Below are positions 1 to 64,000 of a stretch of DNA of 64,000 nt, in pieces; position 1 is the stretch's first letter, and the number at the start of each line of letters is the position of its first letter. The notes beneath the pieces are model-generated. The model was not told the DNA's origin, made no database searches, and saw only the letters and a program-made list of their open reading frames with translations. Origin of the DNA: Clostridia bacterium (GTDB taxonomy: Bacteria; Bacillota; Clostridia; Christensenellales; Aristaeellaceae); assembly GCA_017410455.1 (NCBI GenBank), contig JAFQQT010000004.1, positions 62,001 through 126,000 of the forward strand, given 5' to 3'. The position numbers and the translations under genes were made by a program.

Positions 1-22
1 CTACCAACTGAGCTAAAGGTGC
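1..22 (-). tRNA. tRNA, 5' part only (window edge)
   Basis: On the minus strand the sequence reads as a tRNA 5' acceptor strand followed by the invariant D-arm GCTCAGTTGGTAG, beginning at position 22. Only the acceptor strand and D-arm are inside the window, so the anticodon is not visible. The GCACC start resembles many Bacillota tRNA-Lys genes, but that is only a resemblance. Confidence 0.8.
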
Positions 23-159
23 ACATTGTTGTCGCTTCAAGCGGTCAACAGAAGATATTATACATCGTATTCTTGATTTGTCAATACCTTTTTTGCAATT
101 TTCTCGAAAAAATCGTTACGATTTCCCGCCCGTTCTGCATGCCGGGAAACCAGCAAAAA

Positions 160-183
160 ACTCCCGGCAGCATCGCCGGGAGT
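160..183 (-). terminator. Rho-independent terminator after the ferredoxin gene (bidirectional)
   Basis: A perfect ACTCCCGGC/GCCGGGAGT stem has a run of A on its left and of T on its right. It can therefore end transcription in both directions. On the minus strand it lies just downstream of the ferredoxin stop codon. Confidence 0.8.
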
Positions 184-205
184 CTTTTTGCATGATTGCT
201 CCGGA

Positions 206-376
206 TTACTCAGCCTCGGGAGCGCCAACGGGGCAGGCATCAGCGCAAGCGCCGCAGTCGATGCACAGTTCCGCGTTGATCTCGTACTTGCCGTCACCCT
301 CGGTGATAGCGGAAACGGGGCAGCCCTCGGCACAGGCGCCGCAGGAGATGCAAGCATCGTTAATCTTGTAAGCCAT
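206..376 (-). CDS. 2x[4Fe-4S] ferredoxin
   Basis: This 56-residue protein is a clostridial-type bacterial ferredoxin, a soluble low-potential electron carrier for enzymes such as pyruvate:ferredoxin oxidoreductase. Two Cys clusters of the form CxxCxxCxxxCP are visible, one near residues 9-20 (CISCGACAEGCP) and one near 38-49 (CIDCGACADACP), which would bind two [4Fe-4S] clusters. The start is MAYK at 376, because AAGGAGG lies 7 bases upstream; a longer reading frame begins at 403 but has no ribosome binding site. It is a single-gene unit with its own promoter, a palindromic operator-like sequence and a terminator. Confidence 0.95.
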   Translation of the reverse strand: MAYKINDACISCGACAEGCPVSAITEGDGKYEINAELCIDCGACADACPVGAPEAE

Positions 377-415
377 GGTGTTACCTCCTTCAATATCACG
401 CAATTGCTGCGTTCT

Positions 416-432
416 GGTGATATGATATCACC
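416..432. promoter_or_regulatory. 17-bp perfect palindrome over the ferredoxin -10 box
   Basis: GGTGATATgATATCACC is a perfect inverted repeat with 8-base arms around one central base. It fully contains the -10 hexamer of the ferredoxin promoter, the classic position for a repressor operator. The cognate regulator is not identifiable from the window. Confidence 0.55.
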
Positions 433-450
433 ATCTGTCCGAAAAATCAA
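422..450 (-). promoter_or_regulatory. Ferredoxin promoter
   Basis: On the minus strand TTGATT is followed after 17 bases by TATCAT, a good sigma-A match, about 45 bases before the ferredoxin start. The -35 box is bracketed by a direct repeat TGTCCGAA at 436-443 and 457-464, spaced 21 bases (two helical turns), which may be a further protein-binding element. Confidence 0.6.
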
Positions 451-511
451 GTGTTTTGTCCGAATTTACTGTATTTTCAGCGTTCCTTTGGTTAGATATT
501 CCTAACTCTAA

Positions 512-1834
512 TCAGGCTTCGCTATCCCGCTTTTCGACCGCATCGGCCATCGCCTTTGCCAGCGCGGCCTTCCAGCCTGAAGCTGCGGGGCGCTGGGCAG
601 GAGCCGGCTTTTCAGGCTGTGCAGGCTTCGTGCTTTCAGCGGATGCGGGCTTCTCCGCCTTCTGCGGAGCAGGCGCCGGCTGCTTCGCGGGCTCTGCGGC
701 GGCAGGCGTCACAGGCTTTTCGGCCGCAGGCGTCTCCTGCACAGGGTTCTGCCTTCCGGTGTGCTCATCCGCCTTATCCTTATGCCGGGAAGGCCGTTCC
801 CCACCCTGCGCATCAGGATTTGCGCCCTCCGCCTTTGCACGGGATTCACCACGCTTTTCGCGGCGCTCGGCAGCAGCATCGTCCCGGCGCTGTTTGTGGG
901 GCTTCTCGCGGCGCTGGCGGGGGGCAGGCTGCTCATCAGGGTTCGCTGCCGGCGCATCGTCATTGCGCACAGGCGCGTACTCCTGCAGGGCCTCGGTTTC
1001 CTCCGGCTGCGGAGTGCGGGACGCCTGACCCAGGCGCTGTACATCCGTCATGGGATAATCGCGCATCTCGTGGCCATCCCCCTTGCGCACGCGAACGCGC
1101 ACGGTCTCGCGGATGACGTTCAGGTCCGTCACCACACCCACGCCGTCAGGGGTCATGACCTCCTTGCCCACCTTGGGCATCTGCTTGCGGACTGCTTCGT
1201 ACTGATCCTGCTCGTACTTCAGGCAGCACATCAGGCGGCCGCAGATGCCGCTGATCTTGGTTGGATTGAGCGAAAGGCTCTGCTCCTTGGCCATCTTGAT
1301 GGACACGGGCTGGAAATCGCTCAGGAACGCGCCGCAGCAGATCTGCCGGCCACAGGGGCCCAGGCCGCCCAGCATCTTCGCCTCGTCGCGCACGCCAATC
1401 TGGCGCAGCTCAATGCGGGTCTTGAACACGCCCGCCAGATCCTTTACCAGCGCGCGGAAGTCAACGCGACCGTTCGCCGTGAAGTAGAAGAGGATCTTGC
1501 TGTTGTCGAATGTGGACTCCACCCGCACAAGTTTCATATCCAGCTTGTGCTCGGCGATCTTCTTCTGGCAGACGCGGTGCGCTTCCCGCTCAGAGGCGTG
1601 GTTCTCTTCGTTCCGGCGGATATCCTCCGCCGTCGCGATGTGTACAACCGGGCGAAGAGGGGTATCCAGCGTGGTTTCGTCGATCTCCTTGAGGGTTGTC
1701 ACGGTTTCTGCGAACTCGAGTCCCCGGGAGGTCTCCACGATCACATAGTCGCCCGGCGTGGGCCAGAGCGCACCGGGATCAAAAAAGTACAGCTTTCCGT
1801 CATTACGGAAACGGACGCCAATCACGTTGACCAT
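512..1834 (-). CDS. ricT: RicT/YaaT, PSP1-domain protein of the RicAFT complex
   Basis: The protein has 440 residues. The first 260 or so match the PSP1/RicT family, which with RicA and RicF forms an Fe-S complex needed for RNase Y-dependent mRNA maturation and for competence and sporulation in Bacillus. The family's cysteine pairs are present (CGRQICC at 161-167 and CGRLMCC at 198-204), the likely cluster ligands. Residues from about 275 to the end are a low-complexity Ala/Pro/Lys/Glu-rich tail that the Bacillus protein lacks. The start at 1834 follows TGGAGG and overlaps the end of holB by 13 bases, the conserved holB-ricT order. RicA and RicF are not in this window. Confidence 0.92.
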   Translation of the reverse strand: MVNVIGVRFRNDGKLYFFDPGALWPTPGDYVIVETSRGLEFAETVTTLKEIDETTLDTPLRPVVHIATAEDIRRNEENHASEREAHRVCQKKIAEHKLDMKLVRVESTFDNSKILFYFTANGRVDFRALVKDLAGVFKTRIELRQIGVRDEAKMLGGLGPCGRQICCGAFLSDFQPVSIKMAKEQSLSLNPTKISGICGRLMCCLKYEQDQYEAVRKQMPKVGKEVMTPDGVGVVTDLNVIRETVRVRVRKGDGHEMRDYPMTDVQRLGQASRTPQPEETEALQEYAPVRNDDAPAANPDEQPAPRQRREKPHKQRRDDAAAERREKRGESRAKAEGANPDAQGGERPSRHKDKADEHTGRQNPVQETPAAEKPVTPAAAEPAKQPAPAPQKAEKPASAESTKPAQPEKPAPAQRPAASGWKAALAKAMADAVEKRDSEA

Positions 1835-2880
1835 TTGCTCTTTTCCTCCATCATGCGCAGGAGCAGCTTTTCCAGCGCAGCCTGCCATGTCACCTGACTC
1901 AGACGCAGGCGGCGTACATCGCACACCGCGTCCAATAACCTGATAAACGCTGCCAGCTCAGCTGAAGCAGCCATATTGCGCCACTCGGGCGGGTAATCAC
2001 GGATCATCGCGTCGCTCTGCCGCCCCAGGCGGACGAGCAGAAGCGTGCGGATCATGTCCTCCAGGGCTGAAAGCAGGGCATCCGCATCATCCTTGCGCTC
2101 CTTCCATGCATTGGAAACGCGCAGGATCTCGCCTCGTGACGGCAGGTCCAGGAAATCATGCAGGACTTCCTCCCGCAGCTTCCAGAAGTCCTCATCCGCC
2201 GCGATGCTCAGCGCGCGACCGATCGAACCCCCGCATGCCGCAACAGCCCGCTCCGCCATGTCCCGGCTGACGCCGCGATGCTGGATCACCTTGAGGATGT
2301 ACGCATCCTCCCACGGGTGCAGCTTCATCGCCCGGCAGCGGCTGACGATGGTATCCAGCAGCAGCTCCGGCGCGTCCGTCAGCAGCAGGAAGATGGTGCC
2401 GTCCATCGGCTCTTCAAGCGTCTTGAGCAGCGCGTTGGCCGCCTGCGGATTCATGCGATCCGCCTGCTCGATGATGACGATGCGGCGGCCTCCGGCAAAG
2501 GTATGCTGCCCGACAAGCCCCAGCAGATAGCGCATCTCAGCCACGGGAATGAGCTTGCGCCCCCGCTCCACGTCAGGGCAGAGCGGCTCGCCCGGACGTT
2601 CGATGATCACGTCCGGATGGTTCCCGTCCGCCACCTGCTGGCAGGAAGGACAGACGCCACAGGGCTTTTCGACCCCGGTGCACAGCAGGTGCTGCGCCAT
2701 CAGACGCGCCAGCGTGCGCTTGCCGATCCCTTCCGGGCCGCTGATCAGGTACGCGTGGACGAAGGTCCCGTCCCGGAGCGTCCGCATCATTCCCTCATAC
2801 AGCGCGCCCTGCCCGGCGAAATCAGACAGACTCGGCACACCCGGGTTTTCCAACATCTCAGCCATGCTCAGCGCCCTCAC
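1822..2880 (-). CDS. holB: DNA polymerase III delta' subunit
   Basis: This 352-residue AAA+ clamp-loader subunit helps load the beta clamp during replication. A Walker A-like loop (GPEGIGKRT, about residues 49-57), a zinc-binding group (CTGVEKPCGVCPSC, about 72-85), and the sensor-1 and arginine-finger region near SRC are visible. The GTG start at 2880 forms a GTGA overlap with the stop codon in the C-terminal frame of the yaaQ remnant upstream, implying translational coupling inherited from the usual yaaQ-holB-ricT order. An in-frame ATG five codons later is the alternative start. Confidence 0.95.
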   Translation of the reverse strand: MRALSMAEMLENPGVPSLSDFAGQGALYEGMMRTLRDGTFVHAYLISGPEGIGKRTLARLMAQHLLCTGVEKPCGVCPSCQQVADGNHPDVIIERPGEPLCPDVERGRKLIPVAEMRYLLGLVGQHTFAGGRRIVIIEQADRMNPQAANALLKTLEEPMDGTIFLLLTDAPELLLDTIVSRCRAMKLHPWEDAYILKVIQHRGVSRDMAERAVAACGGSIGRALSIAADEDFWKLREEVLHDFLDLPSRGEILRVSNAWKERKDDADALLSALEDMIRTLLLVRLGRQSDAMIRDYPPEWRNMAASAELAAFIRLLDAVCDVRRLRLSQVTWQAALEKLLLRMMEEKSKWST

Positions 2881-3064
2881 AGCTTCACAAACTGCTCCAA
2901 CGGCAGCGCAAATTCCGTCGCGCCGCCGACTATCACTTTCAGCAGACAGGAGGTCTGCCCGGACGAGCCCGCTGTGGCAGGCAGCGTCGAATGCGTGGTG
3001 ACCATAGCTTTCTGCGCCTGCACAGATGCTTATTCACATCCATGGGCACAAGGACCAGCTTCAT
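2877..3064 (-). pseudogene. Remnant of a PstA/DarA (YaaQ) c-di-AMP receptor gene
   Basis: After GGAGG, an ATG at 3064 opens MKLVLVPMDVNKHL, which resembles the YaaQ/PstA N-terminus (MKLIIA.VQD.D..RL). In a different frame, ending at the TGA at 2877-2879, the sequence reads ..LKVIVGGATEFALPLEQF.., which matches the family C-terminus (VEVxVGGATVFVxPVExF). The two ends are out of frame. About 50 codons that hold the core of the fold and most of the c-di-AMP pocket are missing. The location directly before holB-ricT is where yaaQ (with yaaR in Bacillus) sits in Bacillota. The promoter, ribosome binding site and stop/start overlap with holB survive, so the locus now acts as a leader for holB. Confidence 0.7.
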
Positions 3065-3109
3065 GGCGCTGCCTCCTGCATGCGTTACGCCCTGAGGGCA
3101 TACATATTC

Positions 3110-3138
3110 AGTATAGCGCATCTGCCCGAAAAAAGCAA
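3110..3138 (-). promoter_or_regulatory. Promoter for the yaaQ remnant-holB-ricT unit
   Basis: On the minus strand TTGCTT is followed after 17 bases by TATACT, placed about 45 bases upstream of the remnant ATG. It is the only good sigma-A-like pair before holB. Confidence 0.5.
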
Positions 3139-3164
3139 GATGTACATCTCATGCACACAAAAAA

Positions 3165-3184
3165 CCGGACGGAGAGCCGTCCGG
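3165..3184 (-). terminator. Terminator after purC
   Basis: The stem CCGGACGG/CCGTCCGG with a 4-base loop is followed on the minus strand by a run of T, immediately after the purC stop codon. Confidence 0.8.
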
Positions 3185-3193
3185 AAAACTGTG

Positions 3194-3904
3194 TCACTCG
3201 CCCATCATCCTGTGCAGCAGATCCTGGTATGCCTGCTCCACATTGCCCAGATCGCGGCGGAAGCGGTCGATGTCCATCGGCTCGTGGGTTCTGGAGTCCC
3301 AGAAACGGGCCGTATCCGGAGAGATCTCGTCTGCCAGGATGATCTGCCCGTCCCAGCGGCCGAACTCAACCTTGAAGTCCACCAGCTCCACGCCGATTTC
3401 CGCCATGTATTCAGACACGATCCGGTTGATTTCCAGCGCCGTATCAACGATGTAGCGCATCTCCTGCTGCGTCGCCAGATGAAGGGCGGCAGCATGGGTG
3501 CCGTTGATGAGTGGATTATCCAGATACTCGTCGCGGAGCTCAAACTCGACAATGGGGCTGTCCAGCTTCGTGCCCGTTGCCAGGCCGATGCGCTTGGCCA
3601 GCGATCCGGCAACACGATTGCGAACCTTCACCGCAATGGGGATGATCTCGCACCTGTGCACAAGGGATTGCCGCGCGTCCAGCGTGCGGATGAAATGGGT
3701 GCGGATCCCGTGCTGGTGCAGCATCTCATACAGATGCGCACAGACGGCGTTGTTCACCTCACCCTTGCCCAGGATGCGCCCGCGCTTGAGCCCGCGGAAG
3801 GCCAGCGCTTCATCCTTGAAGTACACCACCGCAGTATCAGGATCGTTGGTCTCATAGACCCGCTTGCCCTTGCCCTCTGTCAACAGCTTGCCAATCTCCA
3901 CCAT
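3194..3904 (-). CDS. purC: Phosphoribosylaminoimidazole-succinocarboxamide synthase (SAICAR synthetase)
   Basis: PurC joins aspartate to CAIR using ATP in purine synthesis. The 236 residues match the usual bacterial length. The N-terminal LLTEGKGKRVYE nucleotide-binding segment, the central RNRVAGSLAKR region and VDFKVEFGR..LADEISPDT near residues 175-200 are all present. The start at 3904 follows a GGAGAGGGAG sequence. It stands alone with its own promoter and terminator and no other pur gene nearby, so it is a detached member of the pathway. A leader of about 120 bases precedes it, but I did not recognise a PurR box or purine riboswitch. Confidence 0.96.
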   Translation of the reverse strand: MVEIGKLLTEGKGKRVYETNDPDTAVVYFKDEALAFRGLKRGRILGKGEVNNAVCAHLYEMLHQHGIRTHFIRTLDARQSLVHRCEIIPIAVKVRNRVAGSLAKRIGLATGTKLDSPIVEFELRDEYLDNPLINGTHAAALHLATQQEMRYIVDTALEINRIVSEYMAEIGVELVDFKVEFGRWDGQIILADEISPDTARFWDSRTHEPMDIDRFRRDLGNVEQAYQDLLHRMMGE

Positions 3905-4226
3905 GCTGGTACGCTCCCTCTCCTCAGATCATTGCAGTCCGCCATGCCGGCAGATGTATCATCCGCTGGATAATCCAAATATATCCGCAAGGAAAACCGA
4001 ACATTTTCGGTTACCAACCGGATAATGAATTATTCTATCACCTTTTCCGGTGTTGAACAAGTCCTGCGACATGTTTTCATCACTTTTTGTGAACTCTTAA
4101 CGAATCGCAAGATTCATAGCATTGGGAATTGACGAAGTTTCCCCCTGTTTTGCTTGCTCACGTTTGTACATTCTGCATGGATGACAAGATTCGGGAAGCG
4201 TCCGCTGAATCAGGAATGTTCGTCTT
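3905..4226. other. Intergenic region between thiN and purC
   Basis: This 322-base stretch holds no convincing gene. It contains the purC promoter and, in the purC leader, a small hairpin ACCGAA-aatg-TTCGGT at about 4000-4013 (minus strand) followed by TTTTCC, which could be a weak attenuator. It also has a short GAATC/GATTC stem near 4102-4115. No clear terminator for thiN was found. Confidence 0.4.
4032..4060 (-). promoter_or_regulatory. purC promoter
   Basis: On the minus strand TTGTTC, 17 bases and TAGAAT form a sigma-A-like promoter. It would give a leader of about 120 bases before purC. Confidence 0.45.
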
Positions 4227-4853
4227 TCAGCAGCAGTCGCCGCTGATGCAGACCACAAGCAGCCCATCCGAAAAGGACAGCCTGGCTTCCCCGTCGACCC
4301 ATTCGTTGCTGCACCCCAGGGGGTAATCATGCCTGAGCGCCGCGTTCTCCAGGGTCCACATGGTGCCGCTGAGGGTAACGCCAGACACCTCTGGCGTGTA
4401 CGCGAGGAGCGAAAACTTCCTGCCGGCAACGGGCCGGAAGCTGTAGTCGCCAGGCGCAAGGACAGTGACACGGTTCTGTCCATCACAGAGCCAGACCCGC
4501 TCACCCCGTTTGGCACAATCAGCCGCGCACTGCAGCGCCGCCAGCGTATGATCGAAGCGGCCGCCGATCGCACCAGCCACGATGAACTCCCTGTACCCCC
4601 GCTGTCGGCCCATCCCGATGCATACGGCAAGGTCGGTGTCATCCTTGTGAACCGGCAGCTGGATGACTTCCCTGCCCTGCGGCACATAGCCGAGCGAATC
4701 GAAATCGCCGATGGTTACGTCCGGTACGATCCCATGGGACATGGCCGCCCGATACCCGCCATCGGCGCAGATCAGCAGATCGCCTTCGCCCTTGCGCAGC
4801 CAGGCCGACTCTTCACCGGCGTACAGGGGCGTAATGATGATGCACCTCGCCAT
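4227..4853 (-). CDS. thiN: Thiamine pyrophosphokinase
   Basis: The 208-residue protein transfers pyrophosphate from ATP to thiamine. Family signatures are CADGGYRAA (about residues 30-38), the TIGDFDSLG motif (about 46-54), the KDDTDLAVC motif (about 70-78) and GAIGGRFDHTLA (about 93-104), whose acidic residues bind Mg and the nucleotide. The start at 4853 is preceded by GGAGGAGACAGG. It lies downstream of ispH-rpsA on the same strand but behind a terminator, so it may depend on read-through. No thiamine riboswitch (THI box) was seen. Confidence 0.93.
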   Translation of the reverse strand: MARCIIITPLYAGEESAWLRKGEGDLLICADGGYRAAMSHGIVPDVTIGDFDSLGYVPQGREVIQLPVHKDDTDLAVCIGMGRQRGYREFIVAGAIGGRFDHTLAALQCAADCAKRGERVWLCDGQNRVTVLAPGDYSFRPVAGRKFSLLAYTPEVSGVTLSGTMWTLENAALRHDYPLGCSNEWVDGEARLSFSDGLLVVCISGDCC

Positions 4854-4885
4854 ACCCTGTCTCCTCCATTCATTCAAACACAAAA

Positions 4886-4912
4886 CCGGAGGCAAGCCAG
4901 GCCTGCCTCCGG
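4886..4912 (-). terminator. Terminator after ispH-rpsA
   Basis: The inverted repeat CCGGAGGC/GCCTCCGG with an 11-base loop is followed on the minus strand by TTTTG, just past the ispH-rpsA stop. Confidence 0.75.
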
Positions 4913-4925
4913 AAATGTTAATGGA

Positions 4926-6875
4926 TTACTCCTCGGAAGAGAACTCAGTCACGTTCTCAGCCTCGGCCTCGTCAACCACGGGCTCGATCTCCTCGTCGAA
5001 GACCTCGTCCTCGATGGCCTGACGGATGGACAGGGAGATGCGCTTCTTGTCGGTGTCCACGCTCAGAACCTTCACGCGCACGATCTGACCAGCCTGCACG
5101 GCGTCGGTCACCTTGCTGATGTGGGTGGTGGAGCACTGGGAGATATGCACCAGGCCGTCCAGGCCAGGCTGGAGCTCGACGAAGGCGCCGAAGTCAACAG
5201 TGCGCAGGACCTTGCCCTCAACGATGCAGCCCTCGGGGTAACGCTCGGCGGCGTTGTCCCAGGGACGGGGCTGGAGCTGCTTGTAGCCCAGCTGGATGCG
5301 CTTGCGCTCGGGATCCAGGTTCAGCACGACCACGTCGATCTCCTGGTTGGGCTTGACGACCTCGCTGGGATGGCCAACGCGCACCCAGGACAGGTCGGTG
5401 ATGTGGATCAGGCCGTCCACGCCGCCCACGTCCACGAAGGCGCCGAAGTTGGTCAGGCGACGAACCACACCGTGGATGATGATGCCCTTCTCCAGACGCT
5501 CCCAGGCAGCCTTCTCCTTGGCGGCAGTCTCCTCGACGATGACAGCCTTGCGGGAGGCGACGATGCGCTTCTTCTTCTCATCGACCTCGATGATCTTCAG
5601 GCGCATGTCCTTGCCGACGAACTCACCGATCTTCTCGACGTAGTGCTGAGCCAGCTGAGAAGCGGGCACGAAGGCGCGCACGCCTTCCACGTCGCAGATA
5701 AGGCCGCCCTTGACGGCTTCCTTGCCAACGCCCTCGACGTACTCGCCGGCGGCATGCTTGACCATGAGGGCTTCCCAGGCCTTGCGGTTGACGATGTTGC
5801 GCTGGGACAGAACGACGTTGCCATCGCCGTCATTGACCTTGACGACTTCGGCTTCGATCTCGTCGCCTTCCTTGACGTCTTCCTGCGTCAGGTCGGACAT
5901 CTTGATGACGCCATCGCTCTTGTAGCCGATGCTGACAACAACAGCATCCTCACGGACAAGGATCACCTTGCCGGTGACGTTCTGGCCGGGACGGATGCGG
6001 GTCATGCTCGCATCGATCACGTCCATGGTGAACTCGGTGTTCTGAATGTCGGTCATGTGAGTGTAAACCTCCTCTAATGAACCAGCCGGCGTGGAAGCGC
6101 CAGCGGTTATTCCAATGAAATCGGATTCCGTATTTGCAAAGGCAGGCGGGATCTCCGCCGCGCACTCTACCTGAATGGTTCGGGGGCACAGGGCCTTGCA
6201 GGCCGCATAGAGCTTCTGCGTGTTGGCGCTTGCATGGCCGCCAACGACGATCATCGCGTCCGCCCGGGCTGCAAGCTCCTTGGCTTCGCGCTGCCGCACG
6301 GGCGTTGCGTTGCAGATGGTGCAGTGCTCCCTGAGCTGCCTGACCTTCTGGCGCAGGATGGCCGTGATGGCCTCCCACCTTTCCGGCGGATAGGTGGTCT
6401 GCGCCGCAGCGATGGCGCAGGGCATTTCCGGCAATGCCGCGGCTTCTTCTTCCGTCGCCACGACATACACATCCCCGCAGGCCCATCCGCAGGTGCCCTT
6501 CACCTCCGGATGCTCCCTTTCCCCCACCATGATCACCGGGGTGCCATCCGCCGTGCCATCGGCAACAATCTGATGCAGCCGGGCAACGAAGGGGCAAGTC
6601 AGATCAATGATCGGGCTGCCGCAGTCGGCAAGCGCCGCAAGCACGTCCGGCGAAACGCCGTGGCTGCGGATGAGCACCTGTCGCCCCTGCGCCTCCTCCG
6701 GGGTGTGAATCGGGGGTACGCCGCGCTCGCGGAGCATGTCCACCACCACAGGGTTGTGAGCCAGCTCACCCAGCGTGCAGCTCGGCACGCCCGAAGCTGC
6801 AACACGCATCGCTTCTTCCACCGCACGGCGGACGCCCATGCAGAAACCTGCGTGAGCAGCGACCTCAATCGGCAT
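4926..6875 (-). CDS. ispH: IspH (HMBPP reductase) fused to 30S ribosomal protein S1
   Basis: This 649-residue fusion has two parts. Residues 1 to about 285 are 4-hydroxy-3-methylbut-2-enyl diphosphate reductase, the last step of the MEP isoprenoid pathway. Its cluster cysteines lie in [10 protein letters not shown] (Cys12), the TCPFV segment and the TICNAT segment. Residues from about 300 carry four S1 RNA-binding domains, beginning near [12 protein letters not shown], then [30 protein letters not shown] and [14 protein letters not shown], with an acidic tail. The same fusion is known in many Clostridia, so this is one gene rather than an assembly error. The start at 6875 follows AAAGGATG. 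ispE in this window belongs to the same pathway. Confidence 0.96.
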
Positions 6876-7061
6876 GCGATCCGCATCCTTTCAAAGCGCA
6901 ATTCTTGCGAAAATGCTCTGTTAGAAGATAATTCGCCATCCTTTTCCGGATTCCTGCTTGATTTTCAAAAAAATCGAAAAAAATTTTAGCAGAAAATTCA
7001 GGAGTCTTTCCCTATCCCGGAATCGGCAGGGCTTTCACTATTTGGCGGCGCTGGCTTCTGC

Positions 7062-7715
7062 TCACGCCTTCGTGTGTGCCGCGTGCATCTCGGCGTAGAC
7101 CTGCGTGATGCGCTGCAGGAGCTGATCGCAGGTATCCTTGTTGACGCCCTGGGCACGCAGGTCCTCCGTGGGGATCGCCTCGCCCACATAGACATGCAGG
7201 CGGCGGAAGAAACCCACCTTGCCAGCAATGTATACAGGGATGACAGGCACGCGGCTGCGCAGGGCAATCAGGCCGATGCCGCTCTCCATCTCGGTCATCA
7301 GCCCTTCATGATGGCGCGTGCCCTCGGGGAAGATGCCCAGGATGCCGCCTTCCCGCGTGACGCGCATGCAGGCGCGCATGGCTTCCATATCGCTGTTGTG
7401 GCGGTCAACGGGGATCATGTTCATGTTGTTGAAGGCTGCGGCGACCAGCTTGTTCTTCCACAGTTCCTTCTTACCGATGAAGCGCACCTGGTGCTTCGGC
7501 ACGGCAACACCCATGATGACGGGGTCGAACATGGAGGTGTGGTTGCCGATGAGGATGTAGGGCGGCTCTGCGTGCAGGCGCTCTGCGTTGTGGTACTTCA
7601 CCGGCAGGAAGGTCTTGAACAGCAGCGCGGCGATGGGCTTTGCCAGGCTGTACACCCAGGAGCGCTTTACCTTCCCGGAGGCCTTCTGCTCGGGCTTCTT
7701 CGCATTTTCACTCAT
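7062..7715 (-). CDS. plsC: 1-acyl-sn-glycerol-3-phosphate acyltransferase (PlsC family)
   Basis: The 217-residue membrane-associated enzyme acylates lysophosphatidic acid to phosphatidic acid. The catalytic HX4D motif NHTSMFDP (about residues 57-64) and the substrate-binding FPEGTR motif (about 127-132) are intact, and the N-terminal region is basic and hydrophobic. The start at 7715 overlaps the end of cmk by 8 bases. cmk followed by plsC is a common Bacillota arrangement, often with ispH next, as here. Confidence 0.94.
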   Translation of the reverse strand: MSENAKKPEQKASGKVKRSWVYSLAKPIAALLFKTFLPVKYHNAERLHAEPPYILIGNHTSMFDPVIMGVAVPKHQVRFIGKKELWKNKLVAAAFNNMNMIPVDRHNSDMEAMRACMRVTREGGILGIFPEGTRHHEGLMTEMESGIGLIALRSRVPVIPVYIAGKVGFFRRLHVYVGEAIPTEDLRAQGVNKDTCDQLLQRITQVYAEMHAAHTKA

Positions 7716-8382
7716 GGTACTTCTCCTTCACAATGCGCAGCACCGCCTCAACGGACTGCTCGAAATCAAGTTCCGTCGTGTCCAGGATGACCGCGTCCTC
7801 CGTGGGGCGCAGCGGGTCCACATCGCGGTTCATGTCCTGCTCGTCACGGGCGATCACGTCGGCAAGGACGGCCTCAAAGGGCGTTTCATCGCCCTTGCCG
7901 GTCATTTCCAGCCAGCGGCGGCGGGCGCGTGCCTCGGGCGAAGCCGTCAGGTAGATCTTCACCGGTGCATCCGGCAGCACGCGCAGGCAGATGTCGCGGC
8001 CGTCCACCAGCATGGGCGTAGTGGACGCGAGGCGCTGCTGCAGCGCCACCATCTCGCGGCGTACGCCCGCATAACGCCCCACAGCAGAGGCCGCCATGCT
8101 GACCTCAGGCGTGCGGATCAGACCCGTTACGTCGCGGCCATCCACCAGCGTGCGCTGGCCGAATTCGCTGTGGGCAACGGAAATATCGACAGCCCGCATC
8201 AGCTGCGTCACCGCCGCCTCGTCTTCAGGCGATATGCCGCGCTCGATGGCCGTCAGGCCCAGCGCACGATACATCGCACCCGTGTCCAGGTGCAGCACGC
8301 CCAGGCGGCGCGCAGCCTCACCTGCAATGCTGGACTTGCCAGCGCCGACAGGGCCGTCCATGGCAATATTCAGGATCATCAT
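7708..8382 (-). CDS. cmk: Cytidylate kinase
   Basis: The 224-residue enzyme phosphorylates CMP and dCMP with ATP. The P-loop GPVGAGKSS lies at residues 10-18, followed by LDTGAMYRA, the typical CMP-kinase sequence, and a C-terminal DTTELDFEQSVE segment. Two adjacent ATG codons at 8382 and 8379 are both possible starts, with GAGGGG about 9-12 bases upstream. It sits between hutP and plsC in one operon. Confidence 0.95.
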   Translation of the reverse strand: MMILNIAMDGPVGAGKSSIAGEAARRLGVLHLDTGAMYRALGLTAIERGISPEDEAAVTQLMRAVDISVAHSEFGQRTLVDGRDVTGLIRTPEVSMAASAVGRYAGVRREMVALQQRLASTTPMLVDGRDICLRVLPDAPVKIYLTASPEARARRRWLEMTGKGDETPFEAVLADVIARDEQDMNRDVDPLRPTEDAVILDTTELDFEQSVEAVLRIVKEKYHE

Positions 8383-8408
8383 GCTTCAATCCCCTCTGTC
8401 ATCTGCAA

Positions 8409-8828
8409 TCACACCGCGCGGTGCCCCAGGCCCACGCACACCTCGTTGAGGTGCACCAGCCCGACGGTGAAGAACAACGCCACAGCCACATGCTCGCCCG
8501 CACGGGCAACGCCGATCTTCCCGCCCACGGACAGGCCCAGAGCCTTCTGCGCCACCTGCGAAACAGCGTCTCGCGCGGCGCCGGCCACAGCGCCTTCCTC
8601 CTGATGTGTGTCAGCGATGACGCCTTCGCGCTTTGCCGCCACAACCGCTCTTTCGATAATCCGCATCACCGAGGGTACAAAGTCCCCGCCGAAATCGGAC
8701 GCCGCCCCCTTCACGCCGCGCTCGCACAACCGCCGGCGGAGAGTGCTCTCCTCCTCACGGTCGGCAGACATGGCCAGGGACAGCGCTGCCCGCGCCACTT
8801 CACGGCTGTCGCCAATCACGCCATCCAT
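8409..8828 (-). CDS. hutP: HutP-family RNA-binding antiterminator
   Basis: The 139-residue protein closely follows HutP, which in Bacillus binds hut mRNA with L-histidine and Mg and prevents termination. The long conserved core is present: SADREEESTLRRRL, DFGGDFVPSVMRIIERA, DTHQEEGAVAGAARDA and GLGHRAV at the end. His residues in THQEE and GLGHR sit where the metal and histidine ligands are expected. No histidine-utilisation gene is in the window; instead it heads a cmk-plsC operon. Its RNA target here is therefore unknown, and the name reflects family only. The start at 8828 follows AAGGATGG. Confidence 0.88.
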   Translation of the reverse strand: MDGVIGDSREVARAALSLAMSADREEESTLRRRLCERGVKGAASDFGGDFVPSVMRIIERAVVAAKREGVIADTHQEEGAVAGAARDAVSQVAQKALGLSVGGKIGVARAGEHVAVALFFTVGLVHLNEVCVGLGHRAV

Positions 8829-8874
8829 CTCTCATACCATCCTTCTCAGGCGCGCTGAATGCACACCTCTGTTT

Positions 8875-8903
8875 ATTATACATGATTCCCGGTGTTCCCG
8901 CAA
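8875..8903 (-). promoter_or_regulatory. hutP-cmk-plsC promoter
   Basis: On the minus strand TTGCGG is followed after 17 bases by a perfect TATAAT, about 47 bases before the hutP start. Confidence 0.65.
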
Positions 8904-8922
8904 GGCTTTTGCAACATTTCCG

Positions 8923-9423
8923 TCATGCCGTCAGCCACAGGCACACAGCGACGCCCGCCGCATACCCGGCCAGCGACGCAGCCACCGCTCCCGGCAGCTT
9001 TCTGACCTCTGCTGCGCCGGCGTAAACCGTCATGGTATAGAAGATCGTTTCAGATGAGCACATCATGACCGAAGCCATCCGCCCTGCAGGACTGTCCACG
9101 CCACAGGTGCGGAACACCTCCTGCATCGCCGCAAGGCTCCCCGACCCCGTCAGCGGGCGGATGAGGATCAGCGGCGTTACCGCATCCGGAATTCCCAGCC
9201 GGTGCGTCAGCGGATGCAGCACGCCCAGGAGCATTTCCGGCAGCCCGGATGCATTGAGCAGACGGATCATCAGCAGCATCGCGCACAACGATGGCATCAG
9301 CTCAGCGCCTGACCGCATCCCCCGCCCGGCGCCCTTCCTGAATGCCGCCAGAACGTCGGTACGGGTCATGATGCCTCGCAGAAAGATCAGCCCCACCACG
9401 CACATCAGTACGGCTCCTGTCAT
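8923..9423 (-). CDS. spmB: Spore maturation protein B
   Basis: The 166-residue membrane protein belongs to the SpmB family, which with SpmA is needed for spore core dehydration and heat resistance. Several hydrophobic helices are visible, starting with MTGAVLMCVVGLIFLRGI. The family segments RPLTGSGSLA and SSETIFYT (about residues 95-125) are present. Its ATG at 9423 overlaps the spmA stop as ATGA, so the two are translationally coupled. Confidence 0.92.
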   Translation of the reverse strand: MTGAVLMCVVGLIFLRGIMTRTDVLAAFRKGAGRGMRSGAELMPSLCAMLLMIRLLNASGLPEMLLGVLHPLTHRLGIPDAVTPLILIRPLTGSGSLAAMQEVFRTCGVDSPAGRMASVMMCSSETIFYTMTVYAGAAEVRKLPGAVAASLAGYAAGVAVCLWLTA

Positions 9424-9995
9424 CGCATGCTGCGCCTCCCCCGCCCCTGCCACATCAGCAGCGTTGCCAGGCCCACCAGCGCCGACGCGCCCGATGCCGC
9501 CAGCGATGGCACCCACACGCTGCCCGGATCCGCAGAACCCGCCGCCTGGCGCATGGCGATCACCGTTGTGGGCAGCAGCTGCAGTCCGGCGTTGTTCACA
9601 ACAAGAAGGGCCGCCAATGCCCGCAGGCCGGTCTCCCCCTGTCCTGCAAGGAGTTTTGCCGCACATATGCCAGCCGGGGTTGCCGCGTTGCCCATCCCCA
9701 GCATGTTGGCAGCGATGTTCGTGCCCATGGCTTCCCAGCATGCGCGGTCCTGCAGACCAGGGAAAACCGGGCCTGCAATCCGCCTGAGCATGCCGCCGAG
9801 CCGGGTAAGATCACCGCTCTGACACAGGATCTCCATCAGCCCGCCCCAGAGGGTCATCGATGCTGTGAGTATCATTGTAAGCTGCAGGGCCTCTTCGCCC
9901 GTCGTCATCAGGGTGGCGGACATGCTGTCGCCATTTCCGCTGAATAACCCGTACACAACCGCACCGAATACACACCACTTCCACACGCCATTCAC
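9420..9995 (-). CDS. spmA: Spore maturation protein A
   Basis: The 191-residue membrane protein matches SpmA, the partner of SpmB. Hydrophobic segments and the conserved TNIAANMLGMGNAATP sequence (about residues 92-107) are visible. The start is GTG at 9995, preceded by AAGGAGG with good spacing; the ATG inside the same stretch is in another frame. spmA-spmB point to endospore formation. Confidence 0.93.
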   Translation of the reverse strand: MNGVWKWCVFGAVVYGLFSGNGDSMSATLMTTGEEALQLTMILTASMTLWGGLMEILCQSGDLTRLGGMLRRIAGPVFPGLQDRACWEAMGTNIAANMLGMGNAATPAGICAAKLLAGQGETGLRALAALLVVNNAGLQLLPTTVIAMRQAAGSADPGSVWVPSLAASGASALVGLATLLMWQGRGRRSMR

Positions 9996-10040
9996 AAGGT
10001 CTGGCCTCCTTCCGACAGAGTTTTCTGTGAATCACAGCAC

Positions 10041-10069
10041 AATTCTGTATCATGTTCTATTTCATATCA
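10041..10069 (-). promoter_or_regulatory. Possible mother-cell (sigma-E-like) promoter for spmAB
   Basis: On the minus strand TGATAT and GATACAGAAT are spaced like the sigma-E -35 and -10 elements (consensus about ATATT and CATACA.T), about 45 bases before spmA. The match is partial, and no sigma-A promoter was found there. Confidence 0.3.
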
Positions 10070-10109
10070 CAATCATCATCAATAATTCTATTAAAACATA
10101 AAATTTGTC

Positions 10110-10138
10110 TTGACACATCAGGGAAATTTATGTAGAAT
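10110..10138 (+). promoter_or_regulatory. Promoter of the AbrB-type regulator gene
   Basis: TTGACA, 17 bases and TAGAAT form a near-consensus sigma-A promoter about 75 bases before the start codon. Confidence 0.75.
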
Positions 10139-10214
10139 GAAGTTGGTTAACAAGTTAATTCACATTCATCTGTGCCGGCGTCCATGCCGCACAGCAAACA
10201 GGAGGTATATGTCT

Positions 10215-10463
10215 ATGAAGTCTACCGGTGTTGTCCGCCAGCTGGACACTCTCGGGCGCATCGTTCTGCCCATTGAGCTGCGCCGCACCATGGATATCGG
10301 CGTGAAGGATATGCTGGAGATTTTCGTCGAGGACGATCAGATCATCCTCAAGAAGTATCATCCCAGCTGCATCTTCTGCTCCGACGCCCGTGACGTTGTG
10401 CCCTACAAGGGTAAGCTCGTTTGCAAGAAGTGCCTTGCGGAGCTTCGCAGCGACAAGGAATAA
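10215..10463 (+). CDS. AbrB/SpoVT-family transition-state regulator
   Basis: The 82-residue protein has an N-terminal swapped-hairpin DNA-binding domain (STGVVRQLDTLGRIVLPIEL, residues 3-22). A short C-terminal part has two CxxC pairs (CIFC and CKKC) that look like a zinc ribbon. Such AbrB-like regulators control stationary-phase and sporulation genes. The start is taken at 10215, because GGAGG at 10201-10205 is 9 bases upstream; the ATG at 10209 is too close to it. It is monocistronic, with a strong promoter and terminator. Confidence 0.9.
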   Translation: MKSTGVVRQLDTLGRIVLPIELRRTMDIGVKDMLEIFVEDDQIILKKYHPSCIFCSDARDVVPYKGKLVCKKCLAELRSDKE

Positions 10464-10481
10464 TTTCATCTCACACCTTCC

Positions 10482-10510
10482 TGCAGGCGCCTGGTTGCGT
10501 CTGCATTTTT
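10482..10510 (+). terminator. Terminator after the AbrB-type gene
   Basis: The stem TGCAGGCGC/GCGTCTGCA with one mismatch is followed by a TTTTT tract. Confidence 0.7.
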
Positions 10511-10544
10511 CTATGCCATGATCCGCAAAATCATGCCGGAGCTC

Positions 10545-10573
10545 TTGCAGAGCCACCCGCTTGGGCGTATAAT
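10545..10573 (+). promoter_or_regulatory. Promoter of the thioesterase-tmcAL unit
   Basis: TTGCAG, 17 bases and TATAAT lie about 32 bases before the thioesterase start. Confidence 0.65.
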
Positions 10574-10605
10574 ATCATTTGATACAAAGCATCCGGAGGT
10601 AACCC

Positions 10606-11340
10606 ATGCTCAAAACGCTGACTGAGAGCTTCTTTATCTATTCCTACCAGACAGACGCAAACGCCCGCCTGCGCCCCGGCGCATTGCTGGAGATCATGCA
10701 GGAGATGGCTGGCGCCCATGCAGAAAAGCTGGGCATCGGGCGTGATATGCTGCTCGCGCAGAACCTTGTGTGGGTGCTGACGCGCCTTGAAGTGCATATG
10801 ACGCGCTGGCCCACCCACGCAGAAACGCTCACCGTGGAAACCTTCCCCATACCCAATCGCCGCTTCTTCTTTCCCCGCTATTTCGTCTTCCGCGACGCAC
10901 AGGGCCAGCAGATCGGCTATGCCGGCAGCCTCTGGGTGCTGCTGGACGTAAAGGAGCGCAAGATGGTGCGCCCCGACGCCATCGCCCCGTACATCCCCGA
11001 CAACAGCGACCTGACCGCTCCCATGGGGCTGCCCGCGCCCGTCAGCGAATGCCCGGCCGATCCCATTACCGGCCTGCACGAGCCGCTCTACACCGATCTC
11101 GATATGAACGGCCACGTCAACAACACCCGGTATCTGGACTGGTGCTGCAACGCGCTGGGCATCGAAACCCTGCGCACCCACGAGCTTCGCACCTTCGCCG
11201 TCAACTTCAATATGGAAGTCCGCCCCGGGCAGTCAGTCCGCACGGAGCTGCGCCGCGATGGCGATCACTTCTCCTTCAGCGGCTTCGTCAACGAGGCACG
11301 CCACTTTGACGTAGGCGGCGTCCTTGCCCCCATCGGCTGA
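10606..11340 (+). CDS. Acyl-ACP thioesterase (FatA/FatB-like)
   Basis: The 244-residue protein matches bacterial acyl-ACP thioesterases, which release fatty acids from acyl carrier protein. It has two hot-dog domains. The first includes LLEIMQEMAGAHAEKLGIG (about residues 27-45); the second has the catalytic Asn-His region in DLDMNGHVNNTRYLDW (about 164-179). GGAGG stands before the ATG. tmcAL follows 13 bases downstream and is probably cotranscribed. Confidence 0.9.
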   Translation: MLKTLTESFFIYSYQTDANARLRPGALLEIMQEMAGAHAEKLGIGRDMLLAQNLVWVLTRLEVHMTRWPTHAETLTVETFPIPNRRFFFPRYFVFRDAQGQQIGYAGSLWVLLDVKERKMVRPDAIAPYIPDNSDLTAPMGLPAPVSECPADPITGLHEPLYTDLDMNGHVNNTRYLDWCCNALGIETLRTHELRTFAVNFNMEVRPGQSVRTELRRDGDHFSFSGFVNEARHFDVGGVLAPIG

Positions 11341-11353
11341 ACCGGAGGTGCCC

Positions 11354-12526
11354 ATGCCCCGCATTCTCGGTGTTATCTGCGAGTACAACCCCTTCCACCT
11401 CGGCCATGCATACCATCTGCAGCGCGCGAGAGAGGCCGCACAGGCGGATTATGTGGTGGCAGTCATGTCCACCTGCTTCACCCAGCGGGGCGACGCGGCT
11501 ATCCTCTCGCCCAGGGCACGCGCGAGCATGGCGCTTCACTGCGGCGCAGATGCGGTCTTTGCCCTGCCCGCCGTATGGGCCCTGCGCGATGCGGAGCGCT
11601 TTGCGCTGGGGGGCATTTCCCTGCTCATGCAGCTTGGATGTGACGCCATTTCCTTCGGCACGGAGCACGACGCCATCGAACCCCTGCGCCGGGCAGCCCA
11701 TCTGCTCGAAGCGCCGGATGATGCCCTTTGCGCCGCCATGCAGCACCTGCTGTCCACCGGCATCCCCTATCCGTCCGCCCTTGCGCGGGCGATGGAAGAG
11801 TGCCACCCGGACGCTGCAGCCCTGCTGGCCGAACCCAACAGCACCCTCGCGCTGTGCTACCTCAGAGCAATCCACCGCCTTGACGCACAAATGGACGTGG
11901 TGCCCGTTCTGCGCCAGTCCCCCTACCACGCCACGGCGCTGACGGATGCGCTGCCTTCAGCCACTGCGCTGCGCGGCGCCATCCTGAGCGGCAATTGGGC
12001 CAACGCATCCGCCGCAATGCCTCCCGCTGCCTTCGCCATCCTGCGCGAGGAAGCCGCCGCAGGTCATCTCCACCGGCCTGACGCGCTGGATACGGCGCTC
12101 ATCGCGAGGCTGCGCACCATGTCAAAGGCGGATTACGCTGCGCTTCCTGACGCCAGCGAGGGCGTCGAATGCCGCCTTCAGGCCGCAGCGCAGGCGGCCT
12201 GTACCCGCGCGGGCCTGCTCAAGGCCGCAAAGACCCGGCGCTACCCCTATGCGCGCCTCTCCCGCCTTGCAGCCCATGCCCTGCTGGGCCTGACCCACGA
12301 TGCCCTGACCGACGCACCACTGCCCACCCCCTGGCTGCTGGGTTACCGCCGGGATGCGCGGCCGCTGATTGCGCACCTGTCAAACCATACGCCCCTGCTG
12401 ACCCGCGCGGCCGACCTGAACGTGCAGCCCTGGTTCGCCACAGAGAACCGCGCCTGGGACCTGTGGACCCTGGGAGCCGGAATGCCTGCAGGACTGGCAC
12501 TCGCCGAGCGACTCGTCACACTGTAA
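11354..12526 (+). CDS. tmcAL: tRNA(Met) cytidine acetate ligase (YlbM/TmcAL family)
   Basis: The 390-residue protein begins MPRILGVICEYNPFHLGH, the nucleotidyltransferase-like motif of TmcAL. This enzyme makes N4-acetylcytidine at the wobble position of elongator tRNA-Met using acetate and ATP. The CFTQRGDAAI segment (about residues 41-50) and FGTEHD (about 98-103) are also family-typical. The start at 11354 has GGAGG 6 bases upstream; an earlier in-frame ATG overlaps the thioesterase gene and lacks such a site. Confidence 0.9.
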   Translation: MPRILGVICEYNPFHLGHAYHLQRAREAAQADYVVAVMSTCFTQRGDAAILSPRARASMALHCGADAVFALPAVWALRDAERFALGGISLLMQLGCDAISFGTEHDAIEPLRRAAHLLEAPDDALCAAMQHLLSTGIPYPSALARAMEECHPDAAALLAEPNSTLALCYLRAIHRLDAQMDVVPVLRQSPYHATALTDALPSATALRGAILSGNWANASAAMPPAAFAILREEAAAGHLHRPDALDTALIARLRTMSKADYAALPDASEGVECRLQAAAQAACTRAGLLKAAKTRRYPYARLSRLAAHALLGLTHDALTDAPLPTPWLLGYRRDARPLIAHLSNHTPLLTRAADLNVQPWFATENRAWDLWTLGAGMPAGLALAERLVTL

Positions 12527-12564
12527 TGAAAAGGAGCTGCCCCACAACACGGGACAGCCCCTTT
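12527..12564. terminator. Bidirectional terminator between convergent genes
   Basis: AAAAGGAGCTGCCC pairs imperfectly with GGGACAGCCCCTTTT between the converging tmcAL and GNAT-ASCH-GNAT genes. It gives T-rich ends in both directions. Confidence 0.55.
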
Positions 12565-13872
12565 TCATTTGAGCATCCTGCTCATCACCGTCACATGATA
12601 CGCGTCGGCATCATAGCCCATGGATGTGTCCTGAAAGCCGCACGCACGCCAGAAAGCCTCGCTCTGCGGGTTGCCTGCAACGCGCCCGAGGCGCACCTCC
12701 CGCACGCCGCAGCGGCTCAGCATCTCCATAACCGCAGTCACCAGCCGCCGTCCCAGGCCGTATCCCTGCCGCTCCGCGTCCACCATGAACCAGCCGATGA
12801 AGGCCATGTCCTCCTGCGGATGCCGGGCGATCAGGTCCATCATCGCCACCAGCCGCGACCCTTCGAACCAGCCGAAAAAGTGCTTGTCCGCCATCGTGCG
12901 GCGGGGCGGCAGCGCAGTGAGCGTCTCCAGCAGCCCCTGCTCATCCGGGATAATCCCCATGTGCTGGTAGTACAGCGGATTCCCCCGGGCCAGACGCAGC
13001 ATCTCCGGCACATCCGCAGGACTGAGTTCCCTCAGTTCAAGCCCCTGCATCGCCAGCACCGCCAGCGGATAGCGCACGCGCGCCACACCGATGGCCAGCA
13101 CGCCGTACAATGCCTGCTTTTCGGGCAGGTAGTACCGCTCCATGTCGCGGGGATGGGCGCGAGCCACATTTTCCGGCGTGTAGCCGCATTCCGTCAGCGG
13201 CAGCGCCGCATAGAGCGCGGTAAAGTCCGCAAAGGGATACAGCCCCGTCACACGGGTCAGCACCGTGCGGCCATCCTCCGTGCAGGTGAAGAGGATCTCA
13301 TCCCCCACGCGGATGGCTCGGCGCTTCTCATCCTGCAGGCGGAGTTCGTAGCGTTTGCTGCCGTCCGCAATGGCCGCAAAGGGCTTTGGGCGCAGGCTCA
13401 TCTCGTGCCGCATGGGGGTGCACAGCGTCTTCTCCATATCGAACACCTCGTTTCCGCGGCGGTTGATGCGCCGGTTCTTCACGGTGAATCCGGCCCGCCT
13501 GTGCAGCGCAATGCTGGCTGCGTTGTCCGTGCGCACCTGTGCAGTCAGGGTGGCAAAGCCCTGCCTCGCCGCAATGGCTGCCAGTTGCTCCACCGCACAC
13601 AGCCCGATCCCCTGCCGTCGGAAGGCCGGGAACACGTCCACCCCCTGGGAGACCGTGCCGTCTTCATGACCCATGAGGGACACGAAGCCTGCACACATGC
13701 CCTGCGCATACACGCAGTACGCCGCGTAGTAATGGCCGTTATGCAGTCGCGCGACGGAAGCCTCCAGCATGGGTACGAGCGCATCCTCATCGCAGCCCAT
13801 ATAGGCGGCCAGCACCGGCAGTTCCTGCGCCGTCAGCGAGGTGAGCCAGACAACGGACGCGCGCTCAGCCAT
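12565..13872 (-). CDS. GNAT-ASCH-GNAT three-domain fusion
   Basis: The 435-residue protein reads as three units. Residues 1-150 are a GNAT acetyltransferase with the acetyl-CoA loop RRQGIGLCAVEQL and the helix NAASIALHRRAGF. Residues 155-270 look like an ASCH/PUA-like domain (MSLRPKPFAAIADGSKRYEL..RVGDEILF), a fold linked to RNA or modified-nucleoside binding. Residues 280-435 are a second GNAT (ERQGYGLGRRLV, SEAFWRACGF). Substrates are unknown. The start at 13872 overlaps the preceding MazG-like gene by 8 bases and follows AGGAAGAGG, so the two are probably translated together. Confidence 0.8.
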   Translation of the reverse strand: MAERASVVWLTSLTAQELPVLAAYMGCDEDALVPMLEASVARLHNGHYYAAYCVYAQGMCAGFVSLMGHEDGTVSQGVDVFPAFRRQGIGLCAVEQLAAIAARQGFATLTAQVRTDNAASIALHRRAGFTVKNRRINRRGNEVFDMEKTLCTPMRHEMSLRPKPFAAIADGSKRYELRLQDEKRRAIRVGDEILFTCTEDGRTVLTRVTGLYPFADFTALYAALPLTECGYTPENVARAHPRDMERYYLPEKQALYGVLAIGVARVRYPLAVLAMQGLELRELSPADVPEMLRLARGNPLYYQHMGIIPDEQGLLETLTALPPRRTMADKHFFGWFEGSRLVAMMDLIARHPQEDMAFIGWFMVDAERQGYGLGRRLVTAVMEMLSRCGVREVRLGRVAGNPQSEAFWRACGFQDTSMGYDADAYHVTVMSRMLK

Positions 13873-14206
13873 TGCCCTCTTCCTGCGCCCGGTGCTGCGA
13901 GCGGTTCGTATCAAAACCGGCGGGATAGCGGGCGTGGAGCTTGTCCAGATTCCGCTGGAGAATCGCGCTCAGGTCAACGCCCAGTCCCGTGGCGGCCTCG
14001 GCAAGGTACCAGGCCACGTCACCCAGCTCCCGGATCAGCTTCTCCCGATCCAGCGGATGGCCCTGATAGAGATGCTTCTTCATCAGGTCGATGGCTTCGC
14101 CGCTCTCCCCGCACAGGCCCATCAGGGCGTTCATCAGCACATCCTGCTGCGTCAGCGCGGGGTTGAGCAGCGTCATGGCTTCCCGCTGGTAATCGTCAAC
14201 ACGCAT
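13865..14206 (-). CDS. MazG-like nucleotide pyrophosphohydrolase
   Basis: The 113-residue all-alpha protein has the MazG/dUTPase-like metal-binding pattern GLCGESGEAIDLMKKHLYQG (about residues 32-51) followed by ELGDVAWYLAEAA (about 60-72). Relatives hydrolyse nucleoside triphosphates to monophosphates, often as housecleaning enzymes. The start at 14206 follows GGAGG, and the end overlaps the GNAT-ASCH-GNAT gene. Confidence 0.85.
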   Translation of the reverse strand: MRVDDYQREAMTLLNPALTQQDVLMNALMGLCGESGEAIDLMKKHLYQGHPLDREKLIRELGDVAWYLAEAATGLGVDLSAILQRNLDKLHARYPAGFDTNRSQHRAQEEGNG

Positions 14207-14257
14207 TGCAATGCCTCCATAAAAGGGGATGCGCCCCACGGACGTATCCCCCGAATA

Positions 14258-15769
14258 TCATGCTCCGATGGCCGCCAGCAACGGGGCAAAATCGATGCCC
14301 GCACAGTCCTTCAGCACATCGTAAAGCTTGGTCAGCATGGCCTTCACGCCACCGGGAACGTCGCTTTCCACGTTCAGTGGCAGCACCGGGTCATGCACGG
14401 ACAGGCGCAGCAGGAACCAGCCGTTGTCCATGCCGCCGTCCAGGTCGAAGCTGATGCGCACGCCCTCGCGGTTGTCCGGGGCGATGTGCCAGTCCTCGGC
14501 AAAGCTGGCGTGGTCCAGCACCTTCTGGATGGCGACCTTGCCAGCCTCGCGGAAGTCCTCAGCGGTGATGTTCAGGCGGATCTCGCGGCTCTCCACCGGC
14601 TCCTGCAGGTCGGCAATCAGGCTGCCCAGGGTCTTTCCCTCCTGCTTGAGCTTCATCGCGCGAACGATCAGCACCGTCACCAGGTACATGCCGTCATCCA
14701 GGAAGTAGTTTTCCCTCAGGGCCGCGTGGCCGCTGGTTTCGATGGCCAGGGGGCAGGAAATGCCCTCGGCATTCAGGCGGATGGCCTCGTCGATAACGTT
14801 GCGATAGCCGCGCTTGTAGCGGTAGTGCTCGCCGCCCCAGTCGCCGATGAACTTCTTCAGGCCCGCAGAGGTGACGGAGTCGGTCACGATGGTCTGGCCG
14901 GGCTTTTCGTCCAGGAGGATGGCGGAGATCAGCGCGATCAGGCGGTTGCGGTTGATCTCGCTGCCATCGGCGTCCACCACGGCGGCGCGGTCGCAGTCGG
15001 TATCGAAGATGACGCCCAGATCAGCGCCGGCCTTCACCACTGCCTCGGAGATGGAGGCCATGGCCTGCGCATTCTCAGGGTTCGGCACATGGTTGGGGAA
15101 CATGCCGTCGGGCTCCAGGAACTGGCTGCCCTCGATCCACGCGCCCAGCTCCTCCATCAGCTCAGCGTAGAATCCGCCGGCGCCGTTGCCCGCGTCCACC
15201 ACCACGTGCAGGCCCAGCAGGGGCTTGGCCACGTCGGTGTCAAGGCCGCGGCGGATGCGGTCCGCCAGCAGCTGCTTGTAGGTGGGCAGGAAGGGCTTTT
15301 CGGTGATCACGCCGGTGGCCTCCACCGCATCGGGATCATAGGTCGCCGCCATCTCCAGCAGCTGCGTCACCTGCTTGCCGTCCAGGCCGCCTTCCTTCAC
15401 GAAGAACTTCAGGCCATTCTTGTCGAAGGGGTGATGGCTGGCGGTGATCATCACGGAGCCATCGGGCTCAAAGCCGGGGGTGATGATGGACATATACATC
15501 GCAGGCGTGGAACACATGCCGAAATTCAGCACGCCCGCGCCGGCCTTCGCCACGCCCTCAGCGGTCGCCTGCAGCAGCGCAGGGCCGGAAATGCGGCTGT
15601 CGCGGCCGATGGCAACGGTGATCTCGCTGACGGGCTTATCCAGCTTCGCAGCCAGGAAATTAGCAAAGGCCATGCCCAGGCAGGTGGCGATGCGGGGCGT
15701 CAGGTTCGTCTTCTCGCCCACCGCCGTGCCGCGCACGTCTGAGCCGCTCTTGAGTTTCATCCAATCCAT
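14258..15769 (-). CDS. Phosphohexomutase (phosphomannomutase/phosphoglucomutase family)
   Basis: The 503-residue enzyme interconverts hexose 6- and 1-phosphates. The phosphoserine loop TASHHPFDKNGLKFF (about residues 107-121), the metal loop DTDCDRAAVVD (about 255-265) and the sugar loop ETSGHAAL (about 343-350) are all present, along with a C-terminal phosphate-binding domain. Whether mannose or glucose is preferred cannot be told from sequence. The start follows GGGAGGTAACACC. It lies 38 bases after the DUF2461 gene and probably shares its promoter. Confidence 0.92.
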   Translation of the reverse strand: MDWMKLKSGSDVRGTAVGEKTNLTPRIATCLGMAFANFLAAKLDKPVSEITVAIGRDSRISGPALLQATAEGVAKAGAGVLNFGMCSTPAMYMSIITPGFEPDGSVMITASHHPFDKNGLKFFVKEGGLDGKQVTQLLEMAATYDPDAVEATGVITEKPFLPTYKQLLADRIRRGLDTDVAKPLLGLHVVVDAGNGAGGFYAELMEELGAWIEGSQFLEPDGMFPNHVPNPENAQAMASISEAVVKAGADLGVIFDTDCDRAAVVDADGSEINRNRLIALISAILLDEKPGQTIVTDSVTSAGLKKFIGDWGGEHYRYKRGYRNVIDEAIRLNAEGISCPLAIETSGHAALRENYFLDDGMYLVTVLIVRAMKLKQEGKTLGSLIADLQEPVESREIRLNITAEDFREAGKVAIQKVLDHASFAEDWHIAPDNREGVRISFDLDGGMDNGWFLLRLSVHDPVLPLNVESDVPGGVKAMLTKLYDVLKDCAGIDFAPLLAAIGA

Positions 15770-15807
15770 GGTGTTACCTCCCTTTGGGTCGTGTATCTGA
15801 AAAAGTG

Positions 15808-16503
15808 TTACATGCTCTGATCGCTGGCGGCCTCGTCGTATGCGCCGCGCAGCAGGTGATACAGGGGCGCAAGGGCAACGAAGTCCGCCCGCACCTGATC
15901 GAGGATGGCCGTGGTGCCGATCAGCCCCATGTCCGGGTGCTGCTTGCCCACGTAGATCTCGCGCCCGGCATACCAGTCGCGCAGGCTCTCAGGAACGTTT
16001 TCCGGGATGGCCATGCGCTTCCATGTGGAGCCGAAGAACGCAAAGTCATTCTCCTGAAGCTTCGCTGCCTTCAGCGCCTTCTCCGCTGCCCTCGGGTTCG
16101 CAGCGATGCGCCGCCTGAGCGCGTCCATCATCGGCCTGTTCTCGCCCCAGGTGCCCATGCCCCAGCCAAGGGTCGTCGGGCCCAGCTCGAAGAAGAAGTT
16201 GACGCTCCCCTCCCGGGGCTCCGCCGCGCGGCGGAAGCACAGCCACAGGTGATCGCGGAAGGGCGACTTGTCCTTGGAGAAGCGGGTGTCGCGGTGGATG
16301 CGCGCCAGGCACTTGTATGGACGGATCTCCATCAGCGGGTCGATCTCCTGCATCGTGGGCGCAAGCGCCTCAATGAATGCGTGGAACACCGCCTTGACGT
16401 CCCGTTCATAGCGGGGCTTGTGCTCAGCGAAATAGGCCTTGTCGTTGTGAAAGCGGATGTCGAGGAAAAACTGCAGCGTTTCCTCCGGGAAACCGGTGAA
16501 CAT
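15808..16503 (-). CDS. DUF2461 family protein
   Basis: The 231-residue protein matches DUF2461 (TIGR02453), whose biochemical role is unknown. Visible features are FTGFPEETLQFF at the start, IRPYKCLARIHRDTRFSKDK (about residues 66-85), and LWLCFRRA..FFFELGP in the middle. No signal peptide is seen. The start at 16503 follows GGGAGG; a longer frame upstream covers the promoter and is not used. It precedes the phosphohexomutase gene. Confidence 0.88.
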   Translation of the reverse strand: MFTGFPEETLQFFLDIRFHNDKAYFAEHKPRYERDVKAVFHAFIEALAPTMQEIDPLMEIRPYKCLARIHRDTRFSKDKSPFRDHLWLCFRRAAEPREGSVNFFFELGPTTLGWGMGTWGENRPMMDALRRRIAANPRAAEKALKAAKLQENDFAFFGSTWKRMAIPENVPESLRDWYAGREIYVGKQHPDMGLIGTTAILDQVRADFVALAPLYHLLRGAYDEAASDQSM

Positions 16504-16530
16504 AGGGCACCTCCCTGTCTGTACCTTTCT

Positions 16531-16559
16531 ATTATAATGGCTCTTCCCTATTTTTTCAA
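16531..16559 (-). promoter_or_regulatory. Promoter of the DUF2461-phosphohexomutase unit
   Basis: On the minus strand TTGAAA, 17 bases and a perfect TATAAT lie about 28 bases upstream of the start. Confidence 0.7.
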
Positions 16560-16589
16560 CCGCCGAAAGGGGCAAATTTACAAGAAAAA

Positions 16590-16611
16590 GCGCGAAGCCG
16601 GAGCCTCGCGC
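16590..16611 (-). terminator. Terminator after thrS
   Basis: The stem GGCGCGAGGC/GCTTCGCGC is followed on the minus strand by TTTTTCTT, right after thrS. Confidence 0.75.
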
Positions 16612-16636
16612 CATTTAGGGGTTATGTGGATATGAA

Positions 16637-18439
16637 TCAGTCGTGGAGCTTCTCGTCGATCTCGTGGCGGAACTTTGCCATCATGTCCTCCACGCTCATC
16701 ACGCCGTGGTTGCCGCCCTTGCGGTCGCGCAGGGCCACAACGCGGTCTTCCACCTCGCGGTCGCCCAGAACGATCATGTAGGGCACCTTCTCCAGCTGTG
16801 CCTCGCGGATCTTGTACTTGATGGATTCGTTGCGGGTATCCACTTCCACGCGGATGCCCTCCGCCTCCAGCTTCGCGCGGAGCTCGTAAGCCCAGTCGTC
16901 GCTGCGCTCGGTGATGGTCAGGATGCGCACCTGCTCGGGCGCCATCCACATGGGCAGCGCGCCTGCGTAGCGCTCGATGAGGTAAGCCAGCGTGCGCTCG
17001 TAGCAGCCAAGGCTCGTGCGGTGGATGATGTAGGGGGTCTTCTTCTGGCCATCGGAATCGGTGTACTCCATGCCGAACTTCTGGGCCAGGAGCATATCGA
17101 TCTGGATGGTGACGATGGTGTCTTCCTTGCCGAAGACGTTCTTGTACTGGATATCCAGCTTGGGGCCGTAGAAGGCTGCCTCGTCGATACCGACCTCGTA
17201 CTCCACGCCCAGGTTGTCGAGGATCTCACCCATGATGCGCTGGGCTTCCTCCCACTGCTCGGCGGTGCCTTCATACTTGATGCCGGCACGGGCAGGATCC
17301 CACTGGCTGAAGCGGAAGGAGCAGTTCTCCAGCATGCCGACCGTGCCCAGCATGTGCTTGGCCAGCTCCAGGCACCCGCGGAACTCCTCCTCCAGCTGCT
17401 CAGGACGCAGCACCAGATGGCCCTCGGAGATGGTGAACTGGCGCACGCGAATCAGGCCGTGCATTTCGCCCGAGTCCTCGTTGCGGAAGAGCGTGGAGGT
17501 CTCGCCCAGGCGCATGGGCAGATCACGGTAGGAGCGGGCACGGTTGAGGAACACCTGATACTGGAAGGGGCAGGTCATCGGGCGCAGGGCGAAGCATTCC
17601 TTCGTCTCGTCCGTGGGGTCGCCCATGACGAACATGCCATCCAGGTAGTGATCCCAGTGGCCGGAGATCTTGTACAGGTCGGACTTAGCGAACAGGGGCG
17701 TCTTGGTCAGCAGGTAGCCACGCTTCTGCTCCTCGTCCTCCACCCAGCGCTGCAGGGTCTGGATGACGCGGGCGCCCTTGGGCAGCAGGATCGGCAGACC
17801 CTGGCCGATGGACTCGACGGTGGTGAAGTACTCCAGCTCGCGGCCGAGCTTGTTGTGGTCGCGCTTTCGGGCCTCTTCCTGCTGCTTCACATACGCTTCC
17901 AGCTCTTCCTTGTTGCTGAAGGCGATGCCGCGGATACGGGTGAGCATCTTGTTGTTCTTATCGTTCTTCCAGTACGCGCCGGAGATGGCCGTCAGCTTGA
18001 AGGCCTTGAGCGCCTTGGTGTAGCACAGGTGCGGGCCGACGCACATGTCGATGTAATCGCCCTGCTGGTAGAAGGTGAGCGTCGCATCCTCAGGGAGATC
18101 GGCGATGTGCTCGACCTTGTAGGTTTCGCCGCGCTCCTGCATCAGGCGGATGGCCTCGTCACGGCTGAGGGCGAAGGGCTTGATGGGCAGGTTCTTCTTG
18201 ACGATCTGCTGCATCTCCTTTTCGATGGCAGGCAGATCCTCCTCGGTGAGCTTCACGTCGCCCAGGTCGATGTCGTAGTAGAAGCCATTCTCGGTGGCGG
18301 GGCCGTAGGCGAAGTGCGCCTGGGGGTAAAGGTTCTGCACCGCCTGCGCAAGGATGTGCGCGGCCGTGTGGCGCAGGATATGCAGCTCCTCTTCAGGGGC
18401 GCATTCTGCAACGTGACCATCATTGTAGATGACCTTCAT
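16637..18439 (-). CDS. thrS: Threonyl-tRNA synthetase without a full TGS domain
   Basis: The 600-residue class II synthetase charges tRNA-Thr. The N2 editing domain is present, with its HTAAH motif at about residues 24-28 and a CVGPH site near 133-137, as are the catalytic core (HYLDGMFVMGD..LRPMTCPFQ) and the C-terminal anticodon domain. Only about 20 residues stand before the editing domain, so the usual N-terminal TGS domain is absent and the protein is about 40 residues shorter than typical forms. The start follows GGGAGG. It is preceded by a T-box leader. Confidence 0.95.
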   Translation of the reverse strand: MKVIYNDGHVAECAPEEELHILRHTAAHILAQAVQNLYPQAHFAYGPATENGFYYDIDLGDVKLTEEDLPAIEKEMQQIVKKNLPIKPFALSRDEAIRLMQERGETYKVEHIADLPEDATLTFYQQGDYIDMCVGPHLCYTKALKAFKLTAISGAYWKNDKNNKMLTRIRGIAFSNKEELEAYVKQQEEARKRDHNKLGRELEYFTTVESIGQGLPILLPKGARVIQTLQRWVEDEEQKRGYLLTKTPLFAKSDLYKISGHWDHYLDGMFVMGDPTDETKECFALRPMTCPFQYQVFLNRARSYRDLPMRLGETSTLFRNEDSGEMHGLIRVRQFTISEGHLVLRPEQLEEEFRGCLELAKHMLGTVGMLENCSFRFSQWDPARAGIKYEGTAEQWEEAQRIMGEILDNLGVEYEVGIDEAAFYGPKLDIQYKNVFGKEDTIVTIQIDMLLAQKFGMEYTDSDGQKKTPYIIHRTSLGCYERTLAYLIERYAGALPMWMAPEQVRILTITERSDDWAYELRAKLEAEGIRVEVDTRNESIKYKIREAQLEKVPYMIVLGDREVEDRVVALRDRKGGNHGVMSVEDMMAKFRHEIDEKLHD

Positions 18440-18471
18440 GTGGGGTTCCTCCCTTCATTTTCCGAGGAACG

Positions 18472-18704
18472 AAAAAGCTCGTCCCTCCAGCAAAAAATTG
18501 CGTGAGGGACGAGCATCATCAATCTTCATGAAGAGCCCGTGGTTCCACCCTGCTTGGTTCTCTTTGCCGCTGTAACGCGCAGCCCGCGGCCCGATCAGGA
18601 GGTGGTCTTCGCCGGTTCTACTCCGCCGATGCGCTTTCAGCCGGTGACGCATCTCTCTGTCAGGCATTCCGAACCGGGTACTCTTCTCCGTCACTTCGGA
18701 CGAT
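18472..18704 (-). promoter_or_regulatory. T-box riboswitch of thrS (threonine)
   Basis: On the minus strand the leader contains the stem I distal motif (AGAGAG..GGCTGAAAG) and a CCGGTTC/GAACCGG helix below it. Next comes GAAG followed by ACC at 18604-18606, a threonine codon in the specifier position. The T-box sequence AGGGTGGAACCACGG lies at 18537-18551. A GCTCGTCCCTC/GAGGGACGAGC terminator at 18477-18514 ends in TTTTT. Uncharged tRNA-Thr would favour the antiterminator and allow thrS expression. Confidence 0.95.
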
Positions 18705-18710
18705 ACAGCA

Positions 18711-18740
18711 AGTATAGCCCCAAACAGGCGGATTTGTCAA
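18711..18740 (-). promoter_or_regulatory. thrS T-box leader promoter
   Basis: On the minus strand TTGACA, 18 bases and TATACT precede the T-box stem I by about 15 bases. Confidence 0.65.
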
Positions 18741-18755
18741 GCCTTCCGGACGAAT

Positions 18756-19931
18756 TTATTTAACCAGCGCATCATGGAGCAGCCGGAGCATCCCGCCGGA
18801 AGCATCCTGGGTGTACTGCCACACAGCCACGCCCTGCAGCCCCTTATCCACCAGCCAGCTGCACTTGCTGCGGATGGACTGTTCATCCTCGGCGCTGACG
18901 AAGTTCGCGCCGTCAAACCAGTATGCGGCCTGCGCCGCTTCATCGTAGTATCTTGTGTATCCTTCTGACTCCAGCGCCTGCACGTCTTCATAGGAGATGG
19001 TCTTGTTGCCGCTGGTGGCCGCGCGCTGGTTCAGGCCATCGCCGCCGCCGGTCACCTGCCGCCACATGCGGCCATAGGCAGGCATGCCCAGCAGGATCTT
19101 CTCCGGCGAAAGGCCACGGGTGATCAGGGTTTCCACCGCATGCGCGCCTGTACCGCTCTTTCCCGCGCCAGGATACAGACCCGCGTGGTGGCCTGTGGTG
19201 CGATCGAAGCCGCGCAGGTCGTAAGCCATCACAACCGCCTGATCCAGCAGGCCATCCAGCCGGGCAGGATCGATGGCGTTCAGGTGCGCATCCCCCGCGC
19301 CCAGGGCAACGGACAGGATGTATTCCCTGCCGTGCTGCTGTTCCCGCGCGTCAAGGCCGGCGCGCAGCTCCTCCAGCAGGCCATACCAGCCCTCCACATC
19401 TCCCTCGCGGCTGACGATGCCCGTGCCGGACACGCCGGGGTACTCCCAGTCGATATCAACCCCGACAAAGCCATGATCGTCCATCACGCGCAGGATGCTG
19501 TCCGCCAGCTTCCTGCGACCCTCTTCCGTCTGGCAGGCGTCGGAGAAGCCGTCTGCGCCCCAGCCGCCGAGAGAAAGCACGCCATCCACATGGGGATGCT
19601 TCTTCAGGAAGGCTGTCACCTTCTTCTGCCCGCGCCAGTGGCTCACGTCTGCTTCGCCATCCCGGATCAGCGCAAAGCTGACGTTCAGCTGGTCGAGGCT
19701 GTCTGCATCTGCGTCGCGCAGCTTCATGTCCGCCGAATCCATCAGGTACATGACCGTGCGCCCGAGCTTTTCAGGCCTCACCTTTTCCACCTCCGCTGCC
19801 GCCGGAAGGCCATGTGCAAAGCTGCTCACCATCACGCCTGCAGCGGCGCTGAGGAGCATCATCGTCACCACGGCCCGGGCCCTGCCCCCTCGGTCCTTCT
19901 TATCCTTCGTGCGCGGCCTGATTGCAGGCAT
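18756..19931 (-). CDS. Membrane-anchored or secreted GH18 glycoside hydrolase
   Basis: The 391-residue protein has a short basic N-terminus, one hydrophobic segment (about residues 20-42, uncleaved anchor or signal) and a GH18 TIM barrel. The catalytic motif GVDIDWEYPG near residues 140-150 contains the proton-donor Glu, and the strand SLGGWG precedes it. Such enzymes cut chitin or N-acetylglucosamine-containing glycans such as spore cortex peptidoglycan. No LysM domain is seen, so the substrate is open. The start at 19931 follows GGAGGTGAACGCG. It is divergent from udk. Confidence 0.88.
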   Translation of the reverse strand: MPAIRPRTKDKKDRGGRARAVVTMMLLSAAAGVMVSSFAHGLPAAAEVEKVRPEKLGRTVMYLMDSADMKLRDADADSLDQLNVSFALIRDGEADVSHWRGQKKVTAFLKKHPHVDGVLSLGGWGADGFSDACQTEEGRRKLADSILRVMDDHGFVGVDIDWEYPGVSGTGIVSREGDVEGWYGLLEELRAGLDAREQQHGREYILSVALGAGDAHLNAIDPARLDGLLDQAVVMAYDLRGFDRTTGHHAGLYPGAGKSGTGAHAVETLITRGLSPEKILLGMPAYGRMWRQVTGGGDGLNQRAATSGNKTISYEDVQALESEGYTRYYDEAAQAAYWFDGANFVSAEDEQSIRSKCSWLVDKGLQGVAVWQYTQDASGGMLRLLHDALVK

Positions 19932-20044
19932 CGCGTTCACCTCCATGAGGATATTCACGCATCCATGATACCATATCCGGCGCGGGCTGTAACAGGTAAT
20001 CTCCTCCTTTTCCGACGAGAAGTGCGTGAGTTCGCCATTTTCAC

Positions 20045-20074
20045 TTGACAGACTGCGGCGCTTTGCGGTATCCT
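20045..20074 (+). promoter_or_regulatory. udk promoter
   Basis: TTGACA, 18 bases and TATCCT lie about 33 bases before the udk start. Confidence 0.5.
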
Positions 20075-20106
20075 ACTGGAAGAAAATTTCGACAGGAGGG
20101 GTTCAC

Positions 20107-20727
20107 ATGATCTTCATCGGCATCTGTGGCGCCAGCGGCAGCGGCAAGTCCACCCTGGCAGAGTCCCTGCGCAGCGCACTTGGCGATCGCTGCCTGGTCC
20201 TTCAGCAGGATTGTTACTACCGCGATCACAGCCATCTCCCCTTCGAGGAGCGCACGCGGCTGAACTACGACGAACCCGCCATCTTCAACCATGACGAGCT
20301 GCTTGCTGACATTCAGGCGCTCATGCAGGGCGAAGCCATCACCCGCAAGGGGTACAACTACGCCGAGCACCGCCGCGATGACACAGATGAACTCATCACC
20401 GCCCCGGATGTGCTGATCCTTGAGGGCATCCACAGCTTCCACGATCCCCGGCTGACTGCGCTGATGTACCTGAAGCTTTACGTCGAGGTGGATCCGGACA
20501 TCTGCCTGCTGCGCCGCATCGAGCGTGACATCATCGAGCGCGGACGCTCAATCGAAAGCATCGCCGATCAGTATCGCAATACCGTGCGCCCCATGTTCTT
20601 CCAGCACATCCGCAACTACATCAAGGACGCGGACGTCATTGTCGCCCACGGTGGCCGCAACGCCCGCATCGTCGAGATCCTCACCGGCTACGTTTCCGAC
20701 GAACTCCACAAGCGTCAGCAGGCATAA
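20107..20727 (+). CDS. udk: Uridine kinase
   Basis: The 206-residue enzyme phosphorylates uridine and cytidine in pyrimidine salvage. The P-loop GASGSGKST (residues 8-16), the QQDCYYRD segment (about 34-41), YDEPAIFNHD and the LEGIHSF strand (about 107-113) match the family. The start at 20107 has AGGAGG upstream. The DUF362 gene follows 56 bases downstream with its own ribosome binding site. Confidence 0.93.
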   Translation: MIFIGICGASGSGKSTLAESLRSALGDRCLVLQQDCYYRDHSHLPFEERTRLNYDEPAIFNHDELLADIQALMQGEAITRKGYNYAEHRRDDTDELITAPDVLILEGIHSFHDPRLTALMYLKLYVEVDPDICLLRRIERDIIERGRSIESIADQYRNTVRPMFFQHIRNYIKDADVIVAHGGRNARIVEILTGYVSDELHKRQQA

Positions 20728-20783
20728 GCTGCCACAGCGCTGTATATACTGCTCTTTGAAGAATGCAGGGAGGTTTACTTGCA

Positions 20784-21650
20784 ATGGCTTCCAAGGTTTA
20801 CTTCACCCGTGAGATCACGCCTGAAAAGGTGCTGGAGCTGTATCAGCTGCTGGGCGTTGACCTCGCCGGCCGCGTGGCGGTGAAGCTCCACTCCGGCGAA
20901 AAGGGCAACCAGAACTTTCTCGGCCCGGACTTCTGGCGACCGATGATCGATCACGTCCACGGCACGGTGGTCGAGTGCAACACAGCCTATCCCGGCAGCC
21001 GCGACGTGACCAGCCGGCACCTGCAGACCATGCAGGAGCACGGCTGGAGCGCCCACTTCCCCGTGGACATCATGGACGGCGAAGGGCCCGATCTGCAGCT
21101 GCTGATCCCGGACGGGCGCGTCATCCGGAAGAACTATGTCGGCCGGAACCTGACCAGCTACGATTCCCTGCTCGTCCTCAGCCACTTCAAGGGGCACCCC
21201 ATGGGTGGCTTCGGCGGCGCGATCAAGCAGCTGTCCATCGGCGTCGCCTCTTCCTATGGCAAGAAGCACATCCACGGCGCGGGCGACGCGAAGCTCTCCT
21301 TCGGCGGCGATCACGACGGCTTCCTGGAGGCCATGGCGGACGCGGCGTCCTCGGTGGCGAAGCGCTTTGCCGGTCAGGCTGCCTACATCAACGTGATGAA
21401 GAACCTCTCCGTGGACTGCGACTGCTGCGCGGTGGCAGAGGACCCCTGCATGCGGGATATCGGCATGCTGGCGTCCCTGGATCCGCTGGCCATCGACCAG
21501 GCCTGCCTGGACCTCGTTTACGCCGCCACGGATGACCCCGGCCAGGCCCACATGCTGGAGCGCATCGAGAGCCGCAACGGCGTTCACACCCTGGAAGCCG
21601 CCGCAGCGCTGGACTTTGGCAGCCGCGAATACGAACTGATCGAGGTCTGA
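20784..21650 (+). CDS. DUF362 domain protein
   Basis: The 288-residue protein belongs to DUF362, a family often associated with Fe-S proteins but without a settled reaction. It begins MASKVYFTREITPEKV and has VAVKLHSGEKGN (about residues 33-44), SHFKGHPMGGFGGAIK (about 133-148) and DCDCCAVAEDPC (about 212-223). That Cys-rich stretch stands where a metal site could form. There is no separate 4Fe-4S ferredoxin domain. The start at 20784 follows GGGAGG, and a terminator follows the gene. Confidence 0.88.
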   Translation: MASKVYFTREITPEKVLELYQLLGVDLAGRVAVKLHSGEKGNQNFLGPDFWRPMIDHVHGTVVECNTAYPGSRDVTSRHLQTMQEHGWSAHFPVDIMDGEGPDLQLLIPDGRVIRKNYVGRNLTSYDSLLVLSHFKGHPMGGFGGAIKQLSIGVASSYGKKHIHGAGDAKLSFGGDHDGFLEAMADAASSVAKRFAGQAAYINVMKNLSVDCDCCAVAEDPCMRDIGMLASLDPLAIDQACLDLVYAATDDPGQAHMLERIESRNGVHTLEAAAALDFGSREYELIEV

Positions 21651-21666
21651 ACCGCATATGAACCAT

Positions 21667-21693
21667 GAGTCGCACCCCGGTGCGGCTCTTTTT
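21667..21693 (+). terminator. Terminator after the DUF362 gene
   Basis: GAGTCGCACC/GGTGCGGCTC with a 2-base centre is followed by TTTTT. Confidence 0.8.
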
Positions 21694-21707
21694 CGTGGCA
21701 ACGAAAA

Positions 21708-21733
21708 GGGAGACCGCTGCGCTGCGGCCTCCC
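21708..21733 (-). terminator. Terminator after the fibronectin-III/SH3b gene
   Basis: The stem GGGAGaCCGC/GCGGcCTCCC is followed on the minus strand by TTTT, just after the stop at 21750. Confidence 0.65.
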
Positions 21734-21749
21734 GGGGGGATCAGAAGGA

Positions 21750-24518
21750 TTACTGGAGCTTGACGTACTTGGCCATCATCCAGCCGTACTGGCCCTCATA
21801 GCAGATGTAGTACCAGCCGTTCTGCTCCTTGATGACGTACACGGTCTCACCGCGCTCGATGCGCTGGTAAATGCCGTAGGAGGTGCCGGGGCCCTTACGC
21901 ATGGCCACGCGGGTGCCGTTGACGACGCCCGTGGAGCTGCCGGAGGGCGCGCCCTGGCTGATGGTCACGGTGGTGGAGGTCACGTCGATGGTCTTGCCGG
22001 AGGACTCGTACACCTTCACGGTCAGCACATAGCTGCCAGCCACGGTGGGCGTGTAGGTGAAGGAGAACTCGTTGGTGCCCACGGAGGAAGCAACCACCAC
22101 GCCATCGCGGAAGAGGGTGTAGTCACGGCGCACGACGGTGTCGTTGCCGGTGTAGGCCGTCACCCAGGTAATGCTCTCGCCGGTCTTGCCGGTGGTGGCG
22201 CTTGGCAGCACGGTTACGGGGTTGTAGGCCACGACCTTGGTCACGGCGCTGCGCTTGGTGACCGTCTGGGCATCAGCGGTGGAGATGGTCACTTCCAGCG
22301 TGTACTCACCCGCCACGCTGGGCTGGTAGTTCACGCTCAGCAGGCCGGAAGAAGCAGTGGTCTTGCTGCTGGAAGCCACCAGCGTGGTGCCGCGGTACAC
22401 CTTGATGTTCAGCGTGTAGTTGGGACGGCCGCCGGTGTAGTTGATATCCCAGCTGAGGGTATCGGAGGTGTTGCACTCATTGGCGCTGGGGGTGATGCTG
22501 TTGACAGCCAGGGTCGCGTAGCCGACGGTGATGTTGTAGACGATGAGGATGTCGTTCTTGTAACGCTCAGGGGTCACCAGGATCGCCGCATAGCCGTTGG
22601 ACACAGCGGTAATGGTGTTGCCATTCAGCGTGACAGCGCCGGTGGGGTTGGACACGGACAGATGCACCGTATCGCCCGCCTCAGGGCACACGCCGTGAGC
22701 CATCTCCAGGGTCTCGCCGGGGCGCAGGGTGATGTTGATGGTCTGGGTGGTGGGCTTGGGCGCGCAGAAGTTCATCTCCGCGTAGGTATCGCCGCAGGCG
22801 TACTGCGCCGCCACCGCGCCCAGGGAGTCCATGACCTCGATCTGCATGGCGTACTGCTGGTTGGTGATCAGATCGCACATCTCATCGGTCAGCACGACGC
22901 CGAAGTTGTAGGTCAGATTATCCTGGCCCTCGGGAATGACGCTGTAGCCCTCGGAGAAGTTCTGCAGCACCAGGGTGCCGTTGCCCTGCAGGCTCACCAG
23001 GGAGAACTTGAAGGTGTACGCACCGCTGCCGCCGGAAACGTTCACGGCCCAGTTGAACACGTCGCCCACATAGCCGCCGGCGATATCCTGGCCCAGGGTA
23101 ACGTTGGTGGCGCTCCAGGAGTTGATCTGCATCGCGCCCGCCTCAGGCATGGACATCACATTGGACCAGGGGCCGTAGCTGACGTCGCCATTGGAGAACT
23201 CACGCACCGCGCGGACCTTGTAGTAGTAGGTCTCGCCCTCCACCAGGTCAGTGGCGACGAAGGTGGTGCCGGTGGTTTCGCCGATCTGGGTGTAGAGCCC
23301 GTCAATGCTGGTGGAAGAGAACACCAGATACTTGCTGGCGCCGGCGCAGGTGGGGTTCACGCTGCCATCGGCGTTCTGCGGTCCGGTCCAGTTGATGGTC
23401 TGCTCGCGCTCGCCGGTGTTCTGCACGGCGGTCAGCACAGCGCCCTCCACCACGGTGAAGAAGCGGGTGTCGCTGGAAAGGGAGAAGCAGTTGTAGTCAC
23501 CCACGGGCGCCATGGCGTACACGAAGTAGTAGTACACCTCGCCGGGGGTCAGCTCAGGATCGACGTACACAGTGGTGTCGTCGGTGATGGCCAGCTTCTG
23601 GTAGCTGCCGGCAGTACCAACCTTGCGGTAGATGACATAGCCGGTGGCCCCAGCGGACTTGCTCCAGGTCAGCACGCCGTTGTTGCCATCGGGAGAAACC
23701 GCCAGGGTCGGGCGCTGCATGGGCGTGCCGCACTTGACGGGATCGGAGTACTCAGAATAGAACTTCTCGCCGCTGGAGAACACGCGCACCGCACGCACAC
23801 GGAAGTAGTAGCCGGTGCCATTGACCAGATTCTCCACGTTGCAGTAGGAGCCGGAAATGTCCTTGCGGGCGACGGTGTAGGGGCCTTCAGGGTTGGTGGC
23901 CATCTCGATCTCATAGACGGGGTAGCCATCCACCGTGCCCCAGGTCAGGCGCAGGGTGGTGTCATCGATACCGCGGGGATCGTTGACCACGGGCGCCTTC
24001 AGGGTCATGAAGGGCAGCGTATTGCTCTGGGGGCTGTAGGTCACAACGGGAGAGCCCTCCGAATATGACACGTTGGCGGCCTGCACACGATAGTAGTACA
24101 CCGTGCCGGGCACGACGGAGGTGTCCTCGTAGAACAGCTGCTCAGAGGGGGTGGAAGTGACGTAAGAGTAGTCCGTCTCGCCCAGCTCCTTGCGGTACAC
24201 ATCGTACTGAGTCGCAAAGGCCACAGGGCCCCAGCTCAGGCGGATGGTGCTCACGCTGATGGCGGTGCCCATCAGGTCGGTGGGCTGCAGCAGCACCAGC
24301 TCACGGTAGGCCTCAGGGCCATCCACGCCATCGTTGGGCAGCAGCATCAGGCCCTCTTCGATCTCGGGCAGCTCAACTTCCTCCTCCACGGGGGCCTGTA
24401 CGAGCTCATCCGGCGCAGCGGTGAAGCCGTCCTCAACGGCGTCGCCCAGCTGCTCGGCGCCCGACACACAGGGCAGCAGCATGCAGAAGATCAGCAGCAG
24501 GGAAATCAGTCGCTTCAT
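21750..24518 (-). CDS. Secreted fibronectin type III/SH3b surface protein
   Basis: The 922-residue protein starts with a signal peptide (MKRLISLLLIFCMLLPCVSG). An acidic linker follows, then four fibronectin type III-like domains between about residues 70 and 455, with conserved LRLTW, YVIYRK and YYYFVYA strands. Several Ig-like domains lie between about 470 and 850, and a C-terminal SH3b domain (about 865-922, MRKGPGTSYGIYQRI..GWYYICYEGQYGWM) is expected to bind cell wall. The Fn3 array is clearly paralogous to that of the caspase-like protein at 30659-33508. The start at 24518 lies about 11 bases after AAGGAG; an earlier in-frame GTG abuts that site and is less likely. Confidence 0.85.
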   Translation of the reverse strand: MKRLISLLLIFCMLLPCVSGAEQLGDAVEDGFTAAPDELVQAPVEEEVELPEIEEGLMLLPNDGVDGPEAYRELVLLQPTDLMGTAISVSTIRLSWGPVAFATQYDVYRKELGETDYSYVTSTPSEQLFYEDTSVVPGTVYYYRVQAANVSYSEGSPVVTYSPQSNTLPFMTLKAPVVNDPRGIDDTTLRLTWGTVDGYPVYEIEMATNPEGPYTVARKDISGSYCNVENLVNGTGYYFRVRAVRVFSSGEKFYSEYSDPVKCGTPMQRPTLAVSPDGNNGVLTWSKSAGATGYVIYRKVGTAGSYQKLAITDDTTVYVDPELTPGEVYYYFVYAMAPVGDYNCFSLSSDTRFFTVVEGAVLTAVQNTGEREQTINWTGPQNADGSVNPTCAGASKYLVFSSTSIDGLYTQIGETTGTTFVATDLVEGETYYYKVRAVREFSNGDVSYGPWSNVMSMPEAGAMQINSWSATNVTLGQDIAGGYVGDVFNWAVNVSGGSGAYTFKFSLVSLQGNGTLVLQNFSEGYSVIPEGQDNLTYNFGVVLTDEMCDLITNQQYAMQIEVMDSLGAVAAQYACGDTYAEMNFCAPKPTTQTINITLRPGETLEMAHGVCPEAGDTVHLSVSNPTGAVTLNGNTITAVSNGYAAILVTPERYKNDILIVYNITVGYATLAVNSITPSANECNTSDTLSWDINYTGGRPNYTLNIKVYRGTTLVASSSKTTASSGLLSVNYQPSVAGEYTLEVTISTADAQTVTKRSAVTKVVAYNPVTVLPSATTGKTGESITWVTAYTGNDTVVRRDYTLFRDGVVVASSVGTNEFSFTYTPTVAGSYVLTVKVYESSGKTIDVTSTTVTISQGAPSGSSTGVVNGTRVAMRKGPGTSYGIYQRIERGETVYVIKEQNGWYYICYEGQYGWMMAKYVKLQ

Positions 24519-24642
24519 GGTCTGTGTCACTCCTTTTTAGGAAAGTGTATTTTTCTCCGACAATATAGACGAATGAGAATGCCATTCCGTTCCCAGTTCT
24601 GGCTTCATTTTTCGTTTTTGCCGGTCAAAACCTGAGAAAAGC

Positions 24643-25494
24643 TCATTCTGTGGTCAGTCCTTGCGCCTTTCGGGCCCAGGCTTCGCGCTGCTGACGCTGG
24701 AATCGCTCCCGGTATGCCGCGTAGGAAGGCTCCATGGCCTCGCGTTCGGCAGCTTCCATCTTCGTCCAGTCCCGCGTGAACTCCACATAGGTCGGCACCA
24801 TCACGTCCGCTTTGTCAAAGCCGATGGTGCGTCCCCGGTGCAGCCACATCACCCTGTCGCAGAAGTGCAGCATCTGCCAGGGCGCATGGGTTACAAAGAA
24901 TATAGTTTTACCTGAATCCCGGAATTCCTGCATGCGGGACAAACATTTTTCAGAAAATGCAGCATCTCCCACCGAAAGTGCCTCATCAACGATGAGAATC
25001 TCCGGATCCGCATGGACAGAAATGGCAAATCCCAGGCGGGAGCGCATGCCGGAGGAGTAGGTCCGCAGCGGCTGATCGATGTACACGCCCACCTCGGCGA
25101 AGTCGATGATGGACTCCTCCACCCGGGCGATCTGCCTGCGCGTGAGGCCCATGAGCATGCATTTGTAGTGGATGTTCTCCCGGCCTGTCAGCTGGTCGTT
25201 CATGCCCACGTTGGCCGCCAGCATGCTGACGCTGCCGCGCACCTCGCACCGGCCGGACGTGGGGTATGTGATGCCGGCGATGATTTTGGCCAGCGTGGAT
25301 TTTCCCGAGCCGTTCAGCCCGGCCAGGCCGACGATCTCGCCGCGAATGAAGTCCTGCGTCACGCCGTCCAGCGCGCTGTAGTGCATCCCCCGGGCCGGGA
25401 GCCCCAGCAGCGCCATGATGCGTGCGCCCTCTCCCGTGTACAGGTCGTAGGTCTTCGTCAGGTTCTCGCACCGGACGATCACGTCCTGCGCCAT
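24643..25494 (-). CDS. ABC transporter ATP-binding protein, glycan export (Wzt/TagH type)
   Basis: The 283-residue ATPase powers export of a lipid-linked surface polysaccharide or teichoic acid. It has Walker A GLNGSGKST (about residues 59-67), the signature RTYSSGMRSRLGF (about 145-157), Walker B ILIVDEAL (about 167-174) and the switch His in FVTHA. The tail after residue 215 is short and charged and lacks the carbohydrate-binding domain found in some Wzt proteins. The gene follows its permease with 22 bases between them, after an AAGGAGG site. Confidence 0.92.
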   Translation of the reverse strand: MAQDVIVRCENLTKTYDLYTGEGARIMALLGLPARGMHYSALDGVTQDFIRGEIVGLAGLNGSGKSTLAKIIAGITYPTSGRCEVRGSVSMLAANVGMNDQLTGRENIHYKCMLMGLTRRQIARVEESIIDFAEVGVYIDQPLRTYSSGMRSRLGFAISVHADPEILIVDEALSVGDAAFSEKCLSRMQEFRDSGKTIFFVTHAPWQMLHFCDRVMWLHRGRTIGFDKADVMVPTYVEFTRDWTKMEAAEREAMEPSYAAYRERFQRQQREAWARKAQGLTTE

Positions 25495-25516
25495 GGGTCT
25501 CCCCTCCTTTCTGCCA

Positions 25517-26317
25517 TCACAGCTGGTCGATAAACCGCCTGCGCAGCCGCATGTTCAGCAGGCTCCCCATTACGAGCAGCAGCAGCGTCAGCGCCCAGAA
25601 ATACGCGCCCTGCTGCCAGTTCAGCCAGAAGCCCTCGCCATACAGCAGGCACTTGCGGTATCCCTCCACCACATAGGCGAAGGGATTGAGGAACATGATG
25701 ACCTGCAGATTCTCCGGCAGGCTCTCCAGCGGCCATACGACGCTGGAGATGTAGAACATCAGGCGCATGACTGGGTTGAGGAACTCGAAGAAGTCCCGCC
25801 AGACCGCGCTCAGGCTGCTGGTGATGAGGGCGAACCCCGTCAGGAACGCCCCGGACGCCAGCAGGTAGTAGGCCAGCTCCAGCCAGTGCAGCGTCGGCCA
25901 CACGCCCGTGAACAGCAGTGTTGCCACAAGGATCCCCATCGTCCACAGGTGCTCGTAGTACGCTTTCACGATGGCCTTCATGGGCATGATGGTCACCGGG
26001 ATGGCGACGTTCTTGAGCACATGGGCGTTCATCTGAATGGCGTTGGCGGCATTGACCGAGGAGGCGTTCATCGCCAGCCAGGGCATCATGCCGCACATCA
26101 GCCAGATGGCGTACGGGAAGCCGTTGCGCGTTTCTGTCTTCAGGCCCACGGAGAACACGAACCAATAGATCAGGATCTGGAACAGCGGGTTGAGGAAGTC
26201 CCACACCCGCCCCAGCAGCAGCTGCGAGCGCCGCGAGCGGTTTTCGTACAGCGCCAGGCGGATGGTGCGCGGCAGGTGCAGGATGATCTCGCGCAGGACG
26301 TTCAGCGTCGTTTTCAT
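25517..26317 (-). CDS. ABC transporter permease, glycan export (Wzm/TagG type)
   Basis: The 266-residue inner-membrane protein belongs to the ABC-2 type permeases for polysaccharides. An amphipathic N-terminus (MKTTLNVLREIILHLPRTIR) precedes about six hydrophobic segments. The C-terminal part has the FLNPFAYVVEGYRKCLLYG pattern typical of the family. The start at 26317 has GGAGG 10 bases upstream and overlaps the stop of the pyruvyltransferase-like gene as ATGA. It pairs with the ATPase next to it. Confidence 0.92.
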   Translation of the reverse strand: MKTTLNVLREIILHLPRTIRLALYENRSRRSQLLLGRVWDFLNPLFQILIYWFVFSVGLKTETRNGFPYAIWLMCGMMPWLAMNASSVNAANAIQMNAHVLKNVAIPVTIMPMKAIVKAYYEHLWTMGILVATLLFTGVWPTLHWLELAYYLLASGAFLTGFALITSSLSAVWRDFFEFLNPVMRLMFYISSVVWPLESLPENLQVIMFLNPFAYVVEGYRKCLLYGEGFWLNWQQGAYFWALTLLLLVMGSLLNMRLRRRFIDQL

Positions 26318-27354
26318 CTCCGCATCGCCTCCGTCAGACCATTCTTGCCAAGGAAATCGCGGAAGGCCGCCAGCCGCTGGGGGTAGACCCGGTTGAACTC
26401 GGTGAAGTCCGCCAGATCGTAGTAGTGCTGCAGGGGCTTGTCCATGGAGAAGTCCGCCGCGTCCATCGTCGGCAGGCGGAACAGGCGCGTCAGCTCCTGC
26501 ATGCGCCCGTCGATGACCATCGTCAGCGCCGGAATGCCGTTCATGATGGCCAGGACATTGCCGTGGAAGCGGCTGCCCATGGAGAAGTCGACATTGCCCC
26601 GCAGCCAGTCCACCCAAGGCTCCACCTCGAAGAAGACCTTCCTGTGCTCCTGCAGCCACGCGCTGAGGTAGGCGTGCTGGGGCTGGTTGTTCTGGCAGTT
26701 GAGCAGCGTCAGCTCCTGCTGCGTCTGCTCCACAAAGGGCAGGCGGCGGTTGGCCGCAAAGGTCAGGAACTCGCATTCCGCCGGGCGGAGGTTCCCGTAG
26801 AAGGTGCGGAAGTTGACCGCCAGGCGCATGTCCTCCCGGAAGGCCGGTTTGTCCATGCGGAAGGCGTCGTTCATGCCGTAGTACAGGCTCGGGCAGCCGA
26901 TGATCTTCAGGTTGAGGATCCCCAGCCGCTCCAGCACCGCAGCGGTGTACTCCCCTCTCACGCCCAGCACCGCCCGCTCGGAGATCACCCGCAGCAGCCG
27001 CACCGTGTCCGGGTGCAGGGCGATCTTCGTGGAGGCCGTGCGGGTATGGACGCCCACGCTGATGGGCACCAGGGGCTTGTCGCCGATGCCGCCAAGCATC
27101 TTCCACACATGGGGGTAGGTCGTGTTCTCCGTCAGCCAGATCAGCTCGGTGGTGATGTAATGCGTCACCTCCGGATCATCGCGGAAGGCGCCGGAATCCA
27201 CGTCCCACAGGGGGAAGATGCGCGGGCGGAAGATGTCCTTCAGCGCGCGGATGAACACGAGATTCCCCGTGTTGTTGCCCACCCAGAAGAACTTCATCGG
27301 CCAGTCGTGCAGGTCAAAGTGTACGTTATCGTTCCAGAACAGGCCGATGGCCAT
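26314..27354 (-). CDS. Polysaccharide pyruvyl transferase-like protein
   Basis: The 346-residue protein resembles the polysaccharide pyruvyl transferase/CsaB superfamily, with FWVGNNTGNLVFIRAL near the start, VPISVGVHTRTAS in the middle and the nucleotide-sugar-type motif MGSRFHGNVLAIMNGIP (about residues 256-272). These enzymes add pyruvate ketals to glycans; the exact reaction here is not proved. The start at 27354 overlaps the upstream fusion-protein stop as ATGA, so all genes of this cluster are tightly coupled. Confidence 0.82.
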   Translation of the reverse strand: MAIGLFWNDNVHFDLHDWPMKFFWVGNNTGNLVFIRALKDIFRPRIFPLWDVDSGAFRDDPEVTHYITTELIWLTENTTYPHVWKMLGGIGDKPLVPISVGVHTRTASTKIALHPDTVRLLRVISERAVLGVRGEYTAAVLERLGILNLKIIGCPSLYYGMNDAFRMDKPAFREDMRLAVNFRTFYGNLRPAECEFLTFAANRRLPFVEQTQQELTLLNCQNNQPQHAYLSAWLQEHRKVFFEVEPWVDWLRGNVDFSMGSRFHGNVLAIMNGIPALTMVIDGRMQELTRLFRLPTMDAADFSMDKPLQHYYDLADFTEFNRVYPQRLAAFRDFLGKNGLTEAMRR

Positions 27355-30300
27355 CAGGCGCCGCCCCCTTTCAGGATGCGGCGACAGCACCTGAGCACCC
27401 GCCAGCCTGCCCGGCAGATTTTCATCATGCGCGGATGCTCCTTCAGGCGCTCCCTGGCCTCGGCTTTGAGGGTTCCCCGGTCGCGGCGCAGCAGGGTCAT
27501 TGCTCGCCGGAAGCTCAGCCGTTCCCGCTGGCCGAAGCCGGGCATGCCCCGGAGGGCCTCCACGCCATCGGCGTTGGCGGCCGCCGCCTGCATGCGGATC
27601 AGCCCGGCCAGGTCGAGATCATCCCGACCGGCGAAGACCGTGTCCTCAAAGGCGACGCCGGCCATCATGCTGATATCCGCCTCGCCCAGGTAGCGCAGCG
27701 TGCTCTCAAAGGGCATGGAGCATACCAGCGGGCTGAGCGTCTCCGCCGGGGTGCCGGTGAACTGCGCCGTGTAGTCGCGGACAAAGCGCATGGCATTCTC
27801 CTGCACCTGCCGGATGAAGAAGCGCGCGGCGGCGTTGTACTCGCTCCTTCCGTACACGGGTTCCACGCCCTTCTCCGTGCGGCGGAAGCCCAGGCAGGGC
27901 GGCTCATCCGAGGAGAGCAGGAACTCGCGGAATGCGCCGGACATGCCCGGCTTCATGCCGTAGAAGCAGCGGGCTTCAAAGTCATATGCGTGGGAAAGGC
28001 GCTCGCAGTCCTTCCCGTCCGCATGGACGAAGTACACCGGAACGCTGCTGCCCGCCAGCTGGTTCAGCGCCGCCTGCAGCCGGCCGCTGTAGCCCATGTC
28101 AAAGCAGGCTGCGCCTTCGGTCAGGATGGGCTCGTAATAGTCCCTGAGGACGTTGTAGGCCTTCTGATGACGGACGCCGTCGTAGAGGTTGTCCAGGTAC
28201 CAGCGGATGAACTCGATGTAGCGATAACGCGCGGGGAACTTCTCCTCCCACGCGAAACCCGCGCCCTCCACCGCCTGGCGCAGCATGTCCAAAGGCTGAT
28301 CAACCGTGCAGAAGTCCAGCAGCTGTACAAGCTTTCCCGCCGAATAGGCCGGAACGTTGATGGGCAGGGCATAGAAGTCCGACGGATTCACCGTCAGCGC
28401 GGGCAGCAGGCAGCGGCGCGAAGCTGGATGATAATCGGTAATGATGCCGTCCTCCTCCGCGAGGATATGATCGACGGCCTGCTTCACCAGCCAGCCGTCC
28501 CGGGCGAGGAAGACGAGCTTCCTCACCCCGTCTGCCTTTGCGCGGCGGATGAGCCACTGCGCCAGCGCCAGCACATGCCCGCCCACGGCATAGTAACCCA
28601 GCCGCGCGGGAGAACAGGCGAAGCAGCTCTCCGCATCAGTCGCGGCGAAGCCCTGATCGAAGAAGCGGTTGGCCGCCAGCGCCTGCATGCAGCGGAAGGA
28701 CAGCGCCCCCTGCAGGGTCTTCCCTCCGGCGAAGGCAGCGGCGCTCTGCAGCCCCAGCAGCCCCAGCTGCGTGCGGCGCGTGTCGGTCATCACATCCATC
28801 GCGCGGGGGTGATGGCATACCCGCAGCCCCAGCTTTTGCGGTTGGATGAAGTCGTTCTCCCAGTTGTCGCCGATGTGCAGGATCTTCTCTGGCGCACATC
28901 CCAGCGCATCGATCAGCACGCGGTAGAGGCCGCCGTTCCACTTCAGGGCGTTGCGCTCATTGGAAAGGAAGAAGTCATCCCAGCCCGTCACGCCGCACTT
29001 CTCCAGCATGCGCCCAATGGTCGCGCTGTCCAGGTACATGTCGCTGGTCAGCACCACGCGCAAGCCCAGGGCTTTGGCCATCCGGTAGAGAGCAACACCC
29101 GTGTGGCGGGGCTGGCAGAAGGCGATCTCCGCCTCCATTTCGGCGTGGCGCATCGTGTCCGCGCAGTCCTCCGACGCCCCGCAGGTGACGCGCAGCGCGT
29201 TGTAGATGTCGCGCAGGTCGATATCCTCCCGGCGACCCCGGGCCCAGACGCGGGCGGAGGTCTCCGCCTCTGCGCGGGCGTCGGCAAAGGAAAGGATGCA
29301 GCGCCGGTTGGCCTGCTGCCAGGCGTCCTCCAGCATCGAGAACAGGTCGCTGGGCTGGCGGAAGGGGCGCTGGATGAGCGTGTCGAACACATCGAAGGAA
29401 ACGACCTCCGGCGCGTCCCCGTCCACGCCGGCGATGGCTCGCCTGATGCGCTCCAGGCCGTCGTTCCACGGCAGGGTGTGGCGGTCGAAGTACCAGATCT
29501 CCGCGCAGTCCCCGGCGGCGTCGGGGTCAAAGCCCGGGGCAAGGCGCGCCGTCAGCGCATCCGCCGCCTGACGCGAAACCGGATCATCCGCGCACTGCCT
29601 GCGCATCTCCTGCCACATCCGGGCGTACCAGCGGCGCGCGTTCATCAGGTGGGCGCGGTTCTCCCCGTCCCCCTGCCGGGCGAGGTATGCATCGGCAAAT
29701 TCAAACACCGACACAATCTGCCCATAATTTCGGAGGAACTTTTCGCGATTTGCCGCTGAAGCATTCGTTGAAGAGGACGGGTGCATGCAGTAGAACACGC
29801 CATCCCCCCGGATGCGGGCCAAGGACTGCGCCTGATGCAGCAGCACGCAGGAATAAGCCACATCCTCGCACATGACGACGCGTTCCGTCAGGCGGCGCAG
29901 CTCCGGCAGGGCATTTTCGATCAGGCTCCGGCGGTACACCTTGTTCCAGATGGTGTGCCAGCTGTAGCACTGCATTTCCTGAGCGAAGAAAGCGCGGCGG
30001 ACTTCGCTGCCCCGCAGCGGCTCCTCCGGCACGCACTGGGGATGCACCGGGCGAATCACCTTGCGCCCGTCCGCCTCCACCCATACAGTATCGCCCATCA
30101 CAACGTCATATCCGCCATCATCGGCACATTCAACCGCATGACGGTAGAAATCGACGGAAACGTAATCGTCGCTGTCCAGGAAGGCGACATACTCGCCCCG
30201 CGCCGCCTCAATGCCCGTCAGGCGCGCCGCGAAGAGCCCCCGGTTGCTTTCGTGCCGCAGGATCCGGAAGCGCCCGTCCTGAGCGGCAAAGGCCTCCATC

Positions 30301-30443
30301 ACGCGGATGGCCCTGTCCGGCGAAGCGTCGTCCACCAGGATGAACTCCGCATCCCGCAGCGTCTGCTGCCGGAGGGAATCCAGGCACGCCCGGATGTACT
30401 TTTCCGTGCCATACACCGGCACCACCACGCTCAGCCTGATCAC
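27354..30443 (-). CDS. GT2 glycosyltransferase-HAD hydrolase fusion (1029 residues)
   Basis: Residues 1-240 are a family 2 glycosyltransferase (RLSVVVPVYG, LVDDASPD, and the metal motif LDSDD at 89-93). Residues 345-560 form a HAD-superfamily domain with DVFDT (351-355), LTSDMY (465-470) and IGDNWEND (524-531). The C-terminal 450 residues (LVFLARDGWLVKQ.., FDMGYSGRLQ) resemble the long extensions of HAD proteins in polysaccharide clusters but have no known reaction. The start is GTG at 30443, 9 bases after GGGAGG; upstream in-frame codons cover the promoter. It is the first gene of the glycan export operon. Confidence 0.85.
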   Translation of the reverse strand: MIRLSVVVPVYGTEKYIRACLDSLRQQTLRDAEFILVDDASPDRAIRVMEAFAAQDGRFRILRHESNRGLFAARLTGIEAARGEYVAFLDSDDYVSVDFYRHAVECADDGGYDVVMGDTVWVEADGRKVIRPVHPQCVPEEPLRGSEVRRAFFAQEMQCYSWHTIWNKVYRRSLIENALPELRRLTERVVMCEDVAYSCVLLHQAQSLARIRGDGVFYCMHPSSSTNASAANREKFLRNYGQIVSVFEFADAYLARQGDGENRAHLMNARRWYARMWQEMRRQCADDPVSRQAADALTARLAPGFDPDAAGDCAEIWYFDRHTLPWNDGLERIRRAIAGVDGDAPEVVSFDVFDTLIQRPFRQPSDLFSMLEDAWQQANRRCILSFADARAEAETSARVWARGRREDIDLRDIYNALRVTCGASEDCADTMRHAEMEAEIAFCQPRHTGVALYRMAKALGLRVVLTSDMYLDSATIGRMLEKCGVTGWDDFFLSNERNALKWNGGLYRVLIDALGCAPEKILHIGDNWENDFIQPQKLGLRVCHHPRAMDVMTDTRRTQLGLLGLQSAAAFAGGKTLQGALSFRCMQALAANRFFDQGFAATDAESCFACSPARLGYYAVGGHVLALAQWLIRRAKADGVRKLVFLARDGWLVKQAVDHILAEEDGIITDYHPASRRCLLPALTVNPSDFYALPINVPAYSAGKLVQLLDFCTVDQPLDMLRQAVEGAGFAWEEKFPARYRYIEFIRWYLDNLYDGVRHQKAYNVLRDYYEPILTEGAACFDMGYSGRLQAALNQLAGSSVPVYFVHADGKDCERLSHAYDFEARCFYGMKPGMSGAFREFLLSSDEPPCLGFRRTEKGVEPVYGRSEYNAAARFFIRQVQENAMRFVRDYTAQFTGTPAETLSPLVCSMPFESTLRYLGEADISMMAGVAFEDTVFAGRDDLDLAGLIRMQAAAANADGVEALRGMPGFGQRERLSFRRAMTLLRRDRGTLKAEARERLKEHPRMMKICRAGWRVLRCCRRILKGGGA

Positions 30444-30482
30444 CGCGCCCCGCCTCCCTTCATCATTGTCTTCAAGCACTTC

Positions 30483-30511
30483 ATTATACCATATCCTGCC
30501 CGCTTTATCAA
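30483..30511 (-). promoter_or_regulatory. Promoter of the glycan biosynthesis/export operon
   Basis: On the minus strand TTGATA, 17 bases and a perfect TATAAT lie about 40 bases before the GTG start of the fusion gene. Confidence 0.75.
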
Positions 30512-30546
30512 GCATTGGCGGCACGCAGCGCGATTTGTTACAACCT

Positions 30547-30560
30547 GTTACGCATGTAAC
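30547..30560. promoter_or_regulatory. Inverted repeat between divergent promoters
   Basis: GTTAC-GCAT-GTAAC, with an extra GTTAC copy 11 bases to the left, lies between the two divergent promoters. It may be a regulator site shared by the glycan operon and the caspase-like gene. The evidence is only symmetry and position. Confidence 0.3.
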
Positions 30561-30575
30561 TTTTGCACTGTGCAC

Positions 30576-30604
30576 TTGACCTGTTTCCCGCTTCATAATA
30601 TAAT
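30576..30604 (+). promoter_or_regulatory. Promoter of the secreted caspase-like gene
   Basis: TTGACC, 17 bases and TATAAT lie about 55 bases before the start codon. Confidence 0.75.
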
Positions 30605-30658
30605 ATAGATGGATATTTCCATCCATATGAACCCTGCATAACTTAAGGAGGCTGTTCC

Positions 30659-33508
30659 ATGAAGATATCCCACCGCCTGACGGCGATGCTCCTTGCCCTG
30701 CTTATGCTGCTGAGCCTGCTCCCCGCCGGCGTGATGGCGGAAGGCTTCGGCGCGCCTGTTGATGAAGGGTTTGGCGCAGATCCCTTTGTACCGGACGAAC
30801 CGGTCATCGAAACGACTGCCGAGCCCACATCCGAACCGACCGCTGAACCGACTGCCGAGCCCACGGCCAAGCCCACCGCTGCGCCCGTTGTGGAGAAGGC
30901 GGAGTTCGTCGCAGGTCTGGCGCGCATCTCCGGCGGTACCCGGCTCTATGACCACAGCGGCCTCTGGGGCGCGTATGTGGAGACCGTTTCCGGCGGCGTG
31001 GTCTACGCGGCGGAACAGTCCGAGGACGAGAAGGCCATCCGCATCGTGCTCAACAACGGCGTCTCCCTCTGGGAGGGCTGGGTGAAGGCCGACGATGTGC
31101 GCATGCTGTCCGCCGCTGAAACCGCCGACTGGGACGCACAGGACCGCACGGACGAGGCCATCCGCACCTACCGCGAGCACGCGCTGCTCCCCATCGCCAC
31201 CATCAGCAGCGAGCCCACGCCCGCCCCTGAAACCGGCGATGTGCCCGGCGACAGCTTCATCGTCGTGCCCATGCTGACCCCCGAACCCGGGCAGGAACAG
31301 GGTTCCGCCCCGGCTGACGATGTCGTGGACGAGCCTGTGAGCGAGCCTGCCACCACGCCCGAAGAGGACGAGGGCGACGAGCTCTTCTCCCAGGCGCCCG
31401 TGGAAGCCACTTCCGCGCCCCTGACCGATCCCGTCCTGGACGAGATGGACGACGCTCCCGAAACCGGCAAGTTCATCGAATACCGCGCCTTGAGCGCCCC
31501 CACGAACCTCTCCGCCAGCCACAACCGCAACGGCGTGATGACCCTGCGCTGGACCGGCACGGAGGACGCTGAGGGCTATCAGGTGCTGGCCAAGCCCGCC
31601 AATGGCACGTCCTACACCGTCATGGCCACCGTGTACGGCACCTCCTGGACCACCGACGCGCTGGATCCCACGATCGTGTATTACTTCCGCGTGCAGGCCG
31701 TCACCTTCAATGGCAACGGCTCGGTGTTCAACGCCAGCCCCCACTCGGCCAGCTATCCCTACATCGTGCTGGGCGACGCGAAGATCAACGACCCCCGCGG
31801 CAAGGACACCACCACCATCCGCCTGACCTGGACAGCCGTTGCCGGCGCGACCCACTACGATGTGATGATGTCCATCCACGGCGCAAACCAGTGGAGCATC
31901 GTCCGCACGGATCTGGTGACCGACTACTGCGATATCAAGAACCTGTCCTTCGACGAGACCTACGACTTCCGCGTCATCCCCAAGCGTGAGCTGTCCGACG
32001 GAACCGTCATCACCGGCAACTCCAGCCGCGTCACCATGGTTGGCAGCCCCATGGAAACGCCCTCCTTCCAGCAGTATGACTGGACGGCAAACGGCGTGAA
32101 GCTCACCTGGGACGCCATCCCCGGCGCCAGCGGCTACGTCATCTACCGCCGCGCCTTCTCCGATCCGGACGTGACCAACTACCAGAAGCTGGTCGTGCTG
32201 GACACCCCCGTGACCACCTTCACCGATACCACCATGATCCCCGGCGAAGTGTACTACTACTTCGTCTATTCCTTCAAGCTCTGTTCGCCCGAGGGCTGGC
32301 GCTGCTTCTCCCTGAAGGGCGACATCGGCATGGGCGTGTGGCTCCCCCAGGAGGATGGCCTGACCGCCTCGGATTACGATGCGTCCAACATCCTCGTCAG
32401 CTGGCCGAGCACCCCCGGCGCCAACCAGTACGACCTGTGCTTCAGCAAGAACGCCGTGGCCGATCCTTCCACGCTCACTCCTGCCCGCCTCAGTGGCAAC
32501 TCCACCTACCTGAGCCGCGCCACCCTGGATGCAACCTACTACTTCTACATCCGGCCCGTGCGCGTGTTCTCCAACGGCGATATCAGCATGGGCCCCTGGT
32601 CCGCGCCCGTGGCGCATGTGCATAAGGATCCCTCCGTCACCTACCGTGCGTTGCTCATCGGCAACACCTACCCCGGCGAAACCAACTTCCTCCCCGGCTG
32701 CGACAATGACGCTTACGGCATGCGCGACATGCTCTCCCGCATGACGGGCACGCCCTACCAGATCACCGTGCAGCTCAACCTCTCCGACACCCGGATGATC
32801 AACGCGATCCGCACCACCTTCGCCGGCGCTGACGCCAGCGACGTGTCCCTGTTCTACTTCAGCGGCCACGGCGCCAACAGCCCGGATACCGCCTTCCACG
32901 GCGCGCTGGTGGGCACGCTCCACACCTACCTCTCCGTTGAGCGCCTCAAGGAAGAGCTGGACGCCATCCCCGGCCGCAAGATCGTCATCATCGACAGCTG
33001 CCATTCCGGCGCGATGATCGGCAAGAGCGCCGGCGAGGACGTGACCAACGCAGAACTGGCCGCCTTCAACAGCCTGGTGGTCAACACCTTCGCCAGCGAC
33101 CCGGACGTGATCGTCAGGACGGTGGATGACGTTGAGGAGGCCCTCGAAACCTTCAGCGACGCGCCCTTCCTCCCCCGCGGCGAGAACGACCTGGCCAACA
33201 CCGGCTACTATGTCATCACCGCTGCCCACTCCACCGAGCAGTCCGTTTCCATGGGCTACGACAGCGACGCGGATCAGCAGGCAGAGAAGTACTTCGGCCT
33301 GTTCACCTACGGCGTTTGCCACGGCAGCGGCTGGAACATCGCCACCGACGCCACCATCAGCACCCTGAATGCTGACCGCGACAGCAACGGCGAGATCACC
33401 CTGTACGAGGCTTACATCTACGCCAAGGCGACGGCGCTGCGCTCCAACCCCAACCAGACCGCGCAGATCTGGCCCAGCAACAGCGCCTACGTCATCTGGG
33501 CGAAATAA
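30659..33508 (+). CDS. Secreted fibronectin-III protein with C-terminal caspase-like (C14) domain
   Basis: The 949-residue protein has a signal peptide (MKISHRLTAMLLALLMLLSL), a short Thr/Glu/Pro repeat tract (about residues 57-80) and an SH3-like segment (about 85-145). A second acidic linker and four Fn3-like domains (about 278-655) follow. The C-terminal part from about 660 is a caspase fold (RALLIGNTYPG, FYFSGHG with His737, IIDSCHSG with Cys781), so both members of the Cys-His dyad are intact. Such secreted peptidases are poorly studied; the target is unknown. It is monocistronic and divergent from the glycan export operon. GGAGG is 8 bases before the ATG. Confidence 0.87.
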   Translation: MKISHRLTAMLLALLMLLSLLPAGVMAEGFGAPVDEGFGADPFVPDEPVIETTAEPTSEPTAEPTAEPTAKPTAAPVVEKAEFVAGLARISGGTRLYDHSGLWGAYVETVSGGVVYAAEQSEDEKAIRIVLNNGVSLWEGWVKADDVRMLSAAETADWDAQDRTDEAIRTYREHALLPIATISSEPTPAPETGDVPGDSFIVVPMLTPEPGQEQGSAPADDVVDEPVSEPATTPEEDEGDELFSQAPVEATSAPLTDPVLDEMDDAPETGKFIEYRALSAPTNLSASHNRNGVMTLRWTGTEDAEGYQVLAKPANGTSYTVMATVYGTSWTTDALDPTIVYYFRVQAVTFNGNGSVFNASPHSASYPYIVLGDAKINDPRGKDTTTIRLTWTAVAGATHYDVMMSIHGANQWSIVRTDLVTDYCDIKNLSFDETYDFRVIPKRELSDGTVITGNSSRVTMVGSPMETPSFQQYDWTANGVKLTWDAIPGASGYVIYRRAFSDPDVTNYQKLVVLDTPVTTFTDTTMIPGEVYYYFVYSFKLCSPEGWRCFSLKGDIGMGVWLPQEDGLTASDYDASNILVSWPSTPGANQYDLCFSKNAVADPSTLTPARLSGNSTYLSRATLDATYYFYIRPVRVFSNGDISMGPWSAPVAHVHKDPSVTYRALLIGNTYPGETNFLPGCDNDAYGMRDMLSRMTGTPYQITVQLNLSDTRMINAIRTTFAGADASDVSLFYFSGHGANSPDTAFHGALVGTLHTYLSVERLKEELDAIPGRKIVIIDSCHSGAMIGKSAGEDVTNAELAAFNSLVVNTFASDPDVIVRTVDDVEEALETFSDAPFLPRGENDLANTGYYVITAAHSTEQSVSMGYDSDADQQAEKYFGLFTYGVCHGSGWNIATDATISTLNADRDSNGEITLYEAYIYAKATALRSNPNQTAQIWPSNSAYVIWAK

Positions 33509-33522
33509 ACCGCATCCTTTCC

Positions 33523-33551
33523 GGCTCCGGCGTCAGCATTGACCCGGAGCC
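33523..33551 (+). terminator. Terminator after the caspase-like gene
   Basis: GGCTCCGG/CCGGAGCC with a 13-base loop is followed by TTTCT. Confidence 0.65.
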
Positions 33552-33570
33552 TTTCTGTTGCACGCAAAAA

Positions 33571-33592
33571 GGAGCCCGCCTGAGCGGACTCC
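33571..33592 (-). terminator. Terminator after the PRTase-like gene
   Basis: The stem GGAGcCCGC/GCGGaCTCC is followed on the minus strand by TTTTT, just after the stop at 33610. Confidence 0.65.
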
Positions 33593-33609
33593 CGGATATC
33601 CATATGGAA

Positions 33610-34254
33610 TCAGGTGAAGCTGGACACGCCGAAGGCGTTGACCATCGCATCCAGGCGGCGGCCGGCCTTGCACATCGGGCACTCGTGGGAGGCCATGGAG
33701 GAGTAGTCCGGCAGGTCGTTCTTCATGGTGAAGACGGCGTTGACCTCAAAGCCCGCGCACTCCTCCACGCAGGAGAAGATGCTGCACACGCCGGCAACCT
33801 TGCCGCTGTAGTAGCGGATGGCGTCCACAGCCGCCTGGGCAGTGTAGCCGGTGGTGACGGAAGCGGCCAGCACCAGCACGTTCTTGCCCACGACCATGGG
33901 GGCGCTGTTCTCGCGGAAGAGCAGCTGGGAGCCGGTGGTGTGTTCGGGGGTGACAACGTAGATGGTGTTGTGGGCGTTGACGTTCTGGAAGCCGCGGCGG
34001 GTCATCTCGCTGGCCATGCAGGCGCCGATGACCTCCGTGCCGTCCAGGCACAGGATGGTGTCGATCACCTGAGAGTGGCTGATCTTGCCGCACAGGTGCG
34101 CCGCGACCTCGCGGGCCTCGGACAGGCGGTGCTTGGTCAGGGTCAGATCAATATAGTAGTTGATATGGCTGTGGCTGGTGGCAAAGTGACCCATCGCAAC
34201 GCGCAGCGGCACGTTGGAGTTGTTGGTGCGGGTCTCGAACAGACGAATGGCCAT
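33610..34254 (-). CDS. Phosphoribosyltransferase-like protein (orotate PRTase-related)
   Basis: The 214-residue protein has a type I PRTase layout. The usual PRPP-binding motif (two acidic residues before TTG) is replaced here by VLVLAASVTTGYTAQAAVDAI (split: VLVLAAS then VTTGYTAQ), with AA where catalytic DD or ED is normal. The C-terminus has HECPMCKAG, a possible metal-binding CxxC. The name orotate PRTase would be a guess, since the acidic pair is missing; the role could be regulatory or bind another ligand. The start at 34254 has AAGGAG 8 bases upstream; the earlier in-frame ATG is too close. Confidence 0.7.
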   Translation of the reverse strand: MAIRLFETRTNNSNVPLRVAMGHFATSHSHINYYIDLTLTKHRLSEAREVAAHLCGKISHSQVIDTILCLDGTEVIGACMASEMTRRGFQNVNAHNTIYVVTPEHTTGSQLLFRENSAPMVVGKNVLVLAASVTTGYTAQAAVDAIRYYSGKVAGVCSIFSCVEECAGFEVNAVFTMKNDLPDYSSMASHECPMCKAGRRLDAMVNAFGVSSFT

Positions 34255-34329
34255 TGACATCTCTCCTTGCGATTGAATTGTCGCGGGTAGTACCCTGATA
34301 TGATACCATCTTCTGCGCGTCTTGTCAAT

Positions 34330-35382
34330 TCAAAGATGGGAATCGTTGAGCGCATCCCGCACGGCCTTTGCCGCCGCGCGCATGGCCGATGGCAGGGCCA
34401 GCCTGTCCATCTCCTCAAGGGTCACGAAGCGCCAGCCGTCAGGAGCCGCATCAGCTTCCGTGCGCATGATGAGCAGCCGCATCTGCCACACCTGATGGGT
34501 GAAAACGTGCCGCGCCTCCCCCGCTTCTGCCATGTCCTTCACGGTCAGCTTCGTCAGCCGCTTCACCGCCTGGGGCAGCTGCCGCATCGTGTGCCGCCCC
34601 TCCAGCATGGGATACACCCACAGCCCGCAGAGCATCGCCTCCGTGCGCTGGCGCATGAGGACGCGGTCGCCGCTGAAGATGAGGCACACATCGTAGAAAA
34701 TCTGCCGGGGCGGATTCTTGCGGGGCATGACGGGCAGATCCTCCGCATCCCCTGCGGCGAAAGCGTCGCACATGCCGCTGAGCGGGCATCGCTCGCAGGC
34801 CGGCGTGCCCGGGACGCACACCGTTGCCCCCAGGTCCATCATCGCCTGATTGAAGTCCCCAGGCCGCTCCGGGGACACCAGCGCAGCCGCACGTTTCTCC
34901 AGCTCCCGCCGCACGGATGGCATGCCCACATTCTCCCGCAGGCCCGTCAGGCGCGACGTCACGCGGATCACGTTTCCATCCACCGCAGGGGCTGCCACAT
35001 CGTAGGCGATGCTGGCGATGGCCCCGGCCGTGTAGGGGCCGATCCCGCTGATGCGGCGCAGCGCATCCACCTCCGACGGCAGCACGCCGCCATGCTCCGC
35101 CATCACCTGCTGCGCGCCGCGGTGCAGGTTGCGGGCGCGGCTGTAGTACCCCAGACCCTCCCACAGCTTGAGCACATCATCCAGCGGCGCTGCCGCCAGA
35201 TCCGCCACCGTGGGAAACCGCGCAAGGAATCGCGCATAATAGCCCAGCACGGTCTCCACCCGCGTCTGCTGCAGCATCGTTTCCGACACCCAGGTGCGGT
35301 AGGGGTCACGGATCCCCCGCCAGGGCAGTTCCCTCGCGTTTGCGTCATACCAGGCCAGCAGGGCCCTGCGGATCTTCTCCAT
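34330..35382 (-). CDS. mutY: A/G-specific adenine glycosylase
   Basis: The 350-residue DNA repair enzyme removes adenine mispaired with 8-oxoguanine. It has WVSETMLQQTRVETV (about residues 31-45), the helix-hairpin-helix RISGIGPYTAGAI (about 109-121) and the catalytic-Asp segment VDGNVIRV (about 133-140). The four-Cys [4Fe-4S] motif CVPGTPACERCPLSGMC (about 189-205) and a NUDIX-like C-terminal domain follow. The start at 35382 is 6 bases after GGAGG. Confidence 0.95.
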   Translation of the reverse strand: MEKIRRALLAWYDANARELPWRGIRDPYRTWVSETMLQQTRVETVLGYYARFLARFPTVADLAAAPLDDVLKLWEGLGYYSRARNLHRGAQQVMAEHGGVLPSEVDALRRISGIGPYTAGAIASIAYDVAAPAVDGNVIRVTSRLTGLRENVGMPSVRRELEKRAAALVSPERPGDFNQAMMDLGATVCVPGTPACERCPLSGMCDAFAAGDAEDLPVMPRKNPPRQIFYDVCLIFSGDRVLMRQRTEAMLCGLWVYPMLEGRHTMRQLPQAVKRLTKLTVKDMAEAGEARHVFTHQVWQMRLLIMRTEADAAPDGWRFVTLEEMDRLALPSAMRAAAKAVRDALNDSHL

Positions 35383-35413
35383 CGACATCCTCCGTTGCTT
35401 TTTCTTCCCCTAT

Positions 35414-35442
35414 ATTATACCACATTCCGGGTCATTCAGACA
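35414..35442 (-). promoter_or_regulatory. mutY promoter
   Basis: On the minus strand a perfect TATAAT lies about 30 bases before mutY, with a weak TGTCTG 17 bases further upstream. Confidence 0.45.
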
Positions 35443-35513
35443 GCACCCGGCAGAATTTACATAAAATCCGCATCATTTGCAGCGCAAATCTCATTATAGA
35501 ACATTCGTTCCTC

Positions 35514-35541
35514 TTGCAGTATGGTGGAAATGGCGTATAAT
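35514..35541 (+). promoter_or_regulatory. groES-groEL promoter
   Basis: TTGCAG, 16 bases and TATAAT lie directly upstream of the CIRCE element. Confidence 0.75.
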
Positions 35542-35554
35542 ACTATTGTTGTTT

Positions 35555-35581
35555 TTAGCACTCTCCCTTTTTGAGTGCTAA
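35555..35581. promoter_or_regulatory. CIRCE element (HrcA operator)
   Basis: TTAGCACTC, 9 bases and GAGTGCTAA match the CIRCE consensus exactly. It lies at the expected transcript start of groES-groEL, so HrcA repression and heat induction are expected. hrcA itself is not in the window. Confidence 0.97.
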
Positions 35582-35616
35582 AAGGAAACCATGCATTGAA
35601 ACAGGAGGAACCATCA

Positions 35617-35901
35617 ATGACCGTGAAGCCCTTGGGTGACCGCGTTGTCATCAAGAATGTCGAAGCTGCCGAGACGACCAAGTCCGGCCTGATTCTTGCG
35701 TCCACCGCGAAGGAGAAGCCCCAGATGGCGGAAGTCATCGCCGTTGGCCCCGGCGGCAATGTGGACGGCAAGGAGATCACCATGCAGGTGGCCGTTGGCC
35801 AGAAGGTGATCTACAGCAAGTACGCCGGCACGGAAGTGAAGATCGACGGCGAAGAGCTGATCATCGTCCGCCAGAGCGACATCCTGGCTATTGTGGAATA
35901 A
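35617..35901 (+). CDS. groES: Co-chaperonin GroES
   Basis: The 94-residue co-chaperonin caps the GroEL ring. It has MTVKPLGDRVVIKN at the start, the mobile loop TTKSGLIL (about residues 21-28), VGPGG and the C-terminal VRQSDILAIVE. The start at 35617 follows AGGAGG; a frame that reads through CIRCE is not used. groEL begins 15 bases after the stop. Confidence 0.98.
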   Translation: MTVKPLGDRVVIKNVEAAETTKSGLILASTAKEKPQMAEVIAVGPGGNVDGKEITMQVAVGQKVIYSKYAGTEVKIDGEELIIVRQSDILAIVE

Positions 35902-37554
<1,653 letters not shown>

Positions 37555-37577
37555 TCCCTGAACACCGTCAATATGCG

Positions 37578-37608
37578 GCGCTCCCTGATCCGTCAGGGGG
37601 CGCTTTTT
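37578..37608 (+). terminator. Terminator after groEL
   Basis: GCGCtCCCTGA/TCAGGGgGCGC with a TCCG loop is followed by TTTTT. Confidence 0.85.
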
Positions 37609-37845
37609 GCGTTCTCATTTGCGGACAGAATTCCTTCTTTGTTCACTATTCTTTCATATTTGCCATCTATAATGAGGTTGCAGCGGGTTCGCCTTGCCAT
37701 TTATGACGAATTGCAAACATTTCCTCACCTGGCAGCAAAACCCGCCGCTGTCGCGTTCTATGGTTGAGTCACCCAACATACCATCCACCAGGCGCATTAT
37801 ACGCCCTGTCGAAGAAGCACTCCCTTTGGCAGATGCGCCCGGCGG
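37609..37845. other. Intergenic region between groEL and the deacetylase gene
   Basis: The 341-base gap between groEL and the deacetylase start begins with the groEL terminator and ends with a sporulation-type promoter. Between them I see no convincing gene. A lone TATAAT at about 37670 has no good -35 partner. Confidence 0.35.
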
Positions 37846-37876
37846 GCATAATTGCCAGCCTGCGGTGCATAGACTA
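37846..37876 (+). promoter_or_regulatory. Possible sigma-E/sigma-K promoter of the deacetylase gene
   Basis: GCATAATT, 14 bases and CATAGACTA resemble mother-cell sigma factor sites; the -10 fits the sigma-K form CATAnnnTA and partly the sigma-E form. Transcription would start about 14 bases before the ATG at 37897. No sigma-A promoter fits better. Confidence 0.4.
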
Positions 37877-37896
37877 TGCAAGGATGGTGGCAGACG

Positions 37897-38730
37897 ATGA
37901 CTCACACTCCCCTCCGGATCCGCCCGAAGAACGAAGCGCGCCCCCAGCCGCATCGTGATTTTCGCCACCGGCTTTACAGGCGACGAGCAACCGTTGCAGG
38001 GCTGTTCATGGCTCTTGTGATGCTCAGCGCCCTCTATCTTGGCCCGCTTCAGCAGCAGGCCACAGATGTGCTGGCCGTCAGGCGCGTGCTGCCCGTCTAC
38101 AGCGTGGAGCGCGACGACCGGGTGATCTCCGTCACCTTCGACGCCTCCTGGGGCGGCGACAAGACCCTCGCCATTCTCGACCTGCTGGATGAATACAACG
38201 TCAAGGCCACCTTCTTCCTGGTGGGCATCTGGGTGGATAAGTACCCGGAGCTGGTGCAGGAGATCGCCGCGCGTGGGCACGAAATCGGCAACCACTCCGC
38301 CTCCCATGCGCACTTCACGCAGATATCGGAAAGCCAGATGCGCCAGGAGATGGACAGCTGTTCAGACAAGATCGAAGCGCTGACCGGAACGCGTCCCACG
38401 CTGTTCCGCCCGCCCTACGGCGATTACGACAACAAGGTCGTCACCGTCACCAGGAACGAGGGGTACGAGTGCGTGCAATGGTCGATCGACTCCCAGGACT
38501 GGAAGAACCGGGGCGTGGATGATCTCGTGCGCCGGGCAACGGCGAATGTGCAGCCGGGCGACATCGTGCTCTTTCACAATGACAGCGAGTTCATCGTGGA
38601 AGCACTGCCGCAGGTGCTCGCGTTCTACCAGCAGCAGGGGTTCAGCATGATCCCCGCAGGCGAGATCCTCCTGGAGGGCGAAACGACCATTGATGTGCAA
38701 GGAAAACAGCATCCTGCCGCCGCGCAGTAA
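37897..38730 (+). CDS. Polysaccharide deacetylase, membrane-anchored (NodB homology)
   Basis: The 277-residue protein has a basic cytoplasmic stretch, one membrane segment (about residues 33-52) and a NodB deacetylase domain. The domain has VTFDASWGGD (catalytic Asp then a variant of the second acidic site), HEIGNHSASHAHF (metal-binding His pair), RPPYGDYD and the late IVLFHN motif. The second Asp of the usual FDDGP is replaced by Ala-Ser-Trp-Gly, as in some PdaB-type sporulation proteins. It is likely involved in spore cortex or cell-wall glycan processing. The start at 37897 fits the candidate promoter; an ATG at 37876 lies inside that -10 box. Confidence 0.85.
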   Translation: MTHTPLRIRPKNEARPQPHRDFRHRLYRRRATVAGLFMALVMLSALYLGPLQQQATDVLAVRRVLPVYSVERDDRVISVTFDASWGGDKTLAILDLLDEYNVKATFFLVGIWVDKYPELVQEIAARGHEIGNHSASHAHFTQISESQMRQEMDSCSDKIEALTGTRPTLFRPPYGDYDNKVVTVTRNEGYECVQWSIDSQDWKNRGVDDLVRRATANVQPGDIVLFHNDSEFIVEALPQVLAFYQQQGFSMIPAGEILLEGETTIDVQGKQHPAAAQ

Positions 38731-38772
38731 GCCACCCATCCGCGGCAGGCGCAAAAAGAAAGGTGAATCGCT

Positions 38773-39483
38773 ATGGAAGAAACCGGGAACTACCTGCATC
38801 TCAGCGGCATTCTGACCGATGCCCCCGCCTATGGCCACGAGGTCTTCGGGGAAAAGTTCTACTATGCAACCCTGTCCGTGCCGCGCCTGTCCGGCGCTGA
38901 GGATCTGCTGCCCATCACGCTCTCAGAGCGGCTGATTGAGGGCGCGGATCTCTCCGTGGGCGCTCCGCTGTGCCTGGAGGGTCAGCTGCGCAGCTACAAC
39001 AAGGTGGTGGAGGGCGCAGGCCGCCTGCTCATCACCGGCTTTGCCCAGCGCCTGATGGATCCGGACACGGAGGAGAATCCCAACCAGGTGCAGCTGACCG
39101 GCGCGCTGTGCAAGCTCCCCTCCTACCGCACCACGCCCTTTGGCCGGGAGATCGCCGACCTGATGCTGGCCGTCAACCGCGCCTATGGCAAGAGCGACTA
39201 CATCCCCTGCATCACCTGGGGGCGCACGGCCCGCTTTGCCAGCCACCTGAAGGTCGGCGACAAGGTGACGCTGCTGGGCCGCTTCCAGTCCCGCGCTTAT
39301 CAGAAGCAGCTGGCTGACGGCACCACCGTTGCCAAAACCGCCTACGAGGTGTCCGTTTCCCGCCTGACCCTGGCGGAGGAACAGATCCAGCAGCCCGCGC
39401 CCTACATCATCACGCCCCGTGAGGATGTGATCATCGGCGGCGGCCTGGCCACCGACCCGGCGGGCTTCGGCGGCATCCAGTAA
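38773..39483 (+). CDS. Tandem OB-fold single-strand DNA-binding-like protein
   Basis: The 236-residue protein contains two SSB-like OB folds in one chain. The first covers about residues 5-95 (NYLHLSGILTDAPAYGHEVFGEKFYYATL). The second covers about 103-205 (NQVQLTGALCKLPSYRTTPFGREIADLMLAVNR..SDYIPCITWGRTA), and only this one has the usual SSB signature. The long acidic Ssb tail is absent. Its place in replication or repair is therefore uncertain. A clear AAAGG precedes the ATG. Confidence 0.78.
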   Translation: MEETGNYLHLSGILTDAPAYGHEVFGEKFYYATLSVPRLSGAEDLLPITLSERLIEGADLSVGAPLCLEGQLRSYNKVVEGAGRLLITGFAQRLMDPDTEENPNQVQLTGALCKLPSYRTTPFGREIADLMLAVNRAYGKSDYIPCITWGRTARFASHLKVGDKVTLLGRFQSRAYQKQLADGTTVAKTAYEVSVSRLTLAEEQIQQPAPYIITPREDVIIGGGLATDPAGFGGIQ

Positions 39484-39525
39484 ATCAATCACGGCTGATG
39501 CAGTTCGCGCTGCACCAGCCGCTTT

Positions 39526-40338
39526 TCATGCCTTTCGGGAAACCGTGATATAGTGGGTTGAAAAGCCCATCAGGCTCTCCTCCGCATCCAGAAGACGGAC
39601 AACCCGCAGGATGGCCTCCCGCTTCCTCATATCCGGCCAGGCTTCGTCCAGATGGCGGATTGCCCAGCACGGCCCCAGAACGCCGTGCAGCGTCACGTCT
39701 GCAAATCCGGCCTCCCCGACTTCCTTCCGCGCGTCCTCCGGGCGGTGGAAATACATCAGCCCCACCACCTTCCCCCGGTGACAGCCCGTCCGGACCGTAT
39801 CAGCCAAGCGCTCGTAAACTGCATCGTCGTCCAGACACGGATTTTCGTCATAGTGGATGACATTGTCCACCAGCGGCGCCCAGGGCACGATATGCGCCGT
39901 GACAAGGACGCCGCCGGGCCTCAGCACCCTTCTGCATTCCGCCAGAGCCGCCTCACGATCCGCCCTCTGCGGCAGGTGATACAGCGGCCCCAGCAGGAGG
40001 ACAGCATCCGCCGCGGCATCCGGTCGCGGCAGATTCCGCGCATCGGCGACCTCCGCTGCTACCAGCCTGTGCGCCGCCGCGACCTCTGCATCATGCGTCC
40101 GGGCCATACGGATATGCGCCTCCGCCAGGTCGAACAGATGCACCTCATACCCCATTTCAGCCAGCCAGAAGGCATATTCACCGTATGCGCCGCCGACGTC
40201 ATATACCACCGCAGGGGCAGGCGGCAGGCATTCCGTCAGCAGCTCCCTTGTCCGGGCAAACTCAATCAGGCCGAGGCCCCTGTGGAGCCGCCCCGTTTCC
40301 GCGCCGGCATTGTAACCGGCCAGTCCATACGCATCCAT
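39526..40338 (-). CDS. SAM-dependent methyltransferase
   Basis: The 270-residue protein has a class I methyltransferase fold. Motif I is VYDVGGAYGEYAFWLA (about residues 43-58), motif II VHLFDLAEAH (about 64-73), with DAVLLLGPLYHL (about 112-123) and a conserved ECRRVLRPGGVLV helix-strand (about 131-143). The substrate is unknown. The start at 40338 follows GGAGGAAAGAAC. It shares no operon with the following SPFH gene, which ends at a terminator just upstream of this gene's leader. Confidence 0.85.
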   Translation of the reverse strand: MDAYGLAGYNAGAETGRLHRGLGLIEFARTRELLTECLPPAPAVVYDVGGAYGEYAFWLAEMGYEVHLFDLAEAHIRMARTHDAEVAAAHRLVAAEVADARNLPRPDAAADAVLLLGPLYHLPQRADREAALAECRRVLRPGGVLVTAHIVPWAPLVDNVIHYDENPCLDDDAVYERLADTVRTGCHRGKVVGLMYFHRPEDARKEVGEAGFADVTLHGVLGPCWAIRHLDEAWPDMRKREAILRVVRLLDAEESLMGFSTHYITVSRKA

Positions 40339-40447
40339 TGTTCTTTCCTCCTTATATTCTGTTCAGGCATGCGCTTCCTCCCGCACTGGGGGATCTCTTG
40401 CTGTTCCGGCATCCGGCTCACCTCCTCGCTATGCTGCAAATACAAAA

Positions 40448-40472
40448 GGCCAGCAGCGCGTGGCTGCTGACC
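40448..40472 (-). terminator. Terminator after the SPFH/zinc-ribbon gene
   Basis: The stem GGtCAGCAGC/GCTGCTGGCC with a 5-base loop is followed on the minus strand by TTTTG. Confidence 0.65.
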
Positions 40473-40588
40473 TGTGAAGCGTGTCCGTTCACGGCATGCA
40501 AAGTCACCCGCGGCCTGATTGCTGCGAGGACTGCTGCTGCTTACCGTTCATGATACGCATGTTCATTCTCCTTATCCTTGCGTGGCGA

Positions 40589-41674
40589 TCAGAGCTTCTG
40601 ACCGCAGTTGGCGCAGAACTTCGCACCGGGGGCGACGGGCTGGCCGCAGCCGGGGCAGACGGCCTGCTGGGCCTGCTTGGCGCCGCAGTTGGCGCAGAAC
40701 TTCGCGCCAGCGGACACGGGGCTTCCGCACTCGGGGCAGAAGGAGCCAGCCGCAGGAGCGGCAGCGGGAGCCGGAGCCGCAGGAGCCGCCGCAGGCTGCT
40801 GCTGCGGCATCGCCATGGACTGGGCAAACATCTGGCCCATGGCCATGCCGGCGCCCATGCCCATGCCCGCACCGGCGCCGCCGGCGGGGTTGTTGGCCGC
40901 CTCGCGCATGGCCTCCGCAGCCTGGTACTGGGTATAACGGCCCATATCGCCGATGACACCCATGGAGGTGCGGCGGTCCATGGTCTTCTCCACCTCTTCG
41001 GGCAGGGAAATGTTCTCGATGACGAAGCTGGTCAGCTGGAGGCCGAGCTCCTGGATGCGGGGATTGATGGCGTTCAGGCCGAAGTTGCCCAGCTCATCGT
41101 AATTCGCCGCCAGGTCGAGGGCGGGGATCTTACTCTCGGCGATGGCGTCGGACAGGCCAGAAACCATCGTGCGCTTCAGCTGGCCCTCGATGTCCTCGAT
41201 GGTGGTCACCTGGCGGGTGCCGAAGACCTCGCGCAGGAACACCGCGGGATCCACCACGCGCACCGCATACACGCCAAAGGCGCGCAGGCGGATCATGCCA
41301 AACTCCGCATCGCGCATCATCACCGGGTTGGAGGTGCCCCACTTGCGATCCATGAACTGCTTGGTGTTGACGAAGTACACCTCGGCCTTGAAGGGGCTGT
41401 TGAAGCCGAACTTCCAGGACTGCAGCTTGGTCATGATAGGCATGTTGCTGGTGGACAGCTCATACCGGCCCGGGCCGAAGACGTCGGCGATGGTGCCTTC
41501 GTTGACGAACACGGCCGCCTGGCTCTCACGCACGGTCAGCTGCGCGCCCATCATGATCTCCTTGCCGCCGGTGTTGAAGCGCTGCACCATCGTGTTGCCC
41601 GTGTTGTCGGTCCACTCGATGACGTCGATGAGTTCGCCCTTGATCAGGTTGCCCAGAGCATCAAAAATACCCAT
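40589..41674 (-). CDS. SPFH-domain protein with two C-terminal zinc ribbons (YdjI-like)
   Basis: The 361-residue protein has an N-terminal SPFH/virion-core-like domain (about residues 5-245, including KEIMMGAQLTVRESQAAVFV and a FGPGRYEL turn). A Gly/Met/Ala/Pro-rich linker (about 265-305) follows. Two zinc ribbons each have the pattern CPxCGxPVxxGAKFCxNCG (about 311-361). It resembles Bacillus YdjI, which is linked to membrane stress. No signal peptide or anchor is seen. The gene lies 33 bases after the receiver-like gene and is probably in the same unit. Confidence 0.85.
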   Translation of the reverse strand: MGIFDALGNLIKGELIDVIEWTDNTGNTMVQRFNTGGKEIMMGAQLTVRESQAAVFVNEGTIADVFGPGRYELSTSNMPIMTKLQSWKFGFNSPFKAEVYFVNTKQFMDRKWGTSNPVMMRDAEFGMIRLRAFGVYAVRVVDPAVFLREVFGTRQVTTIEDIEGQLKRTMVSGLSDAIAESKIPALDLAANYDELGNFGLNAINPRIQELGLQLTSFVIENISLPEEVEKTMDRRTSMGVIGDMGRYTQYQAAEAMREAANNPAGGAGAGMGMGAGMAMGQMFAQSMAMPQQQPAAAPAAPAPAAAPAAGSFCPECGSPVSAGAKFCANCGAKQAQQAVCPGCGQPVAPGAKFCANCGQKL

Positions 41675-41707
41675 GTGTGTTACCTCCTGAGAATATCTCG
41701 TTCTCGA

Positions 41708-42508
41708 TCAGGCGTCCTTGGCCAGCGCCGTGAGGGCCGGCAGGACGCAAATGGACGCAATGGAAAGGTCAAGGCCGAGGAATTCGTCCACATGCGCGAT
41801 GCAGTCGCTGACGTGGTGGGTGATGATCTCCACCATCGCCTCGCCCTCGGCAGGCGCATCATGGAAGCGCATCGGGCAGCCCAGCAGCACAATGCGTTCG
41901 CCCGGCAGGACGCAGCTGAGAATGCGCAGGCCCTCCACCTCAACGCCGAAGATATTGCGCAGCGCCAGCTCCAGCCGCTCGGTGCCGTAGTGCCAGCGGC
42001 CCTTGAGGAAGTCGCTGTCCTCGGGCATGCTCAGCTCCGCAACCACGCAGGGCAGGTCAGGCTCCATCTTGCTGCGCAGCAGACGCAGCATCCGCCGGAT
42101 GGTCATCTGATCCGGCAGCCGGCGATCCATCATCGTGCGGAAGAATTCGTGCCTGCACACCATCAGCTGTTCGCCGGGGGTGAAGGCGGTATTGCTCGTA
42201 TCCTGGTTGATCCGGTTGAGGAGTTTGCGCAGCTCGAGCACGTTCTTTTCCAGCGCATCGGGGCTGTCAGCAGCTTCCATCACAGGGCGGTCAGGGTAAT
42301 CCTGCAGCATCCTGTGGATCTCCTCGTTATCCTCGCTGCGCTCACAGGCGACGGAAACAGCGTTGTAATGGTGGCTTCTGAGCTCCGCAAGGGCCTGGGC
42401 AGCATTGCTCACGCAAACCGGTTTGCGGAATCCCATCATCTCCCACGCCACACCGCCAAATGCCTCCCGGACCGGCGTCATGTCCGTTATCAGTAGCAGC
42501 TTGTACAT
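41708..42508 (-). CDS. Receiver-like protein with unrecognised C-terminal domain
   Basis: The 266-residue protein begins like a response-regulator receiver (MYKLLLITDMTPVREAFGGV, then ALAELRSHHYNAVSVAC), but the phospho-acceptor Asp position is not obvious. The middle (about residues 85-130) is helical and charged. The C-terminal half (about 140-260) has an alternating strand/helix pattern (VVAELSMPED, ILSCVLPGERIVLLGC) that recalls degenerate GGDEF-like regulatory modules of clostridial AraC-type regulators. There is no DNA-binding domain. The role is unknown. The start at 42508 follows GGAGG. Confidence 0.55.
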   Translation of the reverse strand: MYKLLLITDMTPVREAFGGVAWEMMGFRKPVCVSNAAQALAELRSHHYNAVSVACERSEDNEEIHRMLQDYPDRPVMEAADSPDALEKNVLELRKLLNRINQDTSNTAFTPGEQLMVCRHEFFRTMMDRRLPDQMTIRRMLRLLRSKMEPDLPCVVAELSMPEDSDFLKGRWHYGTERLELALRNIFGVEVEGLRILSCVLPGERIVLLGCPMRFHDAPAEGEAMVEIITHHVSDCIAHVDEFLGLDLSIASICVLPALTALAKDA

Positions 42509-42543
42509 CAGTCAGCCTCCAGTACAAAGGTTGTCACAGCTAC

Positions 42544-42572
42544 ATTATAGCGCGCTTTGCTCCAAAAGACAA
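42544..42572 (-). promoter_or_regulatory. Promoter of the receiver-like/SPFH unit
   Basis: On the minus strand TTGTCT, 17 bases and TATAAT lie about 36 bases before the start. Confidence 0.65.
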
Positions 42573-42604
42573 TCACTTTTGTTCATTCTCACGATTTCCC
42601 TGCC

Positions 42605-43291
42605 TTACGCAGACAGCAGCTTTTCCACCACCTGCTGGGAGTGGGCTGCCGCCAGACGCGTGAAGGTCGGGTAATCCATCTCGCTGTGACCGTCCGCCTG
42701 ATCGCTGATGGAGCGCAGCACACCGCAGGGCACGCCGTGCATGTAGCAGGCCTGCGCCACCGCACCGCCCTCCATCTCCACCGCCTTGGCGTGGAAGAGG
42801 CCATTGATGCGGCTGCGGACCGCGCCATCGTGGATGAACTGGTCACCGGTGGCGATGATGCCCTGATGCACGCGCATGCCCTCCACCGTGGAAGCCGCCG
42901 CCACGAGCCTTGCCCGCAGCGCCGCGTCGCAGGGGATCTCCACCAGGTTGATCTTGCTGACCATGCCCACCGGATCGCCGATGGGAGAAGTGTCCATGTC
43001 ATGCTGAACGGCAGCGGTGGCAATGACCATATCGCCAATGGAAACGCCAGCCTCGCCTGCGCCGGCCACGCCAAGGTTCAGCACCCATTCGGGGTGGAAG
43101 TGCAGGATCATGCTCTGGGCGCACAGCGCCGCATTCACCTTGCCCGGGCCGCAGACCGCCAGCACGGCCTCCTGGCCGAAGAGCCTGCCGGATACAAAAC
43201 AGTCCATGCCGATTCGGGTCTCCTCGCGGTCAGTCAGGCAGGCCATCAGGCCCTCCACTTCAACCGCCATCGCACCGATGAGTCCGATCAT
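42605..43291 (-). CDS. mtnN: 5'-methylthioadenosine/S-adenosylhomocysteine nucleosidase
   Basis: The 228-residue enzyme hydrolyses MTA and SAH to adenine plus the thioribose, recycling SAM by-products. It begins MIGLIGAMAVEVEGL with the catalytic-loop Glu at about residue 12, and has LNLGVAGAG, ATGDQFI, the substrate-binding VEMEGGAVAQACY (about 171-183), and RSISDQAD with the catalytic Asp. The start at 43291 follows GGAGG; a longer frame covers the promoter. Confidence 0.95.
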   Translation of the reverse strand: MIGLIGAMAVEVEGLMACLTDREETRIGMDCFVSGRLFGQEAVLAVCGPGKVNAALCAQSMILHFHPEWVLNLGVAGAGEAGVSIGDMVIATAAVQHDMDTSPIGDPVGMVSKINLVEIPCDAALRARLVAAASTVEGMRVHQGIIATGDQFIHDGAVRSRINGLFHAKAVEMEGGAVAQACYMHGVPCGVLRSISDQADGHSEMDYPTFTRLAAAHSQQVVEKLLSA

Positions 43292-43328
43292 GACGTCCTC
43301 CTGTGTGATCAGTATTTGAATACAGGTT

Positions 43329-43357
43329 ATTATACCGTTTTTCGGCCATTTCGTCAA
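43329..43357 (-). promoter_or_regulatory. mtnN promoter
   Basis: On the minus strand TTGACG, 17 bases and a perfect TATAAT lie about 38 bases before the start. Confidence 0.7.
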
Positions 43358-43405
43358 GCATGAAAGAGTTGGGCGCAGGGCAAGCTACCTTCAGGAGGTG
43401 GGGCG

Positions 43406-44008
43406 ATGGTGTTGATCTTGCTGCTTTTGCCCGTGCTGATCCTGCTCCTGCTGCCCCTGCGCATTCAGCTGGATATGTGCCACGGGCAGCGCAGGGTGAT
43501 GCAGCTGCGGGCCGGCGTGGGAAAGCTGCAGCAGGCGTGGCTGATCGAAGTCGCACACACGACGCAGGGACGTGAAGTCAGCGTCATCTCTCAGGCTGGC
43601 CGGATTAGGCAGCTGCATCCCGGCCCGCAGCAGGGGCAACAGGCCATCGCATGGCTCAGGAGGTTCCGGCATTGCCGCAGCGCACGGCGTTTCCTGCTGG
43701 CGCATGTGCACCCGCTGCAGCTGGATGCGCAGCTGATGCTGCACACCGCATCGGCTGCTTCCACAGCCCTTGCCACGGGAGCCGTGCGGGCATGCATCTC
43801 CTCCCTGCCGCCGCATTGGCTGCGCATGGCGCGTCTCCGCGTCCTGCCGGATTTCCTGAACGACCGCAGCACCCTGCAGGCACGGTGCATATTCCTGCTG
43901 CGGCCGGGCACACTGCTTGTGACAGCCGGCCTCATGCTGGCGCAAGCCGCCGCACAGGCCATCAACAGGGAGGCGCAACGCTTATGGAACACCCCATCGG
44001 AGAACTGA
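43406..44008 (+). CDS. DUF2953 protein (YtfI-like)
   Basis: The 200-residue protein starts with a long hydrophobic segment (VLILLLLPVLILLLLPL) and continues with a basic soluble region. Its position directly before gerW matches ytfI (DUF2953)-ytfJ in Bacillus and Clostridia, and this order is the main reason for the call. The function in spores is not defined. It overlaps gerW by 25 bases. The ATG follows AGGAGG. Confidence 0.7.
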   Translation: MVLILLLLPVLILLLLPLRIQLDMCHGQRRVMQLRAGVGKLQQAWLIEVAHTTQGREVSVISQAGRIRQLHPGPQQGQQAIAWLRRFRHCRSARRFLLAHVHPLQLDAQLMLHTASAASTALATGAVRACISSLPPHWLRMARLRVLPDFLNDRSTLQARCIFLLRPGTLLVTAGLMLAQAAAQAINREAQRLWNTPSEN

Positions 44009-44397
44009 TGCAGACTGCCATGGCGTCCATCAAGGACATGGTGGACGTGAACACCGTCATCGGCAAGCCCGTTCAGGCGGGTGCAGACACCACCGTCATC
44101 CCCATCAGCCGGGTATCCTTCGGCTATGTGACCGCCGGAGGCGACCTTGCCTCGCAGGAGCGGGGCGCATTCCCCTCGCCCGCTGCCGACTTCCCCTTTG
44201 CTGGCGGCAGCGGCGCGGGCGTGAGCGTCCAGCCCGTGGGATTCCTCGTGGTCAGCGGCGACTCGGTGCGCATGCTGCCCGCCACCTGCCACAGCGTGGT
44301 CGACCGCATGGTGGAGATGATCCCCACGGTGATGGAAGACGTGAGGCAGCTCGTAGCCAGGCCTGAAGGCAGCGCGGCCGCCAGCCCCCGCATGTGA
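43984..44397 (+). CDS. gerW: Spore germination protein GerW (YtfJ)
   Basis: The 137-residue protein matches the YtfJ/GerW family, forespore proteins required for L-alanine germination in Bacillus. Visible signatures are IGELMQTAMASIKDMVDVNTVIGKPV (split at IGELMQTAM and VNTVIGKPV), a TTVIPISRVSFGYVTAGG core (about residues 36-53), a Gly-rich loop and a VSVQPVGFLVV strand. The start at 43984 follows AGGGAGG and is inside the DUF2953 gene. Confidence 0.92.
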   Translation: MEHPIGELMQTAMASIKDMVDVNTVIGKPVQAGADTTVIPISRVSFGYVTAGGDLASQERGAFPSPAADFPFAGGSGAGVSVQPVGFLVVSGDSVRMLPATCHSVVDRMVEMIPTVMEDVRQLVARPEGSAAASPRM

Positions 44398-44405
44398 GGT
44401 TCACA

Positions 44406-45521
44406 ATGAAAAGGCTGCTCGCAGCGCTTTTAGCCCTTGCGCTGGCCGCGTTGCCCCTGTGCGTCCGCGCCGAGGAGGTCGGCACCTCCGCCACCGCCTG
44501 CATCATCATCGATGAGGCCACCGGGCGCGTGCTGCTCAGCCACAACGCGGACGCTCCCCTGCCCATGGCCAGCACCACCAAGGTGATGACCGCCCTGCTG
44601 GCCATCGAACTGGGCGACCTGGACGCGCCCGTCACCTGCAGCCGCAATGCCTTTGGCGTGCCGGGGACGTCCATCTACCTTGCCGAGGGAGAGACGCTGA
44701 CGCTCAGGGAGATGCTCGCCGGGCTGATGCTGGCCTCGGGGAACGACGCGGCCGTCGCCATCGCCGAGCACATTGGCGGCTCGGTGGACGAATTCTGCCG
44801 CATGATGACCGCGCGGGCCGCCGAGCTGGGCTGCACGGACACCGTCTTCCTCACGCCCCACGGCCTGCCCCATGAGGGGCACTACACCACCGCCCACGAT
44901 CTGGCGCTCATCGCCCGGGAAGCCATGCAGCATGCGTTCTTCCGCGAGCTGGTGAGCACCCAGCGGGCAACCATCCCCTGGGAGGGCCGCAGCTACGACC
45001 GGGTGCTGAACAACAAGAACCGCCTTCTGTCCACCTACGAGGGCGCAACGGGCGTCAAAACCGGCTACACGAAAAAGGCCGGGCGCTGCCTGGTCTTCGG
45101 CGCCCAGCGCGACGGCATACGCGTCATCGGTGTGGTGCTCAACTGCTGGGACTGGTTTGGCGAGGCAGAACGCCTGATGGATCTGGCCTTTGAGCGGTAC
45201 GAATCCGTCACGATGCTGGAGGCAGGCGATTGCGTCGCCACGCTGCCTGTGGATGCATCCGATGGCGCAACGGTCGACCTTGTCCTCGCCTGCGACCTGA
45301 CCGGCGTGATCACCCGGGGCAGCGTCCCGCAGGTGGAGACTGATCTGCCGCAGCAGCTCACCGCCCCCGTAACTGCCGGACAGCCGCTGGGGACGGTGCG
45401 GCTCATCAGCGGCGGCGAAACCGTCGCGGAGGCCGTCGTGGTGGCCGCGAACAGCGTCGCGCGGGATGACTTCCCCGCCCGCTGGCGGCTTTACTGGCAG
45501 AACTGGCTGCTGCTCAACTGA
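44406..45521 (+). CDS. D-alanyl-D-alanine carboxypeptidase (PBP5/DacF family)
   Basis: The 371-residue exported enzyme trims the terminal D-Ala of peptidoglycan stems. It has a signal peptide (MKRLLAALLALALAALPLCV), the active-site SxxK (STTK, about residues 55-58), SGN (about 110-112), KTG (about 214-216) and a C-terminal beta domain. The start at 44406 fits GAGG 9 bases upstream; a GTG at 44394 overlapping the gerW stop is the alternative. Its position after gerW suggests a role in spore cortex (DacF-like), but a housekeeping role is also possible. Confidence 0.9.
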   Translation: MKRLLAALLALALAALPLCVRAEEVGTSATACIIIDEATGRVLLSHNADAPLPMASTTKVMTALLAIELGDLDAPVTCSRNAFGVPGTSIYLAEGETLTLREMLAGLMLASGNDAAVAIAEHIGGSVDEFCRMMTARAAELGCTDTVFLTPHGLPHEGHYTTAHDLALIAREAMQHAFFRELVSTQRATIPWEGRSYDRVLNNKNRLLSTYEGATGVKTGYTKKAGRCLVFGAQRDGIRVIGVVLNCWDWFGEAERLMDLAFERYESVTMLEAGDCVATLPVDASDGATVDLVLACDLTGVITRGSVPQVETDLPQQLTAPVTAGQPLGTVRLISGGETVAEAVVVAANSVARDDFPARWRLYWQNWLLLN

Positions 45522-45531
45522 ATCGGAAAAT

Positions 45532-45556
45532 CCCGGAGGCTGCTGAAGCCCCCGGG
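45532..45556 (-). terminator. Terminator after the MFS gene
   Basis: The stem CCGGGggCTT.../...AGccTCCGGG is followed on the minus strand by ATTTT, between the converging carboxypeptidase and MFS genes. Confidence 0.5.
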
Positions 45557-45564
45557 CCGGTTCG

Positions 45565-46878
45565 TTATGGTTTCATTTCTGCGTCAGCCATGCGCCGGAT
45601 ATGCCGATCGCCCATGAACCACAGGCAGATCATTACGCCCAGCACCGCCTGCACCGCAAAGAAACAGGCCGCGCCGCTGCCTTTGCCAGCACCGAAGAGC
45701 GCCGTCAGCGGGCTTTGCGCTCCCTGCGAGGCCATCAGCGGCTCAAAGGCCATGTCCACCGCCGCGCCGCCAAGGAAGTAGCCCAGCGGGATGGTGAAGA
45801 ACTGCAGTGTGTTGCGCGCCGCAAACACGCGGCCCTGCATCTCCTGCGGGATGTTCAGGCGCATGGCGGCATCCAGGTTGGTGCTCATCAGCGGGATCAG
45901 GATCCAGCCGAGGAACGCGCCCATGCACCACACCGGCAGCGAGCGGCCGAAGGCGAGGAAGAAGTTCTCCGTGCTCATGGAAAACAGCAGCGTCCAGCAC
46001 ACCACCCGCACGCGGCTTTTGGGCGCAGGCAGGATCGTCGCCAGCAGGCTGCCCAGCAGGGTCGTGACGCCAATGATACTGTTGACCAGGCCCAGGGCTG
46101 TCTCGCCGCCCTCCCGGGGCAGCATCAGCGCAGGCAGGGTCGCGTTGCACATGGAGGCCACGAAGTTGATCGCCGCCAGAAAGAGCACCAGCGACAGGAT
46201 GCCCCGCTTCTCCCGCAGGAAGGCAAGACCCGCCTTCACCGAGGCCATCAGCGGCTCCTTAGCCGCCGCGCGCTCCCCTTCCGGGATGCGGATGAACACC
46301 AGCAGCACCACAAAGGCCACCGCAAAGGTGAACAGGTCGAAGAGGATCACCGCGTCCATGCCCAGCAGCGTCATCACCGCCGTGGCAAGGATGGGGTTGA
46401 GGATGCCCGTAAGGCTGGAGGACAGATAGCGCAGGCTGCCCACGCGCTGGTAGTGTCTGCGGGGCAGGAGCGCTGTGGTCGCCACCTCGCTGGCGGGCTG
46501 CTGCACGGTGTTCATCAGGCCGTTGATGGCGTTGAGGACGTACAGGTGCCAGATCTGCAGCGTGCCCGTGCGCAGCATCAGGAGGGTGCACAGGGTCGTC
46601 CCCGCGGCAACGGCGTCGCAGACGAGCATGGTTTTCCGCTTGTCCCAGCGGTCGCTCAGCGCCCCGGCGAAGATGCTGCACAGCACATAGGGCGCGTAGG
46701 AGGACACCATCAGCAGCGCCGTCACCAGCGCCGAGCCCTGCTGTTCATAGCTCCAGAGCACCAGCGCGTAGCCGGTCATGGCGCTGCCCAGGGCGGAAAA
46801 GGTCTGCGTCACCCAGAGGATCAGGAAGGCGCGCATCTCGCGCACCGCCGTCAGGAAATCGTTGATTCGCGTTTTCAT
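45565..46878 (-). CDS. MFS efflux transporter (MefA/MFS_3-like)
   Basis: The 437-residue protein has about 12 membrane segments and resembles the macrolide-efflux-like branch of the major facilitator superfamily. It has TQTFSALGSAMTGYALVLW in the first helix and the loop 2-3 motif GALSDRWDKRKTML (about residues 67-80). Drug or metabolite export is likely, but the substrate is unknown. The ATG at 46878 is preceded by AAAAGGAG. That site lies inside an 11-bp hairpin after a short leader ORF, suggesting translational attenuation. Confidence 0.87.
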   Translation of the reverse strand: MKTRINDFLTAVREMRAFLILWVTQTFSALGSAMTGYALVLWSYEQQGSALVTALLMVSSYAPYVLCSIFAGALSDRWDKRKTMLVCDAVAAGTTLCTLLMLRTGTLQIWHLYVLNAINGLMNTVQQPASEVATTALLPRRHYQRVGSLRYLSSSLTGILNPILATAVMTLLGMDAVILFDLFTFAVAFVVLLVFIRIPEGERAAAKEPLMASVKAGLAFLREKRGILSLVLFLAAINFVASMCNATLPALMLPREGGETALGLVNSIIGVTTLLGSLLATILPAPKSRVRVVCWTLLFSMSTENFFLAFGRSLPVWCMGAFLGWILIPLMSTNLDAAMRLNIPQEMQGRVFAARNTLQFFTIPLGYFLGGAAVDMAFEPLMASQGAQSPLTALFGAGKGSGAACFFAVQAVLGVMICLWFMGDRHIRRMADAEMKP

Positions 46879-46887
46879 TGTTTATTC

Positions 46888-46923
46888 GCTCCTTTTCGTT
46901 ATGAATCAGTACCGAAAAGGAGC
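46888..46923 (-). promoter_or_regulatory. Hairpin sequestering the MFS Shine-Dalgarno
   Basis: On the minus strand GCTCCTTTTCG (46923-46913) pairs perfectly with CGAAAAGGAGC (46898-46888) across a 14-base loop. The 3' arm contains the AAGGAG ribosome binding site of the MFS gene. No T-run follows, so it is not a terminator. The 5' arm overlaps the end of the leader peptide ORF. Confidence 0.65.
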
Positions 46924-46944
46924 CCTGTCAATGGCCAGCAGCAT
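46906..46944 (-). CDS. Leader peptide MLLAIDRAPFRY upstream of the MFS gene
   Basis: A 12-codon ORF starts at ATG 46944, just after GGGAGGCGGAGCGGCAG, and stops in the loop of the hairpin. A ribosome stalled on its last codons would cover the 5' arm and free the MFS Shine-Dalgarno, as in cat- and erm-type translational attenuation. The peptide itself does not match a stalling motif I can name. Confidence 0.5.
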   Translation of the reverse strand: MLLAIDRAPFRY

Positions 46945-46968
46945 CTGCCGCTCCGCCTCCCTTCATGT

Positions 46969-46977
46969 ATTATATCA
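46969..46977 (-). promoter_or_regulatory. Extended -10 promoter of the MFS leader
   Basis: On the minus strand TGATATAAT is an extended -10 (TGnTATAAT) overlapping the stop codon of the upstream kinase gene. It would start transcription a few bases before the leader peptide ribosome binding site. The -35 region is poor. Confidence 0.5.
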
Positions 46978-47479
46978 GCGCCCGCACGACGGCTTCGGCG
47001 CATTCTTCGCTCGACATCCTGTCCGTATCGACGCGCAGGGCGTAGTCGATCCCCTGCGCCATGATGGCCGCCTGCTCGTCGGACTGCGTCTCATAGCGGT
47101 CGCCGCGGGCGATGTTCCGCGCCCGGCAGACCTCCAGCGGACAGGCCACCTCGACGATGGACAGCGGATTGTCCGCCAGGATCGCCCGCAGCTGCTCATA
47201 GTGCGGGGCGATCTCCGGCCGTTCCACGAGGATGCCATCGATGAGCACGTCATGCCCCATGTCGCTGTACATTTTCGCCGTATGGTACATCAGGATGATC
47301 ACGCGGCTCAAATGGCCCCAGTAATCCTCGCGGAGGAAACGCTCCCCCACCATCTCCTGAAACAGGTCGTTGGCGACGACGTAGAAATAGCAGTCCTCCC
47401 GATCCTGCAGAGCCTCGACGATGGATGTCTTGCCGGAGGAGGTGACGCCATTGAGGAAGATGATCTTACCTTTACCCAT
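46970..47479 (-). CDS. Small P-loop kinase (chloramphenicol phosphotransferase-like family)
   Basis: The 169-residue protein has a P-loop LNGVTSSGKTS (about residues 8-18), a lid-type RGDRYETQ segment (about 129-136) and an LLIDGILVERPE-like strand. This matches the CPT family, which includes the Streptomyces chloramphenicol 3-O-phosphotransferase and many uncharacterised kinases. Resistance cannot be claimed from sequence. The start at 47479 follows CAGGAGGG and overlaps the triple-GNAT gene by 8 bases. The next gene downstream is the MFS transporter. Confidence 0.75.
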   Translation of the reverse strand: MGKGKIIFLNGVTSSGKTSIVEALQDREDCYFYVVANDLFQEMVGERFLREDYWGHLSRVIILMYHTAKMYSDMGHDVLIDGILVERPEIAPHYEQLRAILADNPLSIVEVACPLEVCRARNIARGDRYETQSDEQAAIMAQGIDYALRVDTDRMSSEECAEAVVRALI

Positions 47480-48914
47480 TTGCTGCCCTCCTGACGAACC
47501 GCTGGCAGGGATAGCCGTTCTCCACGACCAGCGCATCCGGAACGAAGCCCTGCCGGACGTAGAATGCCCGCGCCGCCTCGCCCATGGGGTCGCCCTCGCG
47601 GAAGGTGGTGACGGTCAGGTCGCGGTCGGGATCGGCGATGGTCAGCATGAGGTTGAACATGCCCTGCGCCGCGCCCCGGCGGCGGGCTTCCGGTGCAACG
47701 GCCATGCAGCAGAGCTGATTGAGCCTGCGCGAGAACAGCAGCACGCCCACGATGCGCCCGTCCTCCACCGCGCAGATGGCATTCCCCTTGCCGATGAATT
47801 TCGCCACCGTCACCTCATGCTCCAGGAGCGCAGCTTCCGTCTCCAGCCCGGGGAAGTTCCACGCGACGCGGCGTACCAGCTTCATCCAGGCGGCGAGGTC
47901 CTCCATCTGGCCGAAGCGCACCTCCATGGGGCGGTACAGGTCGTATTCCATCTGGACGTCACAGGGCTCAGCTTCGACATGAGCCGCATCAGGCTCCTGC
48001 GCGAGGGTGCAGCCCAGCGCCCGGTAGGCCGCCTGGGACTCCTTCGAGGAATGGGCGGAGATGTACAGCTTCTCCGCGCCCGCTTCTCTCGCCGCGACGC
48101 ACACCGCCGCAAAGAGCGCCCGGCCCACGCCCTGCCCGCGACAGGGTTCGCTGACCTGGAGGATCTGCAGCTCAATATACTGTCCCCGGCTGCCCAGCCG
48201 CCCGCTCAGCGCGGCGAAGCCCACGACCGCGCCGCCTGCCCGGGCGATGAACACCGGATTGCCCATGCCGGCCGAGAGCGTCAGCCAGACGGCCTCGGAG
48301 CGCAGCCGCGTCAGGTCCCAGTCCTCGGTGAAGGCGATGGGCAGCAGCTGCCACGCACCGTCCACGCAGCGCCAGCACTCGCGCACCTCCTGATGCCGGC
48401 GGAAGCCGTCCAGCGCGAGGGGCTCGAGGCCCTCCGGCCCCAGACGGCTGACCGTCGCAGGCGGACTTTGCGTGCGCCGGACCAGCACCCGGCTGTCCTC
48501 GCCGTAGATGGACACGCGGTTCTCCAGGTACACGAAGCCGTACTTCTCATACAGGCCCTCATGGTCGGTGCAGATGTACACCTGCGGCGCGCCCTGCTCC
48601 CCAGCCACGCGTACCGCATGGTCGATCAGCCTCCCGGCGCAGCGCCTCCCCCGGTATTCCGGGGCCGTGTGGACGAAGCCGATCCACGGGGTCAGGGCGG
48701 GATCGTCGATGCAGTCCCGCTCCGCAAGGGTCAGGAAGGACGCCAGCACGTCGCCGTCCGCCAGCAGATACAGCGTGCCACGGCCCAGCACCTCGTGGAA
48801 GGTGCCCTCCGTCAGCAGGGTCTCCAGCAGCCGCGCCGCCCGCCATTCCACCCCGCGGATCTGCTCAAGCCAGTGGGACTGACGCGCGTCCTGAAAGTAG
48901 TCGATAATCCGCAT
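47472..48914 (-). CDS. Three tandem GNAT acetyltransferase domains
   Basis: The 480-residue protein carries three GNAT-like modules. The first (about residues 1-150) has APEYRGRRCAGRLIDHAV and a YGF turn. The second (about 165-325) has EPCRGQGVGRALFAAV, AYRALG. The third (about 330-480) has APEARRRGAAQGMFNLML and AFYVRQGF. Each keeps the R/Q-x-x-G-x-A/G acetyl-CoA loop in some form, the second best. Substrates are unknown. The start at 48914 comes 2 bases after the glycosyltransferase stop, so the two are coupled. Confidence 0.78.
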   Translation of the reverse strand: MRIIDYFQDARQSHWLEQIRGVEWRAARLLETLLTEGTFHEVLGRGTLYLLADGDVLASFLTLAERDCIDDPALTPWIGFVHTAPEYRGRRCAGRLIDHAVRVAGEQGAPQVYICTDHEGLYEKYGFVYLENRVSIYGEDSRVLVRRTQSPPATVSRLGPEGLEPLALDGFRRHQEVRECWRCVDGAWQLLPIAFTEDWDLTRLRSEAVWLTLSAGMGNPVFIARAGGAVVGFAALSGRLGSRGQYIELQILQVSEPCRGQGVGRALFAAVCVAAREAGAEKLYISAHSSKESQAAYRALGCTLAQEPDAAHVEAEPCDVQMEYDLYRPMEVRFGQMEDLAAWMKLVRRVAWNFPGLETEAALLEHEVTVAKFIGKGNAICAVEDGRIVGVLLFSRRLNQLCCMAVAPEARRRGAAQGMFNLMLTIADPDRDLTVTTFREGDPMGEAARAFYVRQGFVPDALVVENGYPCQRFVRRAANG

Positions 48915-48916
48915 CC

Positions 48917-50416
48917 TCACACCTCGCTCCCCGTCCGGCACGGGTCACGCAGATCCGGCCACGCAGCCAGCAGCCGCGCCATATCCGCAGGGTCGTCCGT
49001 CCGTTCCGGTCTGTCGCACACAATCTGCGCGTGGGGTGTGTACACGCACCGCAGCTTCCACTCCCACAGGCGCCGGCACCAGTCCACCGCGCCCAGGCCA
49101 CCCGTGTAGCCCTCGTCAAAGGGGATGAAATGATCGCGCCGCACCATCAGGCAGTCCGTGCTGACGGCCATCACATTGTGGCTGGTGCGGTTCAGGCCAT
49201 GCCAGCCGCCCGCGTGTCCGGGCAGGCCTGCATTGCGGCTGCACACGCGCTCCCCGTCCCAGGTATACCCCGCATGGACGATGCGGCCCCGCCGGTCGGT
49301 GATCATCGGCGTGACGGCGGCGACATCATCCCGCTGGGCATACATGAGCATCTCGCGCAGGGCGGCCTCATCTGGCTCGCTGACGCCCTCGCGGAGGATC
49401 AGCAGCACGTCCCCGGTCGCCCCCACCGCCGCGCGGTTGATGAAGGCATACCCCTCGCCCGCCGGCACATGGATCTTCTGCACCGTCAGCCCGGCGGGAA
49501 CATCCCAGCGCAGGCGGAGCACGCCGTCCTCCACCGTGCACTGCCCGGGGCGGCCGATGCGCGCCATGTGCTCCGTCACGGCCCTGGCTGCAGCGTCCTG
49601 GCACTGCTGAAGCCGCTGATGGCTCATGGATGCGCCCACCGTCCGCCAGTGATACAGCACCCGCGGGATGTGGCAGATGCGCTGCGTGCGCTCGGCGATG
49701 CGCAGCGTCAGGTCGTGATCCTGCGAGCCGTCGAAGGCCGGGCGCAGGCCGCCCAGCTCCGTCAGCAGCGTTCGCTTGACCACCATCAGGTGGCAGATGT
49801 AGTTGCCGCTGCGCAGGTTGTCCGGGCAGAAGTCGGGCTTGCGGTGCGGGTCAGTGCGGACGCGGCCGTCCTCGGTCAGCTTGTCCTCGTCGGAATAGAG
49901 CAGGTCCGGGGCTTCATCGGCAATGGCGCGGGCCACATGCCACAGCGCGTCCGGCGTGAGGGTGTCGTCGTGGTCGCACAGCGCGATGTAATCCCCCCGG
50001 CAGGCCGCGATGGCCCGGTTGGTGTTGCCGGCGATGCCCTCGTTGGCGCTGCCGTGGATGACGCGGATGCGCCCGTCCTTCAGCGCGTCCATGGAGCGGA
50101 TGGCCTCAGCGTCCGTGCTGCAGCCGTCGTAGATGACGGCCTCCCAGTTCGCATAGGTCTGGGCGGTCAGCGAGTCCGCCAGCGCCTGCAGGAACGCCGG
50201 CCGGGTGTTCCATGCCGGGATGGCGATGCTGATCATCCCCGCGTCCGGCGGGTTCATCCGCTGTGACGCCAGTTCCTCTGCAGAGGGATCGGCACGCCTT
50301 GCCGCGCGGTCGTAAACGCGCAGCACGCGCCCGGAAAACATCTCCACCGCCCGGCGGAGCGTGTATCCTAGGCCATTTCGGCGCACATAGGCCATCACAC
50401 GTGCGAACATCGGCAT
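48917..50416 (-). CDS. Glycosyltransferase family 2
   Basis: The 499-residue protein has a GT2 domain from about residue 55 (MISIAIPAWNTRPAFLQAL) with DGCSTDAE and the metal motif LCDHDD (about residues 145-150), and DLLYSDEDKL (about 172-181). A second, weaker GT-like half (about 330-490, VDWCRRLWEWKLRCVY) may be a degenerate repeat, as in rhamnosyltransferase-like proteins. The acceptor is unknown. The start at 50416 is 8 bases after GGAGG; two earlier start codons are too close to that site. It heads the triple-GNAT-kinase-MFS series. Confidence 0.85.
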   Translation of the reverse strand: MPMFARVMAYVRRNGLGYTLRRAVEMFSGRVLRVYDRAARRADPSAEELASQRMNPPDAGMISIAIPAWNTRPAFLQALADSLTAQTYANWEAVIYDGCSTDAEAIRSMDALKDGRIRVIHGSANEGIAGNTNRAIAACRGDYIALCDHDDTLTPDALWHVARAIADEAPDLLYSDEDKLTEDGRVRTDPHRKPDFCPDNLRSGNYICHLMVVKRTLLTELGGLRPAFDGSQDHDLTLRIAERTQRICHIPRVLYHWRTVGASMSHQRLQQCQDAAARAVTEHMARIGRPGQCTVEDGVLRLRWDVPAGLTVQKIHVPAGEGYAFINRAAVGATGDVLLILREGVSEPDEAALREMLMYAQRDDVAAVTPMITDRRGRIVHAGYTWDGERVCSRNAGLPGHAGGWHGLNRTSHNVMAVSTDCLMVRRDHFIPFDEGYTGGLGAVDWCRRLWEWKLRCVYTPHAQIVCDRPERTDDPADMARLLAAWPDLRDPCRTGSEV

Positions 50417-50480
50417 CCTCATCACCTCCTGATTCAGTTTATCACATTCACACGCATTCGTAAAGTGAGGCGTTGGCTAC

Positions 50481-50509
50481 TTGCATTTCTGGAGCATTTC
50501 TGCTATAAT
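50481..50509 (+). promoter_or_regulatory. Promoter of the twin zinc-ribbon genes
   Basis: TTGCAT, 17 bases and TATAAT lie about 25 bases before the first zinc-ribbon gene. Confidence 0.7.
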
Positions 50510-50534
50510 AGAGCAAAAGCAACGGAGGTGCATC

Positions 50535-50888
50535 ATGTTTACTGACAAGACGCTGACCTGCCGCATGTGTGGCAAGCCCTTCCTCTTCCCCGCCGCCGAG
50601 CAGGCGTTCTATGCCGAAAAAGGTTTCACCAGCGCCCCTTCCTACTGCAGGCCCTGCCGCGCTGAGCGCCGCCGCGCCGCCTACGACGCCGCCCTGAAGG
50701 ATCCCTCCAGGCGCTTCATGTACCGCTGCGGCCAGTGCGGTAAGACCTTCGTGGTCGTGCAGCAGTTCCGCAATCCCGATCCGCGCGTGATCCGCTGCCC
50801 CGCGTGCGTCCCCGTCGGCATGCCCCCCTACACCGATGACGACCGCCGCCTCAACGAGGCTCTTGGCTTCCCGCGCCACACCGACTGA
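50535..50888 (+). CDS. Small double zinc-ribbon protein, copy 1
   Basis: The 117-residue protein has two Cys4 groups. The first is CRMC (about residues 9-12) with CRPC (about 38-41); the second is CGQC (about 65-68) with CPAC (about 88-91). The FYAEKGFTSAPSYCRPC pattern is typical of zinc-ribbon proteins annotated as DUF in Bacillota. No catalytic residues are seen, so nucleic acid or protein binding is the best guess. It is followed 13 bases later by a paralogue of identical length. Confidence 0.75.
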   Translation: MFTDKTLTCRMCGKPFLFPAAEQAFYAEKGFTSAPSYCRPCRAERRRAAYDAALKDPSRRFMYRCGQCGKTFVVVQQFRNPDPRVIRCPACVPVGMPPYTDDDRRLNEALGFPRHTD

Positions 50889-50901
50889 TGAGGGCGCATC
50901 C

Positions 50902-51255
50902 ATGAGCGAGAACCGCAACGCGAAATGCCGCGCCTGCCAGCAGGCCTTCAGCTTCGACCCCGCTGTGCGAACCTTTCCCACGCCGAGCGGCACGGCCGTC
51001 GTCCCGCCCCGCCTGTGCCCGGACTGCGAAGCCGCCCGCCAGGCGGAGGATGAGCGCCTGCTTGCCGCCGCTGCTTCCGACCGCAGCCTCGCCCACGCCT
51101 ACCGCTGCCGCAGCTGCCGGCGGATCTTCCTGCTGCTGCGCCCGTGGACGCGCGCCGGCGGGCTGCTCTTCTGCCCGGAGTGCCGTCCGGCCTACTTCCG
51201 GCAGAACCCGCTGGACGCGGAGCTGAACCGCATCCACCGCTACCCCCGCTTCTGA
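50902..51255 (+). CDS. Small double zinc-ribbon protein, copy 2
   Basis: The 117-residue protein matches the gene before it in length and in the spacing of its CxxC pairs (CRAC, CPDC, CRSC, CPEC) but shares few other residues. This points to an old tandem duplication. Like the first copy it has no recognisable enzyme motif. GAGGG stands before the ATG at 50902, and a terminator follows. Confidence 0.72.
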   Translation: MSENRNAKCRACQQAFSFDPAVRTFPTPSGTAVVPPRLCPDCEAARQAEDERLLAAAASDRSLAHAYRCRSCRRIFLLLRPWTRAGGLLFCPECRPAYFRQNPLDAELNRIHRYPRF

Positions 51256-51268
51256 ATGAAAGCTTTTC

Positions 51269-51296
51269 AGGGTCGGTCACAAGGCCGGCCCTTTTC
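51269..51296 (+). terminator. Terminator after the zinc-ribbon pair
   Basis: AGGGtCGG/CCGGcCCT is followed by TTTTC. Confidence 0.55.
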
Positions 51297-51322
51297 AGAT
51301 GCGCCTGAACGCAAAAGAAAAC

Positions 51323-51343
51323 CCCGGAACCGCAGTTCCAGGG
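51323..51343 (-). terminator. tRNA-Val terminator
   Basis: The stem CCcTGGAAC/GTTCCgGGG with a 4-base loop is followed on the minus strand by TTTTCTTTTG, a few bases past the tRNA 3' end. Confidence 0.75.
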
Positions 51344-51349
51344 TTTGCG

Positions 51350-51423
51350 TGGGATTAGTAGGGCTCGAACCTATGACCTCCACGATGTCAACGTGGCGCT
51401 CTAACCAACTGAGCTATAATCCC
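51350..51423 (-). tRNA. tRNA-Val (anticodon GAC)
   Basis: On the minus strand a full cloverleaf is visible: acceptor GGGATTA pairing with TAATCCC, D-arm GCTCAGTTGGTTAGAGC, anticodon stem CCACG/CGTGG with loop TTGACAT (anticodon GAC at 51387-51389), and T-loop TTCGAGC. One A-C mismatch stands at the base of the T stem. The CCA end is not encoded. It has its own promoter and terminator. Confidence 0.93.
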
Positions 51424-51465
51424 ATTTTCTTTTCGTTTCCGGCTTGCGTGCCGTCAACGTTGACT

Positions 51466-51494
51466 ATAATATCACAGAGCTTTTCAGATGTCAA
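51466..51494 (-). promoter_or_regulatory. tRNA-Val promoter
   Basis: On the minus strand TTGACA, 17 bases and TATTAT lie about 43 bases before the tRNA 5' end. Confidence 0.75.
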
Positions 51495-51593
51495 GGGGTA
51501 TTTTGAAATTTTCTCAACTTTCTTTCAGAAATCATCCAATGCACAGGATGGAACAGCGGCGCAGCCATACAGACCACGCCGCATCGTCCTGCA

Positions 51594-52079
51594 TCACAGG
51601 CCCTTCAGGTTGCCGACCAGGTCCTCGAACACGTCGCCGACGATCTCCGCCACATCGACGCCTTCGCCCTTGAGGATGCTCATGGCCTGCTTGCGGGCGC
51701 TGGAATCCGCCAGGCGGTAGGCTTCGACGAGCTTCTTCTCCGTGGCAGTCACCTTCATGGTCTTGTTGGCGTTGCTGGGAGTCTTGGCTGTGGTGGACTT
51801 GCTGGACGTGGACTTGCTGCTGGCGGACTTGCTGGACGAAGTCTTGCTGGAGCTGCTGCCGGACTTCTCCTCCTTGGCAGCGTTCAGGAGCGAGGACTGC
51901 GTCACGCCCGTCGCCTTGGCGATCTGCTTGAGCTGCGCCTGCGTGAGGTCCTTCAGGCCCCGCTCTGCCTGGCTGATATCGTTGGCCGAAGCGCCGGTCA
52001 CCTTGCGGGCCAGCTGTTCCTGGGTCATGTCTGCGTCCGTGCGCGCAGCCTTGATGAGCTTACCAACCTTCTTACCCAT
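51594..52079 (-). CDS. XRE-family HTH protein with Ser/Lys-rich linker
   Basis: The 161-residue protein has an N-terminal helix-turn-helix (MTQEQLARKVTGASANDISQ region, about residues 18-60). A low-complexity Ser/Lys/Thr stretch (about 72-105) follows, then a C-terminal helical module (TEKKLVEAYRLADSSARKQAMSIL, from about 112). The last module resembles tails found in phage-like regulators. A regulatory role is likely; the target is unknown. The start follows CAAGGAGG. It lies 60 bases after the MBL gene on the same strand. Confidence 0.82.
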   Translation of the reverse strand: MGKKVGKLIKAARTDADMTQEQLARKVTGASANDISQAERGLKDLTQAQLKQIAKATGVTQSSLLNAAKEEKSGSSSSKTSSSKSASSKSTSSKSTTAKTPSNANKTMKVTATEKKLVEAYRLADSSARKQAMSILKGEGVDVAEIVGDVFEDLVGNLKGL

Positions 52080-52139
52080 AGTGCGAATCCTCCTTGTATA
52101 TCACCGTCAGCAGATGGCACAGCGCCTCTGCCGCAATGC

Positions 52140-52805
52140 TCATGTGTGCGCCTGCGCGTTGAGCGATGCCGGTTTGAGCACAGCCAGCGGGGGCTGACAT
52201 GCCAGATCGCCCCCGCTCACGCGCAGCAGATCCACAAACTCCGCCGGCACCTGATACAGGTGCATAAAGCGCTCCACTCCGTCAATGGGCCAGTCCGCAT
52301 TGGCGCTGGTGCGGTAGTGCATGGGCAGGATCACCCGCGCGTGCAGCAGCTGCGCCACTTCCCTGGCAGTGGGCGCGTCGATGGTGTAGAAGCCCCCCAC
52401 AGGGATCATCACAACATCCGCACGGCCCAGGGCGTCCAGCTGCTCCTGCGTGGGGATGTGCCCCAGGTCGCCCAGGTGCATCACCCGCAGGCCCTCCGCC
52501 TCCAGGCAGAAGAGCAGATTGCTGCCGCGCTTTGCGCCGCCTGCCTCATCGTGGGCGGCGAGCACGGCCCTCACCCGCACGCCGTCGCCCAGGTCGTATT
52601 CACCGGGCGCGTCGATGATGCGGCTCAGCCCCGTCAGGTTCTCCACAGCGTTGTGGTCATGGTGACCATGGGACACCAGCGCCACATCCGCAGCGATCTT
52701 CTCAACAGGGTAGCCGCAGCTTGCGTCATAGGGGTCGGTGGCGATGCGCATGCCGTTCTCCAGCTCCAGCAGGAACTCGGCATGGCCGATGCAGCGGATG
52801 ATCAT
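52140..52805 (-). CDS. MBL-fold metal-dependent hydrolase (UlaG-like)
   Basis: The 221-residue protein is a metallo-beta-lactamase-fold enzyme. It has GHAEFLLELENGMRIATDPYD near the start (split: GHAEFLLE, TDPYD), the metal motif SHGHHDHN (about residues 45-52), HLGDLGHIP (about 110-118), and PMHYRT near 165 with a further metal His. The substrate is unknown. The start at 52805 overlaps the stop of the next gene upstream as ATGA. Confidence 0.88.
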   Translation of the reverse strand: MIIRCIGHAEFLLELENGMRIATDPYDASCGYPVEKIAADVALVSHGHHDHNAVENLTGLSRIIDAPGEYDLGDGVRVRAVLAAHDEAGGAKRGSNLLFCLEAEGLRVMHLGDLGHIPTQEQLDALGRADVVMIPVGGFYTIDAPTAREVAQLLHARVILPMHYRTSANADWPIDGVERFMHLYQVPAEFVDLLRVSGGDLACQPPLAVLKPASLNAQAHT

Positions 52806-53305
52806 TGCGTTTCCCTCCTCATGGCGTATGTCGCGTAAGCTTCAGCGAGGTACGGCAGGAGCGCGCCCGGCAGCGGCTGATGCTGGCGCAGCATGGCAGC
52901 CAGTTCCCGGTGCAGCTGCATGCACATGCGCTCCAGAGCGCGTTCGCCCGCGTCCTGCGCGGTGATGATGCGGCGGATCCAGACCCGGGCGTCGCCATCC
53001 TCCTGATGGCGCAGCAGAACGGAAATGCACCGTCCGCATGCGCCCCCGGCGACTTCCGGGATCTCCGCCTTCGGCGTGGGAACGTCCTTGTCCAGCAGCA
53101 GCCAGCCGTTCTCCGCCCGCGTCACGCGCCATTGCGCCGCTTCAGCCCGGGCGATGAATTCCTCAACGGCAGCAGCATCCGCGGCAAAGGGCAAATCCGT
53201 TGCCAGCAGGGCGCAGGGGGCGTCGCTGCGCCGCAGGGCAGGCTTGCGGCACGAATGCGTGGCAGCCAGCAGCGCGTTCACCTCCGCCCGGAGCGGCCTC
53301 AGCAT
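52802..53305 (-). CDS. Hypothetical protein, 167 residues
   Basis: I do not recognise this protein. It is soluble and Ala/Arg-rich, with a CGRC pair at about residues 91-94 (GGACGRCISVLLRHQ). A helical C-terminal half (DAGERALERMCMQLHRELAAML) ends at MRRETQ. It lies between the DUF1934 gene and the MBL gene, overlapping both (8 and 4 bases), so it is almost certainly expressed with them. AGAGGG stands before the ATG. Confidence 0.65.
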   Translation of the reverse strand: MLRPLRAEVNALLAATHSCRKPALRRSDAPCALLATDLPFAADAAAVEEFIARAEAAQWRVTRAENGWLLLDKDVPTPKAEIPEVAGGACGRCISVLLRHQEDGDARVWIRRIITAQDAGERALERMCMQLHRELAAMLRQHQPLPGALLPYLAEAYATYAMRRETQ

Positions 53306-53751
53306 GCGCCCTCTGCAGCGAACGTCACGTCGATCACCTGCACGGCCGCATAATTGCCCTGCATGTCCAGCTGGTATTCCAGGTGGACGCTGCCGCCATC
53401 GGCATTGAGCCGGACGTCCAGCTGCGTGGTGTACAGCGCCAGGGCGAGGTCGCCAAAGGGCGTGTGATATGCGCCCTCAAAGCGGCGCTCGCGCACGAAC
53501 ACCAGGGTCGTGCCATAATCGCCCATGCGCGTCATGGACACGCGGTCGGGCTGGATGTTCAGCACCACGTCCTGCACAAGGGTCTCCCCCGTGCTCTCCT
53601 CGGTCTGCACCTCACGGTAGCGCAGCATGCAGCCGCCGGATGTGGGGCGCATCTGCCCGCTGCAGCGCAGGCGCATGGGCGTTTCTTCCTCTTCGCCGAC
53701 GCGGGAAAAGCTGACCACATTGACCATCACCGGTCTGACTTCATTGGCCAT
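53299..53751 (-). CDS. DUF1934 beta-barrel protein
   Basis: The 150-residue protein matches DUF1934 (YwiB-like), a lipocalin-like small beta-barrel of unknown function. It has RLRCSGQMRPTSGGCMLRYRE near residues 25-45 (split: RLRCSGQM, LRYRE), GYGTTLVFV-type strands, and a TPFGDLALALYT segment (about 96-107) typical of the family. The start at 53751 follows AAGGAGG. It is the first gene of a three-gene unit, divergent from ispE. Confidence 0.82.
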   Translation of the reverse strand: MANEVRPVMVNVVSFSRVGEEEETPMRLRCSGQMRPTSGGCMLRYREVQTEESTGETLVQDVVLNIQPDRVSMTRMGDYGTTLVFVRERRFEGAYHTPFGDLALALYTTQLDVRLNADGGSVHLEYQLDMQGNYAAVQVIDVTFAAEGAC

Positions 53752-53778
53752 GATGAATCCTCCTTCGTATCTTTTGCC

Positions 53779-53807
53779 ATTATAGCACACAATTTGCGCT
53801 TGCACAA
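53779..53807 (-). promoter_or_regulatory. Promoter of the DUF1934-hypothetical-MBL unit
   Basis: On the minus strand TTGTGC, 17 bases and a perfect TATAAT precede the DUF1934 start by about 27 bases. Its -35 overlaps that of the ispE promoter. Confidence 0.6.
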
Positions 53808-53828
53808 TCATCTATTTTGGCGTATGAT
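53800..53828 (+). promoter_or_regulatory. ispE promoter
   Basis: TTGCAC, 17 bases and TATGAT lie about 32 bases before ispE. The -35 hexamer overlaps the -35 of the divergent promoter, so the two cannot both be occupied at once. Confidence 0.6.
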
Positions 53829-53860
53829 GATGAAACATGAATCACACGGAGGAACCGCCC

Positions 53861-54733
53861 ATGCGAATCGAGGCACGCGCGAAGATCAACTGGACGCTGG
53901 ACATCACCGGCCAGCGCGCCGACGGTTATCACCTGATGGACATGCTGATGCAGTCCGTGACGCTGCACGACGTCATCACCCTGACCCCTGCGAATGAAAT
54001 CACCCTCACCTGCGGCGGCGAGCCGCTCCTGCCGGCAGATGCGCATCACCTGGCCCTGCGGGCGGCGCTGGCGCTGCGGGACTATACCGGGTGCAGGAAG
54101 GGTGCGGCCATCCATGTGGAGAAGCGCATCCCGGTGGGGGCCGGCATGGGCGGCGGCAGCGCGGACGCGGCAGCGGTCCTCGCGGGGCTGAACCTCATTT
54201 GGGACACCGGCCTTGACCAGGAGGAGCTGGAAGCCCTCGGCCTGACCCTGGGCGCGGACGTGCCCTTCTGCCTTCGCGGCGGGCTGACCCGCACCACCGG
54301 CGTGGGCGAAATCATGGAGAACCTGCCCTGCGGCCGCTGCTACCCGCTGGTGGTGACGCAGCCCTGCGAGGGGCTCTCCACCCGGGAGATCTTCGCCGCA
54401 TACCACCAGGAGAAAGCGCCGGTACGCCCTGACAACGAAGCCGCAGCCATCGCCCTGGCGGATGGCGACGCCCCCGCCCTGGCCACCGCCATGGCAAATG
54501 TGATGCAGCCCGTGAGCACCCTGCGCCGGCCTGAAATCGCCCAGGCCATCGCCATGCTGAAGGAGAACGGCGCCTTCTGCGCACAAATGACCGGCAGCGG
54601 CAGCGCTGTGATCGGCGCGTTCACGGACGCGGCAGCCGCTGACGCCGCCTGCGCCGCCCTGCGCGCCCGCTGGCCCAGGGTGTGGCGGTGCGAGAGCTGC
54701 CTGAAAGGGATGGTGATCCACCATGAAGATTGA
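53861..54733 (+). CDS. ispE: 4-diphosphocytidyl-2-C-methyl-D-erythritol kinase
   Basis: The 290-residue GHMP kinase acts in the MEP pathway of isoprenoid synthesis, upstream of IspH. It has ARAKINWTLDITGQRADGYH (about residues 5-24) with the catalytic Lys, the ATP-binding loop PVGAGMGGGSADAAA (about 89-103), GADVPFCL and the C-terminal MTGSGSAVIG. The start at 53861 has GGAGG 6-7 bases upstream. Its end overlaps the GNAT gene by 11 bases. Confidence 0.95.
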   Translation: MRIEARAKINWTLDITGQRADGYHLMDMLMQSVTLHDVITLTPANEITLTCGGEPLLPADAHHLALRAALALRDYTGCRKGAAIHVEKRIPVGAGMGGGSADAAAVLAGLNLIWDTGLDQEELEALGLTLGADVPFCLRGGLTRTTGVGEIMENLPCGRCYPLVVTQPCEGLSTREIFAAYHQEKAPVRPDNEAAAIALADGDAPALATAMANVMQPVSTLRRPEIAQAIAMLKENGAFCAQMTGSGSAVIGAFTDAAAADAACAALRARWPRVWRCESCLKGMVIHHED

Positions 54734-55226
54734 CACGCCCCGCCTGATGATCTGCGATTTCACGCCCGACATGGCCCGCGCGGTTCATCTAGGCTCGCTG
54801 GACGCAGACATGCGCAGCTTCCTGCCCGACGAGGTCTTTGAAACCGAGGAAATCGCCGCGGAAGTCATCGCCGACCTGACCGAATGCGCCGCCTCTGGCG
54901 AAGGCCCTTTCGTGCACCCATGCCTGCTGCAGGATGGAACCTACGTCGGGTATGTGCAGTTCGCGCCTGCGGAGGGCGGATACGAGGTGGGCTATCACAT
55001 CGTCGCCGCCCACACCGGCAGGGGCTACGCCACGGAGGCGCTGACCGCCTTCCTGCCCGTGATGATGGCACGGCTGCAGCTCACGCAGGTGCTGGGCATC
55101 TGCGACGCGCGCAATGTGGCCTCCATCCGCGTGCTGGAGAAGTGCGACTTCCGCCCCGTGTTCACCGGCGACGCGCCCTATCAGGGAACGATCCGCCCCA
55201 TTGTGAAGATGATTTTCAGCATCTGA
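54723..55226 (+). CDS. GNAT acetyltransferase (RimJ/RimL-like)
   Basis: The 167-residue protein begins MKIDTPRLMICDFTPD, the usual RimL-type start. It has GYHIVAAHTGRGYATEALTA with the acetyl-CoA loop (about residues 90-109) and CDARNVASIRVLEKCDF (about 126-142). The substrate is not predictable. It overlaps the end of ispE, suggesting cotranslation, and a terminator follows. Confidence 0.87.
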   Translation: MKIDTPRLMICDFTPDMARAVHLGSLDADMRSFLPDEVFETEEIAAEVIADLTECAASGEGPFVHPCLLQDGTYVGYVQFAPAEGGYEVGYHIVAAHTGRGYATEALTAFLPVMMARLQLTQVLGICDARNVASIRVLEKCDFRPVFTGDAPYQGTIRPIVKMIFSI

Positions 55227-55235
55227 CAGAGCAAA

Positions 55236-55264
55236 GCCGGGAGACGCAGCGTCCCCCGGCTTTT
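55236..55264. terminator. Bidirectional terminator between GNAT and sipL
   Basis: GCCGGGaGAC/GTCcCCCGGC is followed by TTTTA on the plus strand and TTTG on the minus strand. Confidence 0.7.
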
Positions 55265-55270
55265 ACGTTC

Positions 55271-56803
55271 TCATGCCTGCACAGGCCGCCGCCACACCAC
55301 AACGCCCATGCCCGGCGCAACCTCGCCCCGCAGCTCCGGGTTGAGCGCCCGCACGCCCTCCACCGGCACACGGTAGCGCCTGGCGATGTCCCAGAGGGTC
55401 TCGCCCTGCTGCACATAGCACAGCACCAGATCATCCGGCAGCGGCTCCGCCCCGACGACCTCTCCCTGGGTGATGAGCCGTAGGGTTTCCGCTTCATCCG
55501 TGAGCGCCTCCATGCGCAGCACGCAGCGCACCTCCACCCGGTCGGACGTGACGGGCGTTGCCTCGGCCTCCGTGGCCGTGAGGGTCAGCAGCGCGCCCGG
55601 GCCGGTCTGCGCGGCGAATGTGGTGCGGAAGGGCTCGCTGAAGCGATGGCTCACCGGGATCTCCGAGCCATCGGTCATGTACAGGAGGGTGCCGCACAGC
55701 GTGCCCGACACGACAGTCCTGTCGCCGCTGGATTCGAATTCCTCCCACACGGGCTGCACGAAGGCCGCCAGCACCGTGCGCACGGGCGGCGCGCCATCCG
55801 GCAGACGCAGGGCCGCCTTGCCGCTCTCCGCCGCCCTCGCCCGCTGGCTCCCCGCCCGCAGGCGCACGTCCTGTCCTGTCAGGCGCAGTTCATCCCCTTC
55901 CGTGGTGTAGGCGTCCTCCAGCACGGACAGGGTCTGCGCCGCGTCCACGCTGCCCTCCAGCCCCAGGAGCACCTCCGCCCGCAGGGTGAGGCCGTCCTCC
56001 TCCGCCTGGCTGGCCACGGCCACATCGCGCACCACCACAGCGCCATCCAGCTGCTCGCCCTCCCCGCCTGCGATCTCCACGCTCTGCGTGAAGGGGATGC
56101 TGTGCCGGGTGACGACCACCGGCCGTCCCGGCAGCGCGCTGGCGTGCACGGCCTCCAGGAGCACATGCCCGGAGATCCCAACGCGCCCGACGCCGCCCGA
56201 CACATCCTCCACCTGCGGGAACGCTGTGGCGAAAAGCGTCTGCCGGATCTGCAGCTCCTGCGGCAGGGGCAGCTCCTCGCGCAGCAGCACATCCCCCGTG
56301 CCCGTGGCCACACGGGTGCACAGCTTCGCGGGATGCACCTTCGTTTCTACGCCGTCCACGCCATCCACGCCCGTGATGACCTCCAGCGGCTGGTGCGTGC
56401 AGCCCTGGGCGGATACGGCGATCTCCGCCCGCAGGTTCAGCCGTCCGCCTGAGGCCCGCGCCTCCACGCGCTGCACTTGCACCCGCCCCTGCGCAATGGC
56501 CCGCCCCTGCGCACCCGGCAGCGCAACGGGCTGCGTGAAGTCCGCCGTGGCCTCGATGGCCGCAGGTTCGGTCTCGCTCCCCCGGCTGTAGAGGACGTGG
56601 AACATCACGCGCCCCCGTACGTTCACCCGGTCGCGGGTGGCCTCGGCCTGCTCCACGGCAGCGGTGGCCGTGGCAAAGAGCACCCGCGTTTCATCCCGGA
56701 GGCTCCCCGGCAGGGTCACCTCGCCCGTCACCACCGCGTCCGCCCGACCTGTCCCCAACGGCTGCTCCAGCCGGATCTCTTCCCGCGTCAGCTGCATCTC
56801 CAT
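55271..56803 (-). CDS. sipL: SipL-like spore morphogenetic protein (DUF3794 repeats plus LysM)
   Basis: The 510-residue protein has three DUF3794-type domains (about residues 20-145, 165-285, 320-440) and a C-terminal LysM (about 458-505, VLCYVQQGETLWDIARRYRVP). This is the layout and length of clostridial SipL, which binds SpoIVA and is needed to encase the forespore in coat. No spoIVA is in the window. The start at 56803 is 7 bases after AGGAGG; earlier in-frame ATGs at 56824 and 56809 are less well placed. Confidence 0.87.
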   Translation of the reverse strand: MEMQLTREEIRLEQPLGTGRADAVVTGEVTLPGSLRDETRVLFATATAAVEQAEATRDRVNVRGRVMFHVLYSRGSETEPAAIEATADFTQPVALPGAQGRAIAQGRVQVQRVEARASGGRLNLRAEIAVSAQGCTHQPLEVITGVDGVDGVETKVHPAKLCTRVATGTGDVLLREELPLPQELQIRQTLFATAFPQVEDVSGGVGRVGISGHVLLEAVHASALPGRPVVVTRHSIPFTQSVEIAGGEGEQLDGAVVVRDVAVASQAEEDGLTLRAEVLLGLEGSVDAAQTLSVLEDAYTTEGDELRLTGQDVRLRAGSQRARAAESGKAALRLPDGAPPVRTVLAAFVQPVWEEFESSGDRTVVSGTLCGTLLYMTDGSEIPVSHRFSEPFRTTFAAQTGPGALLTLTATEAEATPVTSDRVEVRCVLRMEALTDEAETLRLITQGEVVGAEPLPDDLVLCYVQQGETLWDIARRYRVPVEGVRALNPELRGEVAPGMGVVVWRRPVQA

Positions 56804-56888
56804 GCCCATACCTCCTGCACTCATGTTCCTGTGAGATGCTATGCATCCGCCCGGCGAAAAATTCCTGTTCCGATTTCATCAAATTCTC

Positions 56889-56917
56889 ATTATACAGCTC
56901 TTTCCACGATGAGAAAA
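56889..56917 (-). promoter_or_regulatory. sipL candidate promoter
   Basis: On the minus strand a perfect TATAAT has a weak TTTTCT 17 bases upstream, about 85 bases before the start. A sporulation-sigma site would be expected for sipL, but none was clear. Confidence 0.35.
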
Positions 56918-56929
56918 CTGTGCTATAAT
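56901..56929 (+). promoter_or_regulatory. xpaC-telA promoter
   Basis: TTTCCA, 17 bases and TATAAT lie about 120 bases before xpaC. The -10 is perfect; the -35 is weak. Confidence 0.45.
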
Positions 56930-57052
56930 GTTGAGGAGTTCTGTATCGACGCAGCGTGCGCCACAATTTGCGCCCCGCGCGTGAATCATCCCTGCCGCAA
57001 CCGTTGATGGATGTGTGTCAGGAGTTATTGTCAGTAAAGGAGCATGACCCCC

Positions 57053-58084
57053 ATGGCCAGAAAAACCGTTGTGAAAAAGAAGAAGAAGGATAACAGCACA
57101 AGGAACGCCATACTCGCCTTCCTCTTCGCCATGATCGCGCTCTGCGGCCTCTTTGGCGCCCACAAGGCCTCCAACTTCCTCATCTGCGGCCTGCTCTCGG
57201 CCTTCATCGCAGTGGTGATCAAGATTGCCACATCGCCCATGAAGGGGCTGGATGCACCGGGCAACTCCACGGGCATCATCGTCGAGGATGTGGAGGATGA
57301 ATACGCCCGGGACATGATCGCCACGGGCCTGTCCCTCCTGGAGGAGCTGGGGCGCGAGCGCGACGCCATCGCCGAAACGATCTTCACCCGACGTATCAAC
57401 GATTTCATCACCGTTTTCAAGGAGATGCTGAGCATCGTCAACCGGGATTACAGCAAGGCGCCTCATCTGCGCAAGATGAACAGCTACTACATCCCCACCA
57501 TCATCAAGCTCCTGCAGGCCTACCGCGATGCAAAGGCCCAGGGTACCTCCTATATGGAGATCGCCACCGCCCGCGAGAAGCTCCTCAAGACGCTGGATCA
57601 GCTGGTGCAGGCCGCCAGCAACATCAAAAAGAAGATGGTCAAGACCAACCTGGAACGCATGGATATCACCCGCGAGGTGCTGGACGACACCCTGCGCGCC
57701 GATGGCTACATCGAAACCGAGGAGGTCGCAGATCTGCGCAAGAGCGCCGCGGACGCGTCCCGTGACCTCCAGCTGTCTGCCCAGCTGGGCGGCAGCGCGC
57801 CGGTTCAGCAGCCCGCGCCCCAGCCTGCGCCCGTGCAGAAGCCCGCGCCCGTGTATCAGGCCGCACCCCAGGCTGCCCCCACGCAGAAGCCCGCACCCGG
57901 CCTGACCATGGACGCCACACAGCAGGCCCGCCAGTCCACCGCCGCCCCGACCCTGCAGCCCAACATTCCCACAGCCGCTGCCCAGCAGCTTTCCCAGGGC
58001 GCGCCGCTGCTCAACGTCCCCGGGCTCTTCGAGGACGCGGAGGAATCCACCCAGACGGATGACAATCAGAGCATGATGTTCTGA
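57053..58084 (+). CDS. xpaC: XpaC-like protein
   Basis: The 343-residue protein has a Lys-rich start and two hydrophobic segments (about residues 18-60). The long helical central domain (about 80-215, with DFITVFKEMLSIV and REKLLKTLDQLVQAASNIKKKMV, split at KTLDQLVQ) is family-typical. A Pro/Ala/Gln-rich tail follows. Bacillus has xpaC directly before yaaN (a TelA homologue), the same order as here. The name comes from indolyl-phosphate hydrolysis in Bacillus, but the real role is probably at the membrane. The start at 57053 follows AAGGAG. Confidence 0.82.
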   Translation: MARKTVVKKKKKDNSTRNAILAFLFAMIALCGLFGAHKASNFLICGLLSAFIAVVIKIATSPMKGLDAPGNSTGIIVEDVEDEYARDMIATGLSLLEELGRERDAIAETIFTRRINDFITVFKEMLSIVNRDYSKAPHLRKMNSYYIPTIIKLLQAYRDAKAQGTSYMEIATAREKLLKTLDQLVQAASNIKKKMVKTNLERMDITREVLDDTLRADGYIETEEVADLRKSAADASRDLQLSAQLGGSAPVQQPAPQPAPVQKPAPVYQAAPQAAPTQKPAPGLTMDATQQARQSTAAPTLQPNIPTAAAQQLSQGAPLLNVPGLFEDAEESTQTDDNQSMMF

Positions 58085-58132
58085 TTCACACCAGTTCACA
58101 CAAGCACTTCATTATGCAAGGAGGTCTTCCCC

Positions 58133-59401
58133 ATGACTGAACAGAACAACATCCCGCTGTCCCTTCCGATCATGCCCTCTGAAGCCGCTCCCGCGCAGGC
58201 CGCGCCCGTGCAGAGCATCCAGCAGAGCGACATCCCCGCCGCTCCCGCCGCGCCCGATGCACTGCCCCTGTCCCTGGGGCTGAATACGCCCGCTGCGGCC
58301 CCCGCCGCCGCGCCTGCTCAGGCCAAGCCCGCCATCCCCGAGATCAAGGAAACTGAGATCCTCGAGGCAGTGGAGACCCTGACCCCCGCCGAGCGCAGCG
58401 CCATCGACGCCTTCAAAGCCAAGCTGGACATCACCAACCCTGACCATGTGATGCTCTACGGCGCCGACGCGCAGAAGTCCCTGGGCGAGTTCTCCACCTC
58501 CGCGCTGGAGGCCGTGCGCACCAAGGACGCGGGCGAAGTGGGCAAGATGCTGGAGGACCTGGTGGTGGAGCTGCGTGGCTTTGAGACCGACGCCGAGGAG
58601 CCCAAGGGCCTCTTCCGCATCTTCTCCAAGGCCAGCGACCGCATCGAGCGCATGAAGACCCGCTACGGCGCGGTGAGCGTGAATGTCGAGAACATCAAGA
58701 CCCAGCTGGAGGCCCACATGGTCCAGCTGCAGGAAGACGTGAAGATGTTCGACCGGATGTATGAGCGCAACCTGGCCTATTTCCGCCAGCTGACCCTGTA
58801 CATCATCGCCGGTCAGGAGACGCTCAAGCATGTGCGTGAGACCGACCTGCGCGCCGCCTACGAGAAGGCCGCCGGCACCGGCGACGCCATGGACGCCCAG
58901 TCCGCCAACGACCTGGCCGCCTTGTGCGACCGCTTCGAAAAGAAGCTGCACGACCTGCTGCTGACCCGCCAGGTGGCCCTGCAGACCGGTCCCCAGATCC
59001 GCCTGCTGCAGAACAACGATCAGCTGCTCATCGAGCGCATCCAGTCCACCATCGCCAACACCCTGCCCCTGTGGCAGAACCAGATGGTGCTGGCCCTGGG
59101 CATGCACAACGCCCAGCAGGCCCTCAAGGCCCAGCGCGCCGTGACCGACATGACCAACGAGCTCCTGCGCAAGAACGCCGCCGCACTGCAGCAGGGCACC
59201 GTCGAAACCGCCCGCGAGGCCGAGCGCGGCATCATCGACATCGAGACCCTGGTGGAGACCAACCAGTCCCTGATCGACACCATCGACCAGGTGCTGCAGA
59301 TCCAGCGCGAAGGCCGCGCCAAGCGTTCCGAGGCCGAGAAGACCCTGCGCGAGATGGAGACCCACCTGCGCGCCAAGCTCCTGGAGACCAGCAGCCACTG
59401 A
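58133..59401 (+). CDS. telA: TelA/YaaN-family toxic anion resistance protein
   Basis: The 422-residue protein belongs to the TelA family, associated with resistance to tellurite and other stresses, although mechanism is unknown. Residues 1-75 are Ala/Pro-rich. The rest is almost all helical, with VMLYGADAQKSLGEFSTSAL (about 104-123), YERNLAYFRQLTLYIIAGQE and a C-terminal coiled coil. AAGGAGG stands 9 bases before the ATG. It follows xpaC in one operon. Confidence 0.92.
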   Translation: MTEQNNIPLSLPIMPSEAAPAQAAPVQSIQQSDIPAAPAAPDALPLSLGLNTPAAAPAAAPAQAKPAIPEIKETEILEAVETLTPAERSAIDAFKAKLDITNPDHVMLYGADAQKSLGEFSTSALEAVRTKDAGEVGKMLEDLVVELRGFETDAEEPKGLFRIFSKASDRIERMKTRYGAVSVNVENIKTQLEAHMVQLQEDVKMFDRMYERNLAYFRQLTLYIIAGQETLKHVRETDLRAAYEKAAGTGDAMDAQSANDLAALCDRFEKKLHDLLLTRQVALQTGPQIRLLQNNDQLLIERIQSTIANTLPLWQNQMVLALGMHNAQQALKAQRAVTDMTNELLRKNAAALQQGTVETAREAERGIIDIETLVETNQSLIDTIDQVLQIQREGRAKRSEAEKTLREMETHLRAKLLETSSH

Positions 59402-59414
59402 GATCCATAACCCC

Positions 59415-59453
59415 GCCGGAGGGGGCGGCCGCGGCAACGGTGCTCCCTCCGGC
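59415..59453 (+). terminator. Terminator or attenuator between telA and the LemA-like gene
   Basis: GCCGGAGGG pairs with CCCTCCGGC across a GC-rich 21-base loop and is followed by TTTC. The T-tract is short, so partial read-through into the next genes is likely. Confidence 0.55.
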
Positions 59454-59485
59454 TTTCACTCTGATACGGAGGCTTCCTGTCAGCC

Positions 59486-60034
59486 ATGAAGATTTCGCTG
59501 AGCAACATTCTATTTGCCCTCCTGTGCGTGGCGCTGCTGGGCGTGGCGCTGGGGCTGGGCTCCGTGCGCGGCTGGAGCGCCGACCGCGATGAGATCCTCA
59601 ACGCCTTCTCCGCCGATGGGGAGCTGCACACCCTGCTGGAGAACCGCGGCATGGACGCGGCGAACCTGTGCGTGGTGGCCGCGCGTCACCTGCCTGAAAA
59701 CGACGCTGATCTTCTCGCGCTCTCCGCTACCTCCGGCACGCTCCTGAGCGGCGTGGAGGACGCACAGGCCCTGCTGGACGCAGACGCCGTCATCACCGAC
59801 GTCGCCCTTCGCTTTGCAGATTCTCTGCCCCAGCTGACCAGCATGCAGCAGAGCCAGCGCGACATGGCTTATCTGACCATGCTCAGCGGCTCCCTGGGCC
59901 GAAAGAGCAGCCTGACCCATAACTACACCGCCATGGTGGAGGACTTCAACCAGCAGCTGACGACTTCCCTCTCCGGTAAGATCGCCATGCTCCTGGGCGT
60001 CGATATCATCCCCGTGCCCGGCACTGCGGACTGA
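59486..60034 (+). CDS. LemA-like membrane-anchored protein
   Basis: The 182-residue protein has an N-terminal membrane anchor (ISLSNILFALLCVALLGVALGL) and a helical outer part. The C-terminal HNYTAMVEDFNQQLTTSLSGKIAMLLGV (split: YTAMVEDFNQ, AMLLGV) resembles the LemA family end, while the rest is divergent. LemA and TPM-domain proteins are common neighbours, and the next gene encodes a TPM domain, which supports the call. It stands 15 bases before the TPM gene. Confidence 0.68.
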   Translation: MKISLSNILFALLCVALLGVALGLGSVRGWSADRDEILNAFSADGELHTLLENRGMDAANLCVVAARHLPENDADLLALSATSGTLLSGVEDAQALLDADAVITDVALRFADSLPQLTSMQQSQRDMAYLTMLSGSLGRKSSLTHNYTAMVEDFNQQLTTSLSGKIAMLLGVDIIPVPGTAD

Positions 60035-60049
60035 AAGGAGGCCTGAACG

Positions 60050-60889
60050 ATGCTCAAGCGGATCCTGTGCCTCCTGATGCTGTGCGCCCTGCTCCTGTGC
60101 AGCGCCGCCCAGGCCGAGCCCCGCTATCCCGCCCAGAGCGGCGTGACCACCGACAGCGCGGCGGTCCTCTCCGTCAAGCTCCTGGAGGACCTGCGCACTC
60201 TGGACAAGCGCCTGGATAAGGCTGGAGCGCCCCGGCTCCATATCGCCACGGTGGACTTCCTGGACACGGCCGACGTGCAGGACTACGCCAATGCCCTCTT
60301 CACCCGCTGGGAGCTGGCGGATGACGACGTGCTTCTGCTGCTGTGCGTGGGCGAAGAACGCTATGCCATCGCCGCGGGCAACGGCGCGCGCCGCATCCTG
60401 CCGGACACGGTGCTCAGCAAGCTCATGGCCGGCTATCTGCACGAAGCCTTCCTCGGCCAGCAGTATGACGCGGCCGTTTCCGCCTTCGCCACGGGCTACG
60501 TGAGCGAGGTCTGCAAGGCCTGCGGCGTCACCGTCAAAGTGGAAGACCTCTTCCGCTCCACGTCTTCGGGCATCTTCGGCAACTGGGCCGGTTCCCAGAA
60601 GAACACGGGCGCATCCGGCGATGGCGAATCTTTCCTCACCCGCGAGGACAAGAACAGCGGGTTCTCCCTGCTGAAGGTGATCCTGATCGTGGCGCTGCTG
60701 ATGCTGATCTTCGGCGCATTCCGCACGGGAAAGAAGCTGCGCCGCCCCGCCGGAGAAGATGCGCCGCCGCCTCCGCCCGAGGCCGCCCCGAAGCCCGCGC
60801 AGGCCGAAAAGCCCCGCTATCCGGTCTACTTCAAGCCCCGGGAGAAGAAACCCACCCCGCAATACTTCAAGCCCCGCAACCCCAAGTGA
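60050..60889 (+). CDS. TPM-domain (TLP18.3/Psb32-like) membrane protein
   Basis: The 279-residue protein has a signal peptide (MLKRILCLLMLCALLLCSA), a TPM domain (about residues 25-155) and one membrane helix (about 205-225). A Pro/Lys-rich cytoplasmic tail ends in two FKPR repeats. The TPM domain has RLHIATVDFLDTADVQDYANALF and LLLLCVGEERYAIAAGNGAR (split: DVQDYANALF, GEERYAIA). The fold is known in phosphatase-like proteins, but activity is not shown for this type. AAAGGAGG lies upstream. Confidence 0.8.
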   Translation: MLKRILCLLMLCALLLCSAAQAEPRYPAQSGVTTDSAAVLSVKLLEDLRTLDKRLDKAGAPRLHIATVDFLDTADVQDYANALFTRWELADDDVLLLLCVGEERYAIAAGNGARRILPDTVLSKLMAGYLHEAFLGQQYDAAVSAFATGYVSEVCKACGVTVKVEDLFRSTSSGIFGNWAGSQKNTGASGDGESFLTREDKNSGFSLLKVILIVALLMLIFGAFRTGKKLRRPAGEDAPPPPPEAAPKPAQAEKPRYPVYFKPREKKPTPQYFKPRNPK

Positions 60890-60895
60890 CGTCCC

Positions 60896-60926
60896 GCCCG
60901 GACAGGCCGCCGCCTCCCGGGCTTTT
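60896..60926 (+). terminator. Terminator after the TPM gene
   Basis: GCCCGG/CCGGGC across a 15-base loop is followed by TTTTCT. Confidence 0.5.
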
Positions 60927-60983
60927 CTGCATTGGGCGGCAGGGTTTCCCGCGCCTCATCCGTTTTATCAGGGAGGAGTTCCC

Positions 60984-61589
60984 ATGCGTATCATCGGCCT
61001 GACAGGCGGCATCGCCTGCGGCAAGTCCAACATCAGCCAGACGCTGGAGAGTCTGGGCGCGCGCATCATCGATGGCGACGTGCTCTCCCGGCAGCTGACC
61101 GCCCCCGGCGGCGCGGCGCTCCCTGCCATCCGCCAGCAGTTCGGGGCGGAGGTCTTCCTCCCGGATGGCGCCCTCGACCGCCGCGCCCTGGGGCAGCGCA
61201 TCTTCTCAGACGACGCGGCCCGCGCCGCGCTGGACGGCATCATGCAGCCCATGCTGCTCGATCTGATCCGGGATGAGCTCGCCGCCGCCCGCAGCGGGCA
61301 CATCGCCGTGTGCGTGCTGGATATGCCCCTGCTGTACGAGAAAGGCCTGGATGCGCTCTGCGACCGGGTCTGGTGCGCCTGGCTGCCCCGCGCGACGCAG
61401 CTGGAGCGCCTCATCGCCCGGGACGGCTTCACGCCTGATGAGGCTGCGAACCGCATCGACAGCCAGATGCCCACCGACGAAAAGGCCGCCCGCGCCGACG
61501 TCGTCATCGATACCAGCGGCACGATTGCCGAAACGCAAGCCCGCGTTATGACCCTCTACGCTCAGGAAATCGGATCAGCACCCGGCTGA
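60984..61589 (+). CDS. coaE: Dephospho-CoA kinase
   Basis: The 201-residue enzyme phosphorylates dephospho-CoA in the last step of CoA synthesis. It has the P-loop TGGIACGKS (residues 6-14), IIDGDVLSRQL (about 29-39), LDMPLLYEKGLD (about 111-122) and the C-terminal RADVVIDTSG (about 171-180). The start at 60984 follows GGGAGGAG; a longer frame runs back into the TPM gene. It precedes the lytic transglycosylase by 16 bases. Confidence 0.95.
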   Translation: MRIIGLTGGIACGKSNISQTLESLGARIIDGDVLSRQLTAPGGAALPAIRQQFGAEVFLPDGALDRRALGQRIFSDDAARAALDGIMQPMLLDLIRDELAAARSGHIAVCVLDMPLLYEKGLDALCDRVWCAWLPRATQLERLIARDGFTPDEAANRIDSQMPTDEKAARADVVIDTSGTIAETQARVMTLYAQEIGSAPG

Positions 61590-61605
61590 TCCCCAGGAGG
61601 CACCC

Positions 61606-62787
61606 ATGCAGACCAACACGCCCATCCCTCCCCAGCGGAACCGCCGCGCCGGACGGACGTCCCCCCTCCCCGCAACAGGCGCGCCCACCCAGGATGCCCC
61701 GGCTGCTCCGCAGGCACCCGCAGCCCCTGTGCAGCCCACGCCAGCGCCCGGCTACAGCACATCCCCTGCCGCCGGCGACGGACTCCAGCCCCTGCACGGC
61801 AGTCAGCCGATCTTCTACGGCAGCGGATACAGGACGCCGCCCGCGCCGCCGCAGCCTGTGGCCCGCGGGAACACGCCTGCTGCGCCGGCGCCTGTTCACA
61901 GCATGCCCGCCGGCATTCGGCCGCGCGCGACGCCCTCCGCGCAGCCGCGCTATCAGGATGATCCCCTGCAGCGCCGCGCAGAGCGCAGCCGGTATCAGGA
62001 CGACCCGCAGCAGCGCCGCGCCCCGAAGCCCGTGAAACCCAAACCCGTTGATGTGCCGGAACGCAAGGCCGCAAAGCCCCGCCGCACGCCCGCGTGGCTG
62101 CGCACCGTGCTCACGCTGGCATTCATTGGCGTGCTGGCGCTGGGCACCCTGGCGCTGGTGATCATGGCGGACATGCGCACCACAGAGAAGGCCCGGCAGC
62201 AGGCCTGGGCGGACCTGCTGAGCAACTACCATGTGACCCAGAGCGACGATGGTACGCTGCGCGTCACCTGGCAGGATCTCATCGAACATTACGCGGCCAT
62301 CTACAACCTCAACCCGGCCTTTGTCACGGCCGTCATCCGCAACGAAAGCTCCTTCCGCACCACGGCGGTTTCCAGCGTGGGCGCGCGGGGTCTGATGCAG
62401 ATGATGCCGGACACCGCCGAGTGGATCGCCGGAAAGCTGGGCGAGTCCTACGATTTTGACCGGCTCTACGACCCGGAAACGAGCATCCGCTACGGCTGCT
62501 GGTATCTGGGGTATCTGGCCGACCTCTTCGCCGGCGACACGGTGCTCGTCTGTGCGGCCTATCATGCCGGGCAGGGCGAGGTCTGGGGCTGGCTGGGCAA
62601 CACCGCCATCTCCCCCGACGGCGCAACCGTGCCCATCGCCAACATCCCCATCAGCAACACCAGAACTTATGCAGAAAGGGTGACCTATGCTTATGGCGTT
62701 TACGAGAAGCTCCTTTATCCTGCTGAAGCGACTGCTGTGCCTGGCGCTCACAGCGCTCCTGCTGATTTCAGCGCCGCATGCCGCTGA
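61606..62787 (+). CDS. Membrane-anchored lytic transglycosylase (SLT domain)
   Basis: The 393-residue protein has a long Pro/Ala/Gln/Arg-rich cytoplasmic region (residues 1-160) and one membrane helix (about 165-190). An SLT domain (about 225-375) follows, with catalytic Glu in FVTAVIRNESSFRTTA (about 241-256), GLMQMMPDTAEW and AAYHAGQGEVWGW. It would cleave peptidoglycan between N-acetylmuramic acid and N-acetylglucosamine. CAGGAGG lies before the ATG. Its last 101 bases overlap the solute-binding protein gene. Confidence 0.9.
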   Translation: MQTNTPIPPQRNRRAGRTSPLPATGAPTQDAPAAPQAPAAPVQPTPAPGYSTSPAAGDGLQPLHGSQPIFYGSGYRTPPAPPQPVARGNTPAAPAPVHSMPAGIRPRATPSAQPRYQDDPLQRRAERSRYQDDPQQRRAPKPVKPKPVDVPERKAAKPRRTPAWLRTVLTLAFIGVLALGTLALVIMADMRTTEKARQQAWADLLSNYHVTQSDDGTLRVTWQDLIEHYAAIYNLNPAFVTAVIRNESSFRTTAVSSVGARGLMQMMPDTAEWIAGKLGESYDFDRLYDPETSIRYGCWYLGYLADLFAGDTVLVCAAYHAGQGEVWGWLGNTAISPDGATVPIANIPISNTRTYAERVTYAYGVYEKLLYPAEATAVPGAHSAPADFSAACR

Positions 62788-64000
62788 CGCCTCGACCGTG
62801 GAGGATTCCCTGGTGGTGGGCATCCAGAGCACCAAGACCGTGCAGCTGCGCCCGCTGGAACCTGTGGAGCGAGACATGATGAGCATCTACGACCTGATGT
62901 ATGACGGGCTCATCACCATCAACGACGACTACCTGCCCGAGGGCAATCTGGCTGAGAGCTGGAGCATGTCGCCCAATGGCAAGAACTGGACCTTCCACCT
63001 GCGCGAGGGCGTGTACTTCTCCAATGGTGACGAGCTGACCGCCCAGGACGTGGTGGCCACTGCCAACTGGATCCTCGCCAAGGCCAACAGCAGCAGCGGC
63101 GACACAGGGTACTACGTCAACCTGAAGTACTTCGTTGACACCATCACCGCAGAGGATGAATACACGGTCGTGGTCAAGGCCGAGCGCGCCTATTTCGGCC
63201 TGCTGTACGCGATGACTTTCCCCGTTGTGCCCGCCTGGGCGCTGGAGAGCGACAACCCTCCCGGCACGGGCGCGTACATCTGCGACTATTTTGCGCCCCG
63301 CGTCGGCCTTCGCCTGGTTCCCAACCCCTACTGGTGGCAGGGTCAGCCCCAGGTGACCACCATCCTCTTTGAGATGCACGACAAGGCCGCCGAGGTCATC
63401 GAGTCCTACGAGTACAACCGCGTGGACGCCATCTTCACCCGTTCCATCGCCTCGGCGCAGTACAAGGGCGGCAGCACCTCGCTGGCGCTGGATTACCGCA
63501 CCAATCAGCTCGAATGCCTGCTGATGAACCACTCTGCCTTCCCGCTGAACCGGCAGAGCGTGCGCGAGGCCATCCGGCTGATCGTGGATGTGGACAAGAT
63601 CGCCAGCAGCATCTACAACGGCATGGTGGAGCGCACCGACACGCCCTTCATCGCCGGCACCTGGATGTACAACGACGGCCTGGACAGCTACTTCCGCACC
63701 GATCCCCAGCGGGCGTTGGAGCTGCTGGAAGCCGATGGCTGGTACGACGTGGACGACGACGGCGTGCTGGAGCGCCTCAACGACAGCGGCGAATACGTCG
63801 AGCTCGCCATGACCCTGGACATCTACGAAGAGCCCGACAACGACGTCCGCCTGGAGACCGCCAACTACATCGCCGACACGCTGAACGCCTACGGCTTCAA
63901 GGTGACCGTGCAGACGCAGAAATTCAGCGACGTGCAGCAGGCCCTGAGCGTGGGCAACTTCCACCTGTGCCTGGCGGCTTATGCCATGGATCCCTGCCCG
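62687..64000 (+). CDS. Oligopeptide/nickel-type ABC solute-binding protein (SBP_bac_5), truncated by window end
   Basis: 438 codons are visible and the gene runs past the window. It begins with a signal sequence (MLMAFTRSSFILLKRLLCLA), followed by mature VEDSLVVGIQSTKTVQLRPL. The SBP_bac_5 pattern LAESWSMSPNGKNWTFHLRE (about residues 88-107) and GDELTAQDVV follow, and later PLNRQSVREAIRLIVDVDKI (about 286-305). It would deliver oligopeptides or similar ligands to an ABC importer, whose other genes should lie beyond 64000. The start lies inside the end of the transglycosylase gene, after AAAGGGTGACCT. Confidence 0.88.
   Translation, partial: MLMAFTRSSFILLKRLLCLALTALLLISAPHAADASTVEDSLVVGIQSTKTVQLRPLEPVERDMMSIYDLMYDGLITINDDYLPEGNLAESWSMSPNGKNWTFHLREGVYFSNGDELTAQDVVATANWILAKANSSSGDTGYYVNLKYFVDTITAEDEYTVVVKAERAYFGLLYAMTFPVVPAWALESDNPPGTGAYICDYFAPRVGLRLVPNPYWWQGQPQVTTILFEMHDKAAEVIESYEYNRVDAIFTRSIASAQYKGGSTSLALDYRTNQLECLLMNHSAFPLNRQSVREAIRLIVDVDKIASSIYNGMVERTDTPFIAGTWMYNDGLDSYFRTDPQRALELLEADGWYDVDDDGVLERLNDSGEYVELAMTLDIYEEPDNDVRLETANYIADTLNAYGFKVTVQTQKFSDVQQALSVGNFHLCLAAYAMDPCP

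Follow-up and report, generated by a model that had tools for sequence, protein, structure and literature searches.

The ermC attenuator works through alternative folds, in which the Shine–Dalgarno (SD) sequence lies in segment 4 and the pairing of segments 2 and 3 (2:3) is the releasing helix. The catA86 leader has a different stall peptide from that of the locus described here, most of whose relatives have four RNA segments. Leader-peptide attenuation of an MFS exporter is already known: cmlA, an integron cassette, places an MFS chloramphenicol exporter behind a translational attenuator with a leader of 9 amino acids (PMC8876359).

Here we describe a locus in a 64,000-nucleotide stretch of Clostridia DNA (the window) whose MFS exporter is very probably controlled by translational attenuation, that is, by sensing of the ribosome (Table 1). 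With cmlA the switch shares a short leader, a sequestered SD, an MFS exporter and two alternative stem-loops (PMC8876359). It differs from the 9-residue cmlA leader in having 12 codons, or 18–20 in a second exporter subfamily, in an exporter that is TIGR00900/Mef-like and found mainly in Clostridia, and in the single stem of the window, a comparison of features and not of sequences matched by a tool. That single stem, running from the leader codons to the SD, resembles the Gram-positive cat leaders of the catA86 type (general scheme in PMC8876359). The mef(E)/msr(D) leaders (MTASMRLR and MYLIFM) also precede a Mef-type exporter but, unlike ours, use transcriptional attenuation (PMC4335068, PMC10314930). 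In Clostridia, stalling on the uORF of Clostridioides cplR likewise frees a sequestered SD (PMC10201436), although cplR has a uORF of 3 codons, an added terminator and an ABC-F gene.

Table 1. Features of the exporter locus, in positions of the window
Feature	Position	Strand	Remarks
Extended −10-like element TGaTATAAT	46969..46977	−	Overlaps the CPT-like gene at its stop codon; read directly
SD of the leader ORF, AAGGGAGG	46956..46963	−	Read directly
Leader ORF, 12 codons, MLLAIDRAPFRY + TGA	46906..46944	−	ATG 46944-46942, TGA stop 46908-46906; read directly; length and peptide recur in relatives
Hairpin 5′ arm (segment 1), GCTCCTTTTCG	46913..46923	−	Within leader codons 8-11
Hairpin 3′ arm, CGAAAAGGAGC	46888..46898	−	Holds the MFS gene SD AAGGAG (46894-46889)
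MFS exporter, 437 aa	45565..46878	−	ATG 46878-46876; Pfam MFS_1
CPT-like gene (Pfam PF07931)	46970..47479	−	Directly upstream of the leader; analysed as 46970-47485
Multi-GNAT-domain gene	47472-48941	−	3′ end overlapped by the CPT-like gene
Antisense 487-codon open frame	45601-47064	+	Spans exporter and leader

Direct reading of the minus strand bears out the initial annotation in the order of its elements, a leader SD, a 12-codon ORF and a perfect 11-bp hairpin (with a 14-nt loop), and in the placing of the 5′ arm in the last leader codons and of the 3′ arm over the AAGGAG of the transporter. Folding of the leader RNA gives −33.3 kcal/mol (z −3.75), a value that none of 200 shuffles reached. 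A perfect stem of at least 11 bp at the SD occurs at only one of the 94 candidate gene starts in the window, that of the exporter, and the next best has 8; among 20,000 random window positions 11 had a stem of 11, some of which may be the exporter locus itself. In common with cat/erm-type attenuators, the window has a short leader ORF with its own SD and, together with its relatives, a covarying stem between leader codons and the main gene's SD. No Rfam match was found in 46500–47300 of the window at E values up to 1, nor among 25 loci at gathering scores.

The weakest element of the locus is the putative promoter. The extended −10 sequence named in the initial annotation is present, but a sigma-70 scan of 46800–47100 finds no site. 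Among 176 related leaders, duplicates included, an exact TATAAT lies 12–70 nt upstream of 36, against about 7 expected from single-base shuffles; with one mismatch the count in the same zone is 102, against about 67. The GNAT gene, the CPT-like gene and the exporter may form one locus. The antisense frame is probably a by-product of codon usage.

We propose that, without drug, ribosomes would complete the leader and depart, the stem would re-form and the exporter would stay silent. With a drug acting at the peptidyl-transferase centre, translation would halt near codon 5 (M-L-L-A-I) and the front of the stalled ribosome would cover segment 1, so that no stem would form, the SD would be open and the exporter would be made.

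The genus of the window provides the closest comparison. We sought the exporter in 18 genus genomes and found a match in 14; six single-stem leaders, the window's included, occur in five genomes (L002, L003, L192, L193, L194 and L199). Compared without gaps, their arms pair at 68 of 72 positions, against 24–42 with the arms slid, and compensatory changes are found at pair 6 (U-A to A-U), pair 7 (U-A to G-C) and pair 11 (A-U, G-U, G-C). The 12-nt arms are 12 to 17 nt apart in five copies and 106 nt apart in L193, where the insert in the loop folds into strong hairpins and the stem is retained. The CPT-like gene is directly upstream in five of the six loci, and one further genus locus (L197) has a CPT-like match.

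In a midpoint-rooted tree of 41 exporters, with the second subfamily on the other side, the six single-stem exporters form one clade (100/99) among exporters with long leaders. Given this nesting, the simplest interpretation of the window form is that of a reduced version of a longer switch, reduction being the presumed direction of evolution. Single-stem versions are also found outside the genus, before exporters in L204/L266 (one locus) and L232, where segment 2 itself is the SD, and in L240. When 391 class genomes were searched for the exact hairpin of the window, a pattern that proved too narrow, the window alone matched.

Outside the window's clade the exporter is usually preceded by this longer switch, which has four segments and two mutually exclusive folds. 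Segment 1 (codons 8–10, GCUCCAUGC) pairs with segment 2 (GCAUGGAG). Segment 3 (CAGRCUUUGC) has two alternative partners: segment 4 (GGAGCAAAGYC), which holds the SD, and 1′ (GCARRGYCUGA), which consists of the final leader codons and the stop codon. We aligned 121 leaders, without L002 and L003 and without those whose stop codon lies over 150 nt from the gene. In this alignment 91.9% of cells are paired for 1:2, 90.2% for 3:4 and 95.1% for 1′:3, each above the maximum of 500 shuffles, and changes on both sides occur at 7 of 9, 4 of 8 and 4 of 11 pairs, respectively; the first pair of the alignment (columns 21:66) pairs in only 33%. In 35 of these leaders, picked by hand (alignment A2), 1:2 plus 3:4 reach 96.4% and 1′:3 reaches 93.2%, against 30–47% and 26–50% when slid by 1–3 columns. 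Both folds are conserved and exclude each other, which therefore points to a switch. In its closed state segment 1 would pair with segment 2 and segment 3 would sequester the SD (3:4); a stall at codon 5 would block 1:2 and leave the last leader codons free, and 1′:3 would then break 3:4.

This form resembles ermC in its alternative folds and in having the SD as segment 4 (scheme in PMC10219788). Unlike ermC, its releasing helix is 1′:3, made from the end of the leader and segment 3, instead of 2:3, and in our model 1′:3 forms only for an early stall. We did not find the ermC arrangement of 1:2 and 3:4 with 2:3 releasing in the loci folded: the window has one stem, and six of seven relatives folded at the modelled stall form 1′:3, while 3:4 stays in L006.

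The switch is widespread. At E values of 1e-60 or better the exporter occurs at 85 places in 70 of 200 genomes of the family; we read 70 of these places upstream, setting 10 leader starts by hand, and found a leader at 66 and none at four (L010, L050, L057 and L072). L171, with the same gene start as L010, has its leader 278 nt upstream. Two MFS homologues of 33–34% identity (L206, L207) have no leader by eye. A scan of GTDB genome contigs with a long-form pattern gave at least 119 stretches; among the 80 matches listed are records of Lachnospiraceae, Oscillospiraceae, Erysipelotrichaceae and Christensenellaceae, one of Treponema and one of Sphaerochaetaceae. The last two (L129 and L149) carry the long-form switch and an exporter start under those labels, and reflect either transfer beyond Bacillota or an error of MAG binning. 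An exporter start follows 112 of the at least 119 matches (105 by start motif, the others by tblastn or by eye); of the rest, three precede an exporter remnant, one a SpoU methylase, two nothing that we recognised (L083, L170) and one looks like chance (L181).

By our start-site rule, 84 of 117 leaders have 12 codons. Those of the second exporter subfamily, which is about 40% identical, mostly have 18–20 and end in ADVSAPRKV or similar. The family also varies in other ways. Long inserts between leader and gene are found in L029, L049 and L171 as well; L016, L017 and L066 have lost the usual stop codon and have longer leaders with the RNA segments retained; and in L100, L138, L140, L231 and L260 the leader and switch, or their remnants, stand before truncated or internally deleted exporters.

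For the leader peptides we dropped exact duplicates and L100, L138, L155 and L190 (misread start or broken gene) from the 176 leaders, and defined set A, 127 distinct leaders of 12 codons, and set B, 25 leaders of 18–20 codons with AP near the end. Within codons 2–7 of set A, which lie outside the paired segments, 50% of single-base codon differences are synonymous in frame, compared with 13% and 19% when either of the other frames is read. Set against 500 column shuffles, amino-acid similarity is raised at codons 3, 4 and 5 (L, C/A, I; 0 of 500 each) and less clearly at codons 2, 6 and 7 (4, 5 and 36 of 500), all as descriptive counts over leaders that share ancestry. These results support a constraint on the leader codons as peptide. 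Towards the end of the leader, L106, L230, L233–L236, L261 and L262 read segment 1 in another frame, giving LHAKS, LHAKP, LCAKS, LHAES or THAKP, so it is the RNA segment and not the peptide end that is kept in those loci; the start assignments of the Cfr leaders (L233, L234) are uncertain.

In our model, which considers secondary structure only, the ribosome holds the RNA unpaired as far as 15 nt beyond the first base of the P site. For the 121 long-form leaders, opening the SD costs 6.4 kcal/mol without a ribosome; a ribosome whose P site is at codon 3, 4 or 5 lowers this to 5.0, 2.7 and 1.9 kcal/mol, respectively, and the cost then rises to 5.8 at codon 6 and 6.9–7.4 at codons 7–13. In 118 of the 121 leaders the cost is lower at codon 5 than at codon 12, compared with 47 of 121 in a control with the region from codon 8 to the SD shuffled, where the cost is flat at 2.6–3.3 kcal/mol (shuffles here and for accessibility are single-base). 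For the 25 set B leaders the minimum, 2.1 kcal/mol, falls one codon earlier. In the window the ribosome lowers the cost from 12.3 kcal/mol to 4.0 when it stands at codon 4, to 2.6 at codon 5 and to 1.4–1.6 at later codons. Given these modelled costs, a stall near codon 5, in the constrained M-L-L-A-I, would fit both forms; with a stall at the end of the leader the long form would, in the model, stay closed.

That said, modelled accessibility of the SD at the stall is only moderate. Over 122 leaders its mean unpaired probability is 0.11 free, 0.40 at codon 5 and 0.23–0.24 later, exceeding 0.5 in 35% of them at codon 5 and in 24–25% at codons 6–13; by this measure the best front edge in a sample of 60 is at nt 27–28. 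Because shuffled RNA averages 0.36–0.44 at every position (57 leaders), the codon-5 peak contrasts with the closed state and not with random RNA. Among the seven relatives folded at the modelled stall, the SD is fully unpaired only in L107, and another helix holds it elsewhere. The single-stem leaders L194 and L192 have low SD accessibility from codon 5 on (0.02–0.34 and 0.30–0.47), but their opening cost stays low there (1.2–2.8 and 1.8–2.3 kcal/mol), in a run over the single-stem leaders other than L193. Taken together, the stem kept in the genus with compensatory changes, a leader that recurs and is constrained as peptide, and a modelled ribosome that opens the SD support the translational-attenuator architecture of the initial annotation.

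The module is also found before other genes. A covariance model of the 35 leaders, searched in 391 genomes of the class, gave 39 matches in 37 genomes, with 21 exporters, 1 exporter remnant, 3 CatA-like, 2 Cfr and 5 CD3324-family genes downstream and 7 matches without a plausible module; the L229 exporter is only 36% identical to that of the window. Searching 348 phylum genomes, some of which are also in the class set, adds an exporter (L259, the same locus as L205), the exporter remnant L260 and two CD3324 genes. The small CD3324-family genes behind the module are those of L230, L235, L236, L261, L262, L263 and L264, and the L235 and L236 proteins are weakly similar to the Mor activator.

The three CatA-like genes (L226–L228) score 194 bits against 23.5 for Pfam CAT in the two scanned, and 210, 212 and 214 bits against the CatA NCBIfam equivalog cut-off of 270; the nearest solved structure to L226 is a type III CAT. 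The two Cfr genes (L233, L234) exceed their NCBIfam equivalog cut-off, at 678 and 642 bits against 468, and the nearest solved structure to L233 is Cfr. The CatA-like leader of L227, MKFCIAVFPCKA, is an exporter-type peptide close to the exporter leaders, and the remaining CatA leaders are MKRGLDAAPCEA and MKRGLDNAPCEA. At 17 CatA-homologue loci (L238–L254) the model found the module only in L238 and L239, which are the L226 and L227 loci; by eye, L240, 51% identical to the L226 protein, has the leader MKRGLDEAF and a single stem to the SD, the catA86-type layout. The cfr(C) record of C. difficile (L255) has no match to the RNA model, and the S. aureus cfr record (L258) starts at the gene. Folded with a modelled ribosome at the matching place, L227, L226, L106, L236, L261 and L240 open; L235 and L233 open partly or weakly, L228 and L230 hardly, and L234 hardly or not, while L262 is open already at codon 1.

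We think it somewhat more likely than not that these loci belong to an undescribed and widespread family of RNA switches in Clostridia, in which a position-sensing ruler is combined with gene shuffling and with single stems in at least three lineages. Such a ruler would open only for a ribosome whose front edge has entered segment 1 by a few nucleotides (about codon 5), and would stay closed for earlier or later stops. The RNA part would be kept, and the peptide and even the frame of segment 1 (APCKV or LHAKS) exchanged. One switch would have been shuffled before genes for exporters, CatA, Cfr, a SpoU methylase and members of the CD3324 family, and the bare single stem would stand in at least three separate lineages, the genus of the window among them.

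What would stall the ribosome? CatA acts on chloramphenicol, and Cfr is catalogued under resistance to phenicols, lincosamides, oxazolidinones, pleuromutilins and streptogramins. As CatA-like and Cfr genes share the module, a phenicol-like inducer is favoured, and we lean towards this or another peptidyl-transferase drug. Stalling by chloramphenicol and linezolid is best with a penultimate alanine and less with serine or threonine (PMC8987054). The residue before the predicted P site is Ala in 25 of 25 set B leaders, and C in 71, A in 30, T in 9 and S in 1 of the 127 in set A. The rule does not hold throughout, as set A mostly has Cys and the MKRGLD (CatA) leaders have Gly, and this pattern is a suggestive but not decisive pointer to a phenicol-type drug. 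Set B leaders have Ala at position −9 (25 of 25) and Asp at −8 (23 of 25), an Ala-Asp pair that resembles KNAD, the chloramphenicol arrest motif of the CmlA leader (PMC10192921).

The same attenuator might instead respond to a macrolide, which would stall its hydrophobic leader within the exit tunnel in the manner of MsrDL (MYLIFM); we regard this as possible but doubtful. The closest NCBIfam model to the exporter is TIGR00900, with Mef models next, and the nearest named resistance models are those for macrolides (Mef), but every NCBIfam match is below its curated cut-off. The initial annotation's 'MefA-type' thus stands in that Mef models match and falls short in the scores, 74–94 bits against 675–870 for the Mef macrolide exporter; a sequence search against solved structures gave no match. 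By eye, MLLAI resembles short hydrophobic macrolide leaders, and MsrDL stalls with M6 in the P site (PMC10314930). The same paper assigns the macrolide +x+ motif to the mef leader, and MLLAIDRAPFRY, read directly, lacks an R/K-x-R/K motif of the mef(E)L/ermDL type. The same module precedes CatA-like and Cfr genes, which also speaks against a macrolide, as does the CPT-like neighbour. The latter matches Pfam CPT at 93 bits against 22, and reaches 62 bits against 250 for the NCBIfam chloramphenicol phosphotransferase equivalog; it may share a role in the same resistance locus.

We consider it unlikely that the leader senses something other than a drug, whether cysteine, another amino acid or some other metabolite, which the exporter would then export. 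Cys is frequent in the leader at codons 4 (71 of 127) and 10 (107 of 127), and the substrate of the MFS protein may be a metabolite, but codon 10 sits in a paired segment, the six single-stem leaders have one Cys in total, and a metabolite sensor is not expected before CatA and Cfr. Transcriptional attenuation by a terminator, as in streptococcal mef(E) (PMC4335068), is less probable still: no terminator-like site was found in 46800–47100, so that the stretch from leader to gene, in the window only, is without an intrinsic terminator; the 3′ arm holds the SD, followed by AUG, and no U run was seen by eye in the relatives read. The initial annotation offered a DNA operator as the alternative. 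Such a role for the perfect 11-bp inverted repeat that separates leader and exporter, with a repressor protein as its ligand, is barely credible, being unable to explain arms 12 to 106 nt apart in six copies, a 5′ arm in a constrained frame, a 3′ arm that holds the SD and covarying alternative helices in relatives.

Translational attenuation through a leader peptide is thus our preferred reading. In open-access full text we found no description of the leader or the switch, and searches there for the leader peptide strings gave unrelated papers or none; the switch family, its range of genes and its early-stall logic appear to be new. If true, Clostridia of the gut and rumen would have a large class of switches induced in response to antibiotics. 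A common MFS family, to which the libraries searched give no specific name, would then have a suggested role in drug export. The model predicts where the ribosome stalls to an accuracy of one or two codons, and the genes that share the switch narrow the class of inducer. Furthermore, natural variants with single stems, changed frames and different genes would make the sequence rules of drug-dependent stalling directly testable.
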